Source of the DNA: an uncultured Pelagibacteraceae bacterium
GTDB taxonomy: Bacteria > Pseudomonadota > Alphaproteobacteria > Pelagibacterales > Pelagibacteraceae
Assembly: GCA_902591025.1 (NCBI GenBank)
Contig: CACIZB010000005.1
Coordinates: 1-64,000, forward strand
Direction of reading: 5' to 3'
DNA length: 64,000 nt
The notes under the pieces: generated by a model
Seen by the model: the letters and a program-made list of their open reading frames with translations, nothing else
Told to the model about the DNA's origin: nothing
Database searches by the model: none
Made by a program: the position numbers and the translations under genes
Shown here: positions 1-64,000 of the stretch, piece after piece
How positions within the stretch are numbered: position 1 is the first letter of the stretch
How the letters are laid out: each line of letters opens with the position of its first letter

Positions 1-1
1 T

Positions 2-1231
2 TCTTTCTATGTTTCATGTGAAAGATTATTTAATCCAAAAATAAGAAAAAAACCTGTAGTTGTACTATCTAATAATGATGGTTGTATTATCTCTAGATCT
101 AATGAAGCGAAAGCCTTAGGAATTAAAATGGGCGAACCTTATTTTAAAGGAAAAGATATCATTATTAAGAATAATGTTGAGGTATTTTCTTCAAATTATT
201 CTTTATATGGAGATTTATCTAGAAGGGTAATGAGAACTCTTAAGAGATTTAACACTGAGTTAGAGGTATATTCAATTGATGAAGCGTTTATAGATTTATC
301 AAACTTTCCAGACTCTGAAGTTGAAAAAGTTGGAAGAGAAATTAGAGACACCGTCTTACAATGGACTGGCATCCCAACTAGCATTGGTATCGCTAAAACT
401 AAAACTTTAAGTAAAGTTGCAAATCATATCGCAAAAAAAAAGCAATCAGGTGTTACTAGTTTAATCGGCATAGAAAATTTAGATCCTATTTTAGAAAAAG
501 TTGAAATTAATGATGTTTGGGGCGTTGGAAGACAACTTACAAAATTTTATCAAAAAAATGGTATCTATAACGCTAAACAACTTAAGAATAAATCAAATAC
601 TTGGATCAAAAAATGTTCTAATGTTTTAAGTTCAAGGACTGCAATGGAACTTAGAGGAGTTCCTTGTATTAATTTAGAGACTACACAAACAAAAAGAAAA
701 AGTTGCGTAGTTTCAAGATCTTTTGGAAAAAGAATTGAGAATTTTCAAGAACTAAAAGAAGCAGTTGCAAACTATTGTTTAAATGCATCCGAAAAGATTA
801 GATCAGAATCTCTGGTTGCAAAAGCGATCACAGTATTTGTAAGAACCAGTCCTTTTCAAAGAGATTATGGTTATTATTCTAATTCAAAAACTATCGATTT
901 TCCAATTGCAACAAACAATAGTATCGAAACAGTCAAAACTGCAGTTTCAATACTTGAGAGCATATTCAAAAATGGCTATCGCTATCAAAAAGCAGGTGTG
1001 ATGCTCACTGGATTACGTAATGACGATGGAAGAAAAAATTTATTTTCATCTGAAAAAGATGAAAAAATAAAAAGTTTAATGCAGTCAATAGACAATACTA
1101 ATTATAGATATGGAAGATCAACACTCAGTCTTGCAAGTGCCGGGGTTCATAAAAGATGGAACATGCGAAGACAGTATTCTTCTAAAATAGATACTGCTGA
1201 TTTTTATTATCTACCAACAATTAGAACTTAA
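2..1231 (+). CDS. umuC: DNA polymerase V catalytic subunit UmuC (5' end cut by window edge)
   Basis: Y-family translesion DNA polymerase used in SOS mutagenesis. The frame is open from base 2, so 409 residues are visible; the family has about 422, so only the first few residues, including the first catalytic Asp, lie outside the window. The visible start reads FYVSCERLFNP, then VVVLSNNDGC, which is typical UmuC. The catalytic SIDEAF pair (D, E) is at about visible residues 92-97. Helix-hairpin-helix and little-finger regions follow (VWGVGR, then RSFGKRI), and the end reads GVHKRWNMRRQYS. An ATG at base 128 is internal and not the true start. UmuD would be expected upstream, outside the window. 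The gene converges on ppc with only 9 bases between them. It is not a pseudogene as far as can be seen. Confidence 0.95.
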   Translation, partial: SFYVSCERLFNPKIRKKPVVVLSNNDGCIISRSNEAKALGIKMGEPYFKGKDIIIKNNVEVFSSNYSLYGDLSRRVMRTLKRFNTELEVYSIDEAFIDLSNFPDSEVEKVGREIRDTVLQWTGIPTSIGIAKTKTLSKVANHIAKKKQSGVTSLIGIENLDPILEKVEINDVWGVGRQLTKFYQKNGIYNAKQLKNKSNTWIKKCSNVLSSRTAMELRGVPCINLETTQTKRKSCVVSRSFGKRIENFQELKEAVANYCLNASEKIRSESLVAKAITVFVRTSPFQRDYGYYSNSKTIDFPIATNNSIETVKTAVSILESIFKNGYRYQKAGVMLTGLRNDDGRKNLFSSEKDEKIKSLMQSIDNTNYRYGRSTLSLASAGVHKRWNMRRQYSSKIDTADFYYLPTIRT

Positions 1232-1240
1232 TCAATTTTA

Positions 1241-3928
1241 TTATCCGGTGTTTTTCATAGCAGCAGAAATACCTGCGATAGAGGTTAGCAAAGCATCTTC
1301 TAAATATTTTCTATTTTTTTTATCTTTTTTCTTTTTTAATTTGTAAATAACTATTGGCTGAATAATATTTAAAACCTCAGAGTAAATATTTCTTGCTAAT
1401 ACCTTAGATCTAAATTCCTTTCTTATTTTCAAAATTTCCTTAGGGGTAATCTTTTTATTTAATTCTCTTATTGTGTTAAATTGAAATCTTAATTTCTGTC
1501 CAACTCTTTGAAGTTTTTTATCAGCAAGAAACTCCTCATAAATTTTTGAAATTTCTGGATCAGCTTTAGAAATTACCATATCAAGCATATCAAGCATTGA
1601 ATTAAAAAAAGGCCAATTTTTTTCCATGTCATATAAAGTTTTTCTAAACTGTTTGATATAAGAGTATCTCAATGCCTCTGCACTTCCCAACCAGGCTGGA
1701 AGCATTAATCTGATCTGTGTCCATGCAAAAACCCACGGTATTGCTCTTAAACTTTTTATATTATCAACATTTTTTCTTTTTGATGGCCTTGAACCGATAG
1801 ATAATTTTCCAAGTGCTTTATGAGGAGTGACAGTCCTAAAATACTCAATAAAATCTGAACTTTGATTAATATTTTTTCTATATGAATTTTTTGAAATGTC
1901 AGACATTTTTTCAATTAGATCTCTCCAATTTTTTTTTGGAATTGGTGGAGGATTTAATGTGGCCTCTGTAACAGCACCAATGTAACTACATAAATTATAA
2001 TTAGCTAAGGGCTCATAACCATACTTTTGTTGAATTACTTCTCCTTGATCAGTAATTCTTATATTACCATTTACTGAATTAGGAGGTTGTGATCTTAAAG
2101 TAGCCTGTATCGGACCGCCTCCTCTACCAGCTGATCCACCTCTGCCGTGAAAAAAAGTTACTTTAATCTTAAATTTTTTTGCTAATCTTATTATTTCTTC
2201 TTGTGCTTTATATTGATGCCAACTAGCACATATTTTTCCAGCATCCTTGCTTGAGTCTGAATATCCAATCATAATCTCCTGATCATGATTGATCAGTCTT
2301 CTATACCATTTTTGTGAGAACAAAGTTTCCATTATGGATTTAGCATTAATAAGATCATCTAAAGTTTCAAATAAGGGAACTACTCTTAATTTGTTTTTAA
2401 TATTTGCCTCTTTTTGCAAAAAAGATACTGATAAAATATCTGATGCAGATGTTGTCATTGATATTACATATGCACCTAAACACTCCGAAGGCTCATTAGA
2501 TAAGATTTTGAAAGTGGCCCAAACTTCTTTATTTTCTTTATTCTTAAATGAAAAATTTCTGATACTATTAGATTTAGCAGTTATCAACTTCTTTAAAAAA
2601 TTTAATTTTTCTTGCTCAGCAAAATTTGAATAATCTTTTTTAAATTTTGATTTAACAAACTCAGATATCAATTGTTTATGTCTTGCAGATTCTTGCCTGA
2701 TATCTAATCTTGCCAAATTAATCCCAAAACATTTAGCTCGCCTCATTAAATCCAACAATTCACCACTAGCAATATTTTCATTTTGGTTTTGCTCTAAAGA
2801 CTCTCTTACTACTCTTAGTGGTTTGAGAATTTCTTCTCGAGACCTTAATAGTTTTTTTTGATCTAAAGGTTTGTTGTGCACCAGATGTTGTTCTATAGAT
2901 CTATGGGTAATTCTCATTTTATCTCTTAAAGGCCTTAGAAAAACTCTATAAGGCTCAAAAGATTGCCCAACTTTACTTAAGATTTTTTTTGAAGCTTTTT
3001 CCATAGAATACGATCTTATAATTTTAGTAAGAGCTTTTTCATATAATTTAGCTGCTTCCCATCTAGAAAGTAAAATTACTTTTCTTGTGACATCTGAGGT
3101 AACATTAGGATTACCATCTCGATCACCACCCATCCATGAACCAAATACAATAGGATTAAAATTTTTTGGTAAATTTTTACCCATATTTTTAACAAATATA
3201 GAATTTAATTTTCTGTAAACTTTTGGAACAGTATCCCACAAACTATCTTCGATGATAGCCAATCCCCATCTAGCTTCATCAAATGGTGATGGTTTGAATC
3301 TCTTAAGATCATCCGTATTCCAAATAATTGTTAACTCATCGTAAAGATTTTTATTAAGAACTTTTAATTTTGAAGGAAAATTTTTAAACAATTCTCGCTC
3401 TTCGAGTATCTCTATAATCTTGTGATATTTCTGAATTAAAGTTCTTCTTTTTACTTCTGTAGGATGAGCAGTTAAAACAATACCTATATTTAGATTTTTC
3501 GCTAAATCATAAATCTTATTGTCTGAAATATTTTTTTTTCTAAATAGGTCTTCAAAAATTTCTTCTATAAATAAATTTTTTTTATTCAATTTTTTCTTAT
3601 TATTTTCATTTTCATTTATACTTCTAGAGGCATCAACCAGCTCAGCTAAATTCATAAAATTCATAAAATGTGAAAATGCTCGGGTTAATCTAAGAATATT
3701 TTTAGAATCAAGCCTTTTTATAGTATTAATAACATCAGTATTTAATTTTTTTGAATTTGGGTTGACTTTATTTGCTTTTGATAATTTTCTAACTTTTTCA
3801 ACTAAACTAAAAAACTTTTGTCCCTCTTGTGCCTTTATCACATGTCCTAATATATTTCCTAGATATCTGACATCCTCTCTTAAAAGTTTTGTGGGAATTC
3901 TTTCATAGTAAAGATCTTTTTTTTTCAT
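1241..3928 (-). CDS. ppc: Phosphoenolpyruvate carboxylase
   Basis: Cytosolic anaplerotic enzyme that carboxylates PEP with bicarbonate to oxaloacetate. At 895 aa it has the usual length. The first catalytic signature TAHPTE has its His at residue 155. GSWMGGDRDGNP follows, then the glycine-rich FHGRGGSAGRGGGP loop with the second catalytic His. The C terminus ends MKNTG, the family's usual ending, so the protein is complete. Its start overlaps the stop of the upstream glycosyltransferase in an ATGA arrangement (3925-3928), so it is probably translated as the third gene of a leftward unit. With ppdK elsewhere in the window it would handle the PEP/pyruvate/oxaloacetate node. The pairing with sugar-transfer genes has no obvious functional logic. 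Confidence 0.97.
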   Translation of the reverse strand: MKKKDLYYERIPTKLLREDVRYLGNILGHVIKAQEGQKFFSLVEKVRKLSKANKVNPNSKKLNTDVINTIKRLDSKNILRLTRAFSHFMNFMNLAELVDASRSINENENNKKKLNKKNLFIEEIFEDLFRKKNISDNKIYDLAKNLNIGIVLTAHPTEVKRRTLIQKYHKIIEILEERELFKNFPSKLKVLNKNLYDELTIIWNTDDLKRFKPSPFDEARWGLAIIEDSLWDTVPKVYRKLNSIFVKNMGKNLPKNFNPIVFGSWMGGDRDGNPNVTSDVTRKVILLSRWEAAKLYEKALTKIIRSYSMEKASKKILSKVGQSFEPYRVFLRPLRDKMRITHRSIEQHLVHNKPLDQKKLLRSREEILKPLRVVRESLEQNQNENIASGELLDLMRRAKCFGINLARLDIRQESARHKQLISEFVKSKFKKDYSNFAEQEKLNFLKKLITAKSNSIRNFSFKNKENKEVWATFKILSNEPSECLGAYVISMTTSASDILSVSFLQKEANIKNKLRVVPLFETLDDLINAKSIMETLFSQKWYRRLINHDQEIMIGYSDSSKDAGKICASWHQYKAQEEIIRLAKKFKIKVTFFHGRGGSAGRGGGPIQATLRSQPPNSVNGNIRITDQGEVIQQKYGYEPLANYNLCSYIGAVTEATLNPPPIPKKNWRDLIEKMSDISKNSYRKNINQSSDFIEYFRTVTPHKALGKLSIGSRPSKRKNVDNIKSLRAIPWVFAWTQIRLMLPAWLGSAEALRYSYIKQFRKTLYDMEKNWPFFNSMLDMLDMVISKADPEISKIYEEFLADKKLQRVGQKLRFQFNTIRELNKKITPKEILKIRKEFRSKVLARNIYSEVLNIIQPIVIYKLKKKKDKKNRKYLEDALLTSIAGISAAMKNTG

Positions 3929-4794
3929 TTAATATTATCAATATCATTTATTTGACTTAAACAATTTTTGAATTCTTCCATATTTTCTCTTAAAGATAAA
4001 TTTGAAATTATGTAAACTGCAATAAATAGAAAAAATAATGGTATTGCGGTAATAATTGAGGCATTACTTTTTATTAATAAAATATATAAAATTACAAATA
4101 GAGCGGAACGAATTAAAAATGTTTTTCTAAAAACACTTATGATAGACAAAGAATGTTTTATCAAATTATAAAAACTCATTTTAGATGGACCAAAATACCT
4201 AATTCCTCTTGTAGAATGTATTGGTATTAATTTGTCTTCTATTTTTCTCAACGAACCTGAAAAACTATTCCAAGTAGCTTTTTCATTGACCATCTTTTTA
4301 ACTGTAATTTTTGATAGACAGGTAAAATTTCCAAATTTAATAGATTTTCCAGTGAATGTTATAGTGATTAATTTGTGTAACTGATAACAAACTTTAAAAA
4401 TTAAGTTTTCAGATCTTTTTACTCTTTCTCCGACAATAGATTGTTCATTTGGACTTTGAATTTGAGCTAAAAATTTTTTTATTTCAATTGGCCTATCTTC
4501 ACCATCTCCATCCATGGGAATTACATAATCAAAATCTTCTTTTTCAAAAATATATTTTAGACCGGTAGCAATGCACCTTGAGTGACCCTGATTTTTTTTC
4601 ATATTTAAAATTTTTATAGATTGAATATTTTCAAATTCTTTTTCTTCATCTAAACGATCATGATTGGAATTATCATTAACTATGATAATAGAAATTTGAA
4701 AATCAGATGTAATAGATAAATTATTTATTTCCTCGATAAGTTTAAAAACAGATTGCCAATCATTATAAACTGGAATTAAAACTTTAATTTTCAT
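3925..4794 (-). CDS. Family 2 glycosyltransferase (polyprenyl-phosphate sugar synthase type)
   Basis: Probable membrane-attached GT2 enzyme that transfers a sugar from a nucleotide donor to polyprenyl phosphate. The 289-aa protein starts with the GT-A fold signature VLIPVYNDW. An acidic metal/nucleotide site DGDGEDRP lies at residues 95-102, as in the DPM1/ArnC group. Two hydrophobic segments lie near residues 228-275, like the C-terminal anchors of ArnC/GtrB proteins. Thirteen bases upstream on the same strand ends a GT39-type transferase, whose family takes sugars from such lipid carriers, so the two may act in sequence on a surface molecule. Its TGA overlaps the ppc start. The sugar and the acceptor cannot be told from sequence. 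Confidence 0.8.
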   Translation of the reverse strand: MKIKVLIPVYNDWQSVFKLIEEINNLSITSDFQISIIIVNDNSNHDRLDEEKEFENIQSIKILNMKKNQGHSRCIATGLKYIFEKEDFDYVIPMDGDGEDRPIEIKKFLAQIQSPNEQSIVGERVKRSENLIFKVCYQLHKLITITFTGKSIKFGNFTCLSKITVKKMVNEKATWNSFSGSLRKIEDKLIPIHSTRGIRYFGPSKMSFYNLIKHSLSIISVFRKTFLIRSALFVILYILLIKSNASIITAIPLFFLFIAVYIISNLSLRENMEEFKNCLSQINDIDNIK

Positions 4795-4807
4795 AATCTA
4801 ATAATCT

Positions 4808-6130
4808 TTAGTATCTCCCCAAACAAACTTGATCCACACAAATAAATTGTGAAGATTTATTTAAAATTTCATTATCATTAAAACCTTCCCATCTAGGTCT
4901 TGATTTTAAATGATACGACAAATTTCCTGCCTTCCACTCATCACCGGTTACAAATTCAATGTCATTATCAAAATCTTGATTCCATATAATTTGAACTTTA
5001 GCGGCTATTTCTTTTCCTGGATAATCAGTCCGCTTATCTGTTTGAGAAAGAGAAACATATGAATAAAGAATTGGGGATAAAAAAAATAAAACTAAAAAAC
5101 CATATAAAAATGAATGAATTTTTTTTAAATTTATTTGAGCTTGAAATATATAGATAAATAATACTCCAAAAAATAAATAAAAAGGTGTCATCCACATTGT
5201 TCTAATTTTTGAACCCATTATCAAAGAGGTAACAAAAATTAAAATAATTGGTAAAATACTAATTGAAAATAAAAAAAGTAATTTTTTATCGTTAAAATTA
5301 ATTTTAAATTTAATCTTTTTAATTAATAACCAAATTAAAAAAATAAAAGGAAAAAGTATTCCTAATTGCTTTAATAAAAAGATGATAGGATGCTTAATGT
5401 GGCTTATGATACCAGTTTCCTCTAAACCTGTTCTGTTAAAAGCGTAAACGAAAGTTATAAATTCATTATTAAAAAGCCATATTAAATGAGGAATTAATAA
5501 AACTAAAAAAACCTCAATGGTTATTAAATATTTAAAATCAAACTTTTTAGTTTTTTTAATAAAGATCAGATAGATGAATAATAAATCAATTGAAATTAAT
5601 AAATATATAAATAAATATTTAGACAAAAAGCCTATCGCAGCAAACAATCCGACCAAAAAACAATCGATAAATTCTATATTTTTTCTGTCATAAATTTTCC
5701 AAGAATAATATACAACTAATGACCAAAAAGGTAGTTGGCATACATTTACATTAAACTCTGGAGTAGTAAAATTATAAAAATAAATGGATTCTAACAAAAA
5801 AACTGAAATTAAGCTTAATTTAATATTTCCTAAAATTTCATTTGCAAGTTTAAACACATAAAAAAAAGCAATTAAAACAAATATCTGGCTTAAAAAATAA
5901 TATGCCCAATCAAAAGGCCCAAAAATTTTAAAAAATACTTCAGAAAAAAAAGCACTCATCGGAGGATGCTTATTAAATCCCCAATCTAAATTGCTGCCCC
6001 AGGCTAGTGCTTCTATTGTATCTAATGGCAAATTTTTATTTGTTAGGGAAGGAATCAGTGTCCAGATTATCAAATGAGATAAAGCAAAGATAAAAAAAAT
6101 ATTATTTATATTTCTGTTTAAAACATTCAT
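4808..6130 (-). CDS. Glycosyltransferase family 39 (ArnT/PMT-like) membrane protein
   Basis: Polytopic inner-membrane protein of about 440 aa, with many hydrophobic helices and a hydrophilic C-terminal tail. The N-terminal part carries the GT39-like layout: a first helix, then a periplasmic loop with DTIEALAWG and GFNKHPPMSAFF. Such enzymes move a sugar from a polyprenyl-phosphate carrier to lipid A, protein or glycan. I prefer the ATG at 6130 (MNVLNRN) over a GTG at 6166, because the GTG lies inside the promoter of the divergent dksA gene and adds a polar tail before the first helix. It leads the unit GT39-GT2-ppc. The acceptor is unknown. Confidence 0.75.
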   Translation of the reverse strand: MNVLNRNINNIFFIFALSHLIIWTLIPSLTNKNLPLDTIEALAWGSNLDWGFNKHPPMSAFFSEVFFKIFGPFDWAYYFLSQIFVLIAFFYVFKLANEILGNIKLSLISVFLLESIYFYNFTTPEFNVNVCQLPFWSLVVYYSWKIYDRKNIEFIDCFLVGLFAAIGFLSKYLFIYLLISIDLLFIYLIFIKKTKKFDFKYLITIEVFLVLLIPHLIWLFNNEFITFVYAFNRTGLEETGIISHIKHPIIFLLKQLGILFPFIFLIWLLIKKIKFKINFNDKKLLFLFSISILPIILIFVTSLIMGSKIRTMWMTPFYLFFGVLFIYIFQAQINLKKIHSFLYGFLVLFFLSPILYSYVSLSQTDKRTDYPGKEIAAKVQIIWNQDFDNDIEFVTGDEWKAGNLSYHLKSRPRWEGFNDNEILNKSSQFICVDQVCLGRY

Positions 6131-6159
6131 TGTTAAATATTTACAATAATTAAGGTAGC

Positions 6160-6187
6160 TTGACACCCCTAATTTGCTGAATATACT
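6160..6187 (+). promoter_or_regulatory. Sigma-70-type promoter of dksA
   Basis: A consensus -35 TTGACA (6160-6165) and a near-consensus -10 TATACT (6182-6187) are separated by 16 bases. The predicted start is near 6194, giving a leader of about 16 bases to the ATG at 6210. Because the -10 box lies inside the longer reading frame that begins at 6174, the promoter itself argues for the 6210 start. Confidence 0.75.
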
Positions 6188-6209
6188 CCCTCGAATTCAA
6201 ATTGAAAAT

Positions 6210-6758
6210 ATGCCTAAAAGCAGAAAAGTTAAAAAAAAGGTTACTAAAGTAAAAATCAAAACTGTAGCTAAGTCGAAAGTAAAGGCAATAAGTAAATCGA
6301 GACCTAAAACTACAATAAAGCCTAAGGTGGTTGAAAAAGGCCCAATTAAAATCTCAAAAACATACGAACCAAAAGAAACTGAAAAATATATGTGTGAAAA
6401 ACATAAAGTATTTTTTAGAATGAAATTACAAGATTGGAAAAAAGAATTAGTAAAAGCAAATAATGAAGCTCTTTATAATGGCAGTATGGATGATAATAGT
6501 ATATCGGCAGATATCGTTGACCAAGCTAGTTCGTATACAGATAAGAATGTTGAAATGAAAGCTATAAATCGACAAATTAAATTAATCTCTGAGATAGATA
6601 AAGCTTTGTTAAGAATCAAAGATGATACTTATGGTTATTGTCTGGATACTGCAGAACCGATTGGGCTAAAAAGGCTCATGGCAAGACCTGTTGCAAAATA
6701 TACTATTGCAGCTCAAGAAAAACACGAAAAAAACGAAAAAGTTCACGCTGATGACTAA
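6210..6758 (+). CDS. dksA: DksA/TraR-family RNA polymerase-binding transcription factor
   Basis: Expected to bind the RNA polymerase secondary channel and, with ppGpp, adjust transcription of rRNA and amino-acid genes. The 182-aa protein has a lysine-rich N-terminal tail of about 50 residues, then the coiled-coil domain with the tip motif DxxDxA (DIVDQA, residues 101-106). The C-terminal zinc-finger region is degenerate: only one of the four zinc cysteines remains (YGYC, residue 144), the others being replaced as in many alphaproteobacterial DksA proteins. The ATG at 6210 was chosen because the longer frame from 6174 runs through the promoter. Two tiny ORFs follow with overlapping starts. The basic tail is unusual in length and may bind nucleic acid, which is inference. 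Confidence 0.88.
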   Translation: MPKSRKVKKKVTKVKIKTVAKSKVKAISKSRPKTTIKPKVVEKGPIKISKTYEPKETEKYMCEKHKVFFRMKLQDWKKELVKANNEALYNGSMDDNSISADIVDQASSYTDKNVEMKAINRQIKLISEIDKALLRIKDDTYGYCLDTAEPIGLKRLMARPVAKYTIAAQEKHEKNEKVHADD

Positions 6759-6876
6759 AAAAAAGAAAAAAACTAAAAAAGTTCACAATCCAGTAACTTA
6801 TTATTTTACTAAAAAATATATATATTATTATTATGGTCTGTTTTGGATAATTTTGTTATTTATTGTGTTTACTTAA
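6751..6876 (+). CDS. Predicted 41-residue single-pass membrane peptide, overlapping dksA
   Basis: I do not recognise this peptide. It starts with a strongly basic stretch (MTKKKKKTKKVHNP), then a tyrosine-rich segment, and ends in a hydrophobic helix (GLFWIILLFIVF), so it would be a small inner-membrane protein with the lysine tail inside. Its ATG at 6751 lies 8 bases before the end of dksA in another frame, which would allow translational coupling. Its TAA is shared with the ATG of the next micro-ORF (TAATG). Support is positional plus the sharp basic-then-hydrophobic pattern. A chance ORF in AT-rich DNA remains possible. Confidence 0.5.
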   Translation: MTKKKKKTKKVHNPVTYYFTKKYIYYYYGLFWIILLFIVFT

Positions 6877-6980
6877 TGGATACAAAAATAATTTTAATAA
6901 TTATTATAGTCCTTGCCATAGAAGTTTCGGGTCATGGAATTTTTGCTTCTTTGTTTCGATTGCTTAGCTCAATGAACTAA
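6876..6980 (+). CDS. Predicted 34-residue hydrophobic peptide, second micro-ORF after dksA
   Basis: I do not recognise this peptide. It begins MDTKIILIIIIVLAIEVSGH and ends in a short amphipathic stretch, so it would be one transmembrane helix with a small tail. The ATG overlaps the stop of the preceding micro-ORF by one base (TAATG at 6874-6878), a common reinitiation arrangement. The last 4 bases overlap the 3' end of the convergent GST gene. The glutamate after the hydrophobic run and the phenylalanine/leucine tail are not typical of random AT-rich translation, but the case is weak without conservation data. Confidence 0.45.
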   Translation: MDTKIILIIIIVLAIEVSGHGIFASLFRLLSSMN

Positions 6981-7606
6981 CAAGGTATGGGTGGAACTTC
7001 ATTTTTATCCATAAAAGCAAATCCCTTTTTAACTCCATCTCTTTTTGAGATTTCCTCGTACCATCTGGTAAGATTTTTATAATTTTTAAGACCAATATCA
7101 TGCCATTCATGACGTGCAATCCAAGGAAAAGTTCCAATGTCTGCAATTGTGTAATTGTTGCCTGATAAATATTTTGATTGAGATAATCTTTCGTCTAACT
7201 CTTTATATATCCGTCTAGAAATTTTAAAATATCTATCTTCTCCAAATTTACTTTTTCCTGGGTTATAATGATGAAATTGATGATGCTGTCCTAACATTGG
7301 ACCAACATAACCCATTTGAGCCATGAGCCATTGGTTAATTTCTAATTTTTCATCAGAATTATAAAATTTTCCACTTAATTCAGCCAAATAAATTAATATT
7401 GCACCGGACTCGAAGACTGTTTTTTTATTTTCATTATCAATTATTACTGGAATTTTACTTAACGGACTAATTTTTTTAAATTCTTCTTTAAACTGTTCGC
7501 CGTTATTAATATCAACTTTGATTACATTGTATTCAAACCCTATTTCCTCGAGCATAATTGAAATTTTTTTACCATTGGGTGTATTAGCTGAATAAAGATC
7601 TATCAC
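6977..7606 (-). CDS. Glutathione S-transferase family protein (YfcG/Ure2-like)
   Basis: Cytosolic thiol transferase or disulfide reductase of 209 aa. The N-terminal thioredoxin-fold domain carries TPNGKKI near residues 9-15 and the glutathione-binding cis-Pro and ES motifs (KIPVI, FESGAILIYLAE). The C-terminal helical domain has the AQMGYVGPM and HHQFHHYNP stretch typical of the bacterial Nu/YfcG group. The start ATG overlaps the stop of the upstream ferredoxin reductase by 4 bases, so it is the last gene of the proteorhodopsin-led cluster. A role in protecting or recycling redox thiols is likely; the exact substrate is unknown. Confidence 0.88.
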   Translation of the reverse strand: MIDLYSANTPNGKKISIMLEEIGFEYNVIKVDINNGEQFKEEFKKISPLSKIPVIIDNENKKTVFESGAILIYLAELSGKFYNSDEKLEINQWLMAQMGYVGPMLGQHHQFHHYNPGKSKFGEDRYFKISRRIYKELDERLSQSKYLSGNNYTIADIGTFPWIARHEWHDIGLKNYKNLTRWYEEISKRDGVKKGFAFMDKNEVPPIPC

Positions 7607-8619
7607 CCTTTTTTTCCAAGTCTTTTCAATAAATTTTTTGACGTGGTTGTAAATTCAAATCTATATTTCTCATTAGGTCTAGCTAATTTAAAGCAAGCTC
7701 TTGCAGCTAAAGCACCCTCATGGAAGCCAGATAAAATTAACTTTAGTTTCCCTGGATAATTACAAATATCTCCTATTGCATAGATTCCTTTTTGATTTGT
7801 CTCAAATTTTTCAGTATCTACCTCAATGGTTTTTTTATTGATGTTGAGTCCCCAATTTGCAATCGGTCCTAATTGCATTATCAAACCAAAAAAACCTAAA
7901 ACGTAATCAGTTTTTAAACTTTTAATCTCATTGTTGTCATGTTTTATATCAATATTTTCTAATTGTTGATTTCCTTTAACTGATGTCATTTGATATTTAG
8001 TAAATAAATTTATTTTTCCTTCTTTTACAAGTCGAAGCATTTTATCAGTTGTAGCTTGTGCAGCTCTAAATTCATCTCTTCTATGTATTAAATTAACACT
8101 GCAATCTTTAGATAATTCAACAGCCCAATCTAATGCGCTGTCTCCCCCTCCAAAAATAGAAACAGTTTTGCCTTTAAAAATTTTTTTATCTTTTACAGAA
8201 TAAAATAATGATTTATTTTCAAATTTTTCACACTCTTTTGGAGAAAATTTTCTTGGTTCAAATGAACCAACTCCTCCTGCAATAATAACATTTGGTGTTA
8301 AAAAAGTTCTACCACTATTGGTTTTAACAAACCAATTGTCATTTTCTCTTTTTACCTCTTCCACTCTTTCATTTAAATGGAATTTAATATCAAATGGTTT
8401 TAATTGTTTTATTAAATTGTTAGTTAATTCTTCACCTGTGCATTCAGGGACTGCAGGTATATCATATATAGGTTTGTCGGGATAAAGCTCAATGCATTGA
8501 CCACCAATCTTATCTAAATTATCAACTACCTCACAGTTTAATCCAATCAAATTTAATTGATGTGCAGTAAACAATCCAGTTGGACCTGCTCCAATAATTA
8601 ATGCATCAGTTTTATTCAT
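7603..8619 (-). CDS. Thioredoxin-reductase-like ferredoxin--NADP(+) reductase
   Basis: FAD enzyme of 338 aa that would pass electrons between NADPH and ferredoxin. The N-terminal FAD Rossmann motif is IIGAGPTGLFTAHQL. The NADPH-binding motif is GGGDSALDWAVEL, with the HRRDEFRA stretch after it. The C-terminal FAD motif is GIYAIGDICNYPGK. There is no CxxC redox pair between the domains, so it is of the YumC/FNR2 type rather than a true thioredoxin reductase. The adjacent upstream ferredoxin gene (one base after its stop) is the obvious partner. SAR11 annotations often call this gene thioredoxin-disulfide reductase; the missing CxxC argues against that. Confidence 0.88.
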   Translation of the reverse strand: MNKTDALIIGAGPTGLFTAHQLNLIGLNCEVVDNLDKIGGQCIELYPDKPIYDIPAVPECTGEELTNNLIKQLKPFDIKFHLNERVEEVKRENDNWFVKTNSGRTFLTPNVIIAGGVGSFEPRKFSPKECEKFENKSLFYSVKDKKIFKGKTVSIFGGGDSALDWAVELSKDCSVNLIHRRDEFRAAQATTDKMLRLVKEGKINLFTKYQMTSVKGNQQLENIDIKHDNNEIKSLKTDYVLGFFGLIMQLGPIANWGLNINKKTIEVDTEKFETNQKGIYAIGDICNYPGKLKLILSGFHEGALAARACFKLARPNEKYRFEFTTTSKNLLKRLGKKG

Positions 8620-8940
8620 TTATGCTTGCTTAGATGGAATATTAACTTCAAGCCCATCTATTTCATCTGAAACTACTATTTGACAACTAAGTCTACTATT
8701 TGTTTTTGGTTCAAATGCCATATCTAACATATCTTCCTCACCATCTTCTTTTTTGGGAAGTTTATTAAACCAATCTTCTTTGACATAAACATGGCAAGTT
8801 GCACAGGCCATTCCTCCACCGCAGTCTGCATCTATGCCAGGGATATTATTTTGAACTGCGCCCTCCATAACGGTAAGACCATTTTGTACCTCAATCGTAT
8901 GGGTTTGATCATCAGAGGTTATGTATGTTATTTTTGCCAT
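8620..8940 (-). CDS. 2Fe-2S ferredoxin, adrenodoxin/putidaredoxin type
   Basis: Small electron carrier of 106 aa. The cluster ligands are visible as C40, C46 and C49 (spacing Cx5Cx2C in [12 protein letters not shown]) and C86 (SRLSCQIVV), the vertebrate/adrenodoxin-type pattern. The start at 8940 ([10 protein letters not shown]) was chosen because the upstream in-frame ATG adds seven residues not seen in the family. It lies between an intrinsic terminator downstream of proteorhodopsin and the reductase gene, so it is probably transcribed partly by read-through. Its electron acceptor in the cell is not evident from this region. Confidence 0.93.
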
Positions 8941-8959
8941 AAAGTTAAATATAGGGATC

Positions 8960-9000
8960 AAAAAAAATAGGGCAAGTATGTAAAAACATACTCGCCCTAT
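8960..9000 (-). terminator. Intrinsic terminator between proteorhodopsin and ferredoxin
   Basis: On the leftward transcript, two 15-base arms (plus-strand 8986-9000 and 8967-8981) pair fully if one G-U wobble is allowed, with a UUUU loop, and are followed by eight Us (plus-strand A run 8960-8967). It lies 20 bases after the proteorhodopsin stop. It probably ends most proteorhodopsin transcripts and lets a fraction continue into ferredoxin. Confidence 0.88.
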
Positions 9001-9019
9001 AAATTTATTTAAATAGTAA

Positions 9020-9796
9020 TTATCTTGCTCTTGAGCCAGCTCCAGAACTCATTGCAGCAGCCCAGATTACTAGACCGAATGCAATTTTGTTAATGAAGTC
9101 AGCTAAGTTGTAAACAACGTTTAGTGAGTTAGCATCTACACCACCTGTTAGGTAACCAAATACATAACCTAATGGGTAAATTGCCCAACCTACTGTTACG
9201 ATCATTCTCATCGCACCGAACGCTGTTACAAGAGCTTTGTTTCCGCTTTTAGCAGCAGCTCTTCCAGCTTCACCAGAGAATATTTCATAAAGAATGTATA
9301 CCCAACCTGCCATACCGATTACAAAACCAAGTGTAGCGTTGATGTATCCAGCTTCTCCTAAGTATCCTCCGATTAACATTACTAATGAACCGATTAACAA
9401 TCTCCAGAACATTCCAGAATTTGCTTTTCTTACTGCTACTAATATTAAGTAGAATTCTACCATCTGTAATGGCACAGTAATTAACCAGTCAATATATCTA
9501 TATACTGTTGGTGAGTCACCTGTAGCAACCCATACTTCTCTCATATACATGTAGTGAATGAAAGCAATACCAGTTACAAGACCTGCAACAGTTACTGATG
9601 TTTTCCACGCAGGGTTAACAGTACCTCTCTCCATGAAGAAGAAAGCTGTACTCGCTAACATACCCATTGAAATTATCCAAAAAGATATTCCAACAAAGTC
9701 ATCCTGAGCTAACATCGTTGCGTCTGCTGCATTAGCAACTCCTGCATAACCCACTAGGGCTAACGCTGCTAGAGCAAACAGTTTAAGTTTTTTCAT
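9020..9796 (-). CDS. Proteorhodopsin, blue-absorbing type, light-driven proton pump
   Basis: Retinal protein of 258 aa in the inner membrane. A signal peptide spans residues 1-23 (cleavage after VANA), followed by seven helices. Key residues in this protein's numbering: H81 (proteorhodopsin H75), proton acceptor D103 (D97), tuning position Q111 (105), proton donor E114 (E108) and Schiff-base lysine K237 (K231). Gln at position 105 is the known blue tuning residue. A GAGGGAG ribosome site lies 6 bases before the ATG. G+C is visibly higher than in neighbours (28 of 60 bases in one sampled line against 16 of 60 nearby), which fits a highly expressed or transferred gene. No retinal synthesis genes are in this window, so retinal must come from genes elsewhere or from outside. 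Confidence 0.98.
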
Positions 9797-10012
9797 AAAA
9801 AACTCCCTCTTTAGTTAGTTTTTACTTTGTTTAGTTTATATAAACTAGGCTTAGGCTTCCCTAAGCCAAAGTTGAGCGTTAAATACCAAATTAATACGGG
9901 TAATAGAAGACAAAATTATCATTAATAAGCATTGATTTTACTCATTTTTTAAAATTAAATACAATTTGTGATTTAAAAACCACAATAAATTAACGGACGA
10001 ATCAACATTATT
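9797..10012. promoter_or_regulatory. Divergent control region between proteorhodopsin and prpE
   Basis: A 216-base gap, the longest in the window, serves two divergent genes. Next to proteorhodopsin it holds a ribosome site (9803-9809) and a palindrome pair described separately. The remaining part is AT-rich, with a weak 7-base inverted repeat (GTGATTT/AAACCAC) near 9968-9983. I could not assign a confident -35/-10 pair to either gene. Confidence 0.6.
9832..9867 (-). promoter_or_regulatory. Two adjacent palindromes upstream of proteorhodopsin
   Basis: A perfect 16-base palindrome (TAGTTTATATAAACTA, 9832-9847) directly abuts a perfect hairpin with 8-base arms GGCTTAGG/CCTAAGCC (9848-9855 and 9860-9867) and a 4-base loop. 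The hairpin is G+C-rich for this genome. The unit ends 36 bases before the proteorhodopsin ATG. It could be a 5' leader structure or protein-binding operators overlapping a TATATA -10-like box. There is no U tract, so it is not a terminator. Confidence 0.6.
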
Positions 10013-11914
10013 ATGTCAGATAAATTCAAGGAAATTTATAAAAAATCGATTGAGGATCCAGAGAATTTTTGGAGAGAAGCATCTGACGATATCTTTTGGT
10101 TTAAAAAACCCTCAAAAATTTTAAACAAATCAAACCCTCCTTTTTATAAATGGTTTGGAGACGGGGTTACAAACACTTGCTACAATGCATTAGATGTCCA
10201 CATCGATAAAGGCCAAGGTAAAAAAACTGCACTAATTTACGATAGTCCCATTACAGGAAACAAAAGTAAACTTACATATGAGGAATTAAGATCAAGAGTT
10301 TCCAAATTTGCAGGAGTGTTAACAAATCAAGGTATTAGTAAAGGTGATAGAGTAATAATTTACATGCCAATGATACCCGAAGCGGTCATTGCAATGCTCG
10401 CTTGTGGAAGAATTGGAGCTATTCACTCAGTTGTATTTGGTGGATTCGCATCAAATGAACTTGCGAGCAGGATAGATGACAGTAAAGCAAAAATTCTTGT
10501 GACAGCCTCGTGTGGTTTTGAGCCAGGTAGAACAGTTGAGTACAAACCATTAGTAGATGAGGCTATCAAACTGGCAAGTCATAAAATAAGTAAAATGATT
10601 TTATTTCAAAGAAAAGGTCATGAGGCGAAATTAAATGCACCTAATGAAATTAGCTGGGAGGAAGCATTAGCTGATGCTAAAGATACTGATTGTGTTGAGA
10701 TGAATTCCAATGAGTTTGCCTATATACTATACACCTCGGGTACGACAGGTACACCTAAAGGAATAGTAAGAGACATTGGAGGACACATTGTAGCTTTAAA
10801 ATGGACCATGAAAAATATTTATAATATTGATGAAGGTGATATTTGGTGGTCTGCTAGTGATATTGGATGGATTGTTGGTCATTCCTATATTGTATACGCA
10901 CCGTTATTTAAAGGATGCACAACAGTATTGTTTGAGGGAAAGCCTGTTGGTACACCTGATGCAGGAGCTTTCTGGAAAATTATATCTGACTACAAAGTAA
11001 AGTCTCTTTTTACTGCACCAACCGCTTTTAGAGCAATTAAAAAAGAAGACCCTGAGGGTAAATTTTTTTCTAAATATGATCTTTCAAATTTTGAAAGTCT
11101 CTTCCTTGCTGGGGAAAGAGCGGATCCTGATACAATCAAGTGGGCAGAAAATTTATTAAATGTGCCAGTAATTGATCATTGGTGGCAAACAGAAACAAGC
11201 TGGGCAATTAGCTCTAATTGTACAGGAATTGAAATGATGAAAACAAAATATGGTTCTGCTTGCAAAGCTGTTCCAGGTTATGATGTTAAAGTTATAAAAT
11301 CAGATCAAACCTTAGCTAAACCTAATGAAATGGGAGATATAGTAGTAAAACTTCCTTTGCCTCCAGGTACCTTTCCCACTCTATGGAATGCAGATCAAAG
11401 GTATAAAGAAAATTATATGTCAAACTATGATGGTTTCTATCAAACTTATGATGCCGGACACATTGATGAAGATGGATATATTTGGATTATGTCTAGAACA
11501 GACGATATCATAAATGTTGCTGGCCATAGATTATCAACTGGTGCAATTGAAGAAGTTTTATCTGAACATCAGTCAGTCGCAGAATGTGCAGTTCTTGGAA
11601 TTGCTGATAAATTAAAAGGGCAATTACCTATAGGTTTAATTGTTTTAAAGGCAGGTGTTGATAAAGATAATGAAACGATATCCAAAGAATGTATTAAAAT
11701 GGTAAGAGATAAAATTGGTCCTGTAGCTGCATTTAAGGTTGCAATAGTTATTAAAAGACTTCCAAAAACACGATCTGGAAAAATATTAAGAGGAACTATA
11801 AGAAAAATCGCAGATAATGTTGAGTATAAAATGCCACCAACGATAGATGATCCAGCAATTTTAAATGAGATCAAAGAGGATCTTATCAAAAATAATATTT
11901 TAAAAAGTGGCTAA
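10013..11914 (+). CDS. prpE: Propionyl-CoA synthetase (acetyl-CoA synthetase family)
   Basis: AMP-forming acyl-CoA ligase of 633 aa that activates propionate (possibly acetate) to its CoA ester via an acyl-adenylate. The P-loop YTSGTTGTPKGIVRD lies at about residues 240-254. The stretches GHSYIVYAPL, EGKPVGTPDAGAFW and LAGERADPDT match PrpE/ACSS3 enzymes better than Acs. The WWQTE and YDAGH adenylation motifs are present. The C-terminal catalytic and acetylation lysine is in KTRSGKILRG. It is divergent from proteorhodopsin and overlaps the next gene by 8 bases. No methylcitrate or propionyl-CoA carboxylase genes are nearby, so propionate fate is not shown here. Confidence 0.88.
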   Translation: MSDKFKEIYKKSIEDPENFWREASDDIFWFKKPSKILNKSNPPFYKWFGDGVTNTCYNALDVHIDKGQGKKTALIYDSPITGNKSKLTYEELRSRVSKFAGVLTNQGISKGDRVIIYMPMIPEAVIAMLACGRIGAIHSVVFGGFASNELASRIDDSKAKILVTASCGFEPGRTVEYKPLVDEAIKLASHKISKMILFQRKGHEAKLNAPNEISWEEALADAKDTDCVEMNSNEFAYILYTSGTTGTPKGIVRDIGGHIVALKWTMKNIYNIDEGDIWWSASDIGWIVGHSYIVYAPLFKGCTTVLFEGKPVGTPDAGAFWKIISDYKVKSLFTAPTAFRAIKKEDPEGKFFSKYDLSNFESLFLAGERADPDTIKWAENLLNVPVIDHWWQTETSWAISSNCTGIEMMKTKYGSACKAVPGYDVKVIKSDQTLAKPNEMGDIVVKLPLPPGTFPTLWNADQRYKENYMSNYDGFYQTYDAGHIDEDGYIWIMSRTDDIINVAGHRLSTGAIEEVLSEHQSVAECAVLGIADKLKGQLPIGLIVLKAGVDKDNETISKECIKMVRDKIGPVAAFKVAIVIKRLPKTRSGKILRGTIRKIADNVEYKMPPTIDDPAILNEIKEDLIKNNILKSG

Positions 11915-12239
11915 AACATATTTTTTTTTAATAGGAGCAATTTTTTGTGAAGTAGCAGGTACAATGCTGCTGCCCTTATCCCAAAACTTTACAAGGCTAA
12001 TTCCTACGATTTTACTAGCAATTTTTTACTTAAGTGCTTTTTATCTACTTACATTTGTGGTTAATAAGCTTCCTATTGCAATTGTTTATGCTACTTGGAG
12101 TGGACTTGGAATATTTACTATTGCAATACTAGGTTATATATTTTTTAGACAAACATTAGCGTGGCAAGCAATTCTAGGGCTTTTTCTAATTGTTATTGGT
12201 GTTGTGCTTGTGAACAGCTTTACAATAAAACTTAATTAA
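11907..12239 (+). CDS. Small multidrug resistance (SMR) family transporter
   Basis: Inner-membrane protein of 110 aa with four hydrophobic helices, the usual SMR length. The essential acidic residue is E15 in helix 1 (FCEVAGT), matching EmrE E14, and helix 3 carries YATWSGLG, matching the EmrE YAIWSGVG signature. SMR proteins exchange protons for cationic drugs, polyamines, guanidinium or similar small cations. It begins with GTG inside the end of prpE (8-base overlap), so it is probably translationally coupled. Its 3' end overlaps the convergent pyrC by 8 bases. The substrate cannot be deduced; the prpE link may be only transcriptional. Confidence 0.88.
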   Translation: MAKTYFFLIGAIFCEVAGTMLLPLSQNFTRLIPTILLAIFYLSAFYLLTFVVNKLPIAIVYATWSGLGIFTIAILGYIFFRQTLAWQAILGLFLIVIGVVLVNSFTIKLN

Positions 12240-13539
12240 ATTTTAAGGGAGTTCCATCTGGATCTCCTAAAATTTTACCATCATGCATCTTTATTTTCCC
12301 TGCAATAATAGTTGAAACAGGGGTGCCTTTAAATTCAACACCATCAAAAGGAGACCATCCACATTTACTCTCAATATTTTTGTTTTTTATAGTGATTTTT
12401 TTATTCATATCAACAATTGTGAAGTCGGCATCAAATCCCTCTTTTATAAATCCTTTGCCCCTTATTCCAAAAATTTTTACTGGATTTTCACAAACAAAAT
12501 TTATTAGTTGATTTAGGGTTAATTTGCCCTCATTAATATGATTTAGCATAACCGGCATTAAAGTTTGCACACCAGGCATCCCTGACGGTGAATTTGGATA
12601 TTCTTTATCTTTATTTACTTTTAAATGTGGTGCATGATCTGAGCCAATAGTATCATTTAAATTGTTTTTAACTGCATACCATAATCTATCATAATGAGAT
12701 TTATCTCTTATCGGAGGATTCATTTGAGCGTACGTGCCAAGTTTATCATAACAATCAGGTGCATAAATTGTGAGATGCTGTGGGGTAATCTCGAAAGTAA
12801 TATTCCCCTTATGTTTAGCTAAGAAGTCAATCTCTTGCTTTGTTGATATATGAAGCACATGAGCTTTTTTATTATAACGGTTTGCAATGCGGACTATTCT
12901 CCTTGTTGAGGAAATTGCACACTCATCACTTCTCCAAATAGGATGGGAATGTACATCTCCTTTCTTAATTAACTTTTTATTGATACTTAAAATTGTCTCA
13001 TCCTCTGAATGAACAGCGACAACCTTAGAACTATTTTGAAACACTACTTCAATATCTTTTTCATCCGCAACTAAAAGATTTCCTGTTGAAGAACCAGCAA
13101 AAAGTTTGATTCCACAACAACCCTCTAAGTTTTTTAGATCCGCTAACTCGTTTGCATTATCTGCTGTTGCACCAAAGTAAAAGGCATAATTACAATACAT
13201 TCTATTTTTTGCTAGATCTAGTTTTCTTTGAAATTCTTTTTTCGTTGATGTTGGGGGATTAGTGTTTGGCATTTCAAAAACTGATGTTATCCCTCCAACA
13301 ATAGCAGCTCTGCTACCTGAGTGTAGATCTTCTGTATCGGTTGATCCTGGCTCTCTAAAATGAGTTTGAGTATCCATGCAGCCTGGCAAAACAATAAGGC
13401 CTGTGGCATCTATAGTGTCTTTAGCATCTTCAGTGATTTGGCCAATCCTTTGAATTTTCCCATCCTTTACGCTAATATTCACATCCTTGAGTTGCTCGTC
13501 AATATAACACTTTCCGTTTTTTATTATGAGATCTAACAT
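12232..13539 (-). CDS. pyrC: Dihydroorotase (class I)
   Basis: Zinc amidohydrolase of 435 aa for the third step of pyrimidine synthesis, closing carbamoyl aspartate to dihydroorotate. The metal and substrate signature is DTQTHFREPG near residue 56; the first His of the usual HxH is Gln, as in a known alphaproteobacterial subgroup. Other signatures are GSRAAIVGGITSVFEMPNT, the lysine of GIKLFAGSSTG, HSED, and GSDHAPH near residue 300. Allantoinase and hydantoinase are related, but the REPG and MPNT pattern favours dihydroorotase. It is divergent from ygfZ with a 28-base gap. Confidence 0.88.
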   Translation of the reverse strand: MLDLIIKNGKCYIDEQLKDVNISVKDGKIQRIGQITEDAKDTIDATGLIVLPGCMDTQTHFREPGSTDTEDLHSGSRAAIVGGITSVFEMPNTNPPTSTKKEFQRKLDLAKNRMYCNYAFYFGATADNANELADLKNLEGCCGIKLFAGSSTGNLLVADEKDIEVVFQNSSKVVAVHSEDETILSINKKLIKKGDVHSHPIWRSDECAISSTRRIVRIANRYNKKAHVLHISTKQEIDFLAKHKGNITFEITPQHLTIYAPDCYDKLGTYAQMNPPIRDKSHYDRLWYAVKNNLNDTIGSDHAPHLKVNKDKEYPNSPSGMPGVQTLMPVMLNHINEGKLTLNQLINFVCENPVKIFGIRGKGFIKEGFDADFTIVDMNKKITIKNKNIESKCGWSPFDGVEFKGTPVSTIIAGKIKMHDGKILGDPDGTPLKFN

Positions 13540-13567
13540 TTTACAGAAAAGTAATTATAATAAATGA

Positions 13568-14470
13568 ATGAATGATGCAAATAAGAAAAACAGCGTTTTT
13601 ATACTTAACAACAGATCCATACTTTATATAAATGGTCTAGATGCTAAGGATTTTCTCCAGAATTTAATTAGTAATGATATTAACAAAGTAACAGATAATT
13701 CAAGTTGTTTTGCTTCATTATTAACACCACAAGGAAAATTTCTTTATGAATTTATAGTTGTTAAACATAAGACAGGTTACTTCATTGACTGTGAAAAAGA
13801 TCAATCTGAGGAAATATTAAGACAATTAAATATTTATAAGATTAGATCTAAAGTTGAAATTTTAAATTTAAGTAACGAATTTGTTGTTGCAAGTATTGGA
13901 TATGAAAAATATCTTACAATTGATGGTTCAAAAGATATTTTAGGTTTTACATTTAAATATAGAGAAGATCCAATCATTTTAGATCCAAGAAATAAAGATT
14001 TAGGCGCAAGACTAATAATAAACATAGAAAAACTTTATTTATCTCTCAAAAAATTAGGTCTTAAAGATGATAAAGTTGAAAACTATTATGCTAGAAGTCA
14101 TAAACTCGGTATTGTACCAAAAAATTTAAATCAACTAAAAAATAAACTATTTGGTATTGAGTGTAATTATGAAGAACTAAACGGTATTGACTTCAAAAAA
14201 GGCTGTTATGTTGGTCAGGAAAATACTGCAAGAATAAAATTAAAAAATAAACTATCTAAAAGATTGTTGCCAATAGAAGTCATTAAAGGAGATCTTTTTG
14301 AAGACGAAATAATATATAATAATGACGTTGAAATAGGAAAAATTCTTATAATTGATGAATATCCTTTTGGACTAATAAAATATCTTAATAAAAATTTTGA
14401 TAAAAATCATATTTTTAAAAGTAAAAATGGCTCATTTAAAATCTTAATACCTCAATGGCTTAAAATTTGA
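13568..14470 (+). CDS. ygfZ: YgfZ/CAF17-type folate-binding Fe-S cluster assembly protein
   Basis: Tetrahydrofolate-dependent helper for maturation of some iron-sulfur enzymes, 300 aa. The N-terminal part has GLDAKDFLQNLISNDI and LTPQGKFLYEF, typical of the GcvT-like fold. The diagnostic YgfZ signature KGCYVGQE with its conserved Cys is at about residues 214-221. It faces tRNA-Leu on the other strand, which starts just after its stop. Quinolinate synthase, a 4Fe-4S enzyme, is the next protein gene, though a direct link is only suggestive. Confidence 0.92.
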   Translation: MNDANKKNSVFILNNRSILYINGLDAKDFLQNLISNDINKVTDNSSCFASLLTPQGKFLYEFIVVKHKTGYFIDCEKDQSEEILRQLNIYKIRSKVEILNLSNEFVVASIGYEKYLTIDGSKDILGFTFKYREDPIILDPRNKDLGARLIINIEKLYLSLKKLGLKDDKVENYYARSHKLGIVPKNLNQLKNKLFGIECNYEELNGIDFKKGCYVGQENTARIKLKNKLSKRLLPIEVIKGDLFEDEIIYNNDVEIGKILIIDEYPFGLIKYLNKNFDKNHIFKSKNGSFKILIPQWLKI

Positions 14471-14475
14471 GTTTT

Positions 14476-14561
14476 TGGTGCGGCCAGAGAGACTCGAACT
14501 CTCATGGACCAGGTCCACACGGCCCTCAACCGTGCCTGTCTACCAATTTCAGCATGGCCGC
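14476..14561 (-). tRNA. tRNA-Leu, anticodon GAG
   Basis: The minus strand folds as a class II tRNA: acceptor GCGGCCA pairs with TGGCCGC, an A discriminator follows, and CCA is encoded. The anticodon stem CACGG/CCGTG encloses TTGAGGG, giving GAG, which reads CTC and CTT. The long variable arm (GGACC..GGTCC) and the T arm with GTTCGAGTC are present. Confidence 0.96.
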
Positions 14562-14617
14562 AAATATGACCCACATTAAATCAATGACAAGTAGGTTTCA
14601 AATTGATAAATTTTATC

Positions 14618-15607
14618 ATGGAATTTAATCAAGAGGCTAAAAAAGCTACCGATCAAATTTATCAAAAAATATCAAAGGTCGTACCTGAGATTGAGTGGTC
14701 CATTCATGCTCCTTACATACATAAAATTAATAAATTAAAAAAAGAAAAAAATGCTGTTATTCTTGCTCACAATTATCAAACCCCTGAAATCTATCATGGC
14801 ATCGCAGATTTTTCTGCAGATTCTTTGGCTCTTGCAGTTGAAGCATCAAAAACTTCTGCTGATATAATTGTGATGGCTGGTGTACATTTTATGGCAGAGA
14901 CGGCAAAACTGATGAGTCCAAATAAAAAAGTTTTGTTACCTGATATGAAAGCTGGTTGTTCTCTATCTTCGTCTATTACAGGAAAGGATGTAAGACTATT
15001 AAAAGAAAAGTATCCAGGTGTTCCTGTTGTATCATATGTTAATACCTCAGCTGATGTTAAAGCTGAGACAGATGTTTGTTGTACTTCTGCAAATGCTGTA
15101 AAAATTGTAAAGTCTTTAGGAGTTAAAGAGGTAATTTTTTTACCAGACGACTATTTAGCTAAATATGTTGCATCGCAAACTGATATTAAAATCATATCTT
15201 GGAAAGGGATTTGCATTGTCCACGATCAATTTAATGAAAAAGAAATAAATATTATAAGAAAGAATAATCCAGGTATTAAGATAATTGCGCATCCAGAGTG
15301 TCCACCAGATGTAATCAAAGCTAGTGATTTTGCTGGCTCCACTTCTGGTATGATTGATTATGTAAAAAAAAACCAACCAAAAAAAGTTATGATGGTCACT
15401 GAATGCTCGATGAGTGATAACATTCAAGTAGAAAATCCTAACGTAGAATTTATAAGACCATGCAATATGTGTCCACATATGAAAAAGATAACACTGCCAA
15501 AAATTTTAGATTGTTTAGAAAATGAAACAGGTGAAATTATTATGGATAAAGAAACAATCAATAAAGCTAGATTGTCAGTTGAAAAAATGGTTGCTATCGG
15601 TAGATAA
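14618..15607 (+). CDS. nadA: Quinolinate synthase
   Basis: 4Fe-4S enzyme of 329 aa that condenses iminoaspartate with dihydroxyacetone phosphate to quinolinate for NAD synthesis. The three cluster cysteines fall in KAGCSLSSS, DVCCTSAN and PCNMCPHM. HNYQTPEIYHGIADFSADSLAL near the N terminus is characteristic. The ATG at 14618 is preferred over an upstream TTG at 14603, which would add five unusual residues. The nadC gene follows after 6 bases, so the two form an operon. The iminoaspartate source (nadB or aspartate dehydrogenase) is not in the window. Confidence 0.96.
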   Translation: MEFNQEAKKATDQIYQKISKVVPEIEWSIHAPYIHKINKLKKEKNAVILAHNYQTPEIYHGIADFSADSLALAVEASKTSADIIVMAGVHFMAETAKLMSPNKKVLLPDMKAGCSLSSSITGKDVRLLKEKYPGVPVVSYVNTSADVKAETDVCCTSANAVKIVKSLGVKEVIFLPDDYLAKYVASQTDIKIISWKGICIVHDQFNEKEINIIRKNNPGIKIIAHPECPPDVIKASDFAGSTSGMIDYVKKNQPKKVMMVTECSMSDNIQVENPNVEFIRPCNMCPHMKKITLPKILDCLENETGEIIMDKETINKARLSVEKMVAIGR

Positions 15608-15613
15608 CATCTT

Positions 15614-16447
15614 GTGTCTAAGATTAAATTAAGTGAAGCTTTCATTAAAGACAGGGTAAAATTAGCTCTAACTGAAGACTTATATCCTTATGGAGATATA
15701 ACTTCCAAACTTTTAAAGAATAATAAAATTATTGAAGCAAAAATAATTTCTAATCAAAAAGCAGTTGTCGCAGGATTACTTTTTGCAAAATATTCTTTTA
15801 ATCAAATTGATAAAAAAATTAAATTTGTTTTAAAAAAAAAAGATGGCTCCTCAGTCAAAAAAAATACTGTTATAGCAACTGTAAAAGGTAAAGCTAATTC
15901 AATATTAGTTGCTGAAAGAGTTGCTTTAAATTTTTTATCGCATATCTCTGGTATAGCTACGAAAACAAATAACTTTGTAAAAATAGTCGGAAAGAAATGT
16001 AAGATTTGTTGTACTAGAAAAACATTACCGAATTACAGAGTTATTCAAAAATATGCGGTAAAATTAGGAGGTGGGACTAATCATAGATTTAATTTAAGCG
16101 ATGAATTTTTGATTAAAGATAATCATGTTTCTAGTTCTAACTTAAGAGAATTAGTTTCTTTAGCAGTAAAAAATAAAAGAGGAAAAAAAATTACTGTTGA
16201 GATAGACAATTTAAAACAACTTAGAGATGTTATCGGGCTTAAATTTGATACCATTTTGTTTGATAACATGAATATTAAAAATCTTAGAAAAGGAGTTAAG
16301 CTTGTTAAAAAATATTATGAGACTGAAGCTTCAGGAAATATTAGTTTTAAAAATATCAAATTAGTTGCCCAAACCGGGGTAAATAGAATTTCTATTGGAA
16401 GCATTACTCATAGTGCTCCAGCTATAGATTTTAAATTAGAAATCTAG
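15614..16447 (+). CDS. nadC: Nicotinate-nucleotide pyrophosphorylase (carboxylating)
   Basis: Quinolinate phosphoribosyltransferase of 277 aa, turning quinolinate and PRPP into nicotinate mononucleotide, the step after NadA. Typical signatures are EDLYPYGDITSKL near the N terminus, AERVALNFLSHISGIAT, CTRKTLPNYR, KLGGGTNHR and LIKDNH in the middle, and the C-terminal GVNRISIGSITHSA. It starts with GTG, 6 bases after nadA. Its length matches the family. It converges on ppdK with a 13-base gap. Confidence 0.96.
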   Translation: MSKIKLSEAFIKDRVKLALTEDLYPYGDITSKLLKNNKIIEAKIISNQKAVVAGLLFAKYSFNQIDKKIKFVLKKKDGSSVKKNTVIATVKGKANSILVAERVALNFLSHISGIATKTNNFVKIVGKKCKICCTRKTLPNYRVIQKYAVKLGGGTNHRFNLSDEFLIKDNHVSSSNLRELVSLAVKNKRGKKITVEIDNLKQLRDVIGLKFDTILFDNMNIKNLRKGVKLVKKYYETEASGNISFKNIKLVAQTGVNRISIGSITHSAPAIDFKLEI

Positions 16448-16460
16448 TTTATCAGTTTTT

Positions 16461-19127
16461 TTAATTTTTATTTTTCTTAATTTCAGCTTGGGCCGCTGCC
16501 AATCTTGCAATTGGCACCCTATAAGGTGAACATGATACATAGTTTAAACCTGCTTTCGAACAAAAATTAATACTGTCAGGATCTCCCCCATGTTCTCCGC
16601 AAATACCTAATTTAATTTTTCTATTTTGTTTTTTTCCTTTTTCTACTGCTATTTCCACCAAGTCCTTAACACCATCATCAATAGACACAAAAGGATCTAT
16701 AGTAAAAATTTTATTATCAATATAATCATTTAAAAATTTACCACTATCATCTCTGCTTATACCAAAAGTGGTTTGTGTTAAATCATTTGTCCCAAAACTA
16801 AAAAATTCTGCATGTTTAGCAATATCTTTAGCTTTAATTGCAGCCCTCGGTAATTCTATCATTGTACCAACCAAAAATTCAATTTTTATTTTATTTTCGT
16901 CTTGAACTTTTTTTGCAATATTAATTACTAAATCCTTCATTATTTTGATCTCTGCCTCAGTTGAAACTAGCGGGATCATTATTTCAGGCAAAGCACTTCT
17001 CTGCTTACTCTTTTTAAGATCAATTAAAGCCTCAAAAATTGCCCTACATTGCATTTCATATATTTCTGGAAAAGATATTCCTAATCTACAACCTCTATGA
17101 CCTAACATAGGGTTCTGCTCATGAAGCTCTTCTATTCTTGACTCAACTTCTTTGATATCTGTTCCTACTACATAAGCAACCTCAGAAATTTCTTTTTCTG
17201 ATTTAGGTAAGAATTCATGTAAAGGAGGATCAAGTAACCGCACTGTTACAGGGAGACCTTGCATTATCTTAAATATTTCTATGAAATCTTTCTTCTGATG
17301 AGGTAGAAGCTTCTGCAGAGCTCTTGATCTATCTTCTTGAGTTTTAGATAAAATCATTTCTCTTACAGATAAAATTCTTTCTTCATCAAAGAACATGTGT
17401 TCAGTTCTACAAAGGCCAATCCCTTCAGCACCAAAATCTCTTGCTGTTTGAGTATCCAAAGGTGTTTCAGAATTTGTCCTCACTTTTAATTTTCTGATTT
17501 TATCCGCCCATTCCATTAGTTTTGAAAAATCTCCAGAAATCTCGGGTTTTATTGTTGGAACATTTCCTAAAATAATTCTTCCCGAAGAACCATCTATAGT
17601 AATTACATCTCCTTCTTTAACTTCAGTAGACTGCGTTTTAAAAATTTTCTGATCATAATTTATATCAATTTCACTTGATCCGGAAACACAAGGTCTTCCC
17701 ATACCTCTGGCAACCACCGCTGCATGACTTGTCATGCCGCCTCTTGCTGTCAAAATTCCCTTGGCTGCATGCATGCCTTGAATATCTTCTGGAGATGTTT
17801 CCACTCTTACTAAAATAGTATCTTGCATCATATTATTTAATCTTTCAGCTTCTTCAGAAGTAAAAACTACTTTACCACTAGCGGCACCTGGGGAGGCTGG
17901 GAGACCATTTGCAATTGTTTTTATCGGACTTTTTTCATCTAAAGTTGGATGTAAAAGAGTATCTAGAGAATTTGGATCAATTCTTAGTACAGCCTCTTTT
18001 TTTGAAATTAATTTTTCTTTAACCATATCAACTGCAATTTTAACTGCTGATTTAGAAGTTCTTTTTCCAGAACGTGTTTGCAGAATCCAGAGTTTTTTAT
18101 TTTCCACTGTAAACTCTACATCTTGCATGTCTTTGTAATGTTTTTCTAATTTTTTTAAAATCTTAAAAAGTTCTAAATAAACTTGCGGCATAGACTCTTC
18201 CATAGACATTTCCTTTGCCTTAGCCTCTTTCTTTGCCTTTATAGTTATATATTGTGGAGTTCTAGTTCCTGCTACAACATCCTCTCCTTGGGCATTAATG
18301 AGATATTCTCCATAAATATCATTCAAACCATCTGATGGATTTCGTGTGAAAACAACTCCAGTTGCACAGTCATTACCCATGTTTCCAAACACCATAGACT
18401 GTACATTGACTGCCGTTCCCCACTCTGAAGGTATTTGATTTATTTTTCTATAAACTTTTGCTCTATTGCTTTCCCATGATAAAAATACTGCACTAATTGC
18501 ACCGAGTAATTGTTCATCAACATTTTGAGGAAAATCCTTATTAGTTTTTTCTTTTACAGTTTTTTTAAAATCTTTAATTAAACCATCCCAATCCTGTTCA
18601 TTTAAATCTGTATCTAATAAAACACCTTTTGTTAGCTTATAATTTTCTATCAACTCCTCAAAGTGATAGCTTTCAACACCCATAACCACATTGCCATACA
18701 TTTGAATAAATCTCCTATAACTATCTTTCGCAAACCTTCCATTTTGTGTTTTATTCGCAAGAGCAATAACTGTTTTGTCATTTAAGCCAAGATTAAGAAT
18801 GGTATCCATCATTCCTGGCATTGAAACTCTTGCACCAGATCTGACTGAAAGTAAAAGAGGATTTTTTAGATCACCAAATTTTTTTTTAACATCTTTTTCA
18901 ATTACTTTTAATTCTGTTTTAATTTGTTTTATCAATTTTGAATTCAATTTTTTTTTATCTTTAAAAAAAATTTCACACACTTTTGTTGAAATTGTAAATC
19001 CAGGTGGAACTGGAAGTCCCATTCTTCCCATTTCAGATAAATTGGCGCCTTTGCCACCTAAAAAATTTCGGGGATTTTTAATTTTTTTTGAATCTTTAGA
19101 CGTAAAATTTAAAATTAACTTATTCAT
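16461..19127 (-). CDS. ppdK: Pyruvate, phosphate dikinase
   Basis: Enzyme of 888 aa that interconverts pyruvate, ATP and phosphate with PEP, AMP and pyrophosphate, giving PEP for gluconeogenesis. The N-terminal nucleotide-binding domain has GGKGANLSEM and SVRSGARVSMPGMMDT. The central phosphohistidine domain has GGMTSHAAVVARGMG with the catalytic His near residue 460. The C-terminal PEP/pyruvate barrel has GTNDLTQTT and GICGEHGGDP with its catalytic Cys. The length is normal. The start overlaps the end of glyS by 8 bases. With ppc here it fits a cell relying on organic acids and amino acids rather than on sugar breakdown. Confidence 0.97.
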   Translation of the reverse strand: MNKLILNFTSKDSKKIKNPRNFLGGKGANLSEMGRMGLPVPPGFTISTKVCEIFFKDKKKLNSKLIKQIKTELKVIEKDVKKKFGDLKNPLLLSVRSGARVSMPGMMDTILNLGLNDKTVIALANKTQNGRFAKDSYRRFIQMYGNVVMGVESYHFEELIENYKLTKGVLLDTDLNEQDWDGLIKDFKKTVKEKTNKDFPQNVDEQLLGAISAVFLSWESNRAKVYRKINQIPSEWGTAVNVQSMVFGNMGNDCATGVVFTRNPSDGLNDIYGEYLINAQGEDVVAGTRTPQYITIKAKKEAKAKEMSMEESMPQVYLELFKILKKLEKHYKDMQDVEFTVENKKLWILQTRSGKRTSKSAVKIAVDMVKEKLISKKEAVLRIDPNSLDTLLHPTLDEKSPIKTIANGLPASPGAASGKVVFTSEEAERLNNMMQDTILVRVETSPEDIQGMHAAKGILTARGGMTSHAAVVARGMGRPCVSGSSEIDINYDQKIFKTQSTEVKEGDVITIDGSSGRIILGNVPTIKPEISGDFSKLMEWADKIRKLKVRTNSETPLDTQTARDFGAEGIGLCRTEHMFFDEERILSVREMILSKTQEDRSRALQKLLPHQKKDFIEIFKIMQGLPVTVRLLDPPLHEFLPKSEKEISEVAYVVGTDIKEVESRIEELHEQNPMLGHRGCRLGISFPEIYEMQCRAIFEALIDLKKSKQRSALPEIMIPLVSTEAEIKIMKDLVINIAKKVQDENKIKIEFLVGTMIELPRAAIKAKDIAKHAEFFSFGTNDLTQTTFGISRDDSGKFLNDYIDNKIFTIDPFVSIDDGVKDLVEIAVEKGKKQNRKIKLGICGEHGGDPDSINFCSKAGLNYVSCSPYRVPIARLAAAQAEIKKNKN

Positions 19128-21192
19128 TATTAGCCTTTAAAAATTGAAAATTTATATAATTTTGGAAGGTTTTACATAACATATTTATAAGTTCCAAACG
19201 GTTTTTTCTTAAACTTTCATCATCCTCATTAACTTTTACATTATCAAAAAATTCAAAAACTTCTTTTTTAACTTCAGCTAAAATTAATAATGATTTCTCA
19301 AAGTTTTCATCACTGTTTACAGTAGAATAATATTTTTTAATATCATTGATTTTTTTGTATAAATTTTTTTCAAATTCACTTTTAAAAATACCAGGATCAG
19401 TTGTATCATTTATCTTAATTTCATTATTTTTCATTTCGTGATCCAAAATGTTAGAGGCTCTTTTGTAACTAGAATTAATGTCAATACCAATTTGACTATT
19501 AATTATCTTATTAAGACATTTTGCTTTTTCAAAAGATGTAAATAATTTGTTTAATGAAAATGATGATAAAGTAGCTTCGATTATATCGAGACGTATCTCT
19601 TTCTCCCTAAGATAATATCTAAATCTATCTTTTAAAAAATCATTTAAGTCTTTTTGTAAATTTTGATTATCAAGATTGTATCCTTGATCTTCAAATAAAC
19701 GCGAGGAATAATTTAAAAGGTCATTTATTTTTAAATTTTTTTTATTTTCTATAATGGTTCTTATTATGCCTAACGCAATCCTTCTTAATGCTAATGGATC
19801 TTTTGAACTTGTGGGTTTTTCGTTTATACCAAAAAAACCAACTAAGGTATCAATCTTATCTGTAATTGATAACGCAACACTAAATGGTTTTTTTGGAACC
19901 ACTGAATTAAAACCAATTGGCAAATACTGTTGAGAAATAGCTAAAGAAATATCTTTATCAAACCCTTGATGTTCAGAAAAATATCCTCCCATAAGTCCTT
20001 GAAGTTCAGGAAATTCACCAACAAGATCAGAAGTAAGATCAGTTTTACAAATTGATGCTGACAATTCTACTTTTTCTTTACTGATCAACAATTCATCTGA
20101 AATCATTCCACCAATTTTTCTCATTCGTTGAACTTTGTCAAAATAAGATCCAAGTCCATTATAAAAATTCATTGATTTTAATTTTGACACCTTTTTAACT
20201 AAATTTTGAGTTTTATCTTTATTCCAAAAGAATTCTGCATCACTTAATCTTGCATCAACTACTCTTTCATTGCCAATTTTAATAAGTCCTTTTTGATCCT
20301 TTTTATTTGTTACAATTAAAAATTCATTCGTAATTTCATCTTTATTATTAAATGTTGGAAAATATTTTTGATGAGACTCCATAGTTAAGATCAAAATTTC
20401 TTTAGGAACTGATAAAAATTTGCTATCGAACTTGCATAATAAAACATTTGGGTTATCTACTAAATCTATCACCTCATCCATTAATTTGCGATTTTCATGA
20501 ATTTTTAACCCTTTTTTTCTAAGTATTTTTGAAAAAGATTTGTTAATTATTTTTGATCTTTTATTCTGATTAATAATAACTCCGTTATTTTCAAAAAATT
20601 TTTCATAATTCCTAAAATTATCAAAAGTTTTTTTTTTATCTTCAAAATCTTGATCTAAAAAAGTCTGGTTGGAGGAAACTAGATGATGAAATTTAAAACT
20701 TATAATTTTTTTTTCAAATATTGACAAGATTGATTTTAATGGTCTTCCCCAATTTAAATCAAACTCGCCCCATTTCATTGATTTTTTCCATTGATAGTTA
20801 CTTAAAATTTTTGGAATGAATTCAGTAAGTAAATCATGAGTTTTAAGTGAGGTTGCCTCGGTTTTGTAAAAATAAAATTCATCTTTTTCAGTTTTCTTTT
20901 TAAACAGATTCTTTTTATCAATTTTATTTGATCTCAAGAAACCCTCTAGTGCTTGATTGGGAGCACTAGTTTTAGGGCCTCTTATCTCTTTAGATTTTAT
21001 TTTTATTTGCTTATCTAACCCCTCAAAAACTACAACTAATCTGTTTGGAGTTGAAAAAGAAAAGTTTTTTTTTGAATTAATTGATTTTTCCTCAAATAAA
21101 TTTTTAAAATCTTCAAAAATTTTTTCTCTTAAATTTTTCTGTAATCCAGCAGGAATTTCTTCACTAAATAACTCTAAAAAAAATTCTGACAT
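19120..21192 (-). CDS. glyS: Glycyl-tRNA synthetase beta subunit
   Basis: Beta chain of the bacterial alpha2beta2 glycyl-tRNA synthetase, 690 aa, in line with the family. The N terminus FFLELFSEEIPAG is the usual opening. The internal signatures MKWGEFDLNWGRP, LVDNPNVLL and FPELQGLMGGYFSEHQG (an HD-like region) are present, and the C-terminal anticodon-related helical part follows. The gene lies one base after glyQ, the standard order. Lysine and asparagine are heavily used, as expected of this genome. Confidence 0.96.
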   Translation of the reverse strand: MSEFFLELFSEEIPAGLQKNLREKIFEDFKNLFEEKSINSKKNFSFSTPNRLVVVFEGLDKQIKIKSKEIRGPKTSAPNQALEGFLRSNKIDKKNLFKKKTEKDEFYFYKTEATSLKTHDLLTEFIPKILSNYQWKKSMKWGEFDLNWGRPLKSILSIFEKKIISFKFHHLVSSNQTFLDQDFEDKKKTFDNFRNYEKFFENNGVIINQNKRSKIINKSFSKILRKKGLKIHENRKLMDEVIDLVDNPNVLLCKFDSKFLSVPKEILILTMESHQKYFPTFNNKDEITNEFLIVTNKKDQKGLIKIGNERVVDARLSDAEFFWNKDKTQNLVKKVSKLKSMNFYNGLGSYFDKVQRMRKIGGMISDELLISKEKVELSASICKTDLTSDLVGEFPELQGLMGGYFSEHQGFDKDISLAISQQYLPIGFNSVVPKKPFSVALSITDKIDTLVGFFGINEKPTSSKDPLALRRIALGIIRTIIENKKNLKINDLLNYSSRLFEDQGYNLDNQNLQKDLNDFLKDRFRYYLREKEIRLDIIEATLSSFSLNKLFTSFEKAKCLNKIINSQIGIDINSSYKRASNILDHEMKNNEIKINDTTDPGIFKSEFEKNLYKKINDIKKYYSTVNSDENFEKSLLILAEVKKEVFEFFDNVKVNEDDESLRKNRLELINMLCKTFQNYINFQFLKANNE

Positions 21193-21193
21193 T

Positions 21194-22075
21194 TTATGTT
21201 TGCGATTCTACCCAAATTGCAGCAGCTTGTTTTGTGATTTCTCTTATTCGACTAATATATTCTGCTCTTTGAGCAACACTAATAGCTCCACGAGCATCTA
21301 ATACATTAAATATATGGCTTGCTTTCAAGCATTGATCGTATGCAGGTAAAGATATTTTTTTTTCAACTAATAATTTTGCTTCACTTTCATGCATATCAAA
21401 TATCTTAAATAAATTTTCCGTATTAGCGTATTCAAAGTTATAAGCTGAGAATTCTTTTTCTGATTGATGATAAACTTCTCTATACTCAATACCTTCATCA
21501 TTCCAAACTAAATCATAAACGTTATTTTTTTGTTGGGTAAACATGCAAATTCTCTCAAGACCGTAAGTTATCTCCACTGACACTGGTTTACATTCAAAAC
21601 CTGCCATTTGTTGAAAATATGTAAATTGAGATATTTCCATTCCATCACACCATACTTCCCATCCAAGACCTGCAGCTCCTAAAGTTGGGCTTTCCCAATC
21701 ATCTTCAACAAATCTAATATCGTGATCTTTATAATTAATTCCTATTACAGACAAACTATTTAAATAAAGTTTTTTAATATTTAGTGGGGATGGTTTTATA
21801 ATAACTTGAAATTGATAATAATGCTGAAGTCTATTTGGGTTATCTCCATATCTTCCATCTGTAGGTCTTCGTGAAGGTTGGACGTAGGCTGCTTTCCAAG
21901 GCTTAGGTCCAAGTGATCTTAAAGTAGTAGCTGGGTGAAATGTTCCAGCTCCAACTTCCATATCATAAGGTTGCAAAATTATACAGCCATTTTTACTCCA
22001 AAATTTTTGGAGATTAATAATCGTATCTTGAAAAGTTTGAAATTTTATTTTGTTTTTATTTTTTTTAGAGGCCAT
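21194..22075 (-). CDS. glyQ: Glycyl-tRNA synthetase alpha subunit
   Basis: Catalytic class II chain, 293 aa. It opens with [34 protein letters not shown] in two adjacent conserved parts, then has [21 protein letters not shown] in the catalytic domain and [24 protein letters not shown] in two further pieces; these are nearly universal in GlyQ. It overlaps the end of the S49 protease gene upstream by 11 bases and is followed after one base by glyS, so all three, with ppdK, may share a transcript. Function: charging tRNA-Gly. Confidence 0.94.
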
Positions 22076-22871
22076 ATTTTTGCCAAACTGATTTTTCCTC
22101 TAATATATTTGTTAATTGATCGACATGATTATTTGAAGATGATAATTTTTTACTTAGCCAACTTTTTGATTTTTCAAATTTTTTAATAACAACATCTTCT
22201 CCAAATTTTTCTCTTAATATCTGATTTGCATTTCCAATCTCATCTATCAAACCAAGATCTTTAGCTTTTCTACCTGACCAAAATTCACCTGAAAATAATT
22301 CAACCTCAGATTTTTTAAGTTTTGATGATCTACTTTTTTCGACCACCTCAATGAAATCTTTATGTAAATCTAGTTGAATATTTTTTAGTCTTTCGATGTC
22401 CTCCTTTTTTTCATCTTGAAACGGGTCTAATGTACTTTTATTTTTCCCAGCAGTATGCACCCTTCTTTCAACACCTATCTTTTTAATCAATTCCGTAAAA
22501 CCAAAAGAAGAGTAAATCACTCCTATTGAACCTATGATAGAACTTGAGTTTGCATAAATTTCATCACCGGCACATGCTATTAGATATCCACCTGAGGCTG
22601 CTACATCTTCAGCAAAAACCATCACTTTTTTTTTATTTTTTTTCGCCTGTTGTCTAATTAGGCTATAAATTAAATGTGATTGTACAGGTGAACCTCCGGG
22701 AGAGTTTATTGTAATAGCAACACATGGTGCTTTTTTAACTGAGAAAGCTTTTGAAATAATCTCTTCTTGACCAGAAAAATCTATGCCTTGTTTAAATTTA
22801 CCAACATTTCCAATTACACCACTTAGCTTTATATGTGGAATAATTTTTTTTTTTTTAAAAAAAGGTAACAT
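22065..22871 (-). CDS. S49 family (SppA-like) serine protease
   Basis: Probable membrane-associated signal-peptide or membrane-protein peptidase of 268 aa, the short single-domain form. The catalytic Ser/Lys pair is visible: S93 in AASGGYLIA and K145 in [23 protein letters not shown] and the [16 protein letters not shown] stretch are family marks. There is no clear transmembrane helix at the N terminus, only a lysine-rich stretch, so location is uncertain. SohB is also a relative. Its upstream gap of 113 bases is shared divergently with ispB. Confidence 0.88.
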
Positions 22872-22984
22872 ATTTAATATTTATAGAATTTTTTTGTGAA
22901 TATAAAGACACCTTATAATTGAAGATTCAGGTGCGTCAATTGATAAGTATGAAAAGCAACCTATTGTACTAATTTGCTCAAGAA

Positions 22985-23998
22985 ATGGGAAGTGTCATTC
23001 AATTAAAAAACAAAATTAATAATTCATATTTTCAACTTAAAAATTCAGTTGAAGATAAATTAATGTTAGTTGAAGAAAAAATAAAGTCTAAATTAGAGAG
23101 CAATGTCGACTTGGTTCAGAAAATGACAAGTTACCATCTTGATACGGGTGGAAAAAGATTAAGGGCCTTACTAACTCTAGGTTCTGCAAAATTATGTGGA
23201 TATGCAAAAGGAACAAGAGACATAAATTTAGCTGCTTGTGTAGAACTTATCCACTCAGCAACTTTAATGCATGATGATGTGATTGATAATGGATCTATCA
23301 GGAGAGGTAGAAAAACATTAAACAAAGTTTGGGATAATCATTCTTCGGTTTTAGTTGGAGATTATTTACTAAGCAGGTGTTTTGAAATGATGGTAGATGA
23401 TGGAAATATTGAAGTCTTAAAATTATTATCTTCAACTTCATCTAAGATTGCACAAGGTGAGGTTCTTCAGTTACAACATAAAGGTGAGGTAGATATGTTG
23501 GAAGAAACTTATTTAAGAATAATCTCTGCAAAAACTGCTGAATTATTTGCGGCAGCCACCAAGGTTGGTGCAATTTTGTCAGACGTGACAACAAAGGAAA
23601 AGGAAGCCTTAGAATTTTATGGAAGAAATTTAGGTTTAACCTTCCAAATAGCAGATGATACTTTAGATTATAATTCTGAGACAAAATTATTTGGAAAAAT
23701 AATTGGAAAAGATTTTTACGAAGGCAAAATTACTCTTCCAATAATTTTGCTATTTCAAAAAGCAAATTTAAAAGAAAAAGAAAACCTTAAAGGTATTTTT
23801 TTAAAATACAGTAGAAATGAAAAAGATTTTAATTTTACATTATCTTTAATCAAACAGTATGAAATTATTAGAGAATGTTATCAAAAAGCAAATCATTACA
23901 TAAATTTAGCGTCAAACTCATTATCAATATTTAAAAATTGTAATGAAAGAAATATTCTTGAAAATTTAACTTCATTTAGTTTGTCTAGAGATTTTTAG
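22985..23998 (+). CDS. ispB: Long-chain polyprenyl diphosphate synthase (octaprenyl-type)
   Basis: Prenyltransferase of 337 aa that extends farnesyl diphosphate for the ubiquinone side chain. The first aspartate-rich motif MHDDVIDNGSIRRG (DDxxD) is at about residues 98-111 and the second, ADDTLDY, near 222. GGKRLRALL is the isopentenyl diphosphate site. The residues before the first motif are small (AT), consistent with a long product, which is inference. The gene converges with pdxH, overlapping by 4 bases. IspA lies elsewhere in the window, so both the short- and long-chain synthases are present. Confidence 0.9.
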   Translation: MGSVIQLKNKINNSYFQLKNSVEDKLMLVEEKIKSKLESNVDLVQKMTSYHLDTGGKRLRALLTLGSAKLCGYAKGTRDINLAACVELIHSATLMHDDVIDNGSIRRGRKTLNKVWDNHSSVLVGDYLLSRCFEMMVDDGNIEVLKLLSSTSSKIAQGEVLQLQHKGEVDMLEETYLRIISAKTAELFAAATKVGAILSDVTTKEKEALEFYGRNLGLTFQIADDTLDYNSETKLFGKIIGKDFYEGKITLPIILLFQKANLKEKENLKGIFLKYSRNEKDFNFTLSLIKQYEIIRECYQKANHYINLASNSLSIFKNCNERNILENLTSFSLSRDF

Positions 23999-24621
23999 GG
24001 GCTTAGAAGACTTTTTATCCAACTACCGCTTTTATCAAGAGAGTACTTTAATCTTTCATGGATTCTATTATCTCCATCTAACCAAAATTCAATTGTTGAA
24101 GGTGTTAAATTCCAGCCAGACCAATGGCTTGGTCTTGGTACATTATCTTTATCATTATATTTTTTTTTATAATTCTCTATTGCATCTAAAAGTTCACCTC
24201 TATTTTTGAGAATACTACTTTGTTTTGAGGCCCATGCACCTATTCTGCTATCATATGCTCTAGAGTTATAATACTCGTTAGCAGTTTGATCATCTACTTG
24301 TATCAATGTTCCAACTATTCTTACTTGTCTAAGTAAACTTTTCCAATGAAAACACATTGTAGCATTTGGGTTTTCTTTTATTTCATTTCCTTTCTGGCTA
24401 TTTAAATTTGTATAAAAAACAAATCCCTTTTCACTATGTCCTTTCAGTAAAACCATTCTTACAGAGGGAATACCCTGTTTGTTTGCGGTCCCAAGTGCTA
24501 GAGCATTTGGATCATTAATTTCTTTTTTTTTAGCCTCATCAAACCATTTTTGAAATAGTTCAAATGGGTTATCTAGATCTAAGAAGCATTTATTAAGCCC
24601 TAATGAGTTTTTTTGATTCAT
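23995..24621 (-). CDS. pdxH: Pyridoxamine 5'-phosphate oxidase
   Basis: FMN enzyme of 208 aa that oxidises pyridoxine or pyridoxamine phosphate to pyridoxal phosphate. Family motifs: NALALGTANKQGIPSVRMVLLKG (FMN site, here in part), FYTNLNSQKGNEI, the RQVRIVG strand, and the C-terminal signature with WSGWNLTPSTIEFWLDGDNRIHER in two pieces, ending in the usual SP. Length is normal. It is divergent from aroC over 33 bases. Confidence 0.95.
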   Translation of the reverse strand: MNQKNSLGLNKCFLDLDNPFELFQKWFDEAKKKEINDPNALALGTANKQGIPSVRMVLLKGHSEKGFVFYTNLNSQKGNEIKENPNATMCFHWKSLLRQVRIVGTLIQVDDQTANEYYNSRAYDSRIGAWASKQSSILKNRGELLDAIENYKKKYNDKDNVPRPSHWSGWNLTPSTIEFWLDGDNRIHERLKYSLDKSGSWIKSLLSP

Positions 24622-24654
24622 AATTTAAACAAAATAATCTATACAATATAAATA

Positions 24655-25737
24655 ATGTCATTTAATACTTTTGGAAAGACTTTTCGATTCACAACTTGGG
24701 GGGAGTCCCATGGTCCAGCTATTGGGTGTATTATTGATGGATGTCCGCCATTAATAACATTAAAAGAAGACGATATTCAAAAAGAATTAAATAAACGAAA
24801 ACCTGGACAGTCTAAATTTACTACTCAAAGGAAGGAAAGTGATAAGGTTCAAATTCTTTCAGGAGTTTTTGAGGGAAAAACGACAGGCACACCAATATCA
24901 TTAATAATTTACAACGAAGATATGCGTTCAAAGGATTATAATGATATTAAAGATAAATTTAGACCAGGACATGCTGATTTCACTTATTTTAAGAAATATG
25001 GAATAAGAGACTACAGAGGTGGTGGTAGATCATCTGCCAGAGAAACAGCCGCAAGAGTTGCAGCGGGCGCAGTGGCGAAAAAAGTTTTAGAAAATAAATT
25101 AGGAAAAAAATTTAAAATCTCTGGAGCAGTAACCCAACTCGGAATATTAGGATGCGATACCAACAAATGGGATGATAAGGTAATTTCTAAAAACCAATTT
25201 TTTTGCCCAGATAAATCAATGTTAGAAATTTGGGAAAAATACTTATTAAGTATTAGAAAAGCTGGATCGTCGTGTGGAGCGATAATCGAAGTAAGAGCAA
25301 ATGGTATTCCCGCTGGATTAGGTGCACCTATATACTCAAAACTAGACGCCGACATAGCATCAGCTATGATGAGTATAAATGCTGTAAAAGGAGTTAATAT
25401 TGGCTCGGGCATGAACTCAGCACAATTGTCAGGTGAGGAAAATTCAGATGAAATTTCTCAAAATAAAAAAAAAACAAAGTTTAAATCTAATAATGCTGGA
25501 GGTATTCTAGGGGGCATTTCTTCAGGTCAAGAAATAATTGTTTCTTTTGCCGTAAAGCCAACCTCTTCAATTTTAAAAAGTAGAAAAACAATTAATAAGT
25601 TTGGAAAGAATACAAATATATCAGTAAAAGGTAGACATGATCCATGCGTGGGTATTAGAGCTGTGCCGGTAGGTGAAGCTATGTTATCGTGTGTTTTACT
25701 TGATCATTACCTCCTACATAAAGCTCAGTGTGGTTAA
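24655..25737 (+). CDS. aroC: Chorismate synthase
   Basis: Reduced-flavin-dependent enzyme of 360 aa that makes chorismate from EPSP, the last step of the shikimate pathway. The first signature [17 protein letters not shown] is at residues 16-32, the second ([19 protein letters not shown]) at about 121-139, and the third, [17 protein letters not shown], is near the C terminus. Length and start are standard. Convergent with dxs with only 3 bases between. Confidence 0.97.
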
Positions 25738-25740
25738 TTC

Positions 25741-27654
25741 TTAATTTTGTTTTTTCAAAACTATATTAGAATTTAATAAATTTAAAACTTTCTCCTCAAT
25801 TGAAACTGAGTCTAGATTTGCCACTTTATACATTTTTTCTGGAGTATCTTGGTCAATAAAAATATCTGGTAAAGTTAATGATCTAAATTTTAAATTAGAG
25901 TCCATTAAACCTTTTTTTGTCAAAAAATTTACCACATGAGATCCAAATCCACCGATTGAACCCTCCTCGATAGTCATAATTGCTTCATGAGTTGTAGCTA
26001 ATTGCCAAATGAGATTTTCATCTAAAGGTTTTGCAAATCTGGCATCAACAACTGTTATTGGTACACCTTTTTTTAATAAATTCTCTGCAGCCTTCAACGT
26101 TTCATTTAATCTTGCTCCAAAATTTAGAATTGCTAATTTTTTTCCCTCTTTGATAATTTTTGATTTTCCAATCTCAATTTTTTCATTTAATGAGGGTAAA
26201 ATTGAACCTAATCCTGTGCCTCTTGGATATCTAAATGCGCAAGGCCTATCATTAATCTCAGTTGAGGTATTTATCATTCTTACAAGCTCAGCTTCGTCAC
26301 TTGCCGCCATAACAATAAAGTTTGGTAAAGTAGTTAAATATGTTGTATCGAAACTCCCAGCGTGTGTTGGTCCATCAGCACCAACAAGTCCTGCTCTATC
26401 AATTGCAAATCTAACAGGTAAGCTTTGAATTGCTACGTCATGAACTACTTGATCGTAAGCTCTTTGAAGAAAAGTGGAATAGATAGCCGCATAGGGTTTA
26501 AAATTTTCAGTAGCTAAACCTGCAGCAAATGTAACTGCATGTTGCTCTGCAATCCCAACATCAAAAGTCCTATCTGGAAACTCTTTGCGAAAAATATCAA
26601 GACCAGTACCATCAGGCATTGCAGCTGTAATAGCTATAATTTTACTGTCCTTTTTAGCGTGCTGAATTAAGGTATTTGCGAAAACCTTTGTGTATGTGGG
26701 TAATTTACTTGTGTTTTTTTGTTGTTCACCAGTTTTGACATTAAATTTTGATACTCCATGATAATTGTCTTTTGCTTCCTCTGCAAAAGTATAACCTTTA
26801 CCTTTTTTTGTTTTGATATGTATTAAAATTGGTCCCTCGTGCTTAGAATCCTTAGCGTTTTTTAAAATAGGAATTAGTGAATTTAAATCATGACCGTCTA
26901 TAGGACCAATGTAATAAAATCCAAGTGAACTAAATAAAGTTCCACCTGTAACAGCTGACCTAAGAAGATCTTCTGCTTTGCCTGCCTTCGCACTAAATCT
27001 TTTTGAAAAAGCTGACATAATTAATTTTAAAGTTTCTCTTAAACTAAAATAAATCCTACCTGAAAAAATTTTTGCTAAATAAGTACTCATTGCTCCTACT
27101 GGTCTAGCAATTGACATATCATTATCATTTAAAATTACGATCATCTTAGTTTTTGAGGCACCAGCATTATTCATGGCTTCATATGCCATCCCTGCACTGA
27201 TTGCACCGTCACCAATTACTGCAATTACATTATCTGACTTATTAGATAATTTGTTTGCCTCAGCTATACCTAGAGCTGATGAAATAGATGTTGAACTGTG
27301 TGCAGCACCAAAAGTATCATATTCACTTTCTGACCTTTTTGTGAATCCTGAAAGACCATTTCCTTGTCTAAGAGTTCTTATTCTGTCTTTTCTACCAGTT
27401 AAAATTTTATGTGGATAACACTGATGGCCTACATCCCAAATTAACTTATCATTTGGTGTATTAAAAATATAATGTAAAGCAACAGTTAATTCTACGACAC
27501 CAAGACTTGCCCCTAGATGACCACCGGTCACTGAAACAGCATCAATCATTTCTTCTCTTAATTCATCTGCAACTTTTTGTAATTTTGACTCAGGTATTTT
27601 CCTTAAATCTGATGGAAAATTAATTTCGTTTAAAAGTTCAAATTTTTTTTTCAT
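25741..27654 (-). CDS. dxs: 1-deoxy-D-xylulose-5-phosphate synthase
   Basis: Thiamine-diphosphate enzyme of 637 aa starting the MEP isoprenoid pathway from pyruvate and glyceraldehyde 3-phosphate. ThDP/Mg site [20 protein letters not shown] is near residue 145; the [15 protein letters not shown] motif precedes it; the catalytic glutamate is in [16 protein letters not shown] near residue 365. The C-terminal transketolase domain is complete. It starts 4 bases inside the end of ispA (ATGA overlap), and xseB is just upstream; the xseB-ispA-dxs order is widely conserved in proteobacteria. Confidence 0.97.
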
Positions 27655-28523
27655 TTATTTCTATTCAAAATATAATTCAGTGTTTCAGACAAATTTCTTG
27701 ATTTAGGTCCATATTTTCTTAATTTGCCATTTATTTTTAAAATTAAATTATTAGCATATTTAATAGTATTTTTGTATCCTAGTAAACTAATTAGAGTTGC
27801 TTTTCCTTTTTTTTTATCCTTTCCAGTTTTTTTTCCTGCAACAAGTATACTTCCTTTATAATCAATCAAATCATCAGCAACTTGAAATAACAAACCTATT
27901 TCGGCACCAATATTTTCAAATTTCTTAACATCATTTTTGTTTTTTTTCTTGATTATTAATGGTGCTGCGCAACAAAAACTAAAAAGTTTTCCTGTTTTTT
28001 TAATTTCCATCTCCTCAATCTTTTTTTGAGAAATTTTTTTACGTTCGTAATTTAAATCTAAATATTGTCCCCCTGCTATTCCAAGATGACCTGAGCTTTC
28101 AGAAATTTTATTTATTAAATCAATCTTTATTTTTTCTCCTACTCTTAAATCTTTATGACTTAAAATTTCAAAAGCCATTGTTAAAAGTGAATTTCCCGCT
28201 AAAACTGCAGTAGCTTCTCCAAATTTAATATGTGCTGAAGGTTTGCCTCTTCTTATAGTGTCATCATCCATACAAGGTAAATCGTCATGAATTAATGAAT
28301 ACGCATGAATACATTCAACTGCAGCACCAATAACGATAAGTGTCTTATAATCTAACTTAAATAGAGATCCAACATCAATCAAAATTTTTGATCTTATCTT
28401 TTTTCCTCCAGAAAATAGACCATATTTCATTGCAACTATCAAATTTGATTTTTTTTGTTTGGCAATAAAACTTTTCAAAAATAAATTTGTATCTTTCGCA
28501 ATTTTATTTAATTTTCTTTGCAT
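27651..28523 (-). CDS. ispA: Farnesyl (or geranyl) diphosphate synthase
   Basis: Short-chain prenyl diphosphate synthase of 290 aa. First aspartate motif [16 protein letters not shown] (DDxxxxD) and second [10 protein letters not shown] are clear, and GGKKIRSKI gives the isopentenyl diphosphate site. I take the ATG at 28523 ([10 protein letters not shown]), because a longer frame from 28568 would overlap xseB by 65 bases and add a lysine-rich stretch unlike the family. With this start the overlap with xseB is 20 bases. It is coupled to dxs downstream. Confidence 0.9.
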
Positions 28524-28758
28524 AATTTTTTTGATTAATTTTGGATATCTTTTCTTTTGTTTTCTCATTTATTCTTTTATTATTCATTTGAAATTTTTTC
28601 TCAATTATATTGTTTAGTTTAATTAAATTTTGATACTTTTCTAAAGAGTTTCCTAAATCCTTTTGATTTTCCAATTCTTCAATCATCTTATTTGCCTCAG
28701 TGGTTAATTCCTCAAGAGATAATGAATTATAATCATTTGGTAAATTTTTATCTTTCAT
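28504..28758 (-). CDS. xseB: Exodeoxyribonuclease VII small subunit
   Basis: Helical 84-aa protein that forms exonuclease VII with XseA, degrading single-stranded DNA. The pattern SLEELTTEANKMIEELE and LEKYQNLIKL matches the XseB core (usually about 80 aa). The tail is unusually rich in lysine and asparagine. Identification leans partly on the xseB-ispA-dxs order. XseA is not in this window. It is divergent from tsaC over 20 bases. Confidence 0.82.
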   Translation of the reverse strand: MKDKNLPNDYNSLSLEELTTEANKMIEELENQKDLGNSLEKYQNLIKLNNIIEKKFQMNNKRINEKTKEKISKINQKNYAKKIK

Positions 28759-28778
28759 ATAATACTCTCAAATAATAC

Positions 28779-29711
28779 ATGAAAATTAATCTTGCAAATA
28801 TTAAAAAAGCAAAGAATCTCTTAAATAAAAGAGAGTGTGTTGCTATACCCACCGAAACTGTTTATGGAATTGCAGGAAATGCATATTCCGATACAGCATG
28901 TAAAAAAATATTTCGATTAAAAAATAGACCGGCGAAAAACCCTCTAATTGTTCATTATTATGATTTAAAAAAATTAAGAGATGATTGTGAATTAAATGAT
29001 AATTTTCTTAAATTATATAAAAAATTTTGTCCTGGTCCAATAACATTTGTTTTAAATCAAAAAAAAACTTCAAAAATTTCAAAAATCGCAACAAATAAAA
29101 AAAAAACTCTTGCTGTAAGATTTCCAAAACATCCTGTAACAAGAATACTATTGAAATATTTAAAATTTCCTATCGCAGCACCTAGTGCAAATATTTCCAC
29201 AAAAATTAGTGCAGTAACTTCCTCAGAAGTAAAAGAAGATTTTGGAAAAAAAATTAAGTATATACTTGAAGGTGGAAGATCATCAGATGGTATTGAGTCT
29301 ACAATTATTGATCTCAGAAAAAAACCGAAAATTTTAAGATTAGGTGCTTTAGAAATTGAGATTATCCAAAAAATTTTAAAGAAAAAAATTTCAATAAATA
29401 TAAATCCCTCTAAAATTTCTGCTCCTGGACAATTAAGAATTCATTATTCACCTGGAATTCCAATTAGACTTAATGTAAAAAAAATAAAAAAAGAGGAAGC
29501 TTTTTTACTATTTAAAAAAAATAAAATTAACAAAACAAACTACTATTTTTTAACAAAAAAGGGCAATTTAAAAGAGGCTGCAAAAAATCTTTACACTATT
29601 TTAAGAAAGATAAAAAAAGATAATTATAAATCTATAGCTGTAGGTAAAATCCCAAATAAGGGAATTGGCAAAACTATTAATGATAGATTATTGAGGGCCT
29701 CAAAATTTTAA
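28779..29711 (+). CDS. tsaC: Threonylcarbamoyl-AMP synthase, long Sua5 form
   Basis: Makes threonylcarbamoyl-AMP for the t6A37 modification of ANN-decoding tRNAs. The 310-aa protein has the YrdC domain (PTETVYGIAGNAY at residues 21-33, RLKNRPAKNPLIVH, the RFPKHPVTR strand, APSANISTK and the ESTIIDL region) plus a C-terminal Sua5 extension beginning near residue 225 (APGQLRIHYSPGIP). Two-domain Sua5 proteins are common in alphaproteobacteria. Its last base (TAATG-like) is shared with the start of the ABC ATPase gene. Confidence 0.9.
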   Translation: MKINLANIKKAKNLLNKRECVAIPTETVYGIAGNAYSDTACKKIFRLKNRPAKNPLIVHYYDLKKLRDDCELNDNFLKLYKKFCPGPITFVLNQKKTSKISKIATNKKKTLAVRFPKHPVTRILLKYLKFPIAAPSANISTKISAVTSSEVKEDFGKKIKYILEGGRSSDGIESTIIDLRKKPKILRLGALEIEIIQKILKKKISININPSKISAPGQLRIHYSPGIPIRLNVKKIKKEEAFLLFKKNKINKTNYYFLTKKGNLKEAAKNLYTILRKIKKDNYKSIAVGKIPNKGIGKTINDRLLRASKF

Positions 29712-30439
29712 TGACTATTCCTCTTGAAATAATTGATTTATCAAAAACTTATGACTCAAAAGAGGCTGTTAGAAATATTTCATTTAAATTAAATGAAAAT
29801 GAAATCATTGGAATTCTTGGACCTAATGGATGTGGTAAAACCACAACAATAGGTATGATACTTGGTTTGCTCAAGCCTACTAAAGGACAAGTTCTAATAA
29901 ACGGCATTGAAATTGAAAAACAAAGAGTTGAATTATTGAACAAATTAAATTTTATTTCACCATACATTGAGCTACCAAAAAAATTGACCGTAAAGCAGAA
30001 TCTAGAAGTTTATGGAAGACTTTATGATGTAAGAGAACTTGAAATTAAAATTGATTATCTTATAGAAAAATTAAGACTTAAAGAAATTTTTAACAAGATA
30101 ACAGGAGAACTTTCCTCTGGTCAAAAAAATAGGGTCAGTCTAGCTAAATCTATAATTAATGATCCATCAGTTCTTCTTCTCGATGAACCGACTGCATCTT
30201 TAGATCCTGAAACAGGAGATTTTGTACGAAGTTTTTTGGAGGAATACCAAAAAGAAAAGAAAACTTCTATTCTCCTTGCTTCACATAACATGGCAGAAGT
30301 TGAGAGATTATGTTCTTCAGTTCTTATGATGAATAAAGGATCGATTATTGATCAAGGGACTCCTGAGGATTTAATTAAGAAACACGGAAGAAGAAATATG
30401 GAGGAAGTTTTTTTGAAACTTACAAGAGATTTAGTATGA
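29711..30439 (+). CDS. ABC transporter ATP-binding protein
   Basis: Cytosolic ATPase of 242 aa for an ABC-2 type exporter. Walker A is GPNGCGKTT (residues 37-45), the signature is LSSGQKNRVSLAKS, Walker B is VLLLDEPTASLDP and the switch His is in LLASHNMAEVERLC. It overlaps both tsaC (1 base) and the permease (4 bases). The C-terminal MEEVFLKLTRD is typical of drug or polysaccharide export ATPases. The exported substrate is unknown. Confidence 0.93.
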   Translation: MTIPLEIIDLSKTYDSKEAVRNISFKLNENEIIGILGPNGCGKTTTIGMILGLLKPTKGQVLINGIEIEKQRVELLNKLNFISPYIELPKKLTVKQNLEVYGRLYDVRELEIKIDYLIEKLRLKEIFNKITGELSSGQKNRVSLAKSIINDPSVLLLDEPTASLDPETGDFVRSFLEEYQKEKKTSILLASHNMAEVERLCSSVLMMNKGSIIDQGTPEDLIKKHGRRNMEEVFLKLTRDLV

Positions 30440-31227
30440 GTCTAAATAAAATGTACGGACTTTTTTTAAGACATTTCTATCTCATCAAAAGTTCATTGCC
30501 AAGAGTTTTGGATTTGATTTATTGGCCAACAATACAAATTATTCTTTGGGGATTTATTTCCAAATTTTTTTCAATTTATAGTGATTATTACAATAATACA
30601 CTTGGAATAATTCTTACATGCGCAATTCTTTACGATATTCTTTTTAGATCTAGCATAAGTTTTAATATGCTTTTTTTAGAAGAAATCTGGAGTAGAAATT
30701 TTACGAATCTATTTATTGCTCCTTTGAAACTTAGAGAAATAATTATATCTTTAATTTTTACTGCTCTGATAAGAACATTAATTGGTTTAGTACCTGCAAT
30801 TATTTTAACGTCTCCATTGTTTGGAGTTTCGATTTTAAAATTGGGTTTCCCACTACTTATATTATTTTTAAGCTTATACATATTTGGTATTACACTAGGT
30901 TTATTTGTCAGCTCAGGTTTAATGAGATACGGACCATCCTTTGAAAATATAGCTTGGTCATCATTATTCTTACTTGCTCCATTAGGCTGTATCTACTATC
31001 CAATAGAAATCCTTCCTGAATTTTTCCAAGTAATTGCAAAAGGCTTACCATTAGTTTACATATTTGATGAAACAAGAAATATTTTGATAAACGGTATAGT
31101 AGATTATGAAAATATTAAGCAAGCTTATTTATTAAATTTAGTTTATCTAATTTTTGGAATAGGATTGTTTTATTTATCTTTTTTAAGAGCGAGGATAAAA
31201 GGGACATTAATAAATATGGGCGAATAA
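30436..31227 (+). CDS. ABC-2 type transporter permease
   Basis: Integral membrane protein of 263 aa with about six hydrophobic helices, no signal peptide, and the ABC-2 permease layout (an amphipathic N terminus, a VLDLIYWPTIQIILWGF helix, and a C-terminal LGCIYYPIEILPEFFQ motif before the last helices, where the substrate-linked ABC-2 signature usually falls). It overlaps the ATPase gene by 4 bases, so the two form a dimeric exporter. Its stop is one base from the 3' end of tRNA-Arg on the opposite strand. Substrate unknown. Confidence 0.9.
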   Translation: MSLNKMYGLFLRHFYLIKSSLPRVLDLIYWPTIQIILWGFISKFFSIYSDYYNNTLGIILTCAILYDILFRSSISFNMLFLEEIWSRNFTNLFIAPLKLREIIISLIFTALIRTLIGLVPAIILTSPLFGVSILKLGFPLLILFLSLYIFGITLGLFVSSGLMRYGPSFENIAWSSLFLLAPLGCIYYPIEILPEFFQVIAKGLPLVYIFDETRNILINGIVDYENIKQAYLLNLVYLIFGIGLFYLSFLRARIKGTLINMGE

Positions 31228-31228
31228 T

Positions 31229-31305
31229 TGGTGCGCCTGCTAGGAGTCGAACCCAGAACCTCCTGATCCGAAGTCAGGCGCTCTATCCAGTTGAGCTACA
31301 AGCGC
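31229..31305 (-). tRNA. tRNA-Arg, anticodon TCG
   Basis: Cloverleaf on the minus strand: acceptor GCGCTTG/CAGGCGC with a G-U pair at 5-68, discriminator A and encoded CCA. The anticodon stem CCTGA/TCAGG encloses CTTCGGA, so the anticodon is TCG (CGA codon, with wobble). D loop (GCTCAACTGGATAGAGC) and T arm (GGTTCGACTCC) are normal. The wobble base is T where the usual CGN-reading Arg tRNA has A34. Confidence 0.93.
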
Positions 31306-31328
31306 ATATCATATTAATATATCATTCT

Positions 31329-32309
31329 ATGGAAAAAAAAATAAATTTGACAGTTGATAAGACCGAAAATGAACTTCGTGTTGATATTTTCATCAAAAAA
31401 AGAGAAAATATCATCAGTCGAACAAGAATAAAAAATCTTATTCTAGATAACAAGTTAAGAATAAATAATAAGGTAATAACTGATCCATCAAAAAAAGTTT
31501 TTTTAAGTGATGAAATAAAATTAACCATTCCTGAACCAAAAAAAGCTTCCTTAAAACCTTATGAGTTTAATTTAGATATCGTATTTGAGGATAAAGATTT
31601 AATTGTTATAAACAAACCCTCTGGAATTGTAATGCATCCTGGTGCAGGTAATTTTGACAATACAATCGTAAATGCGCTTATGAATTATAGCAAAAATTCT
31701 TTTTCTAATATTGGAGGTGAACTAAGACCTGGAATAGTACACAGAATTGATAAAAATACATCTGGATTAATTGTTATTGCAAAAAATAATCAAACTCACG
31801 AGCACCTTTCTAATCAGTTTAATAAACATACAATTCAAAGAGTTTACCAATTATTAATCTGGGGTAAAGTTAGACCATCTAAAGGTAAAATAGAAACCTT
31901 TATTACAAGAAGTTCAAAAAATAGACAAATGATGGAGGTTAGTAACAATAAAGGAAAAAAAGCAATTACTAATTACAAAACTTTAGAAATTTTTGAAAAT
32001 AATTATATTCCAACTTTTAGTTTGTTAGAGTGTAAATTGGAAACAGGTCGAACTCATCAGATAAGAGTTCACATGAATTATTTAGGTCACAGCATAGTTG
32101 GTGATGATAAATATAAAAAAAGGTTTAAAAAATTTAAAAATATAGAGCCATCATTAGAGAAAATTTTAATGAAATTAAATAGGCAATTTCTGCACGCTAA
32201 AACATTGGGCTTTATACACCCAAAAAAAAATAAACAGATGATTTTTAACTCAATTTTACCAAATGAACTTGAAATAATACTAAAAACACTCAGAAATATA
32301 GGTAAATAA
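31329..32309 (+). CDS. rluD: RluD-type 23S rRNA pseudouridine synthase
   Basis: RluA-family enzyme of 326 aa, expected to convert uridines of 23S rRNA helix 69 to pseudouridine. The N-terminal S4 RNA-binding domain covers about residues 13-80. The catalytic Asp is in GIVHRIDKNTSGLIVIAK, near residue 141. The KPSGIVMHPGAG and CKLETGRTHQIRVHM motifs are present. RluD rather than RluC is favoured by the S4 domain, the position next to rpoH and the length, but the site specificity is inferred. Confidence 0.88.
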   Translation: MEKKINLTVDKTENELRVDIFIKKRENIISRTRIKNLILDNKLRINNKVITDPSKKVFLSDEIKLTIPEPKKASLKPYEFNLDIVFEDKDLIVINKPSGIVMHPGAGNFDNTIVNALMNYSKNSFSNIGGELRPGIVHRIDKNTSGLIVIAKNNQTHEHLSNQFNKHTIQRVYQLLIWGKVRPSKGKIETFITRSSKNRQMMEVSNNKGKKAITNYKTLEIFENNYIPTFSLLECKLETGRTHQIRVHMNYLGHSIVGDDKYKKRFKKFKNIEPSLEKILMKLNRQFLHAKTLGFIHPKKNKQMIFNSILPNELEIILKTLRNIGK

Positions 32310-32349
32310 AATATTGAAAAATTTTTAATATTAATTAGATAAAACGTAC

Positions 32350-35344
<2,995 letters not shown>

Positions 35345-35345
35345 T

Positions 35346-36671
35346 TTAATTAATTGTTTTGACAATAATATTAATACATTTTTTAAGAAGAATTTTATTT
35401 TTACTCTCACCCATAATTCGAATTTTTTGCTCAGTTCCAGATTTTCGAACTAAAATTCTGCCATTACCCTTGATTAATTTTTGGGCTTTTTTTATTGAAC
35501 TTATAACAGTTGATTTTGATAGTATATTTTCATTCTTTATTCCAATATTTTTTAGAATTTGTGGTGTTTTTTTAAAAACGTCGAAAAAATTACTAGCTTT
35601 TATATTCTTGTTTAAAGCTTGAACAACCTCTAAAGCAACTAGTAGTCCATCACCTGTTGTCGCATATTTACCTAAAATTATGTGCCCCGACTGTTCTCCA
35701 CCTAAATTAAATTTTTTTTTCTGCATAACTTCTTTCACATATCTATCACCTACATTTGCTCTTATAAATTTAATCTTTTTTTTTTCTAAAAATTTTTCTA
35801 GTCCATAATTAGACATTAAGGTACCTACAACTCCCCCTTTAAGAATTTTTCTTTTCTTCCATTGCAGAGCTAGAGCAGCTATAATTTGATCACCATCTAT
35901 AATCAAACCTTTCTCATCGCACATTATTATTCTATCTGCATCTCCATCTAATGAGATACCTAAGTCTGCTTTATGTTTTTTTACATATCTTCTAATTTTA
36001 ATAGGAAATGTCGACCCACAATTTTTGTTTATGTTAAAGCCATTAGGTTTGTTGCCTATAATTATTAACTTTGCACCAAGAGATTTTAACATTTTAGGGG
36101 CTGCCTTATATCCAGCGCCATTGGCACAATCCAAAACTATTTTCATATTTTTAAGTTTTAAATTTTTTGGAATTTTTTTTTTTAAAATTAAAAGATAATC
36201 ATCTGTGCCTGACTCCAGTCTTTTTACTCTACCCAAAAATTTTGGTTTAGATAATTGTTTTTCAATCTTTGTATCGATTAAATTTTCTATTTTTTTTTGA
36301 ATATTATCAGATAGTTTTAGTCCATCGGGGCCAAATAACTTTAAGCCATTATCTTTAAATAAGTTATGAGATGCTGTTATCATAATTCCTAGATTTGCTC
36401 TCATTGATTTAGTCAACATGGCAAGGCCATTTGTTGGTAATGGACCTAAAGTATAAACGTGCATTCCAGCTGAAGCCAGACCAGAAACAAGAGCAGGTTC
36501 AAGTGCATAGCCCGATAGCCTGGTGTCCTTTGCAATAATTGCAGTCTGTTTTTTTTTTTTTAAATTTGTAAAATAGTTACCTGCAGCTAATCCAAATTTA
36601 AAAAACATATCTCCATTAATGTTCGTGCTGTTTACATAGCCTCTTATTCCATCTGTCCCAAAATATTTCAT
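35346..36671 (-). CDS. glmM: Phosphoglucosamine mutase
   Basis: Converts glucosamine 6-phosphate to glucosamine 1-phosphate on the way to UDP-GlcNAc for peptidoglycan and lipid A. The 441-aa protein begins KYFGTDGIRG. The phosphoserine is S101 in ITASHN, the metal loop is SLDGDADR near residue 240, the sugar loop GEQSGH is near 328 and the phosphate-binding RKSGTEQKIR is at the C terminus. It is 3 bases downstream of folP, and ftsH-folP-glmM is a widely conserved order. Confidence 0.97.
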   Translation of the reverse strand: MKYFGTDGIRGYVNSTNINGDMFFKFGLAAGNYFTNLKKKKQTAIIAKDTRLSGYALEPALVSGLASAGMHVYTLGPLPTNGLAMLTKSMRANLGIMITASHNLFKDNGLKLFGPDGLKLSDNIQKKIENLIDTKIEKQLSKPKFLGRVKRLESGTDDYLLILKKKIPKNLKLKNMKIVLDCANGAGYKAAPKMLKSLGAKLIIIGNKPNGFNINKNCGSTFPIKIRRYVKKHKADLGISLDGDADRIIMCDEKGLIIDGDQIIAALALQWKKRKILKGGVVGTLMSNYGLEKFLEKKKIKFIRANVGDRYVKEVMQKKKFNLGGEQSGHIILGKYATTGDGLLVALEVVQALNKNIKASNFFDVFKKTPQILKNIGIKNENILSKSTVISSIKKAQKLIKGNGRILVRKSGTEQKIRIMGESKNKILLKKCINIIVKTIN

Positions 36672-36674
36672 ATC

Positions 36675-37724
36675 TTATTTAATTAATTCCTTAAATACAC
36701 TAAAGCTTTGATTTATCTCATTAACATCGTGTACTCTCAATATTTGAACTCCTTGCATCATAGCAAAAATACTCGAACCAATAGTTCCTCCTGTTCGTAA
36801 AGTGCTATCGTTAGAACCAGATAGATCTTTTATAAATCTTTTTCTAGATATACCAAGCAATATAGGGAATCCTAAAGAATGGTAAATTGATATATTCCTT
36901 AAAATTGTCATATTATGTTTCAAATTTTTTCCAAAACCTATTCCAGGATCTAAAATTATATTGTTGTGTTTAATGCCAGCTTTTCTTAAATCTTTGATTT
37001 TTTTTTCAAAAAAATCGTAAATATCTAATAAAACATTTTTATACTTTGGTTTATTCTGCATAACATCTGGGTTACCGAGTGAGTGTTGTAATACAAATGG
37101 AGTCTTATATTTTTTTAATATCTTTATAGAGTTTTTATCATAACTTAAACCAGATACGTCATTAATTAACTTAACTCCTAAATTAATACCTTTTTCCATT
37201 ATTTCTGATTTTCTAGTATCAAGGGAGATTACTTGCCTTTTCCTAATTTTATTCATAACATTTTTAATTCTTCCCCATTCTTTATCCAGGCTTATAGCTT
37301 TTGATCCAGGTCGAGTAGACTCTCCTCCAATATCAACAAGATCTGCTCCACATTTAAAAAGGTAACACAATTGTTTTTCTGCTAAATCTTTTTTATAAAA
37401 CTTTCCTCCATCAGAAAAACTATCAGGTGTGATATTCAAAATACCCATGATGATTGGTATTTTTTTAAAATCCAGATTTATAAAATTTTTTTTTGATCTT
37501 ATGATAGTATTAATATCATTTTTAATTATCTTTCTTAATTTGCTTGGTAAATGATTTATATGTTTTATTGATATTAATTTTTTTGATTTTCTTGAAATTA
37601 TTTCAATTTTATCGAATGAAATACTTTCATTCCCATTTAGAGGTAACGTTTTTTTTGACTTTACTAAATATTTTGATTTTGATCCGTAGTAGAAATTACA
37701 CACTCTAGTGTAATATCTGAGCAT
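36675..37724 (-). CDS. folP: Dihydropteroate synthase with N-terminal extension
   Basis: Joins p-aminobenzoate to the pterin diphosphate in folate synthesis. The catalytic barrel starts near residue 90 with IMGILNITPDSFSDGG, followed by GADLVDIGGESTRPGS, the LINDVSG strand, DPGIGFGK and GISRKRFI. The protein is 349 aa against about 280 for enteric FolP: the first 90 residues are an extra lysine-rich segment that begins with YYTRVCNFYYG. A comparable extension (tyrosine-rich start, then a small domain) occurs in other alphaproteobacteria, so it is probably genuine. It lies 5 bases after ftsH. Confidence 0.94.
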   Translation of the reverse strand: MLRYYTRVCNFYYGSKSKYLVKSKKTLPLNGNESISFDKIEIISRKSKKLISIKHINHLPSKLRKIIKNDINTIIRSKKNFINLDFKKIPIIMGILNITPDSFSDGGKFYKKDLAEKQLCYLFKCGADLVDIGGESTRPGSKAISLDKEWGRIKNVMNKIRKRQVISLDTRKSEIMEKGINLGVKLINDVSGLSYDKNSIKILKKYKTPFVLQHSLGNPDVMQNKPKYKNVLLDIYDFFEKKIKDLRKAGIKHNNIILDPGIGFGKNLKHNMTILRNISIYHSLGFPILLGISRKRFIKDLSGSNDSTLRTGGTIGSSIFAMMQGVQILRVHDVNEINQSFSVFKELIK

Positions 37725-37729
37725 CTAAA

Positions 37730-39631
37730 TTAATGTATAATCTTAGGTTTTAAACCCATAGCATCAAATGCTGAGCCTTTTTTATCTTCAACTTTTAAGT
37801 CTTGTTTATCAGCTGGATAAATATTCTTATTAATTATATTTTCTATTTCTTCCCCTGTTAAAGTTTCATAAGTAATAAGAGCCTTTGCAATTTTATGCAA
37901 ATCATCAATCTTTTCAGTTAGAATTTGTCTTGCCTTATTGTAACCTTCATCAACTAATTTTCTAATTTCTTTATCAATTTTTTGAGCAACTTCTTCGGAT
38001 ACAGACTGTGTTTGAGTTACAGATCTTCCTAAAAATACTTCTTCTTGATTTTCTCCATATTCAACAGGTCCCATTTCTTCGCTCATCCCATATTTTGTTA
38101 CCATAGCGCGTGCTAGTTGAGTGGCTTGATTTATATCGGATCCAGTACCGCCACCTGCGCCAGTAGATATATTGTCTTTTCCAAAAATTACTTCCTCTGC
38201 AACTCTTCCCCCAAAACACACAGCTAATCTAGCTTTCAAATACTTAATCGAGTGTCCATGCTTATCTCTCTCCGGTAAATTCATAACCATACCTAGTGCT
38301 CGTCCTCTAGGTATAATAGTTGCTTTATGGATTGGATCATAACTAGGCATATTAAAAGAGACTAAAGCATGCCCTCCTTCATGATATGCTGTTAATTTTT
38401 TTTCCTCTTCAGTCATAACCATTGATCGTCTTTCAGCGCCCATCATTACTTTATCTTTCGCTTCTTCAAATTCGTTTAGAGTAACAATTCTTTTATTTTT
38501 TCTTGCGGCAAGTAAAGCAGACTCATTAACTAAATTGGCAAGATCTGCACCTGAAAAACCTGGAGTTCCTCTTGCAACTGTTCGTAAGTTTACATCAGGA
38601 GCCATTTTAATTTTTTTCACGTGCACTTTAAGAATTTTTTCTCTTCCAATTATATCGGGATTAGAAACGACAACTTGTCTATCAAACCTACCTGGTCTTA
38701 ATAATGCAGGATCAAGCACATCTGGTCTGTTAGTAGCTGCAATTATTATTACACCTTCATTAGTATCAAAGCCATCCATCTCAACTAAAAGTTGGTTAAG
38801 TGTTTGCTCTCTTTCGTCATTTCCTCCACCCAAGCCAGCACCTCTACTTCTTCCAACTGCATCAATTTCATCAATAAAAATAATACAAGGAGAATTCTTT
38901 TTCCCTTGTTCAAACATATCTCTCACTCTTGAAGCTCCGACTCCAACAAACATTTCTACAAAGTCTGATCCCGAAATCGTAAAAAAAGGAACACCAGCTT
39001 CTCCAGCGATTGCTCTAGCTAATAAAGTTTTTCCTGTCCCTGGGGGTCCAACTAACAATGCCCCTCTAGGAATTTTACCACCAAGGCGACTAAATTTTTT
39101 TGGATCTTTTAGAAATTCTACAATTTCTTCAACTTCTTCTTTTGCTTCCTCTACGCCAGCAACATCATTAAAAGTAACTTTTCCTTTCAATTCATTCATC
39201 ATTTTTGCTTTTGATCTTCCAAAACCCATTGCCCCACCTTTTCCTCCTTGCATTTGTCTCATAAAAAAAATCCAAACAGCAATTAGTAATAACATTGGAA
39301 ACCAGGATAATAATACGCCAAACAAAGATGGCATTTTTTCTTGTATCGGTGCTGCAGAAATACTTACACCTTTTTCAGATAATTTTTCTATTAAATTTGG
39401 GTCATTTGGAGCATATGTCTTAAAACTATTTCCATTTGAGTAGACCCCTTTTATATTATTCCCTTGGATCTCTACCTTAACAACTTCTCCATTATCTACA
39501 GAATTTAAAAATTCAGAAAATATAACTTGGTCTCCCCCTTTCATATTAGGTTGAGGTCCTTTAAACATATTGTATAAACCAATAGTTAAAAAGACTATTA
39601 TTGCCCACATAGCTATATTTTTTAAATTCAT
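37730..39631 (-). CDS. ftsH: ATP-dependent zinc metalloprotease FtsH
   Basis: Inner-membrane AAA+ protease that degrades misfolded membrane proteins and short-lived regulators such as RpoH and LpxC. The 633-aa protein has transmembrane helices at about residues 6-22 and 105-123 with a periplasmic domain between, Walker A GPPGTGKT (195-202), Walker [13 protein letters not shown], the arginine-finger region RPGRFDRQ and the zinc site HEGGH near residue 417. A perfect -10-like TATAAT lies on the minus strand at 39650-39655, but no good -35 box was seen. rpoH, its usual regulator and substrate, is in this window. Confidence 0.97.
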
Positions 39632-39693
39632 AGATATAAAGTAATAATTATTATAGATTAAACAAGTGACAAATTAGTCTAAATAACAATTAT

Positions 39694-40722
39694 TTATCGC
39701 TCCTTTAAGATTATCACAGTTTGGTTAACTTTTTTGATGATGCAACCTCCCAATGTTGCTTTATATAAATTATTGTTAATTATTCCATCAATAATTTTGG
39801 CAAGTTTTTTACCCCTAACCGAATAATATTTCTTGCCAATAAGCCTTAAGGAGTCTGAAAAAGAGCGGAAAACTACCTCATATGGTCGATTGAAAAAATT
39901 ATCATTTAAAAATAATTGATTTTTTTGATTATTTAAATAAGTGTTTTTTTCTAGATTTTCTTTAACATAAAATCTTACAACCTCGTTTGAGTGCCTCAGA
40001 TTATTTAAAGTAATAGAAAATTTTTTTTGATCTAAACCGTTTAGCTTTAGTTTTTCTAAAAATTTTCTAATTTTTACTCTTTGAAATTTTTCATCCTCAT
40101 TGTATGGATCTAAAACGTAAAAATTAAATACATATTTTGCTATATATATTAAGTCCTTTTTTTGTTGATTTAACAAAGGTCTTAATAGATTAACGTTATT
40201 GATATGTGTTTTTTTGTTTAAAGATATCAAGCCTTTTAATCCGCTCCCCCTCAAAATTCTTATAAAAAAATTTTCAAATAAATCCTCTTGATGATGTCCT
40301 AAAAGAATATTATTAATTTTAAAATAATTACACTTGCTCATTAATAACTCATATCTTTTTTTCCTAGCAAGTGATTGTATGTTCTTTGTTGGTTTTTTAC
40401 CATTCCATGACAAAATTTCAGCACTAATTGATAATCTTTTTAAAACACTTTTGACTTTCTTTGCCTCTTGACTAGAGTTTGATCTCAGTTTGTGATTTAT
40501 AATAAAAAATTTTGCTTTTAGCTTATTTTTAATAGAATAAATTTTAGCTAAAAAAGCTAGGGCTAAACTGTCAGGTCCCCCAGATACTGCTACGATAAAA
40601 TTTTGATTTAAATCTAAAGACTTTTCAAAGTTTTTATAAATTTTATTTACTCTTTTATTATCTAACTTATCTTTAAAAAGTTTAGGAATTTTGTTTTTTG
40701 CACTCAAATTTTTGAGACTCAT
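39694..40722 (-). CDS. tilS: tRNA(Ile)-lysidine synthase
   Basis: Converts C34 of tRNA-Ile(CAU) to lysidine so that it reads AUA. The PP-loop AVSGGPDSLALAF (SGGPDS at residues 47-52) binds ATP, and GHHQEDLFENFFIRILRGSG near residue 145 is a second family motif. The protein is 342 aa; the C-terminal substrate domains are shortened relative to E. coli TilS (432 aa) but close to the compact type. The start overlaps the end of cpoB by 41 bases; a later start would cut only a variable N-terminal tail. AUA is a common Ile codon in this AT-rich genome, so the enzyme is essential. Confidence 0.93.
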   Translation of the reverse strand: MSLKNLSAKNKIPKLFKDKLDNKRVNKIYKNFEKSLDLNQNFIVAVSGGPDSLALAFLAKIYSIKNKLKAKFFIINHKLRSNSSQEAKKVKSVLKRLSISAEILSWNGKKPTKNIQSLARKKRYELLMSKCNYFKINNILLGHHQEDLFENFFIRILRGSGLKGLISLNKKTHINNVNLLRPLLNQQKKDLIYIAKYVFNFYVLDPYNEDEKFQRVKIRKFLEKLKLNGLDQKKFSITLNNLRHSNEVVRFYVKENLEKNTYLNNQKNQLFLNDNFFNRPYEVVFRSFSDSLRLIGKKYYSVRGKKLAKIIDGIINNNLYKATLGGCIIKKVNQTVIILKER

Positions 40723-41662
40723 ATTTAGCTTTTTGGATCACAGATTGATTTGCTTTTGGATATTGTTTTTCTACTCCGTCTATCATTTTACAACCTTGAT
40801 CTTTTTCCCCAATTTGAACCATTGAAATTCCAAGCTTTAATAAATTAATTGGAGCTTTTTCACCTCTCGGATATTTTTGGTAGCCCTCCAAATATGCTGA
40901 GGCAGCATCAGTATAAAGCTGTCTTATTCTAAAAGTTTCTGCATACCAATACTGTGCGTTTCCAGCTAAATCATGTTCAGGATTTGTAACGACAAATTCT
41001 CTAAATGCTCTTTCAGCTGTTGAATAATCACCAACTTTTAAAAAACTAGTTGCGAATTTATATTGATTATCTGGTGATTCATTCGGTAGAATTTTTTCTT
41101 CTGCTTGAAAAGTTTCTGTTACAATTGATGCAGTCGTGTCTATGGATTGAGTTCTTTGTGACATCTCAGTGGTAGATGTGTCTTTATAGGACACTGAACC
41201 TAAATCTTGAGGTTGAGAACTTCCGGGTAAAGATTGATTCGAGTCTGTGTCTAATTTTTTTGATACTTTTTGTCTTTCCCCATCTAAAGGTAAACCTTTT
41301 TCTAAATCTTGAAATCTAATTTGATTATCAGCTTGAACCTTTGACAATCTATTAGACAATTTATCAAGTTTAAAGTTTATTTCCTCAAATTTATTAGTTA
41401 ATGATTGAAATTGATTTTCAATTTCAGAAAGTTTTAATAAATGCCTTGTTAATACATCTTCTGAATTACTATTTTCAAAACTAGAAACATTAGTTACGCT
41501 AGAATTTAATTCTCTATTTTCAGAATAAACTGCTTTTTCTAAAGTTTTAATATCTTTTTGAATTTTTTCCAATATTTCGTTTATATAGTGACTGTCTGCA
41601 TTTGCAAAACCACTAACAAATAAACTCATTATCAAAAAAAATTTTACTAATAAAAATCTCAT
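40682..41662 (-). CDS. cpoB: Tol-Pal system protein CpoB (YbgF)
   Basis: Periplasmic 326-aa protein that links the Tol-Pal machine to peptidoglycan synthesis at division. A signal peptide covers about residues 1-22 (hydrophobic core, cleavage after FANA). A heptad-rich coiled coil spans roughly 25-120. The C-terminal TPR region begins near residue 200 with QYKFATSFLKVGDYSTAERAF and continues with the LAGNAQYWYAETFR repeat. The middle is Ser/Thr/Gln rich. It follows pal after an intrinsic terminator, so its expression may be separate. Confidence 0.92.
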   Translation of the reverse strand: MRFLLVKFFLIMSLFVSGFANADSHYINEILEKIQKDIKTLEKAVYSENRELNSSVTNVSSFENSNSEDVLTRHLLKLSEIENQFQSLTNKFEEINFKLDKLSNRLSKVQADNQIRFQDLEKGLPLDGERQKVSKKLDTDSNQSLPGSSQPQDLGSVSYKDTSTTEMSQRTQSIDTTASIVTETFQAEEKILPNESPDNQYKFATSFLKVGDYSTAERAFREFVVTNPEHDLAGNAQYWYAETFRIRQLYTDAASAYLEGYQKYPRGEKAPINLLKLGISMVQIGEKDQGCKMIDGVEKQYPKANQSVIQKAKYESQKFECKKQNS

Positions 41663-41701
41663 AAAATAGATTATTCATCAGGTTATGATTAAAATAATGG
41701 C

Positions 41702-41739
41702 AAAAAAAAGACCCTTAATTAATTAATAATTAAGGGTCT
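41702..41739 (-). terminator. Intrinsic terminator after pal
   Basis: Two perfectly complementary 13-base arms (AGACCCTTAATTA and its complement; 41709-41721 and 41727-41739) enclose a 5-base loop. On the leftward transcript an 8-base U run follows (plus-strand A run 41702-41709). It lies 11 bases after the pal stop and separates pal from cpoB. Confidence 0.9.
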
Positions 41740-41750
41740 AAAAGATTTTT

Positions 41751-42230
41751 TTAGTTTGCTTTTACAGAAACTGATCGTCTATTTTTTGACCAAGCTAGAG
41801 GATTTGAACCTGAGTCAACAGGTCTTTCTTTACCATAACTTAACACTGAAATTCTGTTTGATGAAATTCCATAAGTCATTAGGTAATCTTTTGCAGCATT
41901 AGCTCTTCTTTCACCTAATGCCAAATTATATTCTCTTGTTCCTCTTTCATCTGCATGACCTTCTAAGACAATATTTATCTTAGAATTTTTTCTTAACCAT
42001 GCGGCTTGTTTTCTTAAAGTTTCTCTTGAAGCAGTTGTTAAAACTGACTCATTAGTTGCAAAGAAAACTCTATCAGGTACTCCTGATGCTAAATATTCAA
42101 CTGTATCTTTTCCAGTATAAACATCACCTTGCATTTGCCCTGTTGTTTTCTTTGAAGTAGCACAAGCTGACAACATAATACATGCAACAGTAACTAAAAA
42201 TACATTTTTTAGAATTTTGTTTAATTTCAT
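41751..42230 (-). CDS. pal: Peptidoglycan-associated lipoprotein Pal
   Basis: Outer-membrane lipoprotein of 159 aa that binds peptidoglycan and TolB. The ATG at 42230 gives a proper lipoprotein signal: basic start, hydrophobic core and lipobox LSAC (residues 20-23). An AAGGAG ribosome site stands just upstream, which decides this start over an ATG 60 bases earlier. The OmpA-like domain has the signature LEGHADERGTREYNLALGERRA, here in two parts, with the diaminopimelate-binding Asp and Arg. The end SVSVKAN is typical. Confidence 0.96.
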   Translation of the reverse strand: MKLNKILKNVFLVTVACIMLSACATSKKTTGQMQGDVYTGKDTVEYLASGVPDRVFFATNESVLTTASRETLRKQAAWLRKNSKINIVLEGHADERGTREYNLALGERRANAAKDYLMTYGISSNRISVLSYGKERPVDSGSNPLAWSKNRRSVSVKAN

Positions 42231-42274
42231 TATTGCTCCTTGATCAAATTGCTTATTCTTGAGTTTTTCACAAC

Positions 42275-42303
42275 TAAATAGATGTTTCAAGTTAAAAAAT
42301 CAA
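42275..42303 (-). promoter_or_regulatory. Predicted promoter of pal
   Basis: Minus-strand -35 TTGATT (42298-42303) and -10 TATTTA (42275-42280) are separated by 17 bases, giving a leader of about 40 bases. It overlaps the gap after tolB, so pal could be transcribed alone and end at the terminator at 41702-41739. Confidence 0.5.
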
Positions 42304-42314
42304 GATAATATTAC

Positions 42315-43655
42315 TTAATTACTTAATAAAGATGACCATGATGGGTCTGAGGCATCAGTAGGGGTTTTTACTAACCTTTCGTTATAGCCTGTTAAATCTA
42401 TTGACCATAATTTAGCTGAAAATCCTTCACCTTTACTATCGGTTTTTGTCTCTCTATAGAAAATCAAAACTCTTCCATTAGGTGACCAAGACGGTGCTTC
42501 TTGATAAAAATTTTCTGTTAATAATCTTTCTCCACTTCCATCTGTTCTCATCACCCCAATATAAAATTTACCTTTATGTAATTTCGTGAAAGCAATTAAA
42601 TCACCTCTTGGAGACCAGACAGGAGTTCCATAAAGACCTTTTCCAAAGGAAATTCTTTTAACATTTTTTCCATCACTACGCATAACATATATTTGTTGAT
42701 ATCCACTTCTGTCAGAATTAAAAGCAATATATTTTCCATCGGGAGAAAAAGAGGGTGAAGTATCAATAGAAGGATGATTGGTGATTTTTTCTACAATCCT
42801 ATTTTCTAGATCCATTGTATAAATATCTGAATTACCATCTTTTGCAAAACTCATAATTATTTTTTTTCCATCAGGAGAAAACCTAGGAGCAAATGTCATT
42901 CCAGGAAAATCTCCAACTACTTCTTGCATACCAGTTTCTACATCTAAAAGATAAACCCTTGGTAAATTTTTAAAGTAAGATAAGTAGGTAACCATTTGAC
43001 TTGTAGGATTAAATCTGGGAGTTAGAACAAGTTCATTACCTAAAGTCAAAAATTTGTTATTCGCTCCATCCTGATCCATTATCGCTAACTTTTTAATTCT
43101 CCTAGTTTTCGGACCTTCCTCAGAAACATAAATTATTCTTGTATCAAAATACCCTTTCTCTCCAGTTAATCTCTCATAAACCTTGTCTGTTATTATGTGA
43201 CCAACTCTTCTCCAGTTATTTGGAACTGTTGTGAAAGCTAAAGCCATCATTTCTTTTCCAGCAAGGACATCCCACAATCTAAACTCTACTCTTAATTTTT
43301 CTTCAAAAATATTAACTTTACCAGTAATCAAAGCTTGTGCCTTAATCAAATTCCAATCCTCAAATCTAGGTTTTAAATTAGCAATATCTGGTTTTTGGAG
43401 GAAAGCATCTTTGTTAAGAGGATTAAAAAGTCCAGAAGCTTTTAAATTCTTTTCAACAACTAATGAAATTTCTGCACCTATATTTTTTTTTTTTAAAATT
43501 TTTTCAAAACTTTGTCTTGAGGTTTCATCAATAGATAATGGTGATACAGCTATAGGGAGTGGGTTCAAATTTCCTCTAGTAATATCAACCTCAATCAAAG
43601 CAAATACCTTAAGAGGTAGCATAAAAAAATAAAAAATTAATAATATTCTTAACAT
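42315..43655 (-). CDS. tolB: Tol-Pal system beta-propeller protein TolB
   Basis: Periplasmic 446-aa protein that connects the inner-membrane TolQRA complex to Pal. A signal peptide covers about residues 1-19 ([13 protein letters not shown]). The N-terminal domain is followed by a propeller made of repeats with SPDGK or SPNG and PSWSP/PSFSP cores, visible from about residue 215 to the end ([53 protein letters not shown]). Length is normal. 9 bases follow tolA. Confidence 0.96.
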
Positions 43656-43664
43656 TAAAATATA

Positions 43665-44474
43665 TTATCCTTCTAGCATCTCTCTTGCATCAAAATTAAG
43701 CTGTAATTCTTTCCACCTCTCATAACCAGTGCTAGGTACTCTTAAAGGCTGGCACAATTTTATAGCTCTTAATGCACTTTCTGCCAAAACTTTGTAAAAA
43801 CCCTGTCCAGGTTTATTCATTCTAGCATGATCTAATATTTCTGATTGTACTACAGTGCCATCCGGATTTAATTGTAACTTTATTCTTACTAACAAATTTT
43901 CATTGTACGGTAAGCCCAATGGTATACTCCAACATCCAAATATTTGAGCTTTAAGAGCATCTTCCTCACTCAAAGACAAACCAGATAGATCAACATTTTT
44001 TTGTTGATCTTGGGTAATTTTATCGGTTGTTTTTGTTGTTTCTGCTTTCTCCACCTTTGATTTATCTATTAATGCTGCAATATTATTTGGATCAAATAAC
44101 TCTTTCTTCTCAAATTCTGAAACTTGTTTTACTTCATTGTCTATTTTTTCAGGATTTTGTTTATCTTCTTTAATCTTTTCAACTTTTTTAGTTATATCCT
44201 CTGGCATCGGAACCGCATCTGGTTTTATTTTTTTAACTTTTTTTGGCGGTGCCTGTTCTGATACTAGTTTTTTCTCTTTTTCTTTTATCTTCTCTATTAT
44301 TTTTTTTGCCTTTGGTGCAAAAGGTATGTTTGTTTTATCTGTGATCTGTATAAGCTCTATTGAAACCATTGGTGGAAGATCTATTGGTTTTTTTGCTAAA
44401 AAAGGAAGGCTCATTGCTGTAAATAAAATAAAAAAAATATGAAGACTTGTGGAAATAAGCAGACTTCTATTCAC
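43665..44474 (-). CDS. tolA: Tol-Pal system protein TolA
   Basis: Inner-membrane anchored protein of 269 aa, reaching across the periplasm. One N-terminal helix lies at about residues 4-25. A long Lys/Glu/Pro-rich helical region follows (about 60-165), then a C-terminal TolA/TonB-like domain from about 175 that includes KAQIFGCWSIPLG and SALRAIKLCQPLRVP. The gene stands between tolR and tolB in the standard order. It is shorter than E. coli TolA (421 aa) mainly in the helical linker. Confidence 0.92.
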   Translation of the reverse strand: MNRSLLISTSLHIFFILFTAMSLPFLAKKPIDLPPMVSIELIQITDKTNIPFAPKAKKIIEKIKEKEKKLVSEQAPPKKVKKIKPDAVPMPEDITKKVEKIKEDKQNPEKIDNEVKQVSEFEKKELFDPNNIAALIDKSKVEKAETTKTTDKITQDQQKNVDLSGLSLSEEDALKAQIFGCWSIPLGLPYNENLLVRIKLQLNPDGTVVQSEILDHARMNKPGQGFYKVLAESALRAIKLCQPLRVPSTGYERWKELQLNFDAREMLEG

Positions 44475-44480
44475 TTATAT

Positions 44481-44897
44481 TTACCTTTCTTTATAAGGTT
44501 CTGATATTAGTGCAACTTTTGTAAAACCAGATCCTGATAGTAAGCCCATTATTTCAAGTACTCTACCGTAATTAATTGTTTTATCCCCTCTGACATAAAT
44601 TCTTGTGTCTGTTCTATTTTTGGAAACCGCCAAAACTTTTGCAATAATTTTCTCATATTCGACTTTTGACTCTTGTATAAAAATCTCACCTTTTGAGTTA
44701 ATCGTTAGTGTAAGAGGTTCTGCCTCCTCAGGGAGAGAATCAGCAGAACTCTCAGGTAAATCTACTTGTACTCCTACAGTCAATAAAGGTGCCGTTACCA
44801 TGAAAATAATTAAAAGGACTAACATTACATCAACAAATGGTGTAACATTTATTTCACTCATTGGTTCTTTTGATGAACGATTAAGTTTAAAAGCCAT
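44481..44897 (-). CDS. tolR: Tol-Pal system protein TolR
   Basis: ExbD-family inner-membrane protein of 138 aa, part of the proton-driven motor with TolQ. One transmembrane helix at about residues 19-39 carries the essential Asp in TPFVDVMLVLLIIFMV. The periplasmic domain follows, ending in LLSGSGFTKVALISEP. The short N terminus with SKEPMSEINVTPFVD is highly conserved. It starts one base after tolQ ends. Confidence 0.96.
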   Translation of the reverse strand: MAFKLNRSSKEPMSEINVTPFVDVMLVLLIIFMVTAPLLTVGVQVDLPESSADSLPEEAEPLTLTINSKGEIFIQESKVEYEKIIAKVLAVSKNRTDTRIYVRGDKTINYGRVLEIMGLLSGSGFTKVALISEPYKER

Positions 44898-44898
44898 T

Positions 44899-45573
44899 TT
44901 AAATTATTGTCAGAAATCTTTTTGAAAAGTTTTCTAATCTTTTTGAATATAAAATTGAATCATTATTAAATTTATTATAGGCAATAACAGCAGGTATTGC
45001 AGCTAATAGTCCTAAAGCTGTTGCAAATAAAGCCTCTGCTATACCTGGTGCTACAATCGCTAAACTTGTATTTCTTGAAATCGCTATTGATTGAAAAGAA
45101 TTCATTATTCCCCAAACAGTTCCGAATAAACCAATAAAAGGTGCTGTTGATCCAACAGTTGCTAGAAAAGTATAACCTTTGCTAATTTTTGACATTTGCT
45201 TTTCTATTCCTGTCTCTAACATAGTTGTCATTTTTTTGTGTAAGTCACTTTTTGATCTTCTTTTTAATAAATTTTGCATTGCTTCTTTAAAAACTAATGC
45301 CATTGGATCTTCTGTACCAGCTGGAAGATTGTTATAAAAAGACTCTGCTGATTTAGAATTCCAAAATTTTGTCTCAAATTCTTCTGTGGTTTGGTTTATT
45401 TTTTTGAATAATCTAAATTTTTCAATTATCACAGCCCAAGAGTAAACTGAACAAGCAATTAATATGACTATTACGGATTTAACAATAATATCTGCTCTAA
45501 TAAACAAACTTAAAAGAGAGAAATCAGTATTCGATGCCAAGCCTACTGCTTGAGATGATATATCAGCTTCCAT
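44899..45573 (-). CDS. tolQ: Tol-Pal system protein TolQ
   Basis: MotA/ExbB-family proton channel of 224 aa. Helix 1 is at about residues 27-48. The conserved second and third helices hold GYTFLATVGSTAPFIGLFGTVWGIM and SLAIVAPGIAEALFATALGLLAAIPAV, each in adjacent parts, with the Thr and Glu residues used for proton passage. A 51-base gap separates it from the upstream ruvC-like gene. It heads the tolQRAB row, with pal and cpoB after it. Confidence 0.96.
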   Translation of the reverse strand: MEADISSQAVGLASNTDFSLLSLFIRADIIVKSVIVILIACSVYSWAVIIEKFRLFKKINQTTEEFETKFWNSKSAESFYNNLPAGTEDPMALVFKEAMQNLLKRRSKSDLHKKMTTMLETGIEKQMSKISKGYTFLATVGSTAPFIGLFGTVWGIMNSFQSIAISRNTSLAIVAPGIAEALFATALGLLAAIPAVIAYNKFNNDSILYSKRLENFSKRFLTII

Positions 45574-45624
45574 AATGCCTTCTCACACTTAATTGTGTCA
45601 TGAATTTGACTACATATTTTTGAT

Positions 45625-46119
45625 TTAGCTGTCTATTTTATAAGTTTCATTATAAAAACTGGCGATTAAAATAGCATCTGCTTTATTAGCATCCTTTTTT
45701 TTTGATAATTCTTGAGAAAAATATGGGAATATTTCAATTGCTTTTGTCCTACTTGCATCCTTCTCAGAATTAATCAAATTAAAGTATTTTTTCCATTTTG
45801 CTGGTCTCACAAAATACATAGGTAATTTCATTGCTGAACAAATTCCTTTCAGAATTCCAAAAGATTGACCAAAATTAAACATACTGGTTACTCCTTGTCC
45901 CGGCATCGCTGAAACTTGCTCAATAACTACTCTCACTTCTTGATTTTGAATTTTATTAATTACTCTATTAATTTCATTATATATTTGAGAGCCATTTATT
46001 TGTTTCTTATTTTTTTTTCCTTCAGCCATAGTTGGCATCTCAAGAACCTCTAGAATTTTACCATCCAAAAAAAAACAAATTGAGCCGGAAATACCAGGGT
46101 CTATTCCAATTATCAACAT
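45625..46119 (-). CDS. RuvC-like Holliday-junction nuclease (phage/A22-like branch), at the ruv locus
   Basis: RNase H-fold endonuclease of 164 aa, expected to cut Holliday junctions or similar branched DNA. The first strand is LIIGIDPGISG with D7. Further acidic residues are E67 in VVIEQVSAMPG and D143/D148 in KKDANKADAILIA, matching the four-acid RuvC centre. The stretch TSMFNFGQSFGILKG is seen in phage and plasmid RuvC-like resolvases rather than canonical RuvC. Position is the classic yebC-ruvC-(ruvAB)-tolQ slot, but ruvA and ruvB are absent between it and tolQ. It may therefore work without the RuvAB motor, or RuvAB lies elsewhere. Enzyme activity is inferred. Confidence 0.82.
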   Translation of the reverse strand: MLIIGIDPGISGSICFFLDGKILEVLEMPTMAEGKKNKKQINGSQIYNEINRVINKIQNQEVRVVIEQVSAMPGQGVTSMFNFGQSFGILKGICSAMKLPMYFVRPAKWKKYFNLINSEKDASRTKAIEIFPYFSQELSKKKDANKADAILIASFYNETYKIDS

Positions 46120-46122
46120 AGT

Positions 46123-46845
46123 TTATTCAACCAATTGTGCATTTGTGTAAATATTTTGCACATCATCATCATCTTCTAACGTATTAAACAAATTCACCAA
46201 ATCCTCATTTCTTTCTTTAGAAACTTTAACATAATTGAGTGGTATCCATTCAATTTCAGTTGAAATAAAGTTTTTTATTTCTTTCTCAAGATCTTTTTTA
46301 ACATCATAAATTATATCAATTGGACAATGTATTTCATGAAAATTAACATTCGTTTTACACTCATCTGCACCTGCTTCAATGGCTAATTCAAAAATACGCT
46401 CATCAGTTATCTCTTTTTTATCAATTTTAATAACTCCTAGTTGTTTAAAATTATGAGAGGCAGAACCCTGGGTTCCAAGACTGCCGCCAGCTTTTTGAAA
46501 AATAGTTCTTACATTAGAGGCCGTTCTATTTTTGTTGTCTGTTAGAGCTTCTACAATAACAGCTATCTTATTAGGTCCAAAACCCTCATATCTTAGACTT
46601 TCAAAATTTACTTCATCATTACTTGATGATTTATTGATTGCTCTCTCGATATTATCTTTTGGCATGTTTGCTGATCGTGCAGCTTGAATAGCTGACCTCA
46701 ATCTTGGATTCATATCTGGATTTTTATCTCCAAGCTTTGCAGCAACAGTAATTTCTTTTGATAATTTTGAAAAAATCTTAGATCTTTGTTTATCTGCTTT
46801 TCCTTTCTTGTGTTTGATTCCTGCCCAATGAGAATGTCCTGCCAT
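46123..46845 (-). CDS. yebC: YebC/TACO1-family protein
   Basis: Widely conserved 240-aa cytosolic protein, long described as a transcription regulator and lately linked to translation of proline-rich stretches. It opens with MAGHSHWAGIKHKKGKADKQ, the family hallmark, then has PKDNIERAI, the YEGFGPNKIAVIVEALTDN region in two pieces, and ends IYTNAQL. It lies just upstream of the ruvC-like gene with 3 bases between, the common proteobacterial pairing. Confidence 0.96.
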   Translation of the reverse strand: MAGHSHWAGIKHKKGKADKQRSKIFSKLSKEITVAAKLGDKNPDMNPRLRSAIQAARSANMPKDNIERAINKSSSNDEVNFESLRYEGFGPNKIAVIVEALTDNKNRTASNVRTIFQKAGGSLGTQGSASHNFKQLGVIKIDKKEITDERIFELAIEAGADECKTNVNFHEIHCPIDIIYDVKKDLEKEIKNFISTEIEWIPLNYVKVSKERNEDLVNLFNTLEDDDDVQNIYTNAQLVE

Positions 46846-46854
46846 AAATTAAAT

Positions 46855-47661
46855 TTATTTATTGTTTGTTAATTGACCTCCAAAAATATAACTATTAACC
46901 TTGTAAGCTAAACCAGTCTCTAAATTACACTCTACAATAACGCCGCTCAAACTTGCTTCACCATTTGATGGAAAATGTTTTACAGAGTCTTTTTTCATAA
47001 ATCTATTTAATGAGTTTTCTTTATCCATCCCAATAACAGAATCATAATCACCACACATGCCCGCATCTGTCTGATAAGCAGTTCCATTTTTTAAAATTCT
47101 TGCATCATTAGTTGGAACATGGGTATGGGTCCCAACCACAAGTGTTGCTTTACCATCAAAAAAATGTCCTATTGCATTTTTTTCGCTTGTAATTTCCCCA
47201 TGGAAATCTATGACTAAAATATCGTAATCTTCTTTAAGTTGATACTCATTGATAAATTTTTTTGAAGTTTCAAAAACATCATCACATTTTTTCATAAAAA
47301 CATTTCCCATTAAATTTAAAACTCCAATTTTTACTTTTTCAGCAGTGATATAAATTTCAAAACCTTTACCAGGTGCCGGTTCAAATAAATTCTTCGGACG
47401 AAGTAATCTTTTTTCTTTATCGATGAAATTCATTATCTCTTTTTGATCCCAAACATGATTACCTGTTGTAATGACATCGACTCCAGAGTTAAAGAATTCT
47501 TCACAAATTTCTTTAGTGAGACCTACTCCCTCTTTGGCTGCATTTTCTGCATTTACTATTACAAAATCAATTTTATTTTTTTTCTTTTGCTCAGGGAGAT
47601 TATTAATTATTTTTAAGTAACCCGAATTTCCAACAACGTCTCCTAAAAATAATACTTTCAT
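46855..47661 (-). CDS. YmdB-family metallophosphoesterase
   Basis: Calcineurin-like phosphoesterase of 268 aa, of the group with B. subtilis YmdB, a cyclic-nucleotide phosphodiesterase. The metal sites are visible as FLGDVVG (residues 4-10), NAENAA, TTGNHVWD, DFHGE and the GTHTHVPTNDARIL motif near residue 180, where the last histidines sit. Other alphaproteobacteria carry the gene next to fau or yebC as here. Substrate not certain; cyclic AMP or RNA ends are both reported for the family. Confidence 0.88.
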   Translation of the reverse strand: MKVLFLGDVVGNSGYLKIINNLPEQKKKNKIDFVIVNAENAAKEGVGLTKEICEEFFNSGVDVITTGNHVWDQKEIMNFIDKEKRLLRPKNLFEPAPGKGFEIYITAEKVKIGVLNLMGNVFMKKCDDVFETSKKFINEYQLKEDYDILVIDFHGEITSEKNAIGHFFDGKATLVVGTHTHVPTNDARILKNGTAYQTDAGMCGDYDSVIGMDKENSLNRFMKKDSVKHFPSNGEASLSGVIVECNLETGLAYKVNSYIFGGQLTNNK

Positions 47662-48198
47662 TTATTTTTTATTAGTTAATACAAAATCAAGTTTAATATC
47701 GTGTTTGTTAATTTTAATTTGTTTTATTTTTTGAAAAGAGTAAGAAAATCCAATTGTTATAACATCTTTTTTTTTTCTAATTTTTTTAATATATCTATCA
47801 TAAAATCCACCTCCATAACCTAATCTATTCAAATTTTTATCATAAGCTACTAAAGGGACTAATAAAATATTTGGATATTGAATCTTTGTAGATATCGGCT
47901 CTGGTATTCCATATTTATTTATTGTCAAAGGATCTTTTAATGACCATTGAAAAAAATCCATTTTGGAATTTTTTCTTATTTTAGGTAATGAAATTTTATA
48001 TTTCTTTTTTTCAAATTTTTCTAAGATGTGAATCGAATTAATTTCGTAATTATAAGGATAATATCCACCTACGATTTTTTTTTTAATCTTTCTTTTTTTC
48101 AAAATATTAAGAATTTCTTTGAAACTAATTTTTTGATTTTTAACCTGGTAATTTTTTCTAATCCGTAATATTTTTTTTCTGATTTCAGATTTGTTCAC
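47662..48198 (-). CDS. fau: 5-formyltetrahydrofolate cyclo-ligase
   Basis: ATP-dependent enzyme of 178 aa that turns 5-formyl-THF into methenyl-THF, salvaging one-carbon folate. The N terminus KSEIRKKILRIRKN and the C-terminal signature LVPLVAYDKNLNRLGYGGGFYDRYI, in two parts, are characteristic. It sits 9 bases after zapA. In many proteobacteria 6S RNA lies between zapA and this gene, but there is no room for it here. The protein has an extreme share of lysine and isoleucine. Confidence 0.9.
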   Translation of the reverse strand: MNKSEIRKKILRIRKNYQVKNQKISFKEILNILKKRKIKKKIVGGYYPYNYEINSIHILEKFEKKKYKISLPKIRKNSKMDFFQWSLKDPLTINKYGIPEPISTKIQYPNILLVPLVAYDKNLNRLGYGGGFYDRYIKKIRKKKDVITIGFSYSFQKIKQIKINKHDIKLDFVLTNKK

Positions 48199-48207
48199 GA
48201 GATTAAA

Positions 48208-48651
48208 TTAAGATAAATTTTCTAAATTTGCTTTTTCAACAAAGCTCGAAATTTCATCAGCAGCTTCATCGATTAATTTTTCATAATTTTTTTGATTCAT
48301 TTCAATTTCATTTTTTAGTTTAAAATGATCATTATTTAAGTCTTTAATTTCTTCCTCTTTTTTATCTCTATAGTCATATATCAAAGATTTAAGTTCTTTA
48401 AATTTACTAGATAAATTTTTTAACTCTTCTTTTTTTTGTTCTACCTTTTTTTTAGTTTCATGATACTCATCCATTACTTTTACAGCAGTGATTAACAAGA
48501 GTTTATTTTCTCCAAGATTTCCAAGCTCATTTTTTAAATTATTAAATTTTTGATTAATTTGTATCAGCAATTCCTCTAAATGTTCTTCTTGTCCATCATC
48601 ACATGATAGTAAAAATTCTTTTCCATTAAATTTAATACTTACGTTTGCCAT
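48208..48651 (-). CDS. zapA: Cell division protein ZapA
   Basis: Z-ring associated protein that cross-links FtsZ filaments, 147 aa. The N-terminal globular part has VSIKFNGKEFLLSCDDGQEEHLEELLIQ, in two blocks, matching the ZapA beta-hairpin domain. The rest is a long lysine/glutamate coiled coil, about 40 residues longer than E. coli ZapA (109 aa). The start overlaps the end of the upstream coiled-coil gene by 13 bases. The zapA-fau neighbourhood supports the call. Confidence 0.87.
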   Translation of the reverse strand: MANVSIKFNGKEFLLSCDDGQEEHLEELLIQINQKFNNLKNELGNLGENKLLLITAVKVMDEYHETKKKVEQKKEELKNLSSKFKELKSLIYDYRDKKEEEIKDLNNDHFKLKNEIEMNQKNYEKLIDEAADEISSFVEKANLENLS

Positions 48652-48962
48652 TTATCTATCTCATTTAATAAACTATCCGTTTCTTGATTTAATTCATCAA
48701 TTTTCTCTGAAAATTCTAATTGTTTTCTCTGTTCTATCTTTTCTTTATTTTGTATCTCCTCTAATTTTTTACTTAGACTTTTATAATCATCCTCCAATGA
48801 ATTACATTTTGCCTCTAATTCTTGTTTTTCAATTTTTAATTGATTTTTCTGATTGTTTAAATTTTCTAAGTTTTTTTTTATATCCGGATTTTTCAAGTTA
48901 ATATTTTTTAATTTAGTCAGTGCAGAATACAATTTTTTTTCTTTTTCGTTTATAGAATTCAT
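48639..48962 (-). CDS. Coiled-coil protein upstream of zapA (DUF4164-like)
   Basis: 107-aa protein that is almost entirely heptad-repeat coiled coil (leucine/glutamate/lysine/asparagine), with no membrane helix or signal. Alphaproteobacteria often carry a small DUF4164 coiled-coil gene just before zapA, and this one fits in position, size and 13-base overlap, suggesting a division-linked role like ZapB. The family call rests on context, since coiled coils resemble one another. Divergent from tkt over 53 bases. Confidence 0.6.
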   Translation of the reverse strand: MNSINEKEKKLYSALTKLKNINLKNPDIKKNLENLNNQKNQLKIEKQELEAKCNSLEDDYKSLSKKLEEIQNKEKIEQRKQLEFSEKIDELNQETDSLLNEIDKWQT

Positions 48963-49015
48963 ATATATATAAATATATTATTAAATAGAATCTTCTAAGT
49001 CTAGACAGGATAATT

Positions 49016-50953
49016 TTGAGCAAACAATATAAGGAATTAGCTAATTGTATTAGATTTTTATCTATCGACGCTGTTCAAAAAGCAAACTCTGGTCATCCTG
49101 GTATGCCTATGGGTATGGCAGATGTTGCAACAGTTCTTTTTAAAGATTTTTTAAATTTTGATCCAAAAAATCCAAATTGGATAAACAGAGATAGATTCGT
49201 TTTATCAGCTGGACATGGATCTATGTTACTTTATTCTCTTCTGTACCTAACTGGATATCAAAGCGTTTCATTAAAAGACATTAAGAATTTTAGACAACTA
49301 AATTCTATTTGTGCTGGTCATCCGGAGTATCATAAAAATACTGGTATAGAAACTACTACCGGTCCATTGGGACAGGGTATTTCTAACGCAGTTGGTTTTG
49401 CAATATCTGAAGAAATTTTAAAAAAACAGGTTGGGGAAAAAATTATTAACCACAAAACTTATGTTTTAGCAGGCGATGGTTGTTTAATGGAAGGTATAAG
49501 CCATGAAGCACTTAGTCTTGCAGGTCATTTAAAACTTAAAAATCTGATATTACTTTTTGATAATAATTCTATTTCAATTGATGGCCCCACTAGTCTAGCT
49601 GTTTCTGATGACCATGAGAAAAGATTTAAAAGCTATGGTTGGGATTTTATAAAAATAAATGGACATAATTTTGGTGAAATATCAAAAGCTTTAAAAAAAG
49701 CACAAAAATCAAAAAAACCTGTTGCAATATCTTGTAAAACTACAATTGGCTACGGATCTCCAAATAAAAGTGGGCAGGCTTCATCCCATGGTAGTCCGCT
49801 GGGTGAAGAAGAAATCAAATTAGTAAGAAAAAAATTAAAATGGAATTATCAGCCCTTTGAAATTCCAAAAAATTTAATGAATGAGTGGAATTCAATTGGG
49901 CAAAAAGCATCACAGAAAGCAAAAAAAATAAATAAAGAATTTTCAAATAAGCATAAACAAACTGAAAAAACTATCAATGACTCTATTGAAAAAGCAAAGA
50001 TAGAGTATCTTAAAACTTTAGAGCCAATGGCAACAAGAAAATGTTCAGAAAAATTTTTAGAAATTGCATCAAAGCTCCCATATTTGATAGGTGGATCTGC
50101 TGATTTAGCAGGATCAAATAATACAAAAACTAAAAATCATAAAATAATTAAACCAAATAATTTTTCAGGAAATTATATTCATTATGGAGTAAGGGAGCAT
50201 GCTATGTGTGGAATTATGAATGGAATATCTCTTCATAGTAATTTAATACCTTACGGAGGAACCTTTTTAATTTTTAGTGATTATTGTAAGCCGTCAATAA
50301 GATTAGCTGCTATGATGAAAAAAAGAGTAATATATGTTTTTACACATGACTCAATCGGACTCGGTGAGGATGGCCCAACTCATCAACCAATTGAACAGCT
50401 AACTAGTCTTAGGTCAATTCCAAACTTAAATGTTTTTAGACCAGCAGACTTAATTGAAACATTTGAATGCTGGCAAAAAGCTTTACAAAGCGAAAATGCT
50501 CCAAGTGTAATAGCGCTGACAAGACAGGGAATAAAACCGATTAGATTAAAAAATATATCAGAAAACATGTCAGCATTAGGAGCATACGAAATTTTGAGAA
50601 CCGGAAATGATATCAAAATAACATTAATATCCTCTGGATCCGAAACAAGTTTAGCTTGCGACGTCAGTCATAAATTAGCCACAGAAAGTATTTACTCCAA
50701 AGTAGTATCCATGCCTTGTCAGGAATTATTTGATCAACAAAGTAAAGATTATAAAAACAAAACTTTAACAGAAACTGAGCTGGTTGTATCTATTGAGGCT
50801 TCAGAAACTGGTTATTGGAAAAAATATACTGGTACAAATGGACTAAATTTTGGGATTAATGATTTTGGAAAAAGCGCTCCATATAAAGAAATTTATAATC
50901 ATTTTGAATTAAGTGTGGAGGGTATAATTAAAAGGATAAAAGAAAAATTATGA
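49016..50953 (+). CDS. tkt: Transketolase
   Basis: Thiamine-diphosphate enzyme of 645 aa for the non-oxidative pentose phosphate pathway. Marks: LSIDAVQKANSGHPGMPMG at residues 14-32, the ThDP site GDGCLMEGISHEA near 158-170, GYGSPNKSGQASSHGSPLG, the YGVREHAMCGIMNG site with the catalytic glutamate near 400, and HDSIGLGEDGPTHQPIEQL. It begins with TTG (49016) after an AGGA ribosome site. The start of gap overlaps its end by 4 bases, heading a tkt-gap-pgk-fba row. Confidence 0.96.
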   Translation: MSKQYKELANCIRFLSIDAVQKANSGHPGMPMGMADVATVLFKDFLNFDPKNPNWINRDRFVLSAGHGSMLLYSLLYLTGYQSVSLKDIKNFRQLNSICAGHPEYHKNTGIETTTGPLGQGISNAVGFAISEEILKKQVGEKIINHKTYVLAGDGCLMEGISHEALSLAGHLKLKNLILLFDNNSISIDGPTSLAVSDDHEKRFKSYGWDFIKINGHNFGEISKALKKAQKSKKPVAISCKTTIGYGSPNKSGQASSHGSPLGEEEIKLVRKKLKWNYQPFEIPKNLMNEWNSIGQKASQKAKKINKEFSNKHKQTEKTINDSIEKAKIEYLKTLEPMATRKCSEKFLEIASKLPYLIGGSADLAGSNNTKTKNHKIIKPNNFSGNYIHYGVREHAMCGIMNGISLHSNLIPYGGTFLIFSDYCKPSIRLAAMMKKRVIYVFTHDSIGLGEDGPTHQPIEQLTSLRSIPNLNVFRPADLIETFECWQKALQSENAPSVIALTRQGIKPIRLKNISENMSALGAYEILRTGNDIKITLISSGSETSLACDVSHKLATESIYSKVVSMPCQELFDQQSKDYKNKTLTETELVVSIEASETGYWKKYTGTNGLNFGINDFGKSAPYKEIYNHFELSVEGIIKRIKEKL

Positions 50954-51951
50954 AAATTAAAGTAGGTATTAATGGTATGGGTAGAATAGGAAGAATGATA
51001 TTAAGATCTTTAATTGAAAGGAATAATAAAAATATTGAAATCAAACATATCAACAATAAAACTAATTCTGAAGTTTGCTCATCGCTTCTGAAGTATGACT
51101 CAGTCCATGGTAAATTTGAGGCAAATATCGTTTCAGAAAGGAAACATTTAATCATAAACAAAAATAAAATTACTTTTAGCCAAGAAACAGATATAAAAAA
51201 AATTGATTGGAAAAAATATAATGTAGATTATGTTTTTGAATGTACAGGAAAATTTAATTCTAAAGATAAGCTAAAACCTCATTTAATAAATGGAGCAAAA
51301 AAAGTAATTGTTTCAGCTCCTTGCATTAATGCAGATAAAACTATCGTATTTGGGGTTAATAATTCAGAGCTCAAAAAAAATGATAAAATAATTTCAGCTG
51401 CATCATGTACAACTAATTGTCTAGCTCCAGTTGCTTATGTTTTAAACGAAAACTTTACTATTGAAAAAGGTTTTATGACTACTATTCATTCTTTTACAAG
51501 TGATCAAAGAATGTTGGATAATTCACATAAAGATCCCAGAAGAGCTCGTTCAGCAATTCAATCAATTGTTCCAACTTCAACTGGAGCGTCAAAATCAATA
51601 GGAGAAATTATTCCATCTCTTAAAGGAAAATTAGGAGGTATAGCTATGAGGGTGCCAACTCCAAATGTCTCTTTAATTGAATTTGTTTTTTGTACAAAAA
51701 AAGAATTAAATGTAGAAAAAATCAATTCAGCATTTCAAAAATTTAGTAAAAAAAACAAGGTACTTGAAATAACTCGAGATAAGCTTGTATCAATAGACTA
51801 TAATCATAATCCTGCCTCATCAATAATTGATGCAAGTTTGACAAATGTGATTGGAAAAAATATGGGCAAAATTTCTGCTTGGTACGATAATGAGTGGGGT
51901 TTTTCAAATAGAATGTGTGATATACTAGAATATATTCACAAAATTTCTTGA
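50950..51951 (+). CDS. gap: Glyceraldehyde-3-phosphate dehydrogenase (type I)
   Basis: 333-aa enzyme linking glyceraldehyde 3-phosphate and 1,3-bisphosphoglycerate. The Rossmann motif is GINGMGRIGR, the catalytic cysteine is C153 in SAASCTTNCLAP, and SSIDASLTNV-like and WYDNEWGFSNRM regions are normal. At the adenosine-ribose site the usual NAD-favouring Asp of IND is Asn (N36 in HINNKT), which in other GAPDHs goes with NADP use. That would suit a gluconeogenic role, but it is inference. Coupled to tkt and pgk by 4-base overlaps. Confidence 0.95.
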   Translation: MKIKVGINGMGRIGRMILRSLIERNNKNIEIKHINNKTNSEVCSSLLKYDSVHGKFEANIVSERKHLIINKNKITFSQETDIKKIDWKKYNVDYVFECTGKFNSKDKLKPHLINGAKKVIVSAPCINADKTIVFGVNNSELKKNDKIISAASCTTNCLAPVAYVLNENFTIEKGFMTTIHSFTSDQRMLDNSHKDPRRARSAIQSIVPTSTGASKSIGEIIPSLKGKLGGIAMRVPTPNVSLIEFVFCTKKELNVEKINSAFQKFSKKNKVLEITRDKLVSIDYNHNPASSIIDASLTNVIGKNMGKISAWYDNEWGFSNRMCDILEYIHKIS

Positions 51952-53129
51952 TGAAGTATATTAAAGATCTAGAAAATCTCTGTAAAAAAATAGTTTTATT
52001 GAGGCTTGATTTAAATGTTCCTATTAAAAACGGAAAAATTTTAGATCAAACAAGAATTGATAAGATATTGCCAATATTAAGTTTTTTAATAAAAAAAAAA
52101 TCAAAGATTTTAGTTGTTTCACATATTGGTCGACCAAAAGGCAAAGTTGAAAAAGATCTTTCTTTAAAACCTGTTTGTGAAAATTTAGAAAAAAAACTAA
52201 ATCAACGAATAAACTTAATACAAGATAATATTTTAGATCTTAAAAAGGAAAATTTATTTATCGACTCAAAAAAACAAATTATTTTTTTGGAAAATATTAG
52301 ATTTAATGATGAAGAAGAAAAAAACGATAGTAGTTTTTCTAAAAATTTATCAAAACTTGCAGATATATATGTAAACGATGCATTTTCTTGTTCACATAGA
52401 GCTCATGCCTCCATAAGTAAAATTACAGAATTTCTGCCCTCATATGCTGGCTTACAATTGGAGAGAGAGATAAATGCTTTGAAGAAAGTTACTACAGAAA
52501 TTAAAAAACCCATTAGTTGTATAATTGGAGGGTCAAAAATTTCTTCTAAAATTGGTATAATTAAGAATTTAATTACAAAGTTCGATAACATAATAATCGT
52601 AGGAGGTATGGCTAATAATTTTTTAAATTATAAAGGTCATCCAATAGGAAAATCTATCAAAGAAAGTAATATTGATAAACTTATTGAGGAAACTTTTGAA
52701 ACTGCAAAAAAATATTCGTGTAAAATTGTATATCCAGAAGATGTTGTCGTTGGAAAAAGTATGAGTGGAAAAGGGGAAATCAAATTACTTGATAATGTTA
52801 AAAATGACGATTTTATTTTAGATATTGGGCCAAGAACAACAAACAAAATTAAAGATATAATTGAAAAGAGTAAAACTATTTTATGGAATGGTCCAGCAGG
52901 TTATTTTGAAAATCCAAGTTTTGCTTTGGGTAGTATTGAGATAGCAAAAAAAATTGTTGAAAAAAACAAACAAGATACTCTTTATTCTGTAGCTGGAGGT
53001 GGAGATACAATAGCAGTGATAAATAAAATTAACGCTTTAAACAATTTCAACTTTGTTTCAACTGCTGGTGGTGCATTTTTAGAATTTCTTGAAGGAAAAG
53101 AACTACCTGGTATAAAAGCTTTAAAATAA
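51948..53129 (+). CDS. pgk: Phosphoglycerate kinase
   Basis: 393-aa enzyme for the reversible phosphate transfer between 1,3-bisphosphoglycerate and ADP. N-domain substrate residues: RLDLNVPIKNG, SHIGRPKG and the DAFSCSHRAHAS stretch near residues 144-155. C-domain: IIGGSKISSKI, WNGPAGYFE, and the ATP loop AGGGDTIAVI with STAGGAFLEFLEGKELPG at the end. Length is standard. One base separates it from the aldolase gene. Confidence 0.97.
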   Translation: MMKYIKDLENLCKKIVLLRLDLNVPIKNGKILDQTRIDKILPILSFLIKKKSKILVVSHIGRPKGKVEKDLSLKPVCENLEKKLNQRINLIQDNILDLKKENLFIDSKKQIIFLENIRFNDEEEKNDSSFSKNLSKLADIYVNDAFSCSHRAHASISKITEFLPSYAGLQLEREINALKKVTTEIKKPISCIIGGSKISSKIGIIKNLITKFDNIIIVGGMANNFLNYKGHPIGKSIKESNIDKLIEETFETAKKYSCKIVYPEDVVVGKSMSGKGEIKLLDNVKNDDFILDIGPRTTNKIKDIIEKSKTILWNGPAGYFENPSFALGSIEIAKKIVEKNKQDTLYSVAGGGDTIAVINKINALNNFNFVSTAGGAFLEFLEGKELPGIKALK

Positions 53130-53130
53130 C

Positions 53131-54138
53131 ATGTCTGAATTAAATACTGTAGCAGTCAAAATTTTAGAAAATGGAAAAGGAATTTTGGCTGCTGACGAGA
53201 GTACATCAACTATGACCAAAAGATTAAATGATGTTGGTGTCGAGTCTAATCCTAAAAATAGATTATTGTTTAGAGAGATTCTTTTTAGTTCGTCGAGTAT
53301 GACTAAATGTATTGGAGGTGTAATTTTATATGATGAAACAATCAGACAAGAGACCTCAAAAAAAAATAAAATTCCAGAATTGATTTCAAAAATGGGTTCA
53401 ACTCCAGGCATCAAGGTTGATACAGGTGCCAAAGTTTTAGCTGGTTCCCCAAAAGAAAAAATTACAGAAGGATTAGATGGATTAAGAGATAGGTTGAAAG
53501 AATATTATAGATTAGGTGCTAAATTTACAAAATGGAGAGGTGTTTATATTATTGATGAAAATTTTCCAAGTAAACTTTCAATTCATTCTAATGCACACGC
53601 ATTAGCAAGATATTCTAGTCTTGTTCAAGAATGTAATATGGTTCCAATAGTTGAGCCAGAAGTGTTAATGGATGGTGAACATTCGGCTGAAGATTGTTAT
53701 AAAAAAACTTCAGAAGTAATTCAAAAGTGCTTTGACGAACTAATTCTGCATAAAGTTGATTTAACAGGAATTATACTAAAGCCTAATATGATTTTAGCAG
53801 GTAAAAATTCTAAAAAAAAAATATCAAACGAAGAGGTAGCAAAATTAACTTTAAAATGTTTAAAAGATTCGGTGCCTCCAGAGGTGCCTGGAATAGCTTT
53901 TTTATCTGGAGGTCAATCTGAATTTGAGGCCACTGAAAATCTAAATTTAATCAATAAATTTAATGACACAAATTTTATAATGACTTATTCCTATGGAAGA
54001 GCACTCCAACAAAGTGCTTTAAAATTTTGGTCAAAAAATATTCAAAATATTGAAGGCACCCAAAAAGTTTTCAACCACAGGGCAAAAATGAATACATTAG
54101 CTGCCCAAGGAAAATGGTCTAAAGATCTTGAGATATAA
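53131..54138 (+). CDS. Class I fructose-bisphosphate aldolase
   Basis: Schiff-base aldolase of 335 aa of the eukaryote-like class I type, making or splitting fructose 1,6-bisphosphate. N-terminal GKGILAADESTSTMTKR is characteristic; the WRGVY site carries the neighbouring lysine region; the Schiff-base lysine is K217 in GIILKPNM; FLSGGQSEFEAT binds phosphate. No metal is needed, unlike the zinc class II enzyme (FbaA) of most proteobacteria. The gene fits the gluconeogenic set tkt-gap-pgk here. It overlaps the next gene by 11 bases. Confidence 0.95.
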   Translation: MSELNTVAVKILENGKGILAADESTSTMTKRLNDVGVESNPKNRLLFREILFSSSSMTKCIGGVILYDETIRQETSKKNKIPELISKMGSTPGIKVDTGAKVLAGSPKEKITEGLDGLRDRLKEYYRLGAKFTKWRGVYIIDENFPSKLSIHSNAHALARYSSLVQECNMVPIVEPEVLMDGEHSAEDCYKKTSEVIQKCFDELILHKVDLTGIILKPNMILAGKNSKKKISNEEVAKLTLKCLKDSVPPEVPGIAFLSGGQSEFEATENLNLINKFNDTNFIMTYSYGRALQQSALKFWSKNIQNIEGTQKVFNHRAKMNTLAAQGKWSKDLEI

Positions 54139-54745
54139 TAAAAAAAAATTTCTCTACATCATATCTCCTTTAAAAATAAAGAAATCTTTTTCAAAAGATT
54201 TGATTGAAATTTTTAAAGAAAAAAAGGTAAGTTTTTTTCAATTAAGACTCAAGAAAGAAAGTTTTAATAATAAGCTAATAATTGGAAAAAAAATTAAAAA
54301 AATATGCAAAAAATTTAACGTAAAATTCTTAATAAACGATGATGTTTTTCTTGCAAGAAAGCTAGATGCTGATGGTTGTCATTTAGGTCAAAAAGATATG
54401 GAAATCTCTGATGCGAGAAAAATAATTGGAAAAAAAAAGATTATAGGAATTACTTGTCACAATTCTTTGAAATTAGCCAAATCAGCTGTGAACAAAAAAG
54501 CTGATTATTTAGCTTTTGGAGCCTTTAACTTATCAAAGACAAAAAAAGTCAAATACAGAGCTTCAATTAATATTCTTAGAAAGGCAAGAAAAATGACAAA
54601 TACACCTTTAGTTGCTATCGGAGGTATAAATTGTAATAATTACAAAAAACTGTTGTTGAATAAAGCAAACTTTTTGGCTATTTCAGGCTACATTTGGAAA
54701 AATAAGAAATTAAAACCCATAGAAACAATTAAAAAACTTAAATGA
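54128..54745 (+). CDS. thiE: Thiamine-phosphate synthase family protein
   Basis: TIM-barrel protein of 205 aa that would couple HMP diphosphate with thiazole phosphate to thiamine phosphate. FLINDDVFLARKLDADGCHLGQKDM is the ThiE substrate region in two parts, ITCHN is normally ISCH in ThiE, and GAFNLSKTK and VAIGGINCNN continue the phosphate-binding fold. The start is TTG inside the aldolase gene. TenI-like paralogs are close relatives, so catalysis is less certain. With thiD in the window and no thiC, this fits a salvage-type thiamine pathway. It is the most lysine-rich protein in this run. Confidence 0.78.
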   Translation: MRYNKKKFLYIISPLKIKKSFSKDLIEIFKEKKVSFFQLRLKKESFNNKLIIGKKIKKICKKFNVKFLINDDVFLARKLDADGCHLGQKDMEISDARKIIGKKKIIGITCHNSLKLAKSAVNKKADYLAFGAFNLSKTKKVKYRASINILRKARKMTNTPLVAIGGINCNNYKKLLLNKANFLAISGYIWKNKKLKPIETIKKLK

Positions 54746-55302
54746 AAATTAATGCTGGAGAAATAAGAGTAGGAATGCTTTTAGAATATAAAGATGATTT
54801 ATGGGAAGTTCTCAAAACTCAACATGTAAAGCCAGGCAAAGGGGGTGCTTTTGCTCAAGTGGAAATGAAAAGTGTTAATAAAAGTACTAAGTTAAATGAA
54901 AGGTTCAGATCAAATGAGACTGTCGAGAAGGCATCTCTGGAGGAAGTCAAATATAATTTTTTGTATGAAGATGATGATAATTACTTTTTTATGGAACCAA
55001 AGTCCTTTGAACAACTGTCTATTAATAGAAATAAAATTGGCGAAAAGGGAAAGTTATTGACTGAAAATTTAGAGGTTACTATATATTTTTATAATGAGAC
55101 GCCAATTTCAGTGGATTTACCAAATCAAATTGTATGTAAAATTGAGTTAACCGATGCCGCCTTAAAAGGTCAGACAGTCTCGTCTTCCTATAAGCCGGCA
55201 AAGTTAAACAATGGTTTAAGTATCCAAGTACCTCCTTTTATAGAGGCTGGTGATGATATTATAGTTGATACTAGAAACCTTGAGTATGTAAAAAAAGTTT
55301 GA
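54742..55302 (+). CDS. efp: Elongation factor P
   Basis: 186-aa translation factor that rescues ribosomes stalled at proline runs. Domain I opens MKINAGEIRVGMLLEYKDDL and has the modification loop TQHVKPGKGGAFAQV near residues 27-41, with the lysine of PGKGG at the tip. Domains II and III include GQTVSSSYKPAKLNNG and the closing VDTRNLEYVKK. No EpmA or EarP gene is nearby, so the lysine may stay unmodified. Overlaps thiE by 4 bases. Confidence 0.97.
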   Translation: MKINAGEIRVGMLLEYKDDLWEVLKTQHVKPGKGGAFAQVEMKSVNKSTKLNERFRSNETVEKASLEEVKYNFLYEDDDNYFFMEPKSFEQLSINRNKIGEKGKLLTENLEVTIYFYNETPISVDLPNQIVCKIELTDAALKGQTVSSSYKPAKLNNGLSIQVPPFIEAGDDIIVDTRNLEYVKKV

Positions 55303-55306
55303 TCTT

Positions 55307-56047
55307 ATGAACTCAATTTCCCCTAATTTAAATATAATGATTAAAGCATCTGAAAAAGCTTCAAAAATATTGATTAGAGATTTTGGAGAAATAGAAAAAC
55401 TTCAAGTTTCAAAGAAGGGTCCTTCAGACTTTGTTACTAACTCCGATTTGAAAACTGAAAAAATTATTATAGATGAGCTAAAAAAGGCAAAACCAAATTA
55501 CTCAATCATAAGTGAGGAAAATGGAACTGAGGATAATAAAGATGAGAAAAATACATGGATAATCGATCCGATTGATGGAACAGTAAACTTCTTACATGGT
55601 ATACCTCACTTTGCGATTTCAATAGCACTTAAATCTAACAATGAAATTATATCTGGATTAATTTTTGATCCGATTAAAAATGAAATGTTTTATGCTGAAA
55701 AAAATAATGGAGCATTTTTTAATAATCATAGAATAAGAGTCTCTAAAAAAAACAAAATAAACGAGTGTTTATTTGTTACTGGAGGAGAACTCAAAAAAGA
55801 GCTTGCATTGCCGTATAGAAAGTCTGGCTGTGCTGCCCTTGACTTAGCCTATGTTGCTTCAGGAAGATATGATGGTTATTTTCAACGTAATTTAAATCTT
55901 TGGGATATTGCTGCTGGTATATTACTAGTGAAAGAAGCTGGGGGAGTTATTAATGAAATTGACCTATCTATAAACGAAAATATAAAAATTATTGCTTCGA
56001 GTCCTGATATTAACAGTAAATTACTTGAAAAAATAAACAACTTTTAA
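55307..56047 (+). CDS. suhB: Inositol monophosphatase family protein
   Basis: Magnesium-dependent phosphatase of 246 aa. Metal motifs: ISEENG near residue 65, [20 protein letters not shown] near residues 85-104, and the C-terminal [15 protein letters not shown]. Homologs act on inositol phosphate or, as SuhB, bind NusA and RNA polymerase in rRNA antitermination. Which role applies is not visible. It lies 4 bases after efp. The efp-suhB order is common in alphaproteobacteria. Confidence 0.9.
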
Positions 56048-56075
56048 TTGTTTTAAAAATTTCTTTTGTTATAAG
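56048..56075 (+). promoter_or_regulatory. Predicted promoter of rpmE, with almost no leader
   Basis: A -35-like TTGTTT (56048-56053), a 16-base spacer and TATAAG (56070-56075) preceded by TG (extended -10 form). Transcription would start at about 56082-56083, at the rpmE ATG itself (56083), so the message could be leaderless. No ribosome site is visible before the ATG. Confidence 0.45.
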
Positions 56076-56082
56076 TCTCGTC

Positions 56083-56310
56083 ATGAAAAAAAATATTCAT
56101 CCTAATTATCACTCTATTAAAGTAGAAATGACTGATGGTACCCATTTTGAAACAAAGTCGACTTGGGGTAAAGAAGGTGAGGTTTTGAAATTAGAAATAG
56201 ACCCTAAGTCCCACGCTGCTTGGACAGGAGGAAAACAAAAATTGATGGATAAAGGAAGAATAAGTAAGTTTAATAAAAAATTTCAAAACTTTAAATCTGA
56301 GAAAAAATAG
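56083..56310 (+). CDS. rpmE: 50S ribosomal protein L31, zinc-free type
   Basis: 75-aa protein of the large subunit. It begins [20 protein letters not shown] and has [16 protein letters not shown] and [10 protein letters not shown], matching the bacterial L31 of alphaproteobacteria. There is no cysteine at all, so the CxxC zinc ribbon of the C+ form is absent. The TAG stop abuts the start of the next gene, with no bases between. Confidence 0.95.
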
Positions 56311-56880
56311 ATGACTAATGCACCATTAATGCCTATGGCAACAGCTGTTTGGCTTGTAGAGAATACCACCCTTACGTTTAAACAAATCGCAGACTTTTGC
56401 CAGATGCATGAAGTTGAAATTCAAGGAATAGCTGACGGCGAAGTAGCAAAAGGCATTAAAGCTTATAATCCGATTATATCAGGACAATTATCAAGAGAAG
56501 AAATAGAAATGTCGTCAAAAGATCAAAATAGACCATTAGAAATAAAAAGTTCTGACATAGAAATTTCTAATGTAGAAAAAAAAATTAAAAAATATATACC
56601 TCTGTCAAAGAGACAAGATAAACCTGACTCTGCTCTTTGGTTAATTAAACAACATGGAATTTTAAAAGACTCCCAAATTGCAAAATTAGTTGGAATCACA
56701 AAAAATTCAGTCACATCTATCAGAAATAAAAGTTATTGGAATTTTAATAATCTTAATCCAAAAGATCCAGTTGCTTTAAATTTATTTAGTCAAAAAGATC
56801 TTGTCGAAGCAATACAAAAAGCAGAGAGAAGAATAAAAAGAGAGAAAAAAGAAAAAGAAAAATTCAATAAAGGTGATTAA
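56311..56880 (+). CDS. TrcR/DUF1013 family cell-cycle transcription regulator
   Basis: 189-aa protein of a family nearly confined to alphaproteobacteria and named TrcR from a cell-cycle regulator. It opens PLMPMATAVWLVENTTLTFKQIADFCQMHEVEIQGIADGE, a very conserved start here cut into its parts, and has a second helix-turn-helix-like part, ALWLIKQHGILKDSQIAKL, near residues 108-126, then a lysine-rich tail. It starts directly after rpmE. Function in this organism is not proven; DNA binding is inferred from the two HTH-like segments. Confidence 0.85.
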   Translation: MTNAPLMPMATAVWLVENTTLTFKQIADFCQMHEVEIQGIADGEVAKGIKAYNPIISGQLSREEIEMSSKDQNRPLEIKSSDIEISNVEKKIKKYIPLSKRQDKPDSALWLIKQHGILKDSQIAKLVGITKNSVTSIRNKSYWNFNNLNPKDPVALNLFSQKDLVEAIQKAERRIKREKKEKEKFNKGD

Positions 56881-56884
56881 AATT

Positions 56885-56953
56885 ATGAAAAAATTTAATA
56901 GACATAAAATTATTAAAATGTTACTTACTCATTTTTTTGGAGGTAGTTATTAA
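56885..56953 (+). CDS. Possible 22-codon leader ORF before rpsU
   Basis: A short ORF starts 5 bases after the TrcR-family stop and reads MKKFNRHKIIKMLLTHFFGG then Ser-Tyr. Its last codons contain the GGAGG ribosome site of rpsU, and its TAA (56951-56953) overlaps the proposed ATT start of rpsU by one base. Translation of it would run through the rpsU ribosome site and could control S21 output. A chance ORF is quite possible. Confidence 0.35.
   Translation: MKKFNRHKIIKMLLTHFFGGSY
56939..56951 (+). promoter_or_regulatory. rpsU ribosome-binding site and apparent ATT start
   Basis: GGAGG at 56939-56943 is followed 5 bases later by the in-frame ATT at 56949-56951. The only standard start in this frame, TTG at 56937, overlaps the GGAGG itself and lies too early to use it. 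Starting at ATT gives MKIEVKDNNVEQAL, the normal S21 start. Confidence 0.6.
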
Positions 56954-57143
56954 AATAGAAGTTAAAGATAATAATGTTGAACAAGCTCTTAGGGTTTTAA
57001 AAAGAAAACTTCAAAGAGATGGATTTTTTAAAGTAATAAAATTAAAAAATACTTACGAAAAACCCTCAGAAAAAAAAAAAAGAATTCTTCAAGAGAATAT
57101 CAAAAGAGTAAAAAAGCTTAGAAAACTAAAAAATAGAATTTAA
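56949..57143 (+). CDS. rpsU: 30S ribosomal protein S21 (apparent ATT start)
   Basis: 64-aa basic protein of the small-subunit platform, near the anti-Shine-Dalgarno end of 16S rRNA. Signature: EVKDNNVEQALRVLKRKLQRDG, then NTYEKPSEKKKR. A longer frame from the TTG at 56937 adds residues MEVV, but that TTG is inside the ribosome site, so I set the start at ATT 56949. ATT starts are rare and are known for infC, where they permit self-control. The initiator tRNA gene follows after 6 bases. Confidence 0.9.
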   Translation: MKIEVKDNNVEQALRVLKRKLQRDGFFKVIKLKNTYEKPSEKKKRILQENIKRVKKLRKLKNRI

Positions 57144-57149
57144 GTATAT

Positions 57150-57226
<77 letters not shown>

Positions 57227-57228
57227 AT

Positions 57229-57927
57229 TTACATTTTAAATTTTGATTTTTTACTGTCAGTTAAAAAGTTTTTTACTGTCTCTTGAGTAAGTTGATGGAA
57301 AGTTTTTCCAAATTTTTCAATTTTATCAATTATTGCTGGTGGCACTGTGATTATATGACAACCTAATTGCTTAGATTGAAGATAATTATACGGTTCTCTT
57401 ACACTTGCCCATAATATCTCAACATTTTTAAATTTTCTTGCCATTGATATGCTTTTTTTAAATTCTGGAATTGGATCTTTTCCAACATCGGCTGCTCTAC
57501 CAGCAAAAATCGAGATTATTACTTTAGTTTTTTTATCGATTACATTTAATATTTTTTTTGTCTGAGCTGCACTATAGACTGCTGTGATATTTAGTTTTAT
57601 TTTTTTTTTATTTAATTCTTTAATTACTTTTCCTGTAAACTTATTTTTTGAATTTACAACAGGAACTTTAACATAAACATTTTTTCCCCACTTATTAATC
57701 TTAACTGCTTGATCCATCATACTTTTATAATTATCCCCAAATACTTCAAAAGATATTGGTTTAAATTTACAAATTTTAAGAATTTTTTTACAATATTGCT
57801 GGTAATTTTTTGCCCCAGCCTTTCTCATTAAACTTGGATTTGTTGTAAAACCTTTAACAATTTTTCTGTTAACGAATTTTTTTATCAAATGAAAGTCAGC
57901 GATGTCACAAAAAATTTTTGTACTCAA
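57229..57927 (-). CDS. Transaldolase, short (FSA/TalC-like) form
   Basis: Schiff-base aldolase of 232 aa for dihydroxyacetone transfer in the pentose phosphate pathway. GFTTNPSLMRKAGAKNY at residues 26-42 is the family opening, the catalytic lysine is K87 in NVYVKVPV, and LNITAVYSAAQTKK and SIFAGRAADVGKDP complete the barrel. The short form includes true transaldolases and fructose-6-phosphate aldolase; pairing with tkt suggests transaldolase, which is inference. Its stop lies 2 bases from the end of the initiator tRNA gene on the other strand. Confidence 0.86.
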   Translation of the reverse strand: MSTKIFCDIADFHLIKKFVNRKIVKGFTTNPSLMRKAGAKNYQQYCKKILKICKFKPISFEVFGDNYKSMMDQAVKINKWGKNVYVKVPVVNSKNKFTGKVIKELNKKKIKLNITAVYSAAQTKKILNVIDKKTKVIISIFAGRAADVGKDPIPEFKKSISMARKFKNVEILWASVREPYNYLQSKQLGCHIITVPPAIIDKIEKFGKTFHQLTQETVKNFLTDSKKSKFKM

Positions 57928-57934
57928 TTTATTC

Positions 57935-59332
57935 CTATAAATTTTTAGTTATATCTTCCGTCATTTTTTTTGCATCAGCAAATAACATTAATGTATTTTC
58001 TTTATAAAAAAGATCATTGTCTATTCCTGCATAACCTGGTGATAAACTTCTTTTTACAAATAGAACTGATTTACATTTTTCCACATCTAAAACGGGCATA
58101 CCATAAATTGGGCTTTGTGGATCAGTTTTCGCAACCGGGTTTGTAACATCATTTGCTCCAATCACAAAAGCAACATCGGCATTAGCAAAATCATTATTTA
58201 TTTCTTCTAATTCAAAAACTTCGTCGTATGGTACATTTGCTTCGGCCAATAAGACATTCATATGACCTGGCATTCTACCAGCTACAGGATGTATCGCATA
58301 CGAAACTTTAATATCATTCTTTTTTAGAGTATCTACCATTTCTCTTAATGCATGTTGAGCTTGAGCAACTGCCATACCATAGCCTGGAACTATAATAACT
58401 GATGAGGCATTCTTCATCAAAAATGCAGCATCATCAGCATTACCACTTTTTACAGGTCTTTGTTCTTTATTAGCGGAACTTGAACTAATATCAGTTGCTC
58501 CGAATCCTCCTAAAATAACATTAAAGAATGAACGATTCATACCTTTACACATTATGTAAGATAATATTGCCCCAGAGGAACCTACAAGTGCTCCAGTGAT
58601 TATTAGTGCAGTATTTTCAAGAGTAAATCCAATCCCTGCGGCTGCCCAACCAGAATAAGAATTAAGCATGGATATTACGACTGGCATATCAGCTCCACCA
58701 ATTGGAATAATCAAAAGAAATCCAATTAGAAAAGAAACCGCCAATAAAATCCAAAACAAATTAGATGATTGTGAAGCGCATAATAAATAAATTAAAACAA
58801 CTATAGAAATAAGAATTATAGCATTCAACGGATGCTGTCCTTTAAATACAATAGGTGACCCTGACATAATACCTTGAAGTTTTAAAAAAGCGATTATAGA
58901 TCCAGAAAAAGTTATTGCTCCAACTGCAGCTCCAATTGACATTTCGATCAAACTACCAAGTTTAATATTTCCTTTTGTTCCAAGATTAAATGCTTCAGGA
59001 TTTAGAAAAGCTGAAATCGCAACGAACACTGCTGCTAAACCAACTAAACTGTGAAAACCAGCAACAAGTTCTGGCATTGCAGTCATGGGTATTCTGTAGG
59101 CTATAAATGCTCCAATTAAACCTCCTATCAAAATAAATATTAAAACAAAAATGAAACCTGTTGAAAAATTTCCTATTAATAAAAACGTTACTGTCACTGC
59201 AATAATCATTCCTGAAATTCCAAATAAGTTACCTTGCCTTGAAGTTTCAGGTGAAGATAGCCCTCTTAATGCTAGTATAAAAAGAACGCCAGAAATTAAA
59301 TAAAAAATAGCTGATAAATTTGCTGATATCAT
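57935..59332 (-). CDS. pntB: NAD(P) transhydrogenase subunit beta
   Basis: Inner-membrane and NADP(H)-binding chain of the proton-translocating transhydrogenase, 465 aa. About nine hydrophobic helices fill residues 1-270; the NADP domain III follows with VPGYGMAVAQAQHALREM, HPVAGRMPGHMNVLLAEA and the GANDVTNPVAK nucleotide loop. The enzyme uses the proton gradient to make NADPH from NADH, a plausible use of proteorhodopsin energy. Its start overlaps the end of the small pntA gene by one base. Confidence 0.97.
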   Translation of the reverse strand: MISANLSAIFYLISGVLFILALRGLSSPETSRQGNLFGISGMIIAVTVTFLLIGNFSTGFIFVLIFILIGGLIGAFIAYRIPMTAMPELVAGFHSLVGLAAVFVAISAFLNPEAFNLGTKGNIKLGSLIEMSIGAAVGAITFSGSIIAFLKLQGIMSGSPIVFKGQHPLNAIILISIVVLIYLLCASQSSNLFWILLAVSFLIGFLLIIPIGGADMPVVISMLNSYSGWAAAGIGFTLENTALIITGALVGSSGAILSYIMCKGMNRSFFNVILGGFGATDISSSSANKEQRPVKSGNADDAAFLMKNASSVIIVPGYGMAVAQAQHALREMVDTLKKNDIKVSYAIHPVAGRMPGHMNVLLAEANVPYDEVFELEEINNDFANADVAFVIGANDVTNPVAKTDPQSPIYGMPVLDVEKCKSVLFVKRSLSPGYAGIDNDLFYKENTLMLFADAKKMTEDITKNL

Positions 59333-59640
59333 TATTTATCCTTTTTCTTTTTTTTATACATCGCTAACATTCTTTGAGTTACTAAAAACCCACCAAAAAT
59401 ATTTATTGCAGCTAATGCTATAGCTAAAAAACCAAAAGTACTCGAAGTATTAAAAATAGTGTCTGAATTTCCAGATAATCCAGCAATTATAGCCCCAACA
59501 ATAATCACAGATGATATTGCATTTGTGACTGACATCAAAGGTGTATGCAATGACGGAGTCACACTCCAAACAACATAATATCCAACAAATATTGATAAGA
59601 TAAATATGCTTAATCTAAAAATTAAAGGATCTATTTCCAT
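59332..59640 (-). CDS. pntAB: NAD(P) transhydrogenase subunit alpha, membrane part
   Basis: 102-aa membrane subunit with about three helices, corresponding to the C-terminal part of E. coli PntA. The VTPSLHTPLMSVTNAISSVIIVGAI stretch (in two parts) is the conserved core helix pair and the C terminus is basic. In alphaproteobacteria such as Rhodospirillum rubrum the alpha chain is split into two genes, as here. It lies 1 base after the larger alpha gene. Confidence 0.95.
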   Translation of the reverse strand: MEIDPLIFRLSIFILSIFVGYYVVWSVTPSLHTPLMSVTNAISSVIIVGAIIAGLSGNSDTIFNTSSTFGFLAIALAAINIFGGFLVTQRMLAMYKKKKKDK

Positions 59641-59641
59641 A

Positions 59642-60730
59642 TTATTTTATTAATGTTTTCATTATTATTTCATCTTCTAAGTTAATATTTATTTTTTTAT
59701 TTTCTTTATCGAATAAATTATCAACAAAATTAAATACATTTTTCGCGTATAAACTTGACGCAGAAATTGGCAGTTTATTTAAAATATTAATTTCTCCCAT
59801 TATTTTTATCCCATTCTTTTCAATAATTTTGTCAGCTTCTGTATAAGCGGTATTTCCGCCCTGTACAGCTGCTAAGTCATAAATTACTGAACCAGGTTGC
59901 ATATCATTTATCATATTGTCTTTTATTATTAATGGAGCTTTTTTTCCAGGAATTAAAGCTGTACAAATTACAATATCAATTTTTTTCAAAGTTTCAGATA
60001 ACAAGTGCTCTTGTTTTTTTTTAAAATCATCTGAAGCTTCTTTTGCATATCCTCCTTCAGTTTCAAGGTTTTCAGAACCTTCAACAGTTAGGAATTTTCC
60101 ACCTAAGCTTTCAACTTGCTCTTTAGAAGCCATTCTAACATCTGTAGCAAATACTATTGCTCCCATTCTTTTAGCTGTGGCAATTGCTTGAAGTCCAGCA
60201 ACCCCAGCACCCACTACTAAAATTTTAGCAGCAGGAATTGTACCTGCGGCAGTCATCATCATTGGTATAGCTTTTTCAAAATTTGCGAATGATTCAATTA
60301 CAGCTTTATAGCCAGCCAAATTTGCTTGTGATGACAATATATCCATTGATTGAGCTCTAGTGATTCTTGGTAGCAACTCTAGTGAGAAAAGATTAATTTT
60401 TTTTTTAGCTAAGAGTTCTAACTTATCTTTATTTTCATAAGGATTTAAAACTCCTATTAATATTTGATTTTCTTTAATTATTGAAGTTTTGTTATCTGGT
60501 AATATTCCTAACTGAACAATTATATCTGATGAACCTAAAATTTCCTGTTCATCTTTAGAAAATTTTACACCTAATTTTTTATACTCATGATCGTTTATTC
60601 CAATATGATGACCATAATTTTCACTTAGCAAAATTTCAAACCCTAAAGAAGTATATTTTTTTACTATATCGGGTGTGATAGCTATTCTTTTTTCAATTTT
60701 TTGATTTTCTAAAACTGATCCGATTTTCAT
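59642..60730 (-). CDS. pntAA: NAD(P) transhydrogenase subunit alpha, NAD-binding part
   Basis: 362-aa cytosolic domain I that binds NAD(H). The N terminus MKIGSVLENQKIEKRIAITPD shows the alanine-dehydrogenase-like fold, and the Rossmann site is ILVVGAGVAGLQAIATAKRMGA near residues 170-190, here in two parts. ATDVRMASKEQVESLGGKF follows, then IPGKKAPLI. It stands first in the pntAA-pntAB-pntB row, with a small oxidase-like gene just upstream. Confidence 0.97.
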   Translation of the reverse strand: MKIGSVLENQKIEKRIAITPDIVKKYTSLGFEILLSENYGHHIGINDHEYKKLGVKFSKDEQEILGSSDIIVQLGILPDNKTSIIKENQILIGVLNPYENKDKLELLAKKKINLFSLELLPRITRAQSMDILSSQANLAGYKAVIESFANFEKAIPMMMTAAGTIPAAKILVVGAGVAGLQAIATAKRMGAIVFATDVRMASKEQVESLGGKFLTVEGSENLETEGGYAKEASDDFKKKQEHLLSETLKKIDIVICTALIPGKKAPLIIKDNMINDMQPGSVIYDLAAVQGGNTAYTEADKIIEKNGIKIMGEINILNKLPISASSLYAKNVFNFVDNLFDKENKKININLEDEIIMKTLIK

Positions 60731-60739
60731 AAAAGCAAC

Positions 60740-60850
60740 TTATAGTAAGAAAATTGCCATTAAAACTAATACAACTATAACAGCGACAGTTCCCCACAGA
60801 ACAAACTTAGTAAAATTATTCCATGTATTTTTATGGCTCTCATTATCCAT
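60740..60850 (-). CDS. Small aa3-type cytochrome oxidase subunit IV-like protein
   Basis: A 36-residue ORF, with a polar start MDNESHKNTWNNF then one transmembrane helix ending AIFLL. This matches the short aa3-type oxidase subunit IV proteins that alphaproteobacteria often carry just upstream of pntA: an acidic/His N terminus, an aromatic segment, then one helix. Its stop lies 9 bases before the pntAA start and rpmJ follows on the other side. No oxidase genes are near, so membership in the oxidase is inferred from family habit. Confidence 0.7.
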   Translation of the reverse strand: MDNESHKNTWNNFTKFVLWGTVAVIVVLVLMAIFLL

Positions 60851-60855
60851 ATTTA

Positions 60856-60981
60856 TTACTTTTGTCTTGCTTTAAACTTTGGATTAGTCTTATTAATTAT
60901 ATATACTCTACCTCTTCTTCTAACAAGTTTAGAATTTAGATCTCTTTTTTTGACAGATTTTAAAGAACTTTTTATTTTCAT
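60856..60981 (-). CDS. rpmJ: 50S ribosomal protein L36, zinc-free type
   Basis: 41-residue basic protein that begins [20 protein letters not shown] and continues [20 protein letters not shown], the alphaproteobacterial L36 pattern. There are no cysteines or the usual zinc His, so this is the C- form. Its ATG lies 12 bases after the 5S rRNA 3' end on the same strand, with no ribosome site between (only an AT-rich run), so it is possibly co-transcribed with 5S or read from a message start close by. Confidence 0.93.
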
Positions 60982-60992
60982 AAAATTATTAA

Positions 60993-61109
60993 AAGCCGGC
61001 AACGTCCTACTCTTCCATGTCTTAAGACAAAGTACCATCGGCGCAGAAAGGCTTGACTTCCGAGTTCGGAATGGGATCGGGTATGACACCTTCGCAATAA
61101 TTACCGGCT
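60993..61109 (-). rRNA. 5S ribosomal RNA
   Basis: About 117 bases on the minus strand. The 5' end GCCGGTAATTATTGCG pairs with the 3' end GTTGCCGGC as helix I, and CCCGATCCCATTCCGAACTC is the highly conserved loop A/B-C region; the CGCCGATGGTACT segment also matches 5S. The next gene upstream is fcl, not 23S rRNA, so 5S is separated from any 16S-23S genes. Ends are set from helix I and may be off by a few bases. Confidence 0.95.
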
Positions 61110-61114
61110 CGAGC

Positions 61115-61143
61115 CTTATACTCAAGAATTTAAAAATTGTAAA
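61115..61143 (-). promoter_or_regulatory. Promoter of 5S rRNA
   Basis: Minus-strand -35 TTTACA (61138-61143) and -10 TATAAG (61115-61120) are separated by 17 bases. The expected start at about 61108 coincides with the first G of helix I, so the 5S gene seems to be transcribed on its own. Confidence 0.65.
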
Positions 61144-61161
61144 GAATTAAGAAATCTAATT

Positions 61162-62100
61162 TTAACTAATTTTATCAATAAAATCTCGATAAGTAATTTC
61201 TATTGCTTTCTTAATGTCAGTTTTTGCCACCCAACCGTATTTCTTAGCTAAATTAATATTCAGCACTTTTCTTGGAGTACCATTAGGTTTTGATTTATCA
61301 AATTTAATTTTAACTTTTTTTCCAGGATAAATTATTTTTAATAGCATATTTGCATATTCTTTAATAGTAAGATCTTTACCTGTTCCAATATTAATAAAAG
61401 TCTCTTTAATTTTTTTATTCATGAAGAATACGCACGCCTCAGCTAAATCATCCACAAAAATTAATTCTCTTTTTGGTGAACCATTGCCCCAAAGTGTAAG
61501 CGTATCTTTTTTATTTTTCTTAATTGTGTGAATTTTTTTTATTAAAGACGGAAAAAAATGAGAGTTTAAACTATCATAGTTGTCATTAGGACCGAAAGTA
61601 TTTGTGGGCATTAAACACTTATAATTTGTTTGGTATTGATAATTATAACTCTCACACATTTTAATTCCAGCAATTTTTGCTATTGCATATGGTTCATTTG
61701 TGTTCTCTAATATTCCATTTAAAAGATACTCCTCTTTAATTGGTTGCTTACAAAGTTTTGGATAAACGCAACTTGAACCAAGAAAAATCAAGTTCTTTAT
61801 ATTACACTTATACGCACCATGAATAACATTGTTTTGAATAGATAAATTGCTATGAATGAATTCTGCTCTAAATTTATTATTTGAATAAATTCCTCCTACC
61901 TTTGCGGCTGCAATAAATATAAATTTTGGTTTTTTTTTTTTTAAAAAATTAAATACTTTCGATTGATCAGTTAGATCTAAATTATTTTTTTCAATTGTGA
62001 TAATATTTTTATAACCTTTGTCTAATAATTTTCTTACTATTGCGCTTCCAACCAAACCATTGTGACCAGCAACAAAAATTTTTGATTTTTTATTAATCAT
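61162..62100 (-). CDS. fcl: GDP-L-fucose synthase
   Basis: Epimerase-reductase of 312 aa that turns GDP-4-keto-6-deoxymannose into GDP-L-fucose with NADPH. Rossmann motif GHNGLVGSAIVRKL (residues 13-26), LGSSCVYPKLCKQP, and the catalytic pattern of Ser/Tyr/Lys with EPYAIAKIAGIKMCE. FVDDLAEA and GTGKDLTIKEYA complete the SDR fold. Its start overlaps gmd by 8 bases, so both make one GDP-fucose unit for a surface glycan. Confidence 0.93.
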   Translation of the reverse strand: MINKKSKIFVAGHNGLVGSAIVRKLLDKGYKNIITIEKNNLDLTDQSKVFNFLKKKKPKFIFIAAAKVGGIYSNNKFRAEFIHSNLSIQNNVIHGAYKCNIKNLIFLGSSCVYPKLCKQPIKEEYLLNGILENTNEPYAIAKIAGIKMCESYNYQYQTNYKCLMPTNTFGPNDNYDSLNSHFFPSLIKKIHTIKKNKKDTLTLWGNGSPKRELIFVDDLAEACVFFMNKKIKETFINIGTGKDLTIKEYANMLLKIIYPGKKVKIKFDKSKPNGTPRKVLNINLAKKYGWVAKTDIKKAIEITYRDFIDKIS

Positions 62101-63136
62101 GAATTAATTTTTTTAAATCAAAATTAACCATTTCTTTTACTAAAGTTTTAATTGAAGTTTTAGGTTTCCACTTAAGTTCTTTTCTAGCTTTTCTTGAATT
62201 TCCTAATAAAGTGTCGACTTCTAATGGCCTAAAATATTCTCTATTACAAGCAATTATACAATTATTATCGCCGTCATAACATTTTTCGTTAATCCCTTTG
62301 CCCCTCCATTTATACTTAATAGATAATTCTTGCAAAACTAAGTTTACAAATTGTTTAACAGTATATTGTTTCCCAGTTGAAATTACATAATCAGAGGGTT
62401 TCTTTTTTTGTAACATTTTCCACATAGCTTCGACATAATCTTTAGCATGTCCCCAATCTCTTTTTGCATTTAGATTGCCTAAATAAAGAGTTTTTTGTTT
62501 TTTTAATTTAATATTACATAATCCAAGAACAATCTTTCTAGTCACAAAAGTTTCTCCTCTCACAGGGCTCTCGTGGTTAAATAAAATTCCGTTACAAGCA
62601 AAAATATTATAAGCCTCCCTGTAGTTCACAGTTATCCAGTGAGCATAAACTTTAGCTACACCATAAGGGCTTCTTGGATAAAAAGGAGTTCTCTCAGTTT
62701 GGGGAACTTCTCTTACTTTACCAAACATTTCAGATGTACCAGCTTGATAAAATTTAGTTATTTTTTCATACCCATGGAATTTAATGGCCTCAAGAATTCT
62801 TAGAGCACCTATTGCATCCGCATTCGCCGTATACTCGGGAACTTCAAAAGATACCGAAACATGAGACTGAGCAGCCAGATTGTAAATTTCATTTGGCTTT
62901 ATTTTTTTAATTAAAGTTGAAACAGAAATAGCATCTGTGATATCTCCATAATGTAGAAAAAAATTACGTTTTTTTTCAAATGGGTCTTGATAAATATGAT
63001 CAATTCTTCCTGTGTTAAAAGAAGATGATCTTCTTTTTACTCCGTGAACAAGATATCCTTTTTTGATAAGAAATTCAGAGAGATATGATCCATCTTGACC
63101 AGTTACCCCAAAAATTAAGGCAATTTTTTTTTTCAT
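62093..63136 (-). CDS. gmd: GDP-mannose 4,6-dehydratase
   Basis: NADP-dependent dehydratase of 347 aa, first step from GDP-mannose to GDP-fucose or related deoxysugars. The nucleotide motif GVTGQDGSYLSEFL is at residues 9-22, followed by GVKRRSSSFNTGRIDHIY, the LAAQSHVSVSFE strand, the catalytic Tyr/Lys YGVAKVYAH near residue 158, and NHESPVRGETFVTRK. Its start overlaps the upstream sugar transferase stop in ATGA form (63133-63136). Confidence 0.96.
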   Translation of the reverse strand: MKKKIALIFGVTGQDGSYLSEFLIKKGYLVHGVKRRSSSFNTGRIDHIYQDPFEKKRNFFLHYGDITDAISVSTLIKKIKPNEIYNLAAQSHVSVSFEVPEYTANADAIGALRILEAIKFHGYEKITKFYQAGTSEMFGKVREVPQTERTPFYPRSPYGVAKVYAHWITVNYREAYNIFACNGILFNHESPVRGETFVTRKIVLGLCNIKLKKQKTLYLGNLNAKRDWGHAKDYVEAMWKMLQKKKPSDYVISTGKQYTVKQFVNLVLQELSIKYKWRGKGINEKCYDGDNNCIIACNREYFRPLEVDTLLGNSRKARKELKWKPKTSIKTLVKEMVNFDLKKLIHD

Positions 63137-64000
63137 ACTTTTTTATATTTTAAAATAAATAGTTTAAAGTAAATAACTGTATAAATCGTTAAATTCAATA
63201 AAATTAAGATTATTTGTATTTGTGTATTTGTAATATTATTCATTGAAATTAAAAATATAATGAGATTATAAGCATTTATTAAATTAGCTGATAGAAAATT
63301 GACAGATGAAATTTTTAAAGTATTTTTTTTTTTTAAATAATAAAAAAGTAACTGGTGTAGATGATTTGAATCTGGCTCTAATGGAGATATACTTAAAGTT
63401 TTTTTTCTAATCATTGAAAAAAGTAACTCAAAAGATGGATACCATAACATTAGTATGATGGAAAAGGGTGAAATGTGTCTGTTTAAATTATAAAGCTCAA
63501 TTAAAAAAATAGAGAATATAAATCCGAGCAAATATGATCCAGAGTCACCTAAAAAAATCTTATTAAAAGAATTTAGTATAAAGCATATTAAAAGTACTGT
63601 TATAAAATTTAGTATTATAATATTATTAATCACAATATTTCCATTGAAATTTAAATAAAATACTATTAATGAAATAATTAGGTAGTAACCAATACACAAA
63701 GTATTCAAACCATCAAAAAAATTAGATCCATTAACTATAATAATTATACAAAATACTACAAAAATATTATTAAAAAAAGAATTTGTTAATAACTGATCAA
63801 GTAAAAAAACTCTTGTGTCATTAATCCTCATTTCAGATAGATATACAAAAATTAAAATAAACAATATTTGTAAAATTAATCTAAATTTAGCAGATTTCAA
63901 AAATTTCATATCAGAAAAAATTCCTAAAAAAAAGATTATTGAGGAGAATAAAATAAAATACTTATCAAGTTGATTAAATAAACTCAAAAAACTTAAATAA
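63133..64000 (-). CDS. WecA/MraY-family glycosyl-1-phosphate transferase (5' end cut by window edge)
   Basis: Polytopic membrane protein; about 289 residues are visible and the frame is open to base 64000, so the true start lies beyond the window. The TTG at 63987 is probably internal. Family marks are LGIFSDMKFLKSAKFRLILQ near the visible start, NGSNFFDGLNTL (with the catalytic NxxNxxDG-type residues), FLGDSGSYLLGF and the HLHQLLFYY motif (DSNHLHQ). It would attach a sugar phosphate to undecaprenyl phosphate, starting an O-antigen or similar chain. Expected full length is about 320-350 aa. Confidence 0.88.
   Translation of the reverse strand, partial: YLSFLSLFNQLDKYFILFSSIIFFLGIFSDMKFLKSAKFRLILQILFILIFVYLSEMRINDTRVFLLDQLLTNSFFNNIFVVFCIIIIVNGSNFFDGLNTLCIGYYLIISLIVFYLNFNGNIVINNIIILNFITVLLICFILNSFNKIFLGDSGSYLLGFIFSIFLIELYNLNRHISPFSIILMLWYPSFELLFSMIRKKTLSISPLEPDSNHLHQLLFYYLKKKNTLKISSVNFLSANLINAYNLIIFLISMNNITNTQIQIILILLNLTIYTVIYFKLFILKYKKV

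Follow-up and report, generated by a model that had tools for sequence, protein, structure and literature searches.

We consider it very probable that an ancestor of the Pelagibacteraceae acquired from a phage a MOC1-like enzyme for resolving Holliday junctions, which became fixed at the ruv locus, and that ruvC, ruvA and ruvB were lost there. RuvABC is the textbook, near-universal three-gene machine with which bacteria finish DNA recombination, and SAR11 are among the commonest bacteria of the sea. The preliminary description of the DNA studied here had proposed that a phage-like resolvase may have replaced RuvABC in place, and the phylogenetic tree, the lack of RuvABC in every genome of the order that we sampled and the constancy of the chromosomal slot all support this. 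Neither of the outcomes named beforehand as contradicting it was observed: the protein does not group with alphaproteobacterial RuvC, and ruvAB do not turn up at another place.

In the window, as we call the whole stretch of 64,000 nucleotides that was analyzed, the gene of interest occupies positions 45625-46119 on the minus strand, starts with ATG, and encodes a 164-aa RuvC-superfamily nuclease that we predict to be a Holliday-junction resolvase of the MOC1/phrog_1770 type. It lies between genes for a yebC-family regulator (46123-46845, minus strand, upstream, 3 bp away) and tolQ (44899-45573, minus strand, downstream, 51 bp away), the position it had originally been given. Beyond tolQ are tolR (44481-44897), tolA (43665-44474), tolB (42315-43655) and pal (41751-42290), and on the other side of yebC there is a YmdB-type phosphoesterase gene (46855-47661, minus strand); we named these five genes by eye from the sequence. 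Relatives that lack RuvABC, and one that has it, keep the YmdB-type gene upstream of yebC, so the ruv slot is otherwise undisturbed, and no phage genes adjoin the resolvase gene. The order described as usual for Alphaproteobacteria was indeed seen in three genomes (G325, G155 and G266) as yebC-ruvC-ruvA-ruvB-(ybgC)-tolQ. In the genus of the window ybgC has been lost from the slot, and we noted that some members of the family retain it between the resolvase gene and tolQ, as the LD12-like genome G009 does (L046 2739-3152).

The protein belongs to the wider phage/MOC1 group and not to plant MOC1 proper. The PHROG profile phrog_1770 (phage Holliday-junction resolvase) matches residues 1-160 with an E-value of 6.4e-36, no Pfam family scores above its cut-off, and the NCBIfam RuvC model NF000711, whose cut-off is 163, gives 21.9 bits. 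Among PDB sequences, the closest solved structures are all of chloroplast MOC1 (E 1e-12, about 26% identity). Phage records gave 86 matches, with 27-48% identity among the matches listed; several are annotated as resolvases, and one, from a Stenotrophomonas phage, carries the conserved domain cd22992 MOC1. Viral contigs hold at least 588 relatives, the best of them 47-48% identical, and we found no close donor phage, the best relative being about 48% identical. The AF2 model of the protein (pLDDT 92.9) aligns in Foldseek with MOC1 at TM scores of 0.78-0.85 (0.84-0.85 for MOC1-junction complexes) and with RuvC at 0.57-0.67. The preliminary description had spoken of a phage/A22 type, and its phage affinity holds, but the MOC1 type of phages and chloroplasts, represented by phrog_1770, appears to be closer than poxvirus A22, which is absent among the matches listed in our PDB sequence and structure comparisons.

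In a tree of 61 proteins (LG+C20; 7 SAR11 representatives and 6 alphaproteobacterial RuvC), the SAR11 resolvases make up a single clade (100/97) that lies within the phage proteins, and a long branch (100/100) sets the alphaproteobacterial RuvC apart. An ordinary RuvC is ruled out by the profile scores, the tree and the fold together, as had been suspected from the sequence of the protein. One could still argue that the protein is the lineage's own RuvC, altered beyond recognition after RuvAB was lost, and not a captured phage gene, since it has the fold superfamily and the chromosomal position in common with ruvC. Yet it is about 40-48% identical to phage proteins, sits among them with RuvC outside, and has in common with its phage relatives the hallmark motif MPGQG.TSMF.FG; moreover, the PD-(D/E)XK enzymes in the slots of sister lineages, described below, cannot be modified RuvC. 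We regard an altered RuvC as very unlikely.

The 164-aa protein has all of the residues first pointed out in it, namely D7, E67, D143, D148 and MFNFGQSFGILKG. In NtMOC1, D116, D118, E175 and E258 are essential, mutation of D253 is without effect, and D183 reads cytosine (PMC7078210). Aligned to NtMOC1, D116 corresponds to D7, D118 to G9, E175 to E67, D183 to Q75, D253 to D143, and E258 to D148. Among 18 diverse relatives, D7 and E67 are unchanged and position 148 is always D in SAR11 but can be either D or E in the others, while D143 varies in the phage relatives. All five of D7, E67, Q75, D143 and D148 are invariant in the 70/70 SAR11 proteins of equal length. Judging by these alignments, the metal is likely to be bound by D7, E67 and D148, and of the four residues that had been placed in a RuvC centre only these three look catalytic. 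D143 probably lies outside the catalytic centre, because this position is variable in phage relatives and its NtMOC1 counterpart, D253, is dispensable. The D118 of the plant MOC1 tetrad and the cytosine-reading D183 are lacking, with G9 and Q75 (the latter at the position of the base-recognition loop) in their places, and thus activity and sequence preference may differ from those of plant MOC1. The phage members also have G at the G9 position, and most have Q at position 75.

Profile searches found RuvA, RuvB and RuvC (canonical RuvC with TIGR00228) above family cut-offs in 0/147 sampled genomes of the order, and none of the three in the window's own genome, which is 86% complete. This extends to whole genomes the earlier remark that ruvAB is missing before tolQ: in a full search of a closed SAR11 chromosome of 1,308,759 bp, presumably that of HTCC1062, there is no relative of RuvA or RuvC, the RuvB search gives weak AAA+ background only, and the MOC1-type resolvase gene is there in one copy, whereas the other resolvases of the slot, described below, are absent. 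For comparison, RuvB is above cut-off in 342/385 alphaproteobacterial genomes. We considered a hidden RuvB and a hidden RuvA and rejected both: the candidate RuvB matches, with scores of about 20-35 bits, stay well below the cut-off of 299 and were read as other AAA+ ATPases, and the candidate RuvA matches cover a stretch of ~30 residues in ~200-aa proteins and were read as RecR-type helix-hairpin-helix. RecG was detected in 128/147 genomes of the order, scoring just under the curated cut-off. The window's own assembly showed no RecG despite its near-universal presence in the order, probably due to the missing 14% of the sequence.

Two further observations concern RuvC-like genes in these and other genomes. 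A SAR11 YqgF/RuvX-like ORF (IGLDLGSKRIGVS) with a RuvC-like motif is located at G011:C1:1045503-1046045 (L407), and a YqgF-like ORF was seen in the closed 1,308,759-bp chromosome; SAR11 genes annotated as "putative Holliday junction resolvase" may go back to such an ORF. In three genomes canonical RuvC follows yebC and no RuvB was detected in the genome (G253, L339 7731-8279; G264, L084 2246-2758; G190, L087 2253-2771). G253 and G264 are 99-100% complete and have no ruvAB after ruvC either, which suggests that RuvC is present there without RuvAB.

The MOC1-type resolvase gene is present in 87/94 genomes of the window's family and 0/53 genomes in the order's other family, and the named records that carry it are Pelagibacteraceae or Candidatus Pelagibacter. 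In each of the 77 usable named loci, yebC precedes it and tolQ follows it. Two of the family genomes without the gene (G040 and G113) are also missing yebC, so we attribute its absence there to assembly gaps. The median dN/dS of the gene is 0.056 among close pairs; it is under strong purifying selection, and the observation is therefore more than chance. We noted one broken copy in a SAR11-family genome (G137:C10:14998-15479), with several in-frame stops and three fragments, which is either a true pseudogene or an assembly error. Many of the genomes were assembled from single cells or metagenomes, and the window's own is incomplete, so an artefact of assembly or binning, or a prophage remnant, might be thought to mimic replacement. 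Closed single-contig genomes refute this, for they have the gene in the same position, and purifying selection, the same core genes on both sides in 77/77 loci and the lack of adjoining phage genes also speak against it; we give the idea practically no credence.

We observed several other occupants of the ruv slot. In the sister family, all 5 loci examined have the arrangement yebC-X-tolQ, where X is a PD-(D/E)XK protein of 123-127 aa (PF24608, E about 1e-7; phrog_244, E 2e-20) that is 50-60% identical to proteins of viral contigs; this resolvase occurs in 43/53 genomes there and 0/94 in the window's family. In G176 (1,410,127 bp), which we take to be HIMB59, the slot holds a 122-aa phrog_2002-type protein with a D...ExK-like motif. 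Relatives of that protein are found in 106/120 genomes of the HIMB59-type order, and in 20/20 when only genomes with a completeness of 90% or more are counted, and the protein in the slot of G169 is 60% identical to it. In G195, the gene after yebC encodes a PDDEXK_15 protein of 168 aa (E 2e-21) that is 44% identical to proteins of Pseudomonas jumbo phages, and the next gene is tilS, not tolQ. In G263 the arrangement is yebC-X-ybgC-tolQ and X is a different MOC1-type protein; the AU test (p 2e-6) rules out a single clade with SAR11, and with it a capture shared by SAR11 and G263. MOC1-type matches in G339, G390 and G455 have no yebC or tolQ alongside and are partly phage- or plasmid-like, and these genomes have kept RuvB. 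The genomes of the sister family and G176, G169, G195 and G263 are all without RuvB, and the slot enzymes of these other RuvB-less lineages all belong to phage families annotated as Holliday-junction resolvases.

Because other phage-type resolvases fill the same slot in RuvB-less lineages, the replacement that we propose for SAR11 is corroborated. We count about five refills, made up of two MOC1-type captures, two PDDEXK_15 types and one phrog_2002 type; this count covers the slots described above, with G248, G279, G192, G218 and ~20 further alphaproteobacterial genomes without RuvB standing outside it, and both PDDEXK_15 types are taken as putative separate captures from their low mutual similarity and their different nearest phages. 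We think it likely that the alphaproteobacterial ruvCAB locus is a recurrent replacement site, at which about five phage-type single-protein resolvases took the slot in lineages without RuvABC, SAR11, its sister family and HIMB59 included, and that RuvAB-independent, RecG-assisted recombination would then be normal in much of the surface-ocean bacteria.

The nuclease might instead serve another role, in phage defence or in segregation as MOC1 does, with SAR11 junctions resolved by another enzyme or by none. SAR11 also has the YqgF/RuvX-like protein with its RuvC-like motif, but YqgF is found beside RuvC in ordinary bacteria too. MOC1 is known to act in chloroplast nucleoid segregation (PMC7078210), which favours such a role for its SAR11 relative, but the resolvase stands alone in the ruv locus, where other RuvB-less lineages place annotated phage resolvases, and unlike defence genes it is essentially universal in the family. 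We consider a different role improbable and return to junction resolution in place of RuvABC.

In the replacement that we favour, a phage resolvase would have been gained at or beside ruvC, and ruvCAB, no longer needed, would then have been lost. The resolvase, most likely a dimer, would open the four-way junction and cut symmetrically on opposite strands by metal-ion chemistry at D7, E67 and D148. Because a phage-type resolvase of this sort loads without RuvAB, RecG, which the order has kept, would take over branch migration, perhaps together with other helicases. Rescue by RusA in E. coli needs RecG. In E. coli ruvAB and ruvC mutants, this phage resolvase frees DNA tied up in junctions (PMC2716532). 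As to why one slot would be used repeatedly, our guesses are expression from the operon or insertion beside the gene that is replaced.

Loss of ruvABC in Pelagibacter has reportedly been published by Viklund et al. in 2012, and we found no report in the open-access literature that we searched of its in-place replacement in SAR11. Among the core proteins of SAR11, a 2013 table includes a "putative Holliday junction resolvase" (PMC3686209), which may be the MOC1-type resolvase or YqgF. SAR11 populations are known for frequent recombination, according to work cited in PMC7318151. The SAR11 resolvase is a candidate for the missing junction enzyme, with donation by phage indicated, and different phage enzymes have been placed in the same ruv slot of other lineages. 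It becomes directly testable whether, on an evolutionary time scale, a lone phage resolvase with RecG can stand in for RuvABC, and what effect this has on crossover frequency and on sequence preference in AT-rich genomes.

Among known systems, chloroplast MOC1 (ZmMOC1, NtMOC1) resembles the SAR11 resolvase in fold (TM 0.84-0.85), in length and in being a single-gene resolvase, and its catalytic D116, E175 and E258 answer to D7, E67 and D148; the SAR11 enzyme differs in having G9 and Q75 and in being encoded by a bacterial chromosomal gene at the ruv locus. The PHROG 1770 phage resolvases, such as those of Salmonella phage epsilon15 and Planktothrix phage PaV-LD, have the motif and the catalytic residues in common with it, and the nearer ones are about 38-48% identical; the SAR11 gene differs from these phage genes in belonging to the fixed chromosomal core of a bacterial family, where it stands instead of ruvCAB. 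Canonical RuvC has the same superfamily fold, acidic catalytic residues and chromosomal address, and ordinary RuvC also has G at the position of G9, but the SAR11 resolvase is without RuvA and RuvB partners and falls outside the RuvC clade. RusA, from a cryptic E. coli prophage, is a functional precedent for a phage resolvase acting in place of RuvABC, although its fold is unrelated and it is not fixed in the ruv locus. The PD-(D/E)XK phage resolvases (PF24608/phrog_244 and phrog_2002) are unrelated to the SAR11 resolvase in fold and active site, and yet in the sister-family and HIMB59-type genomes examined they occupy the same yebC-X-tolQ slot.
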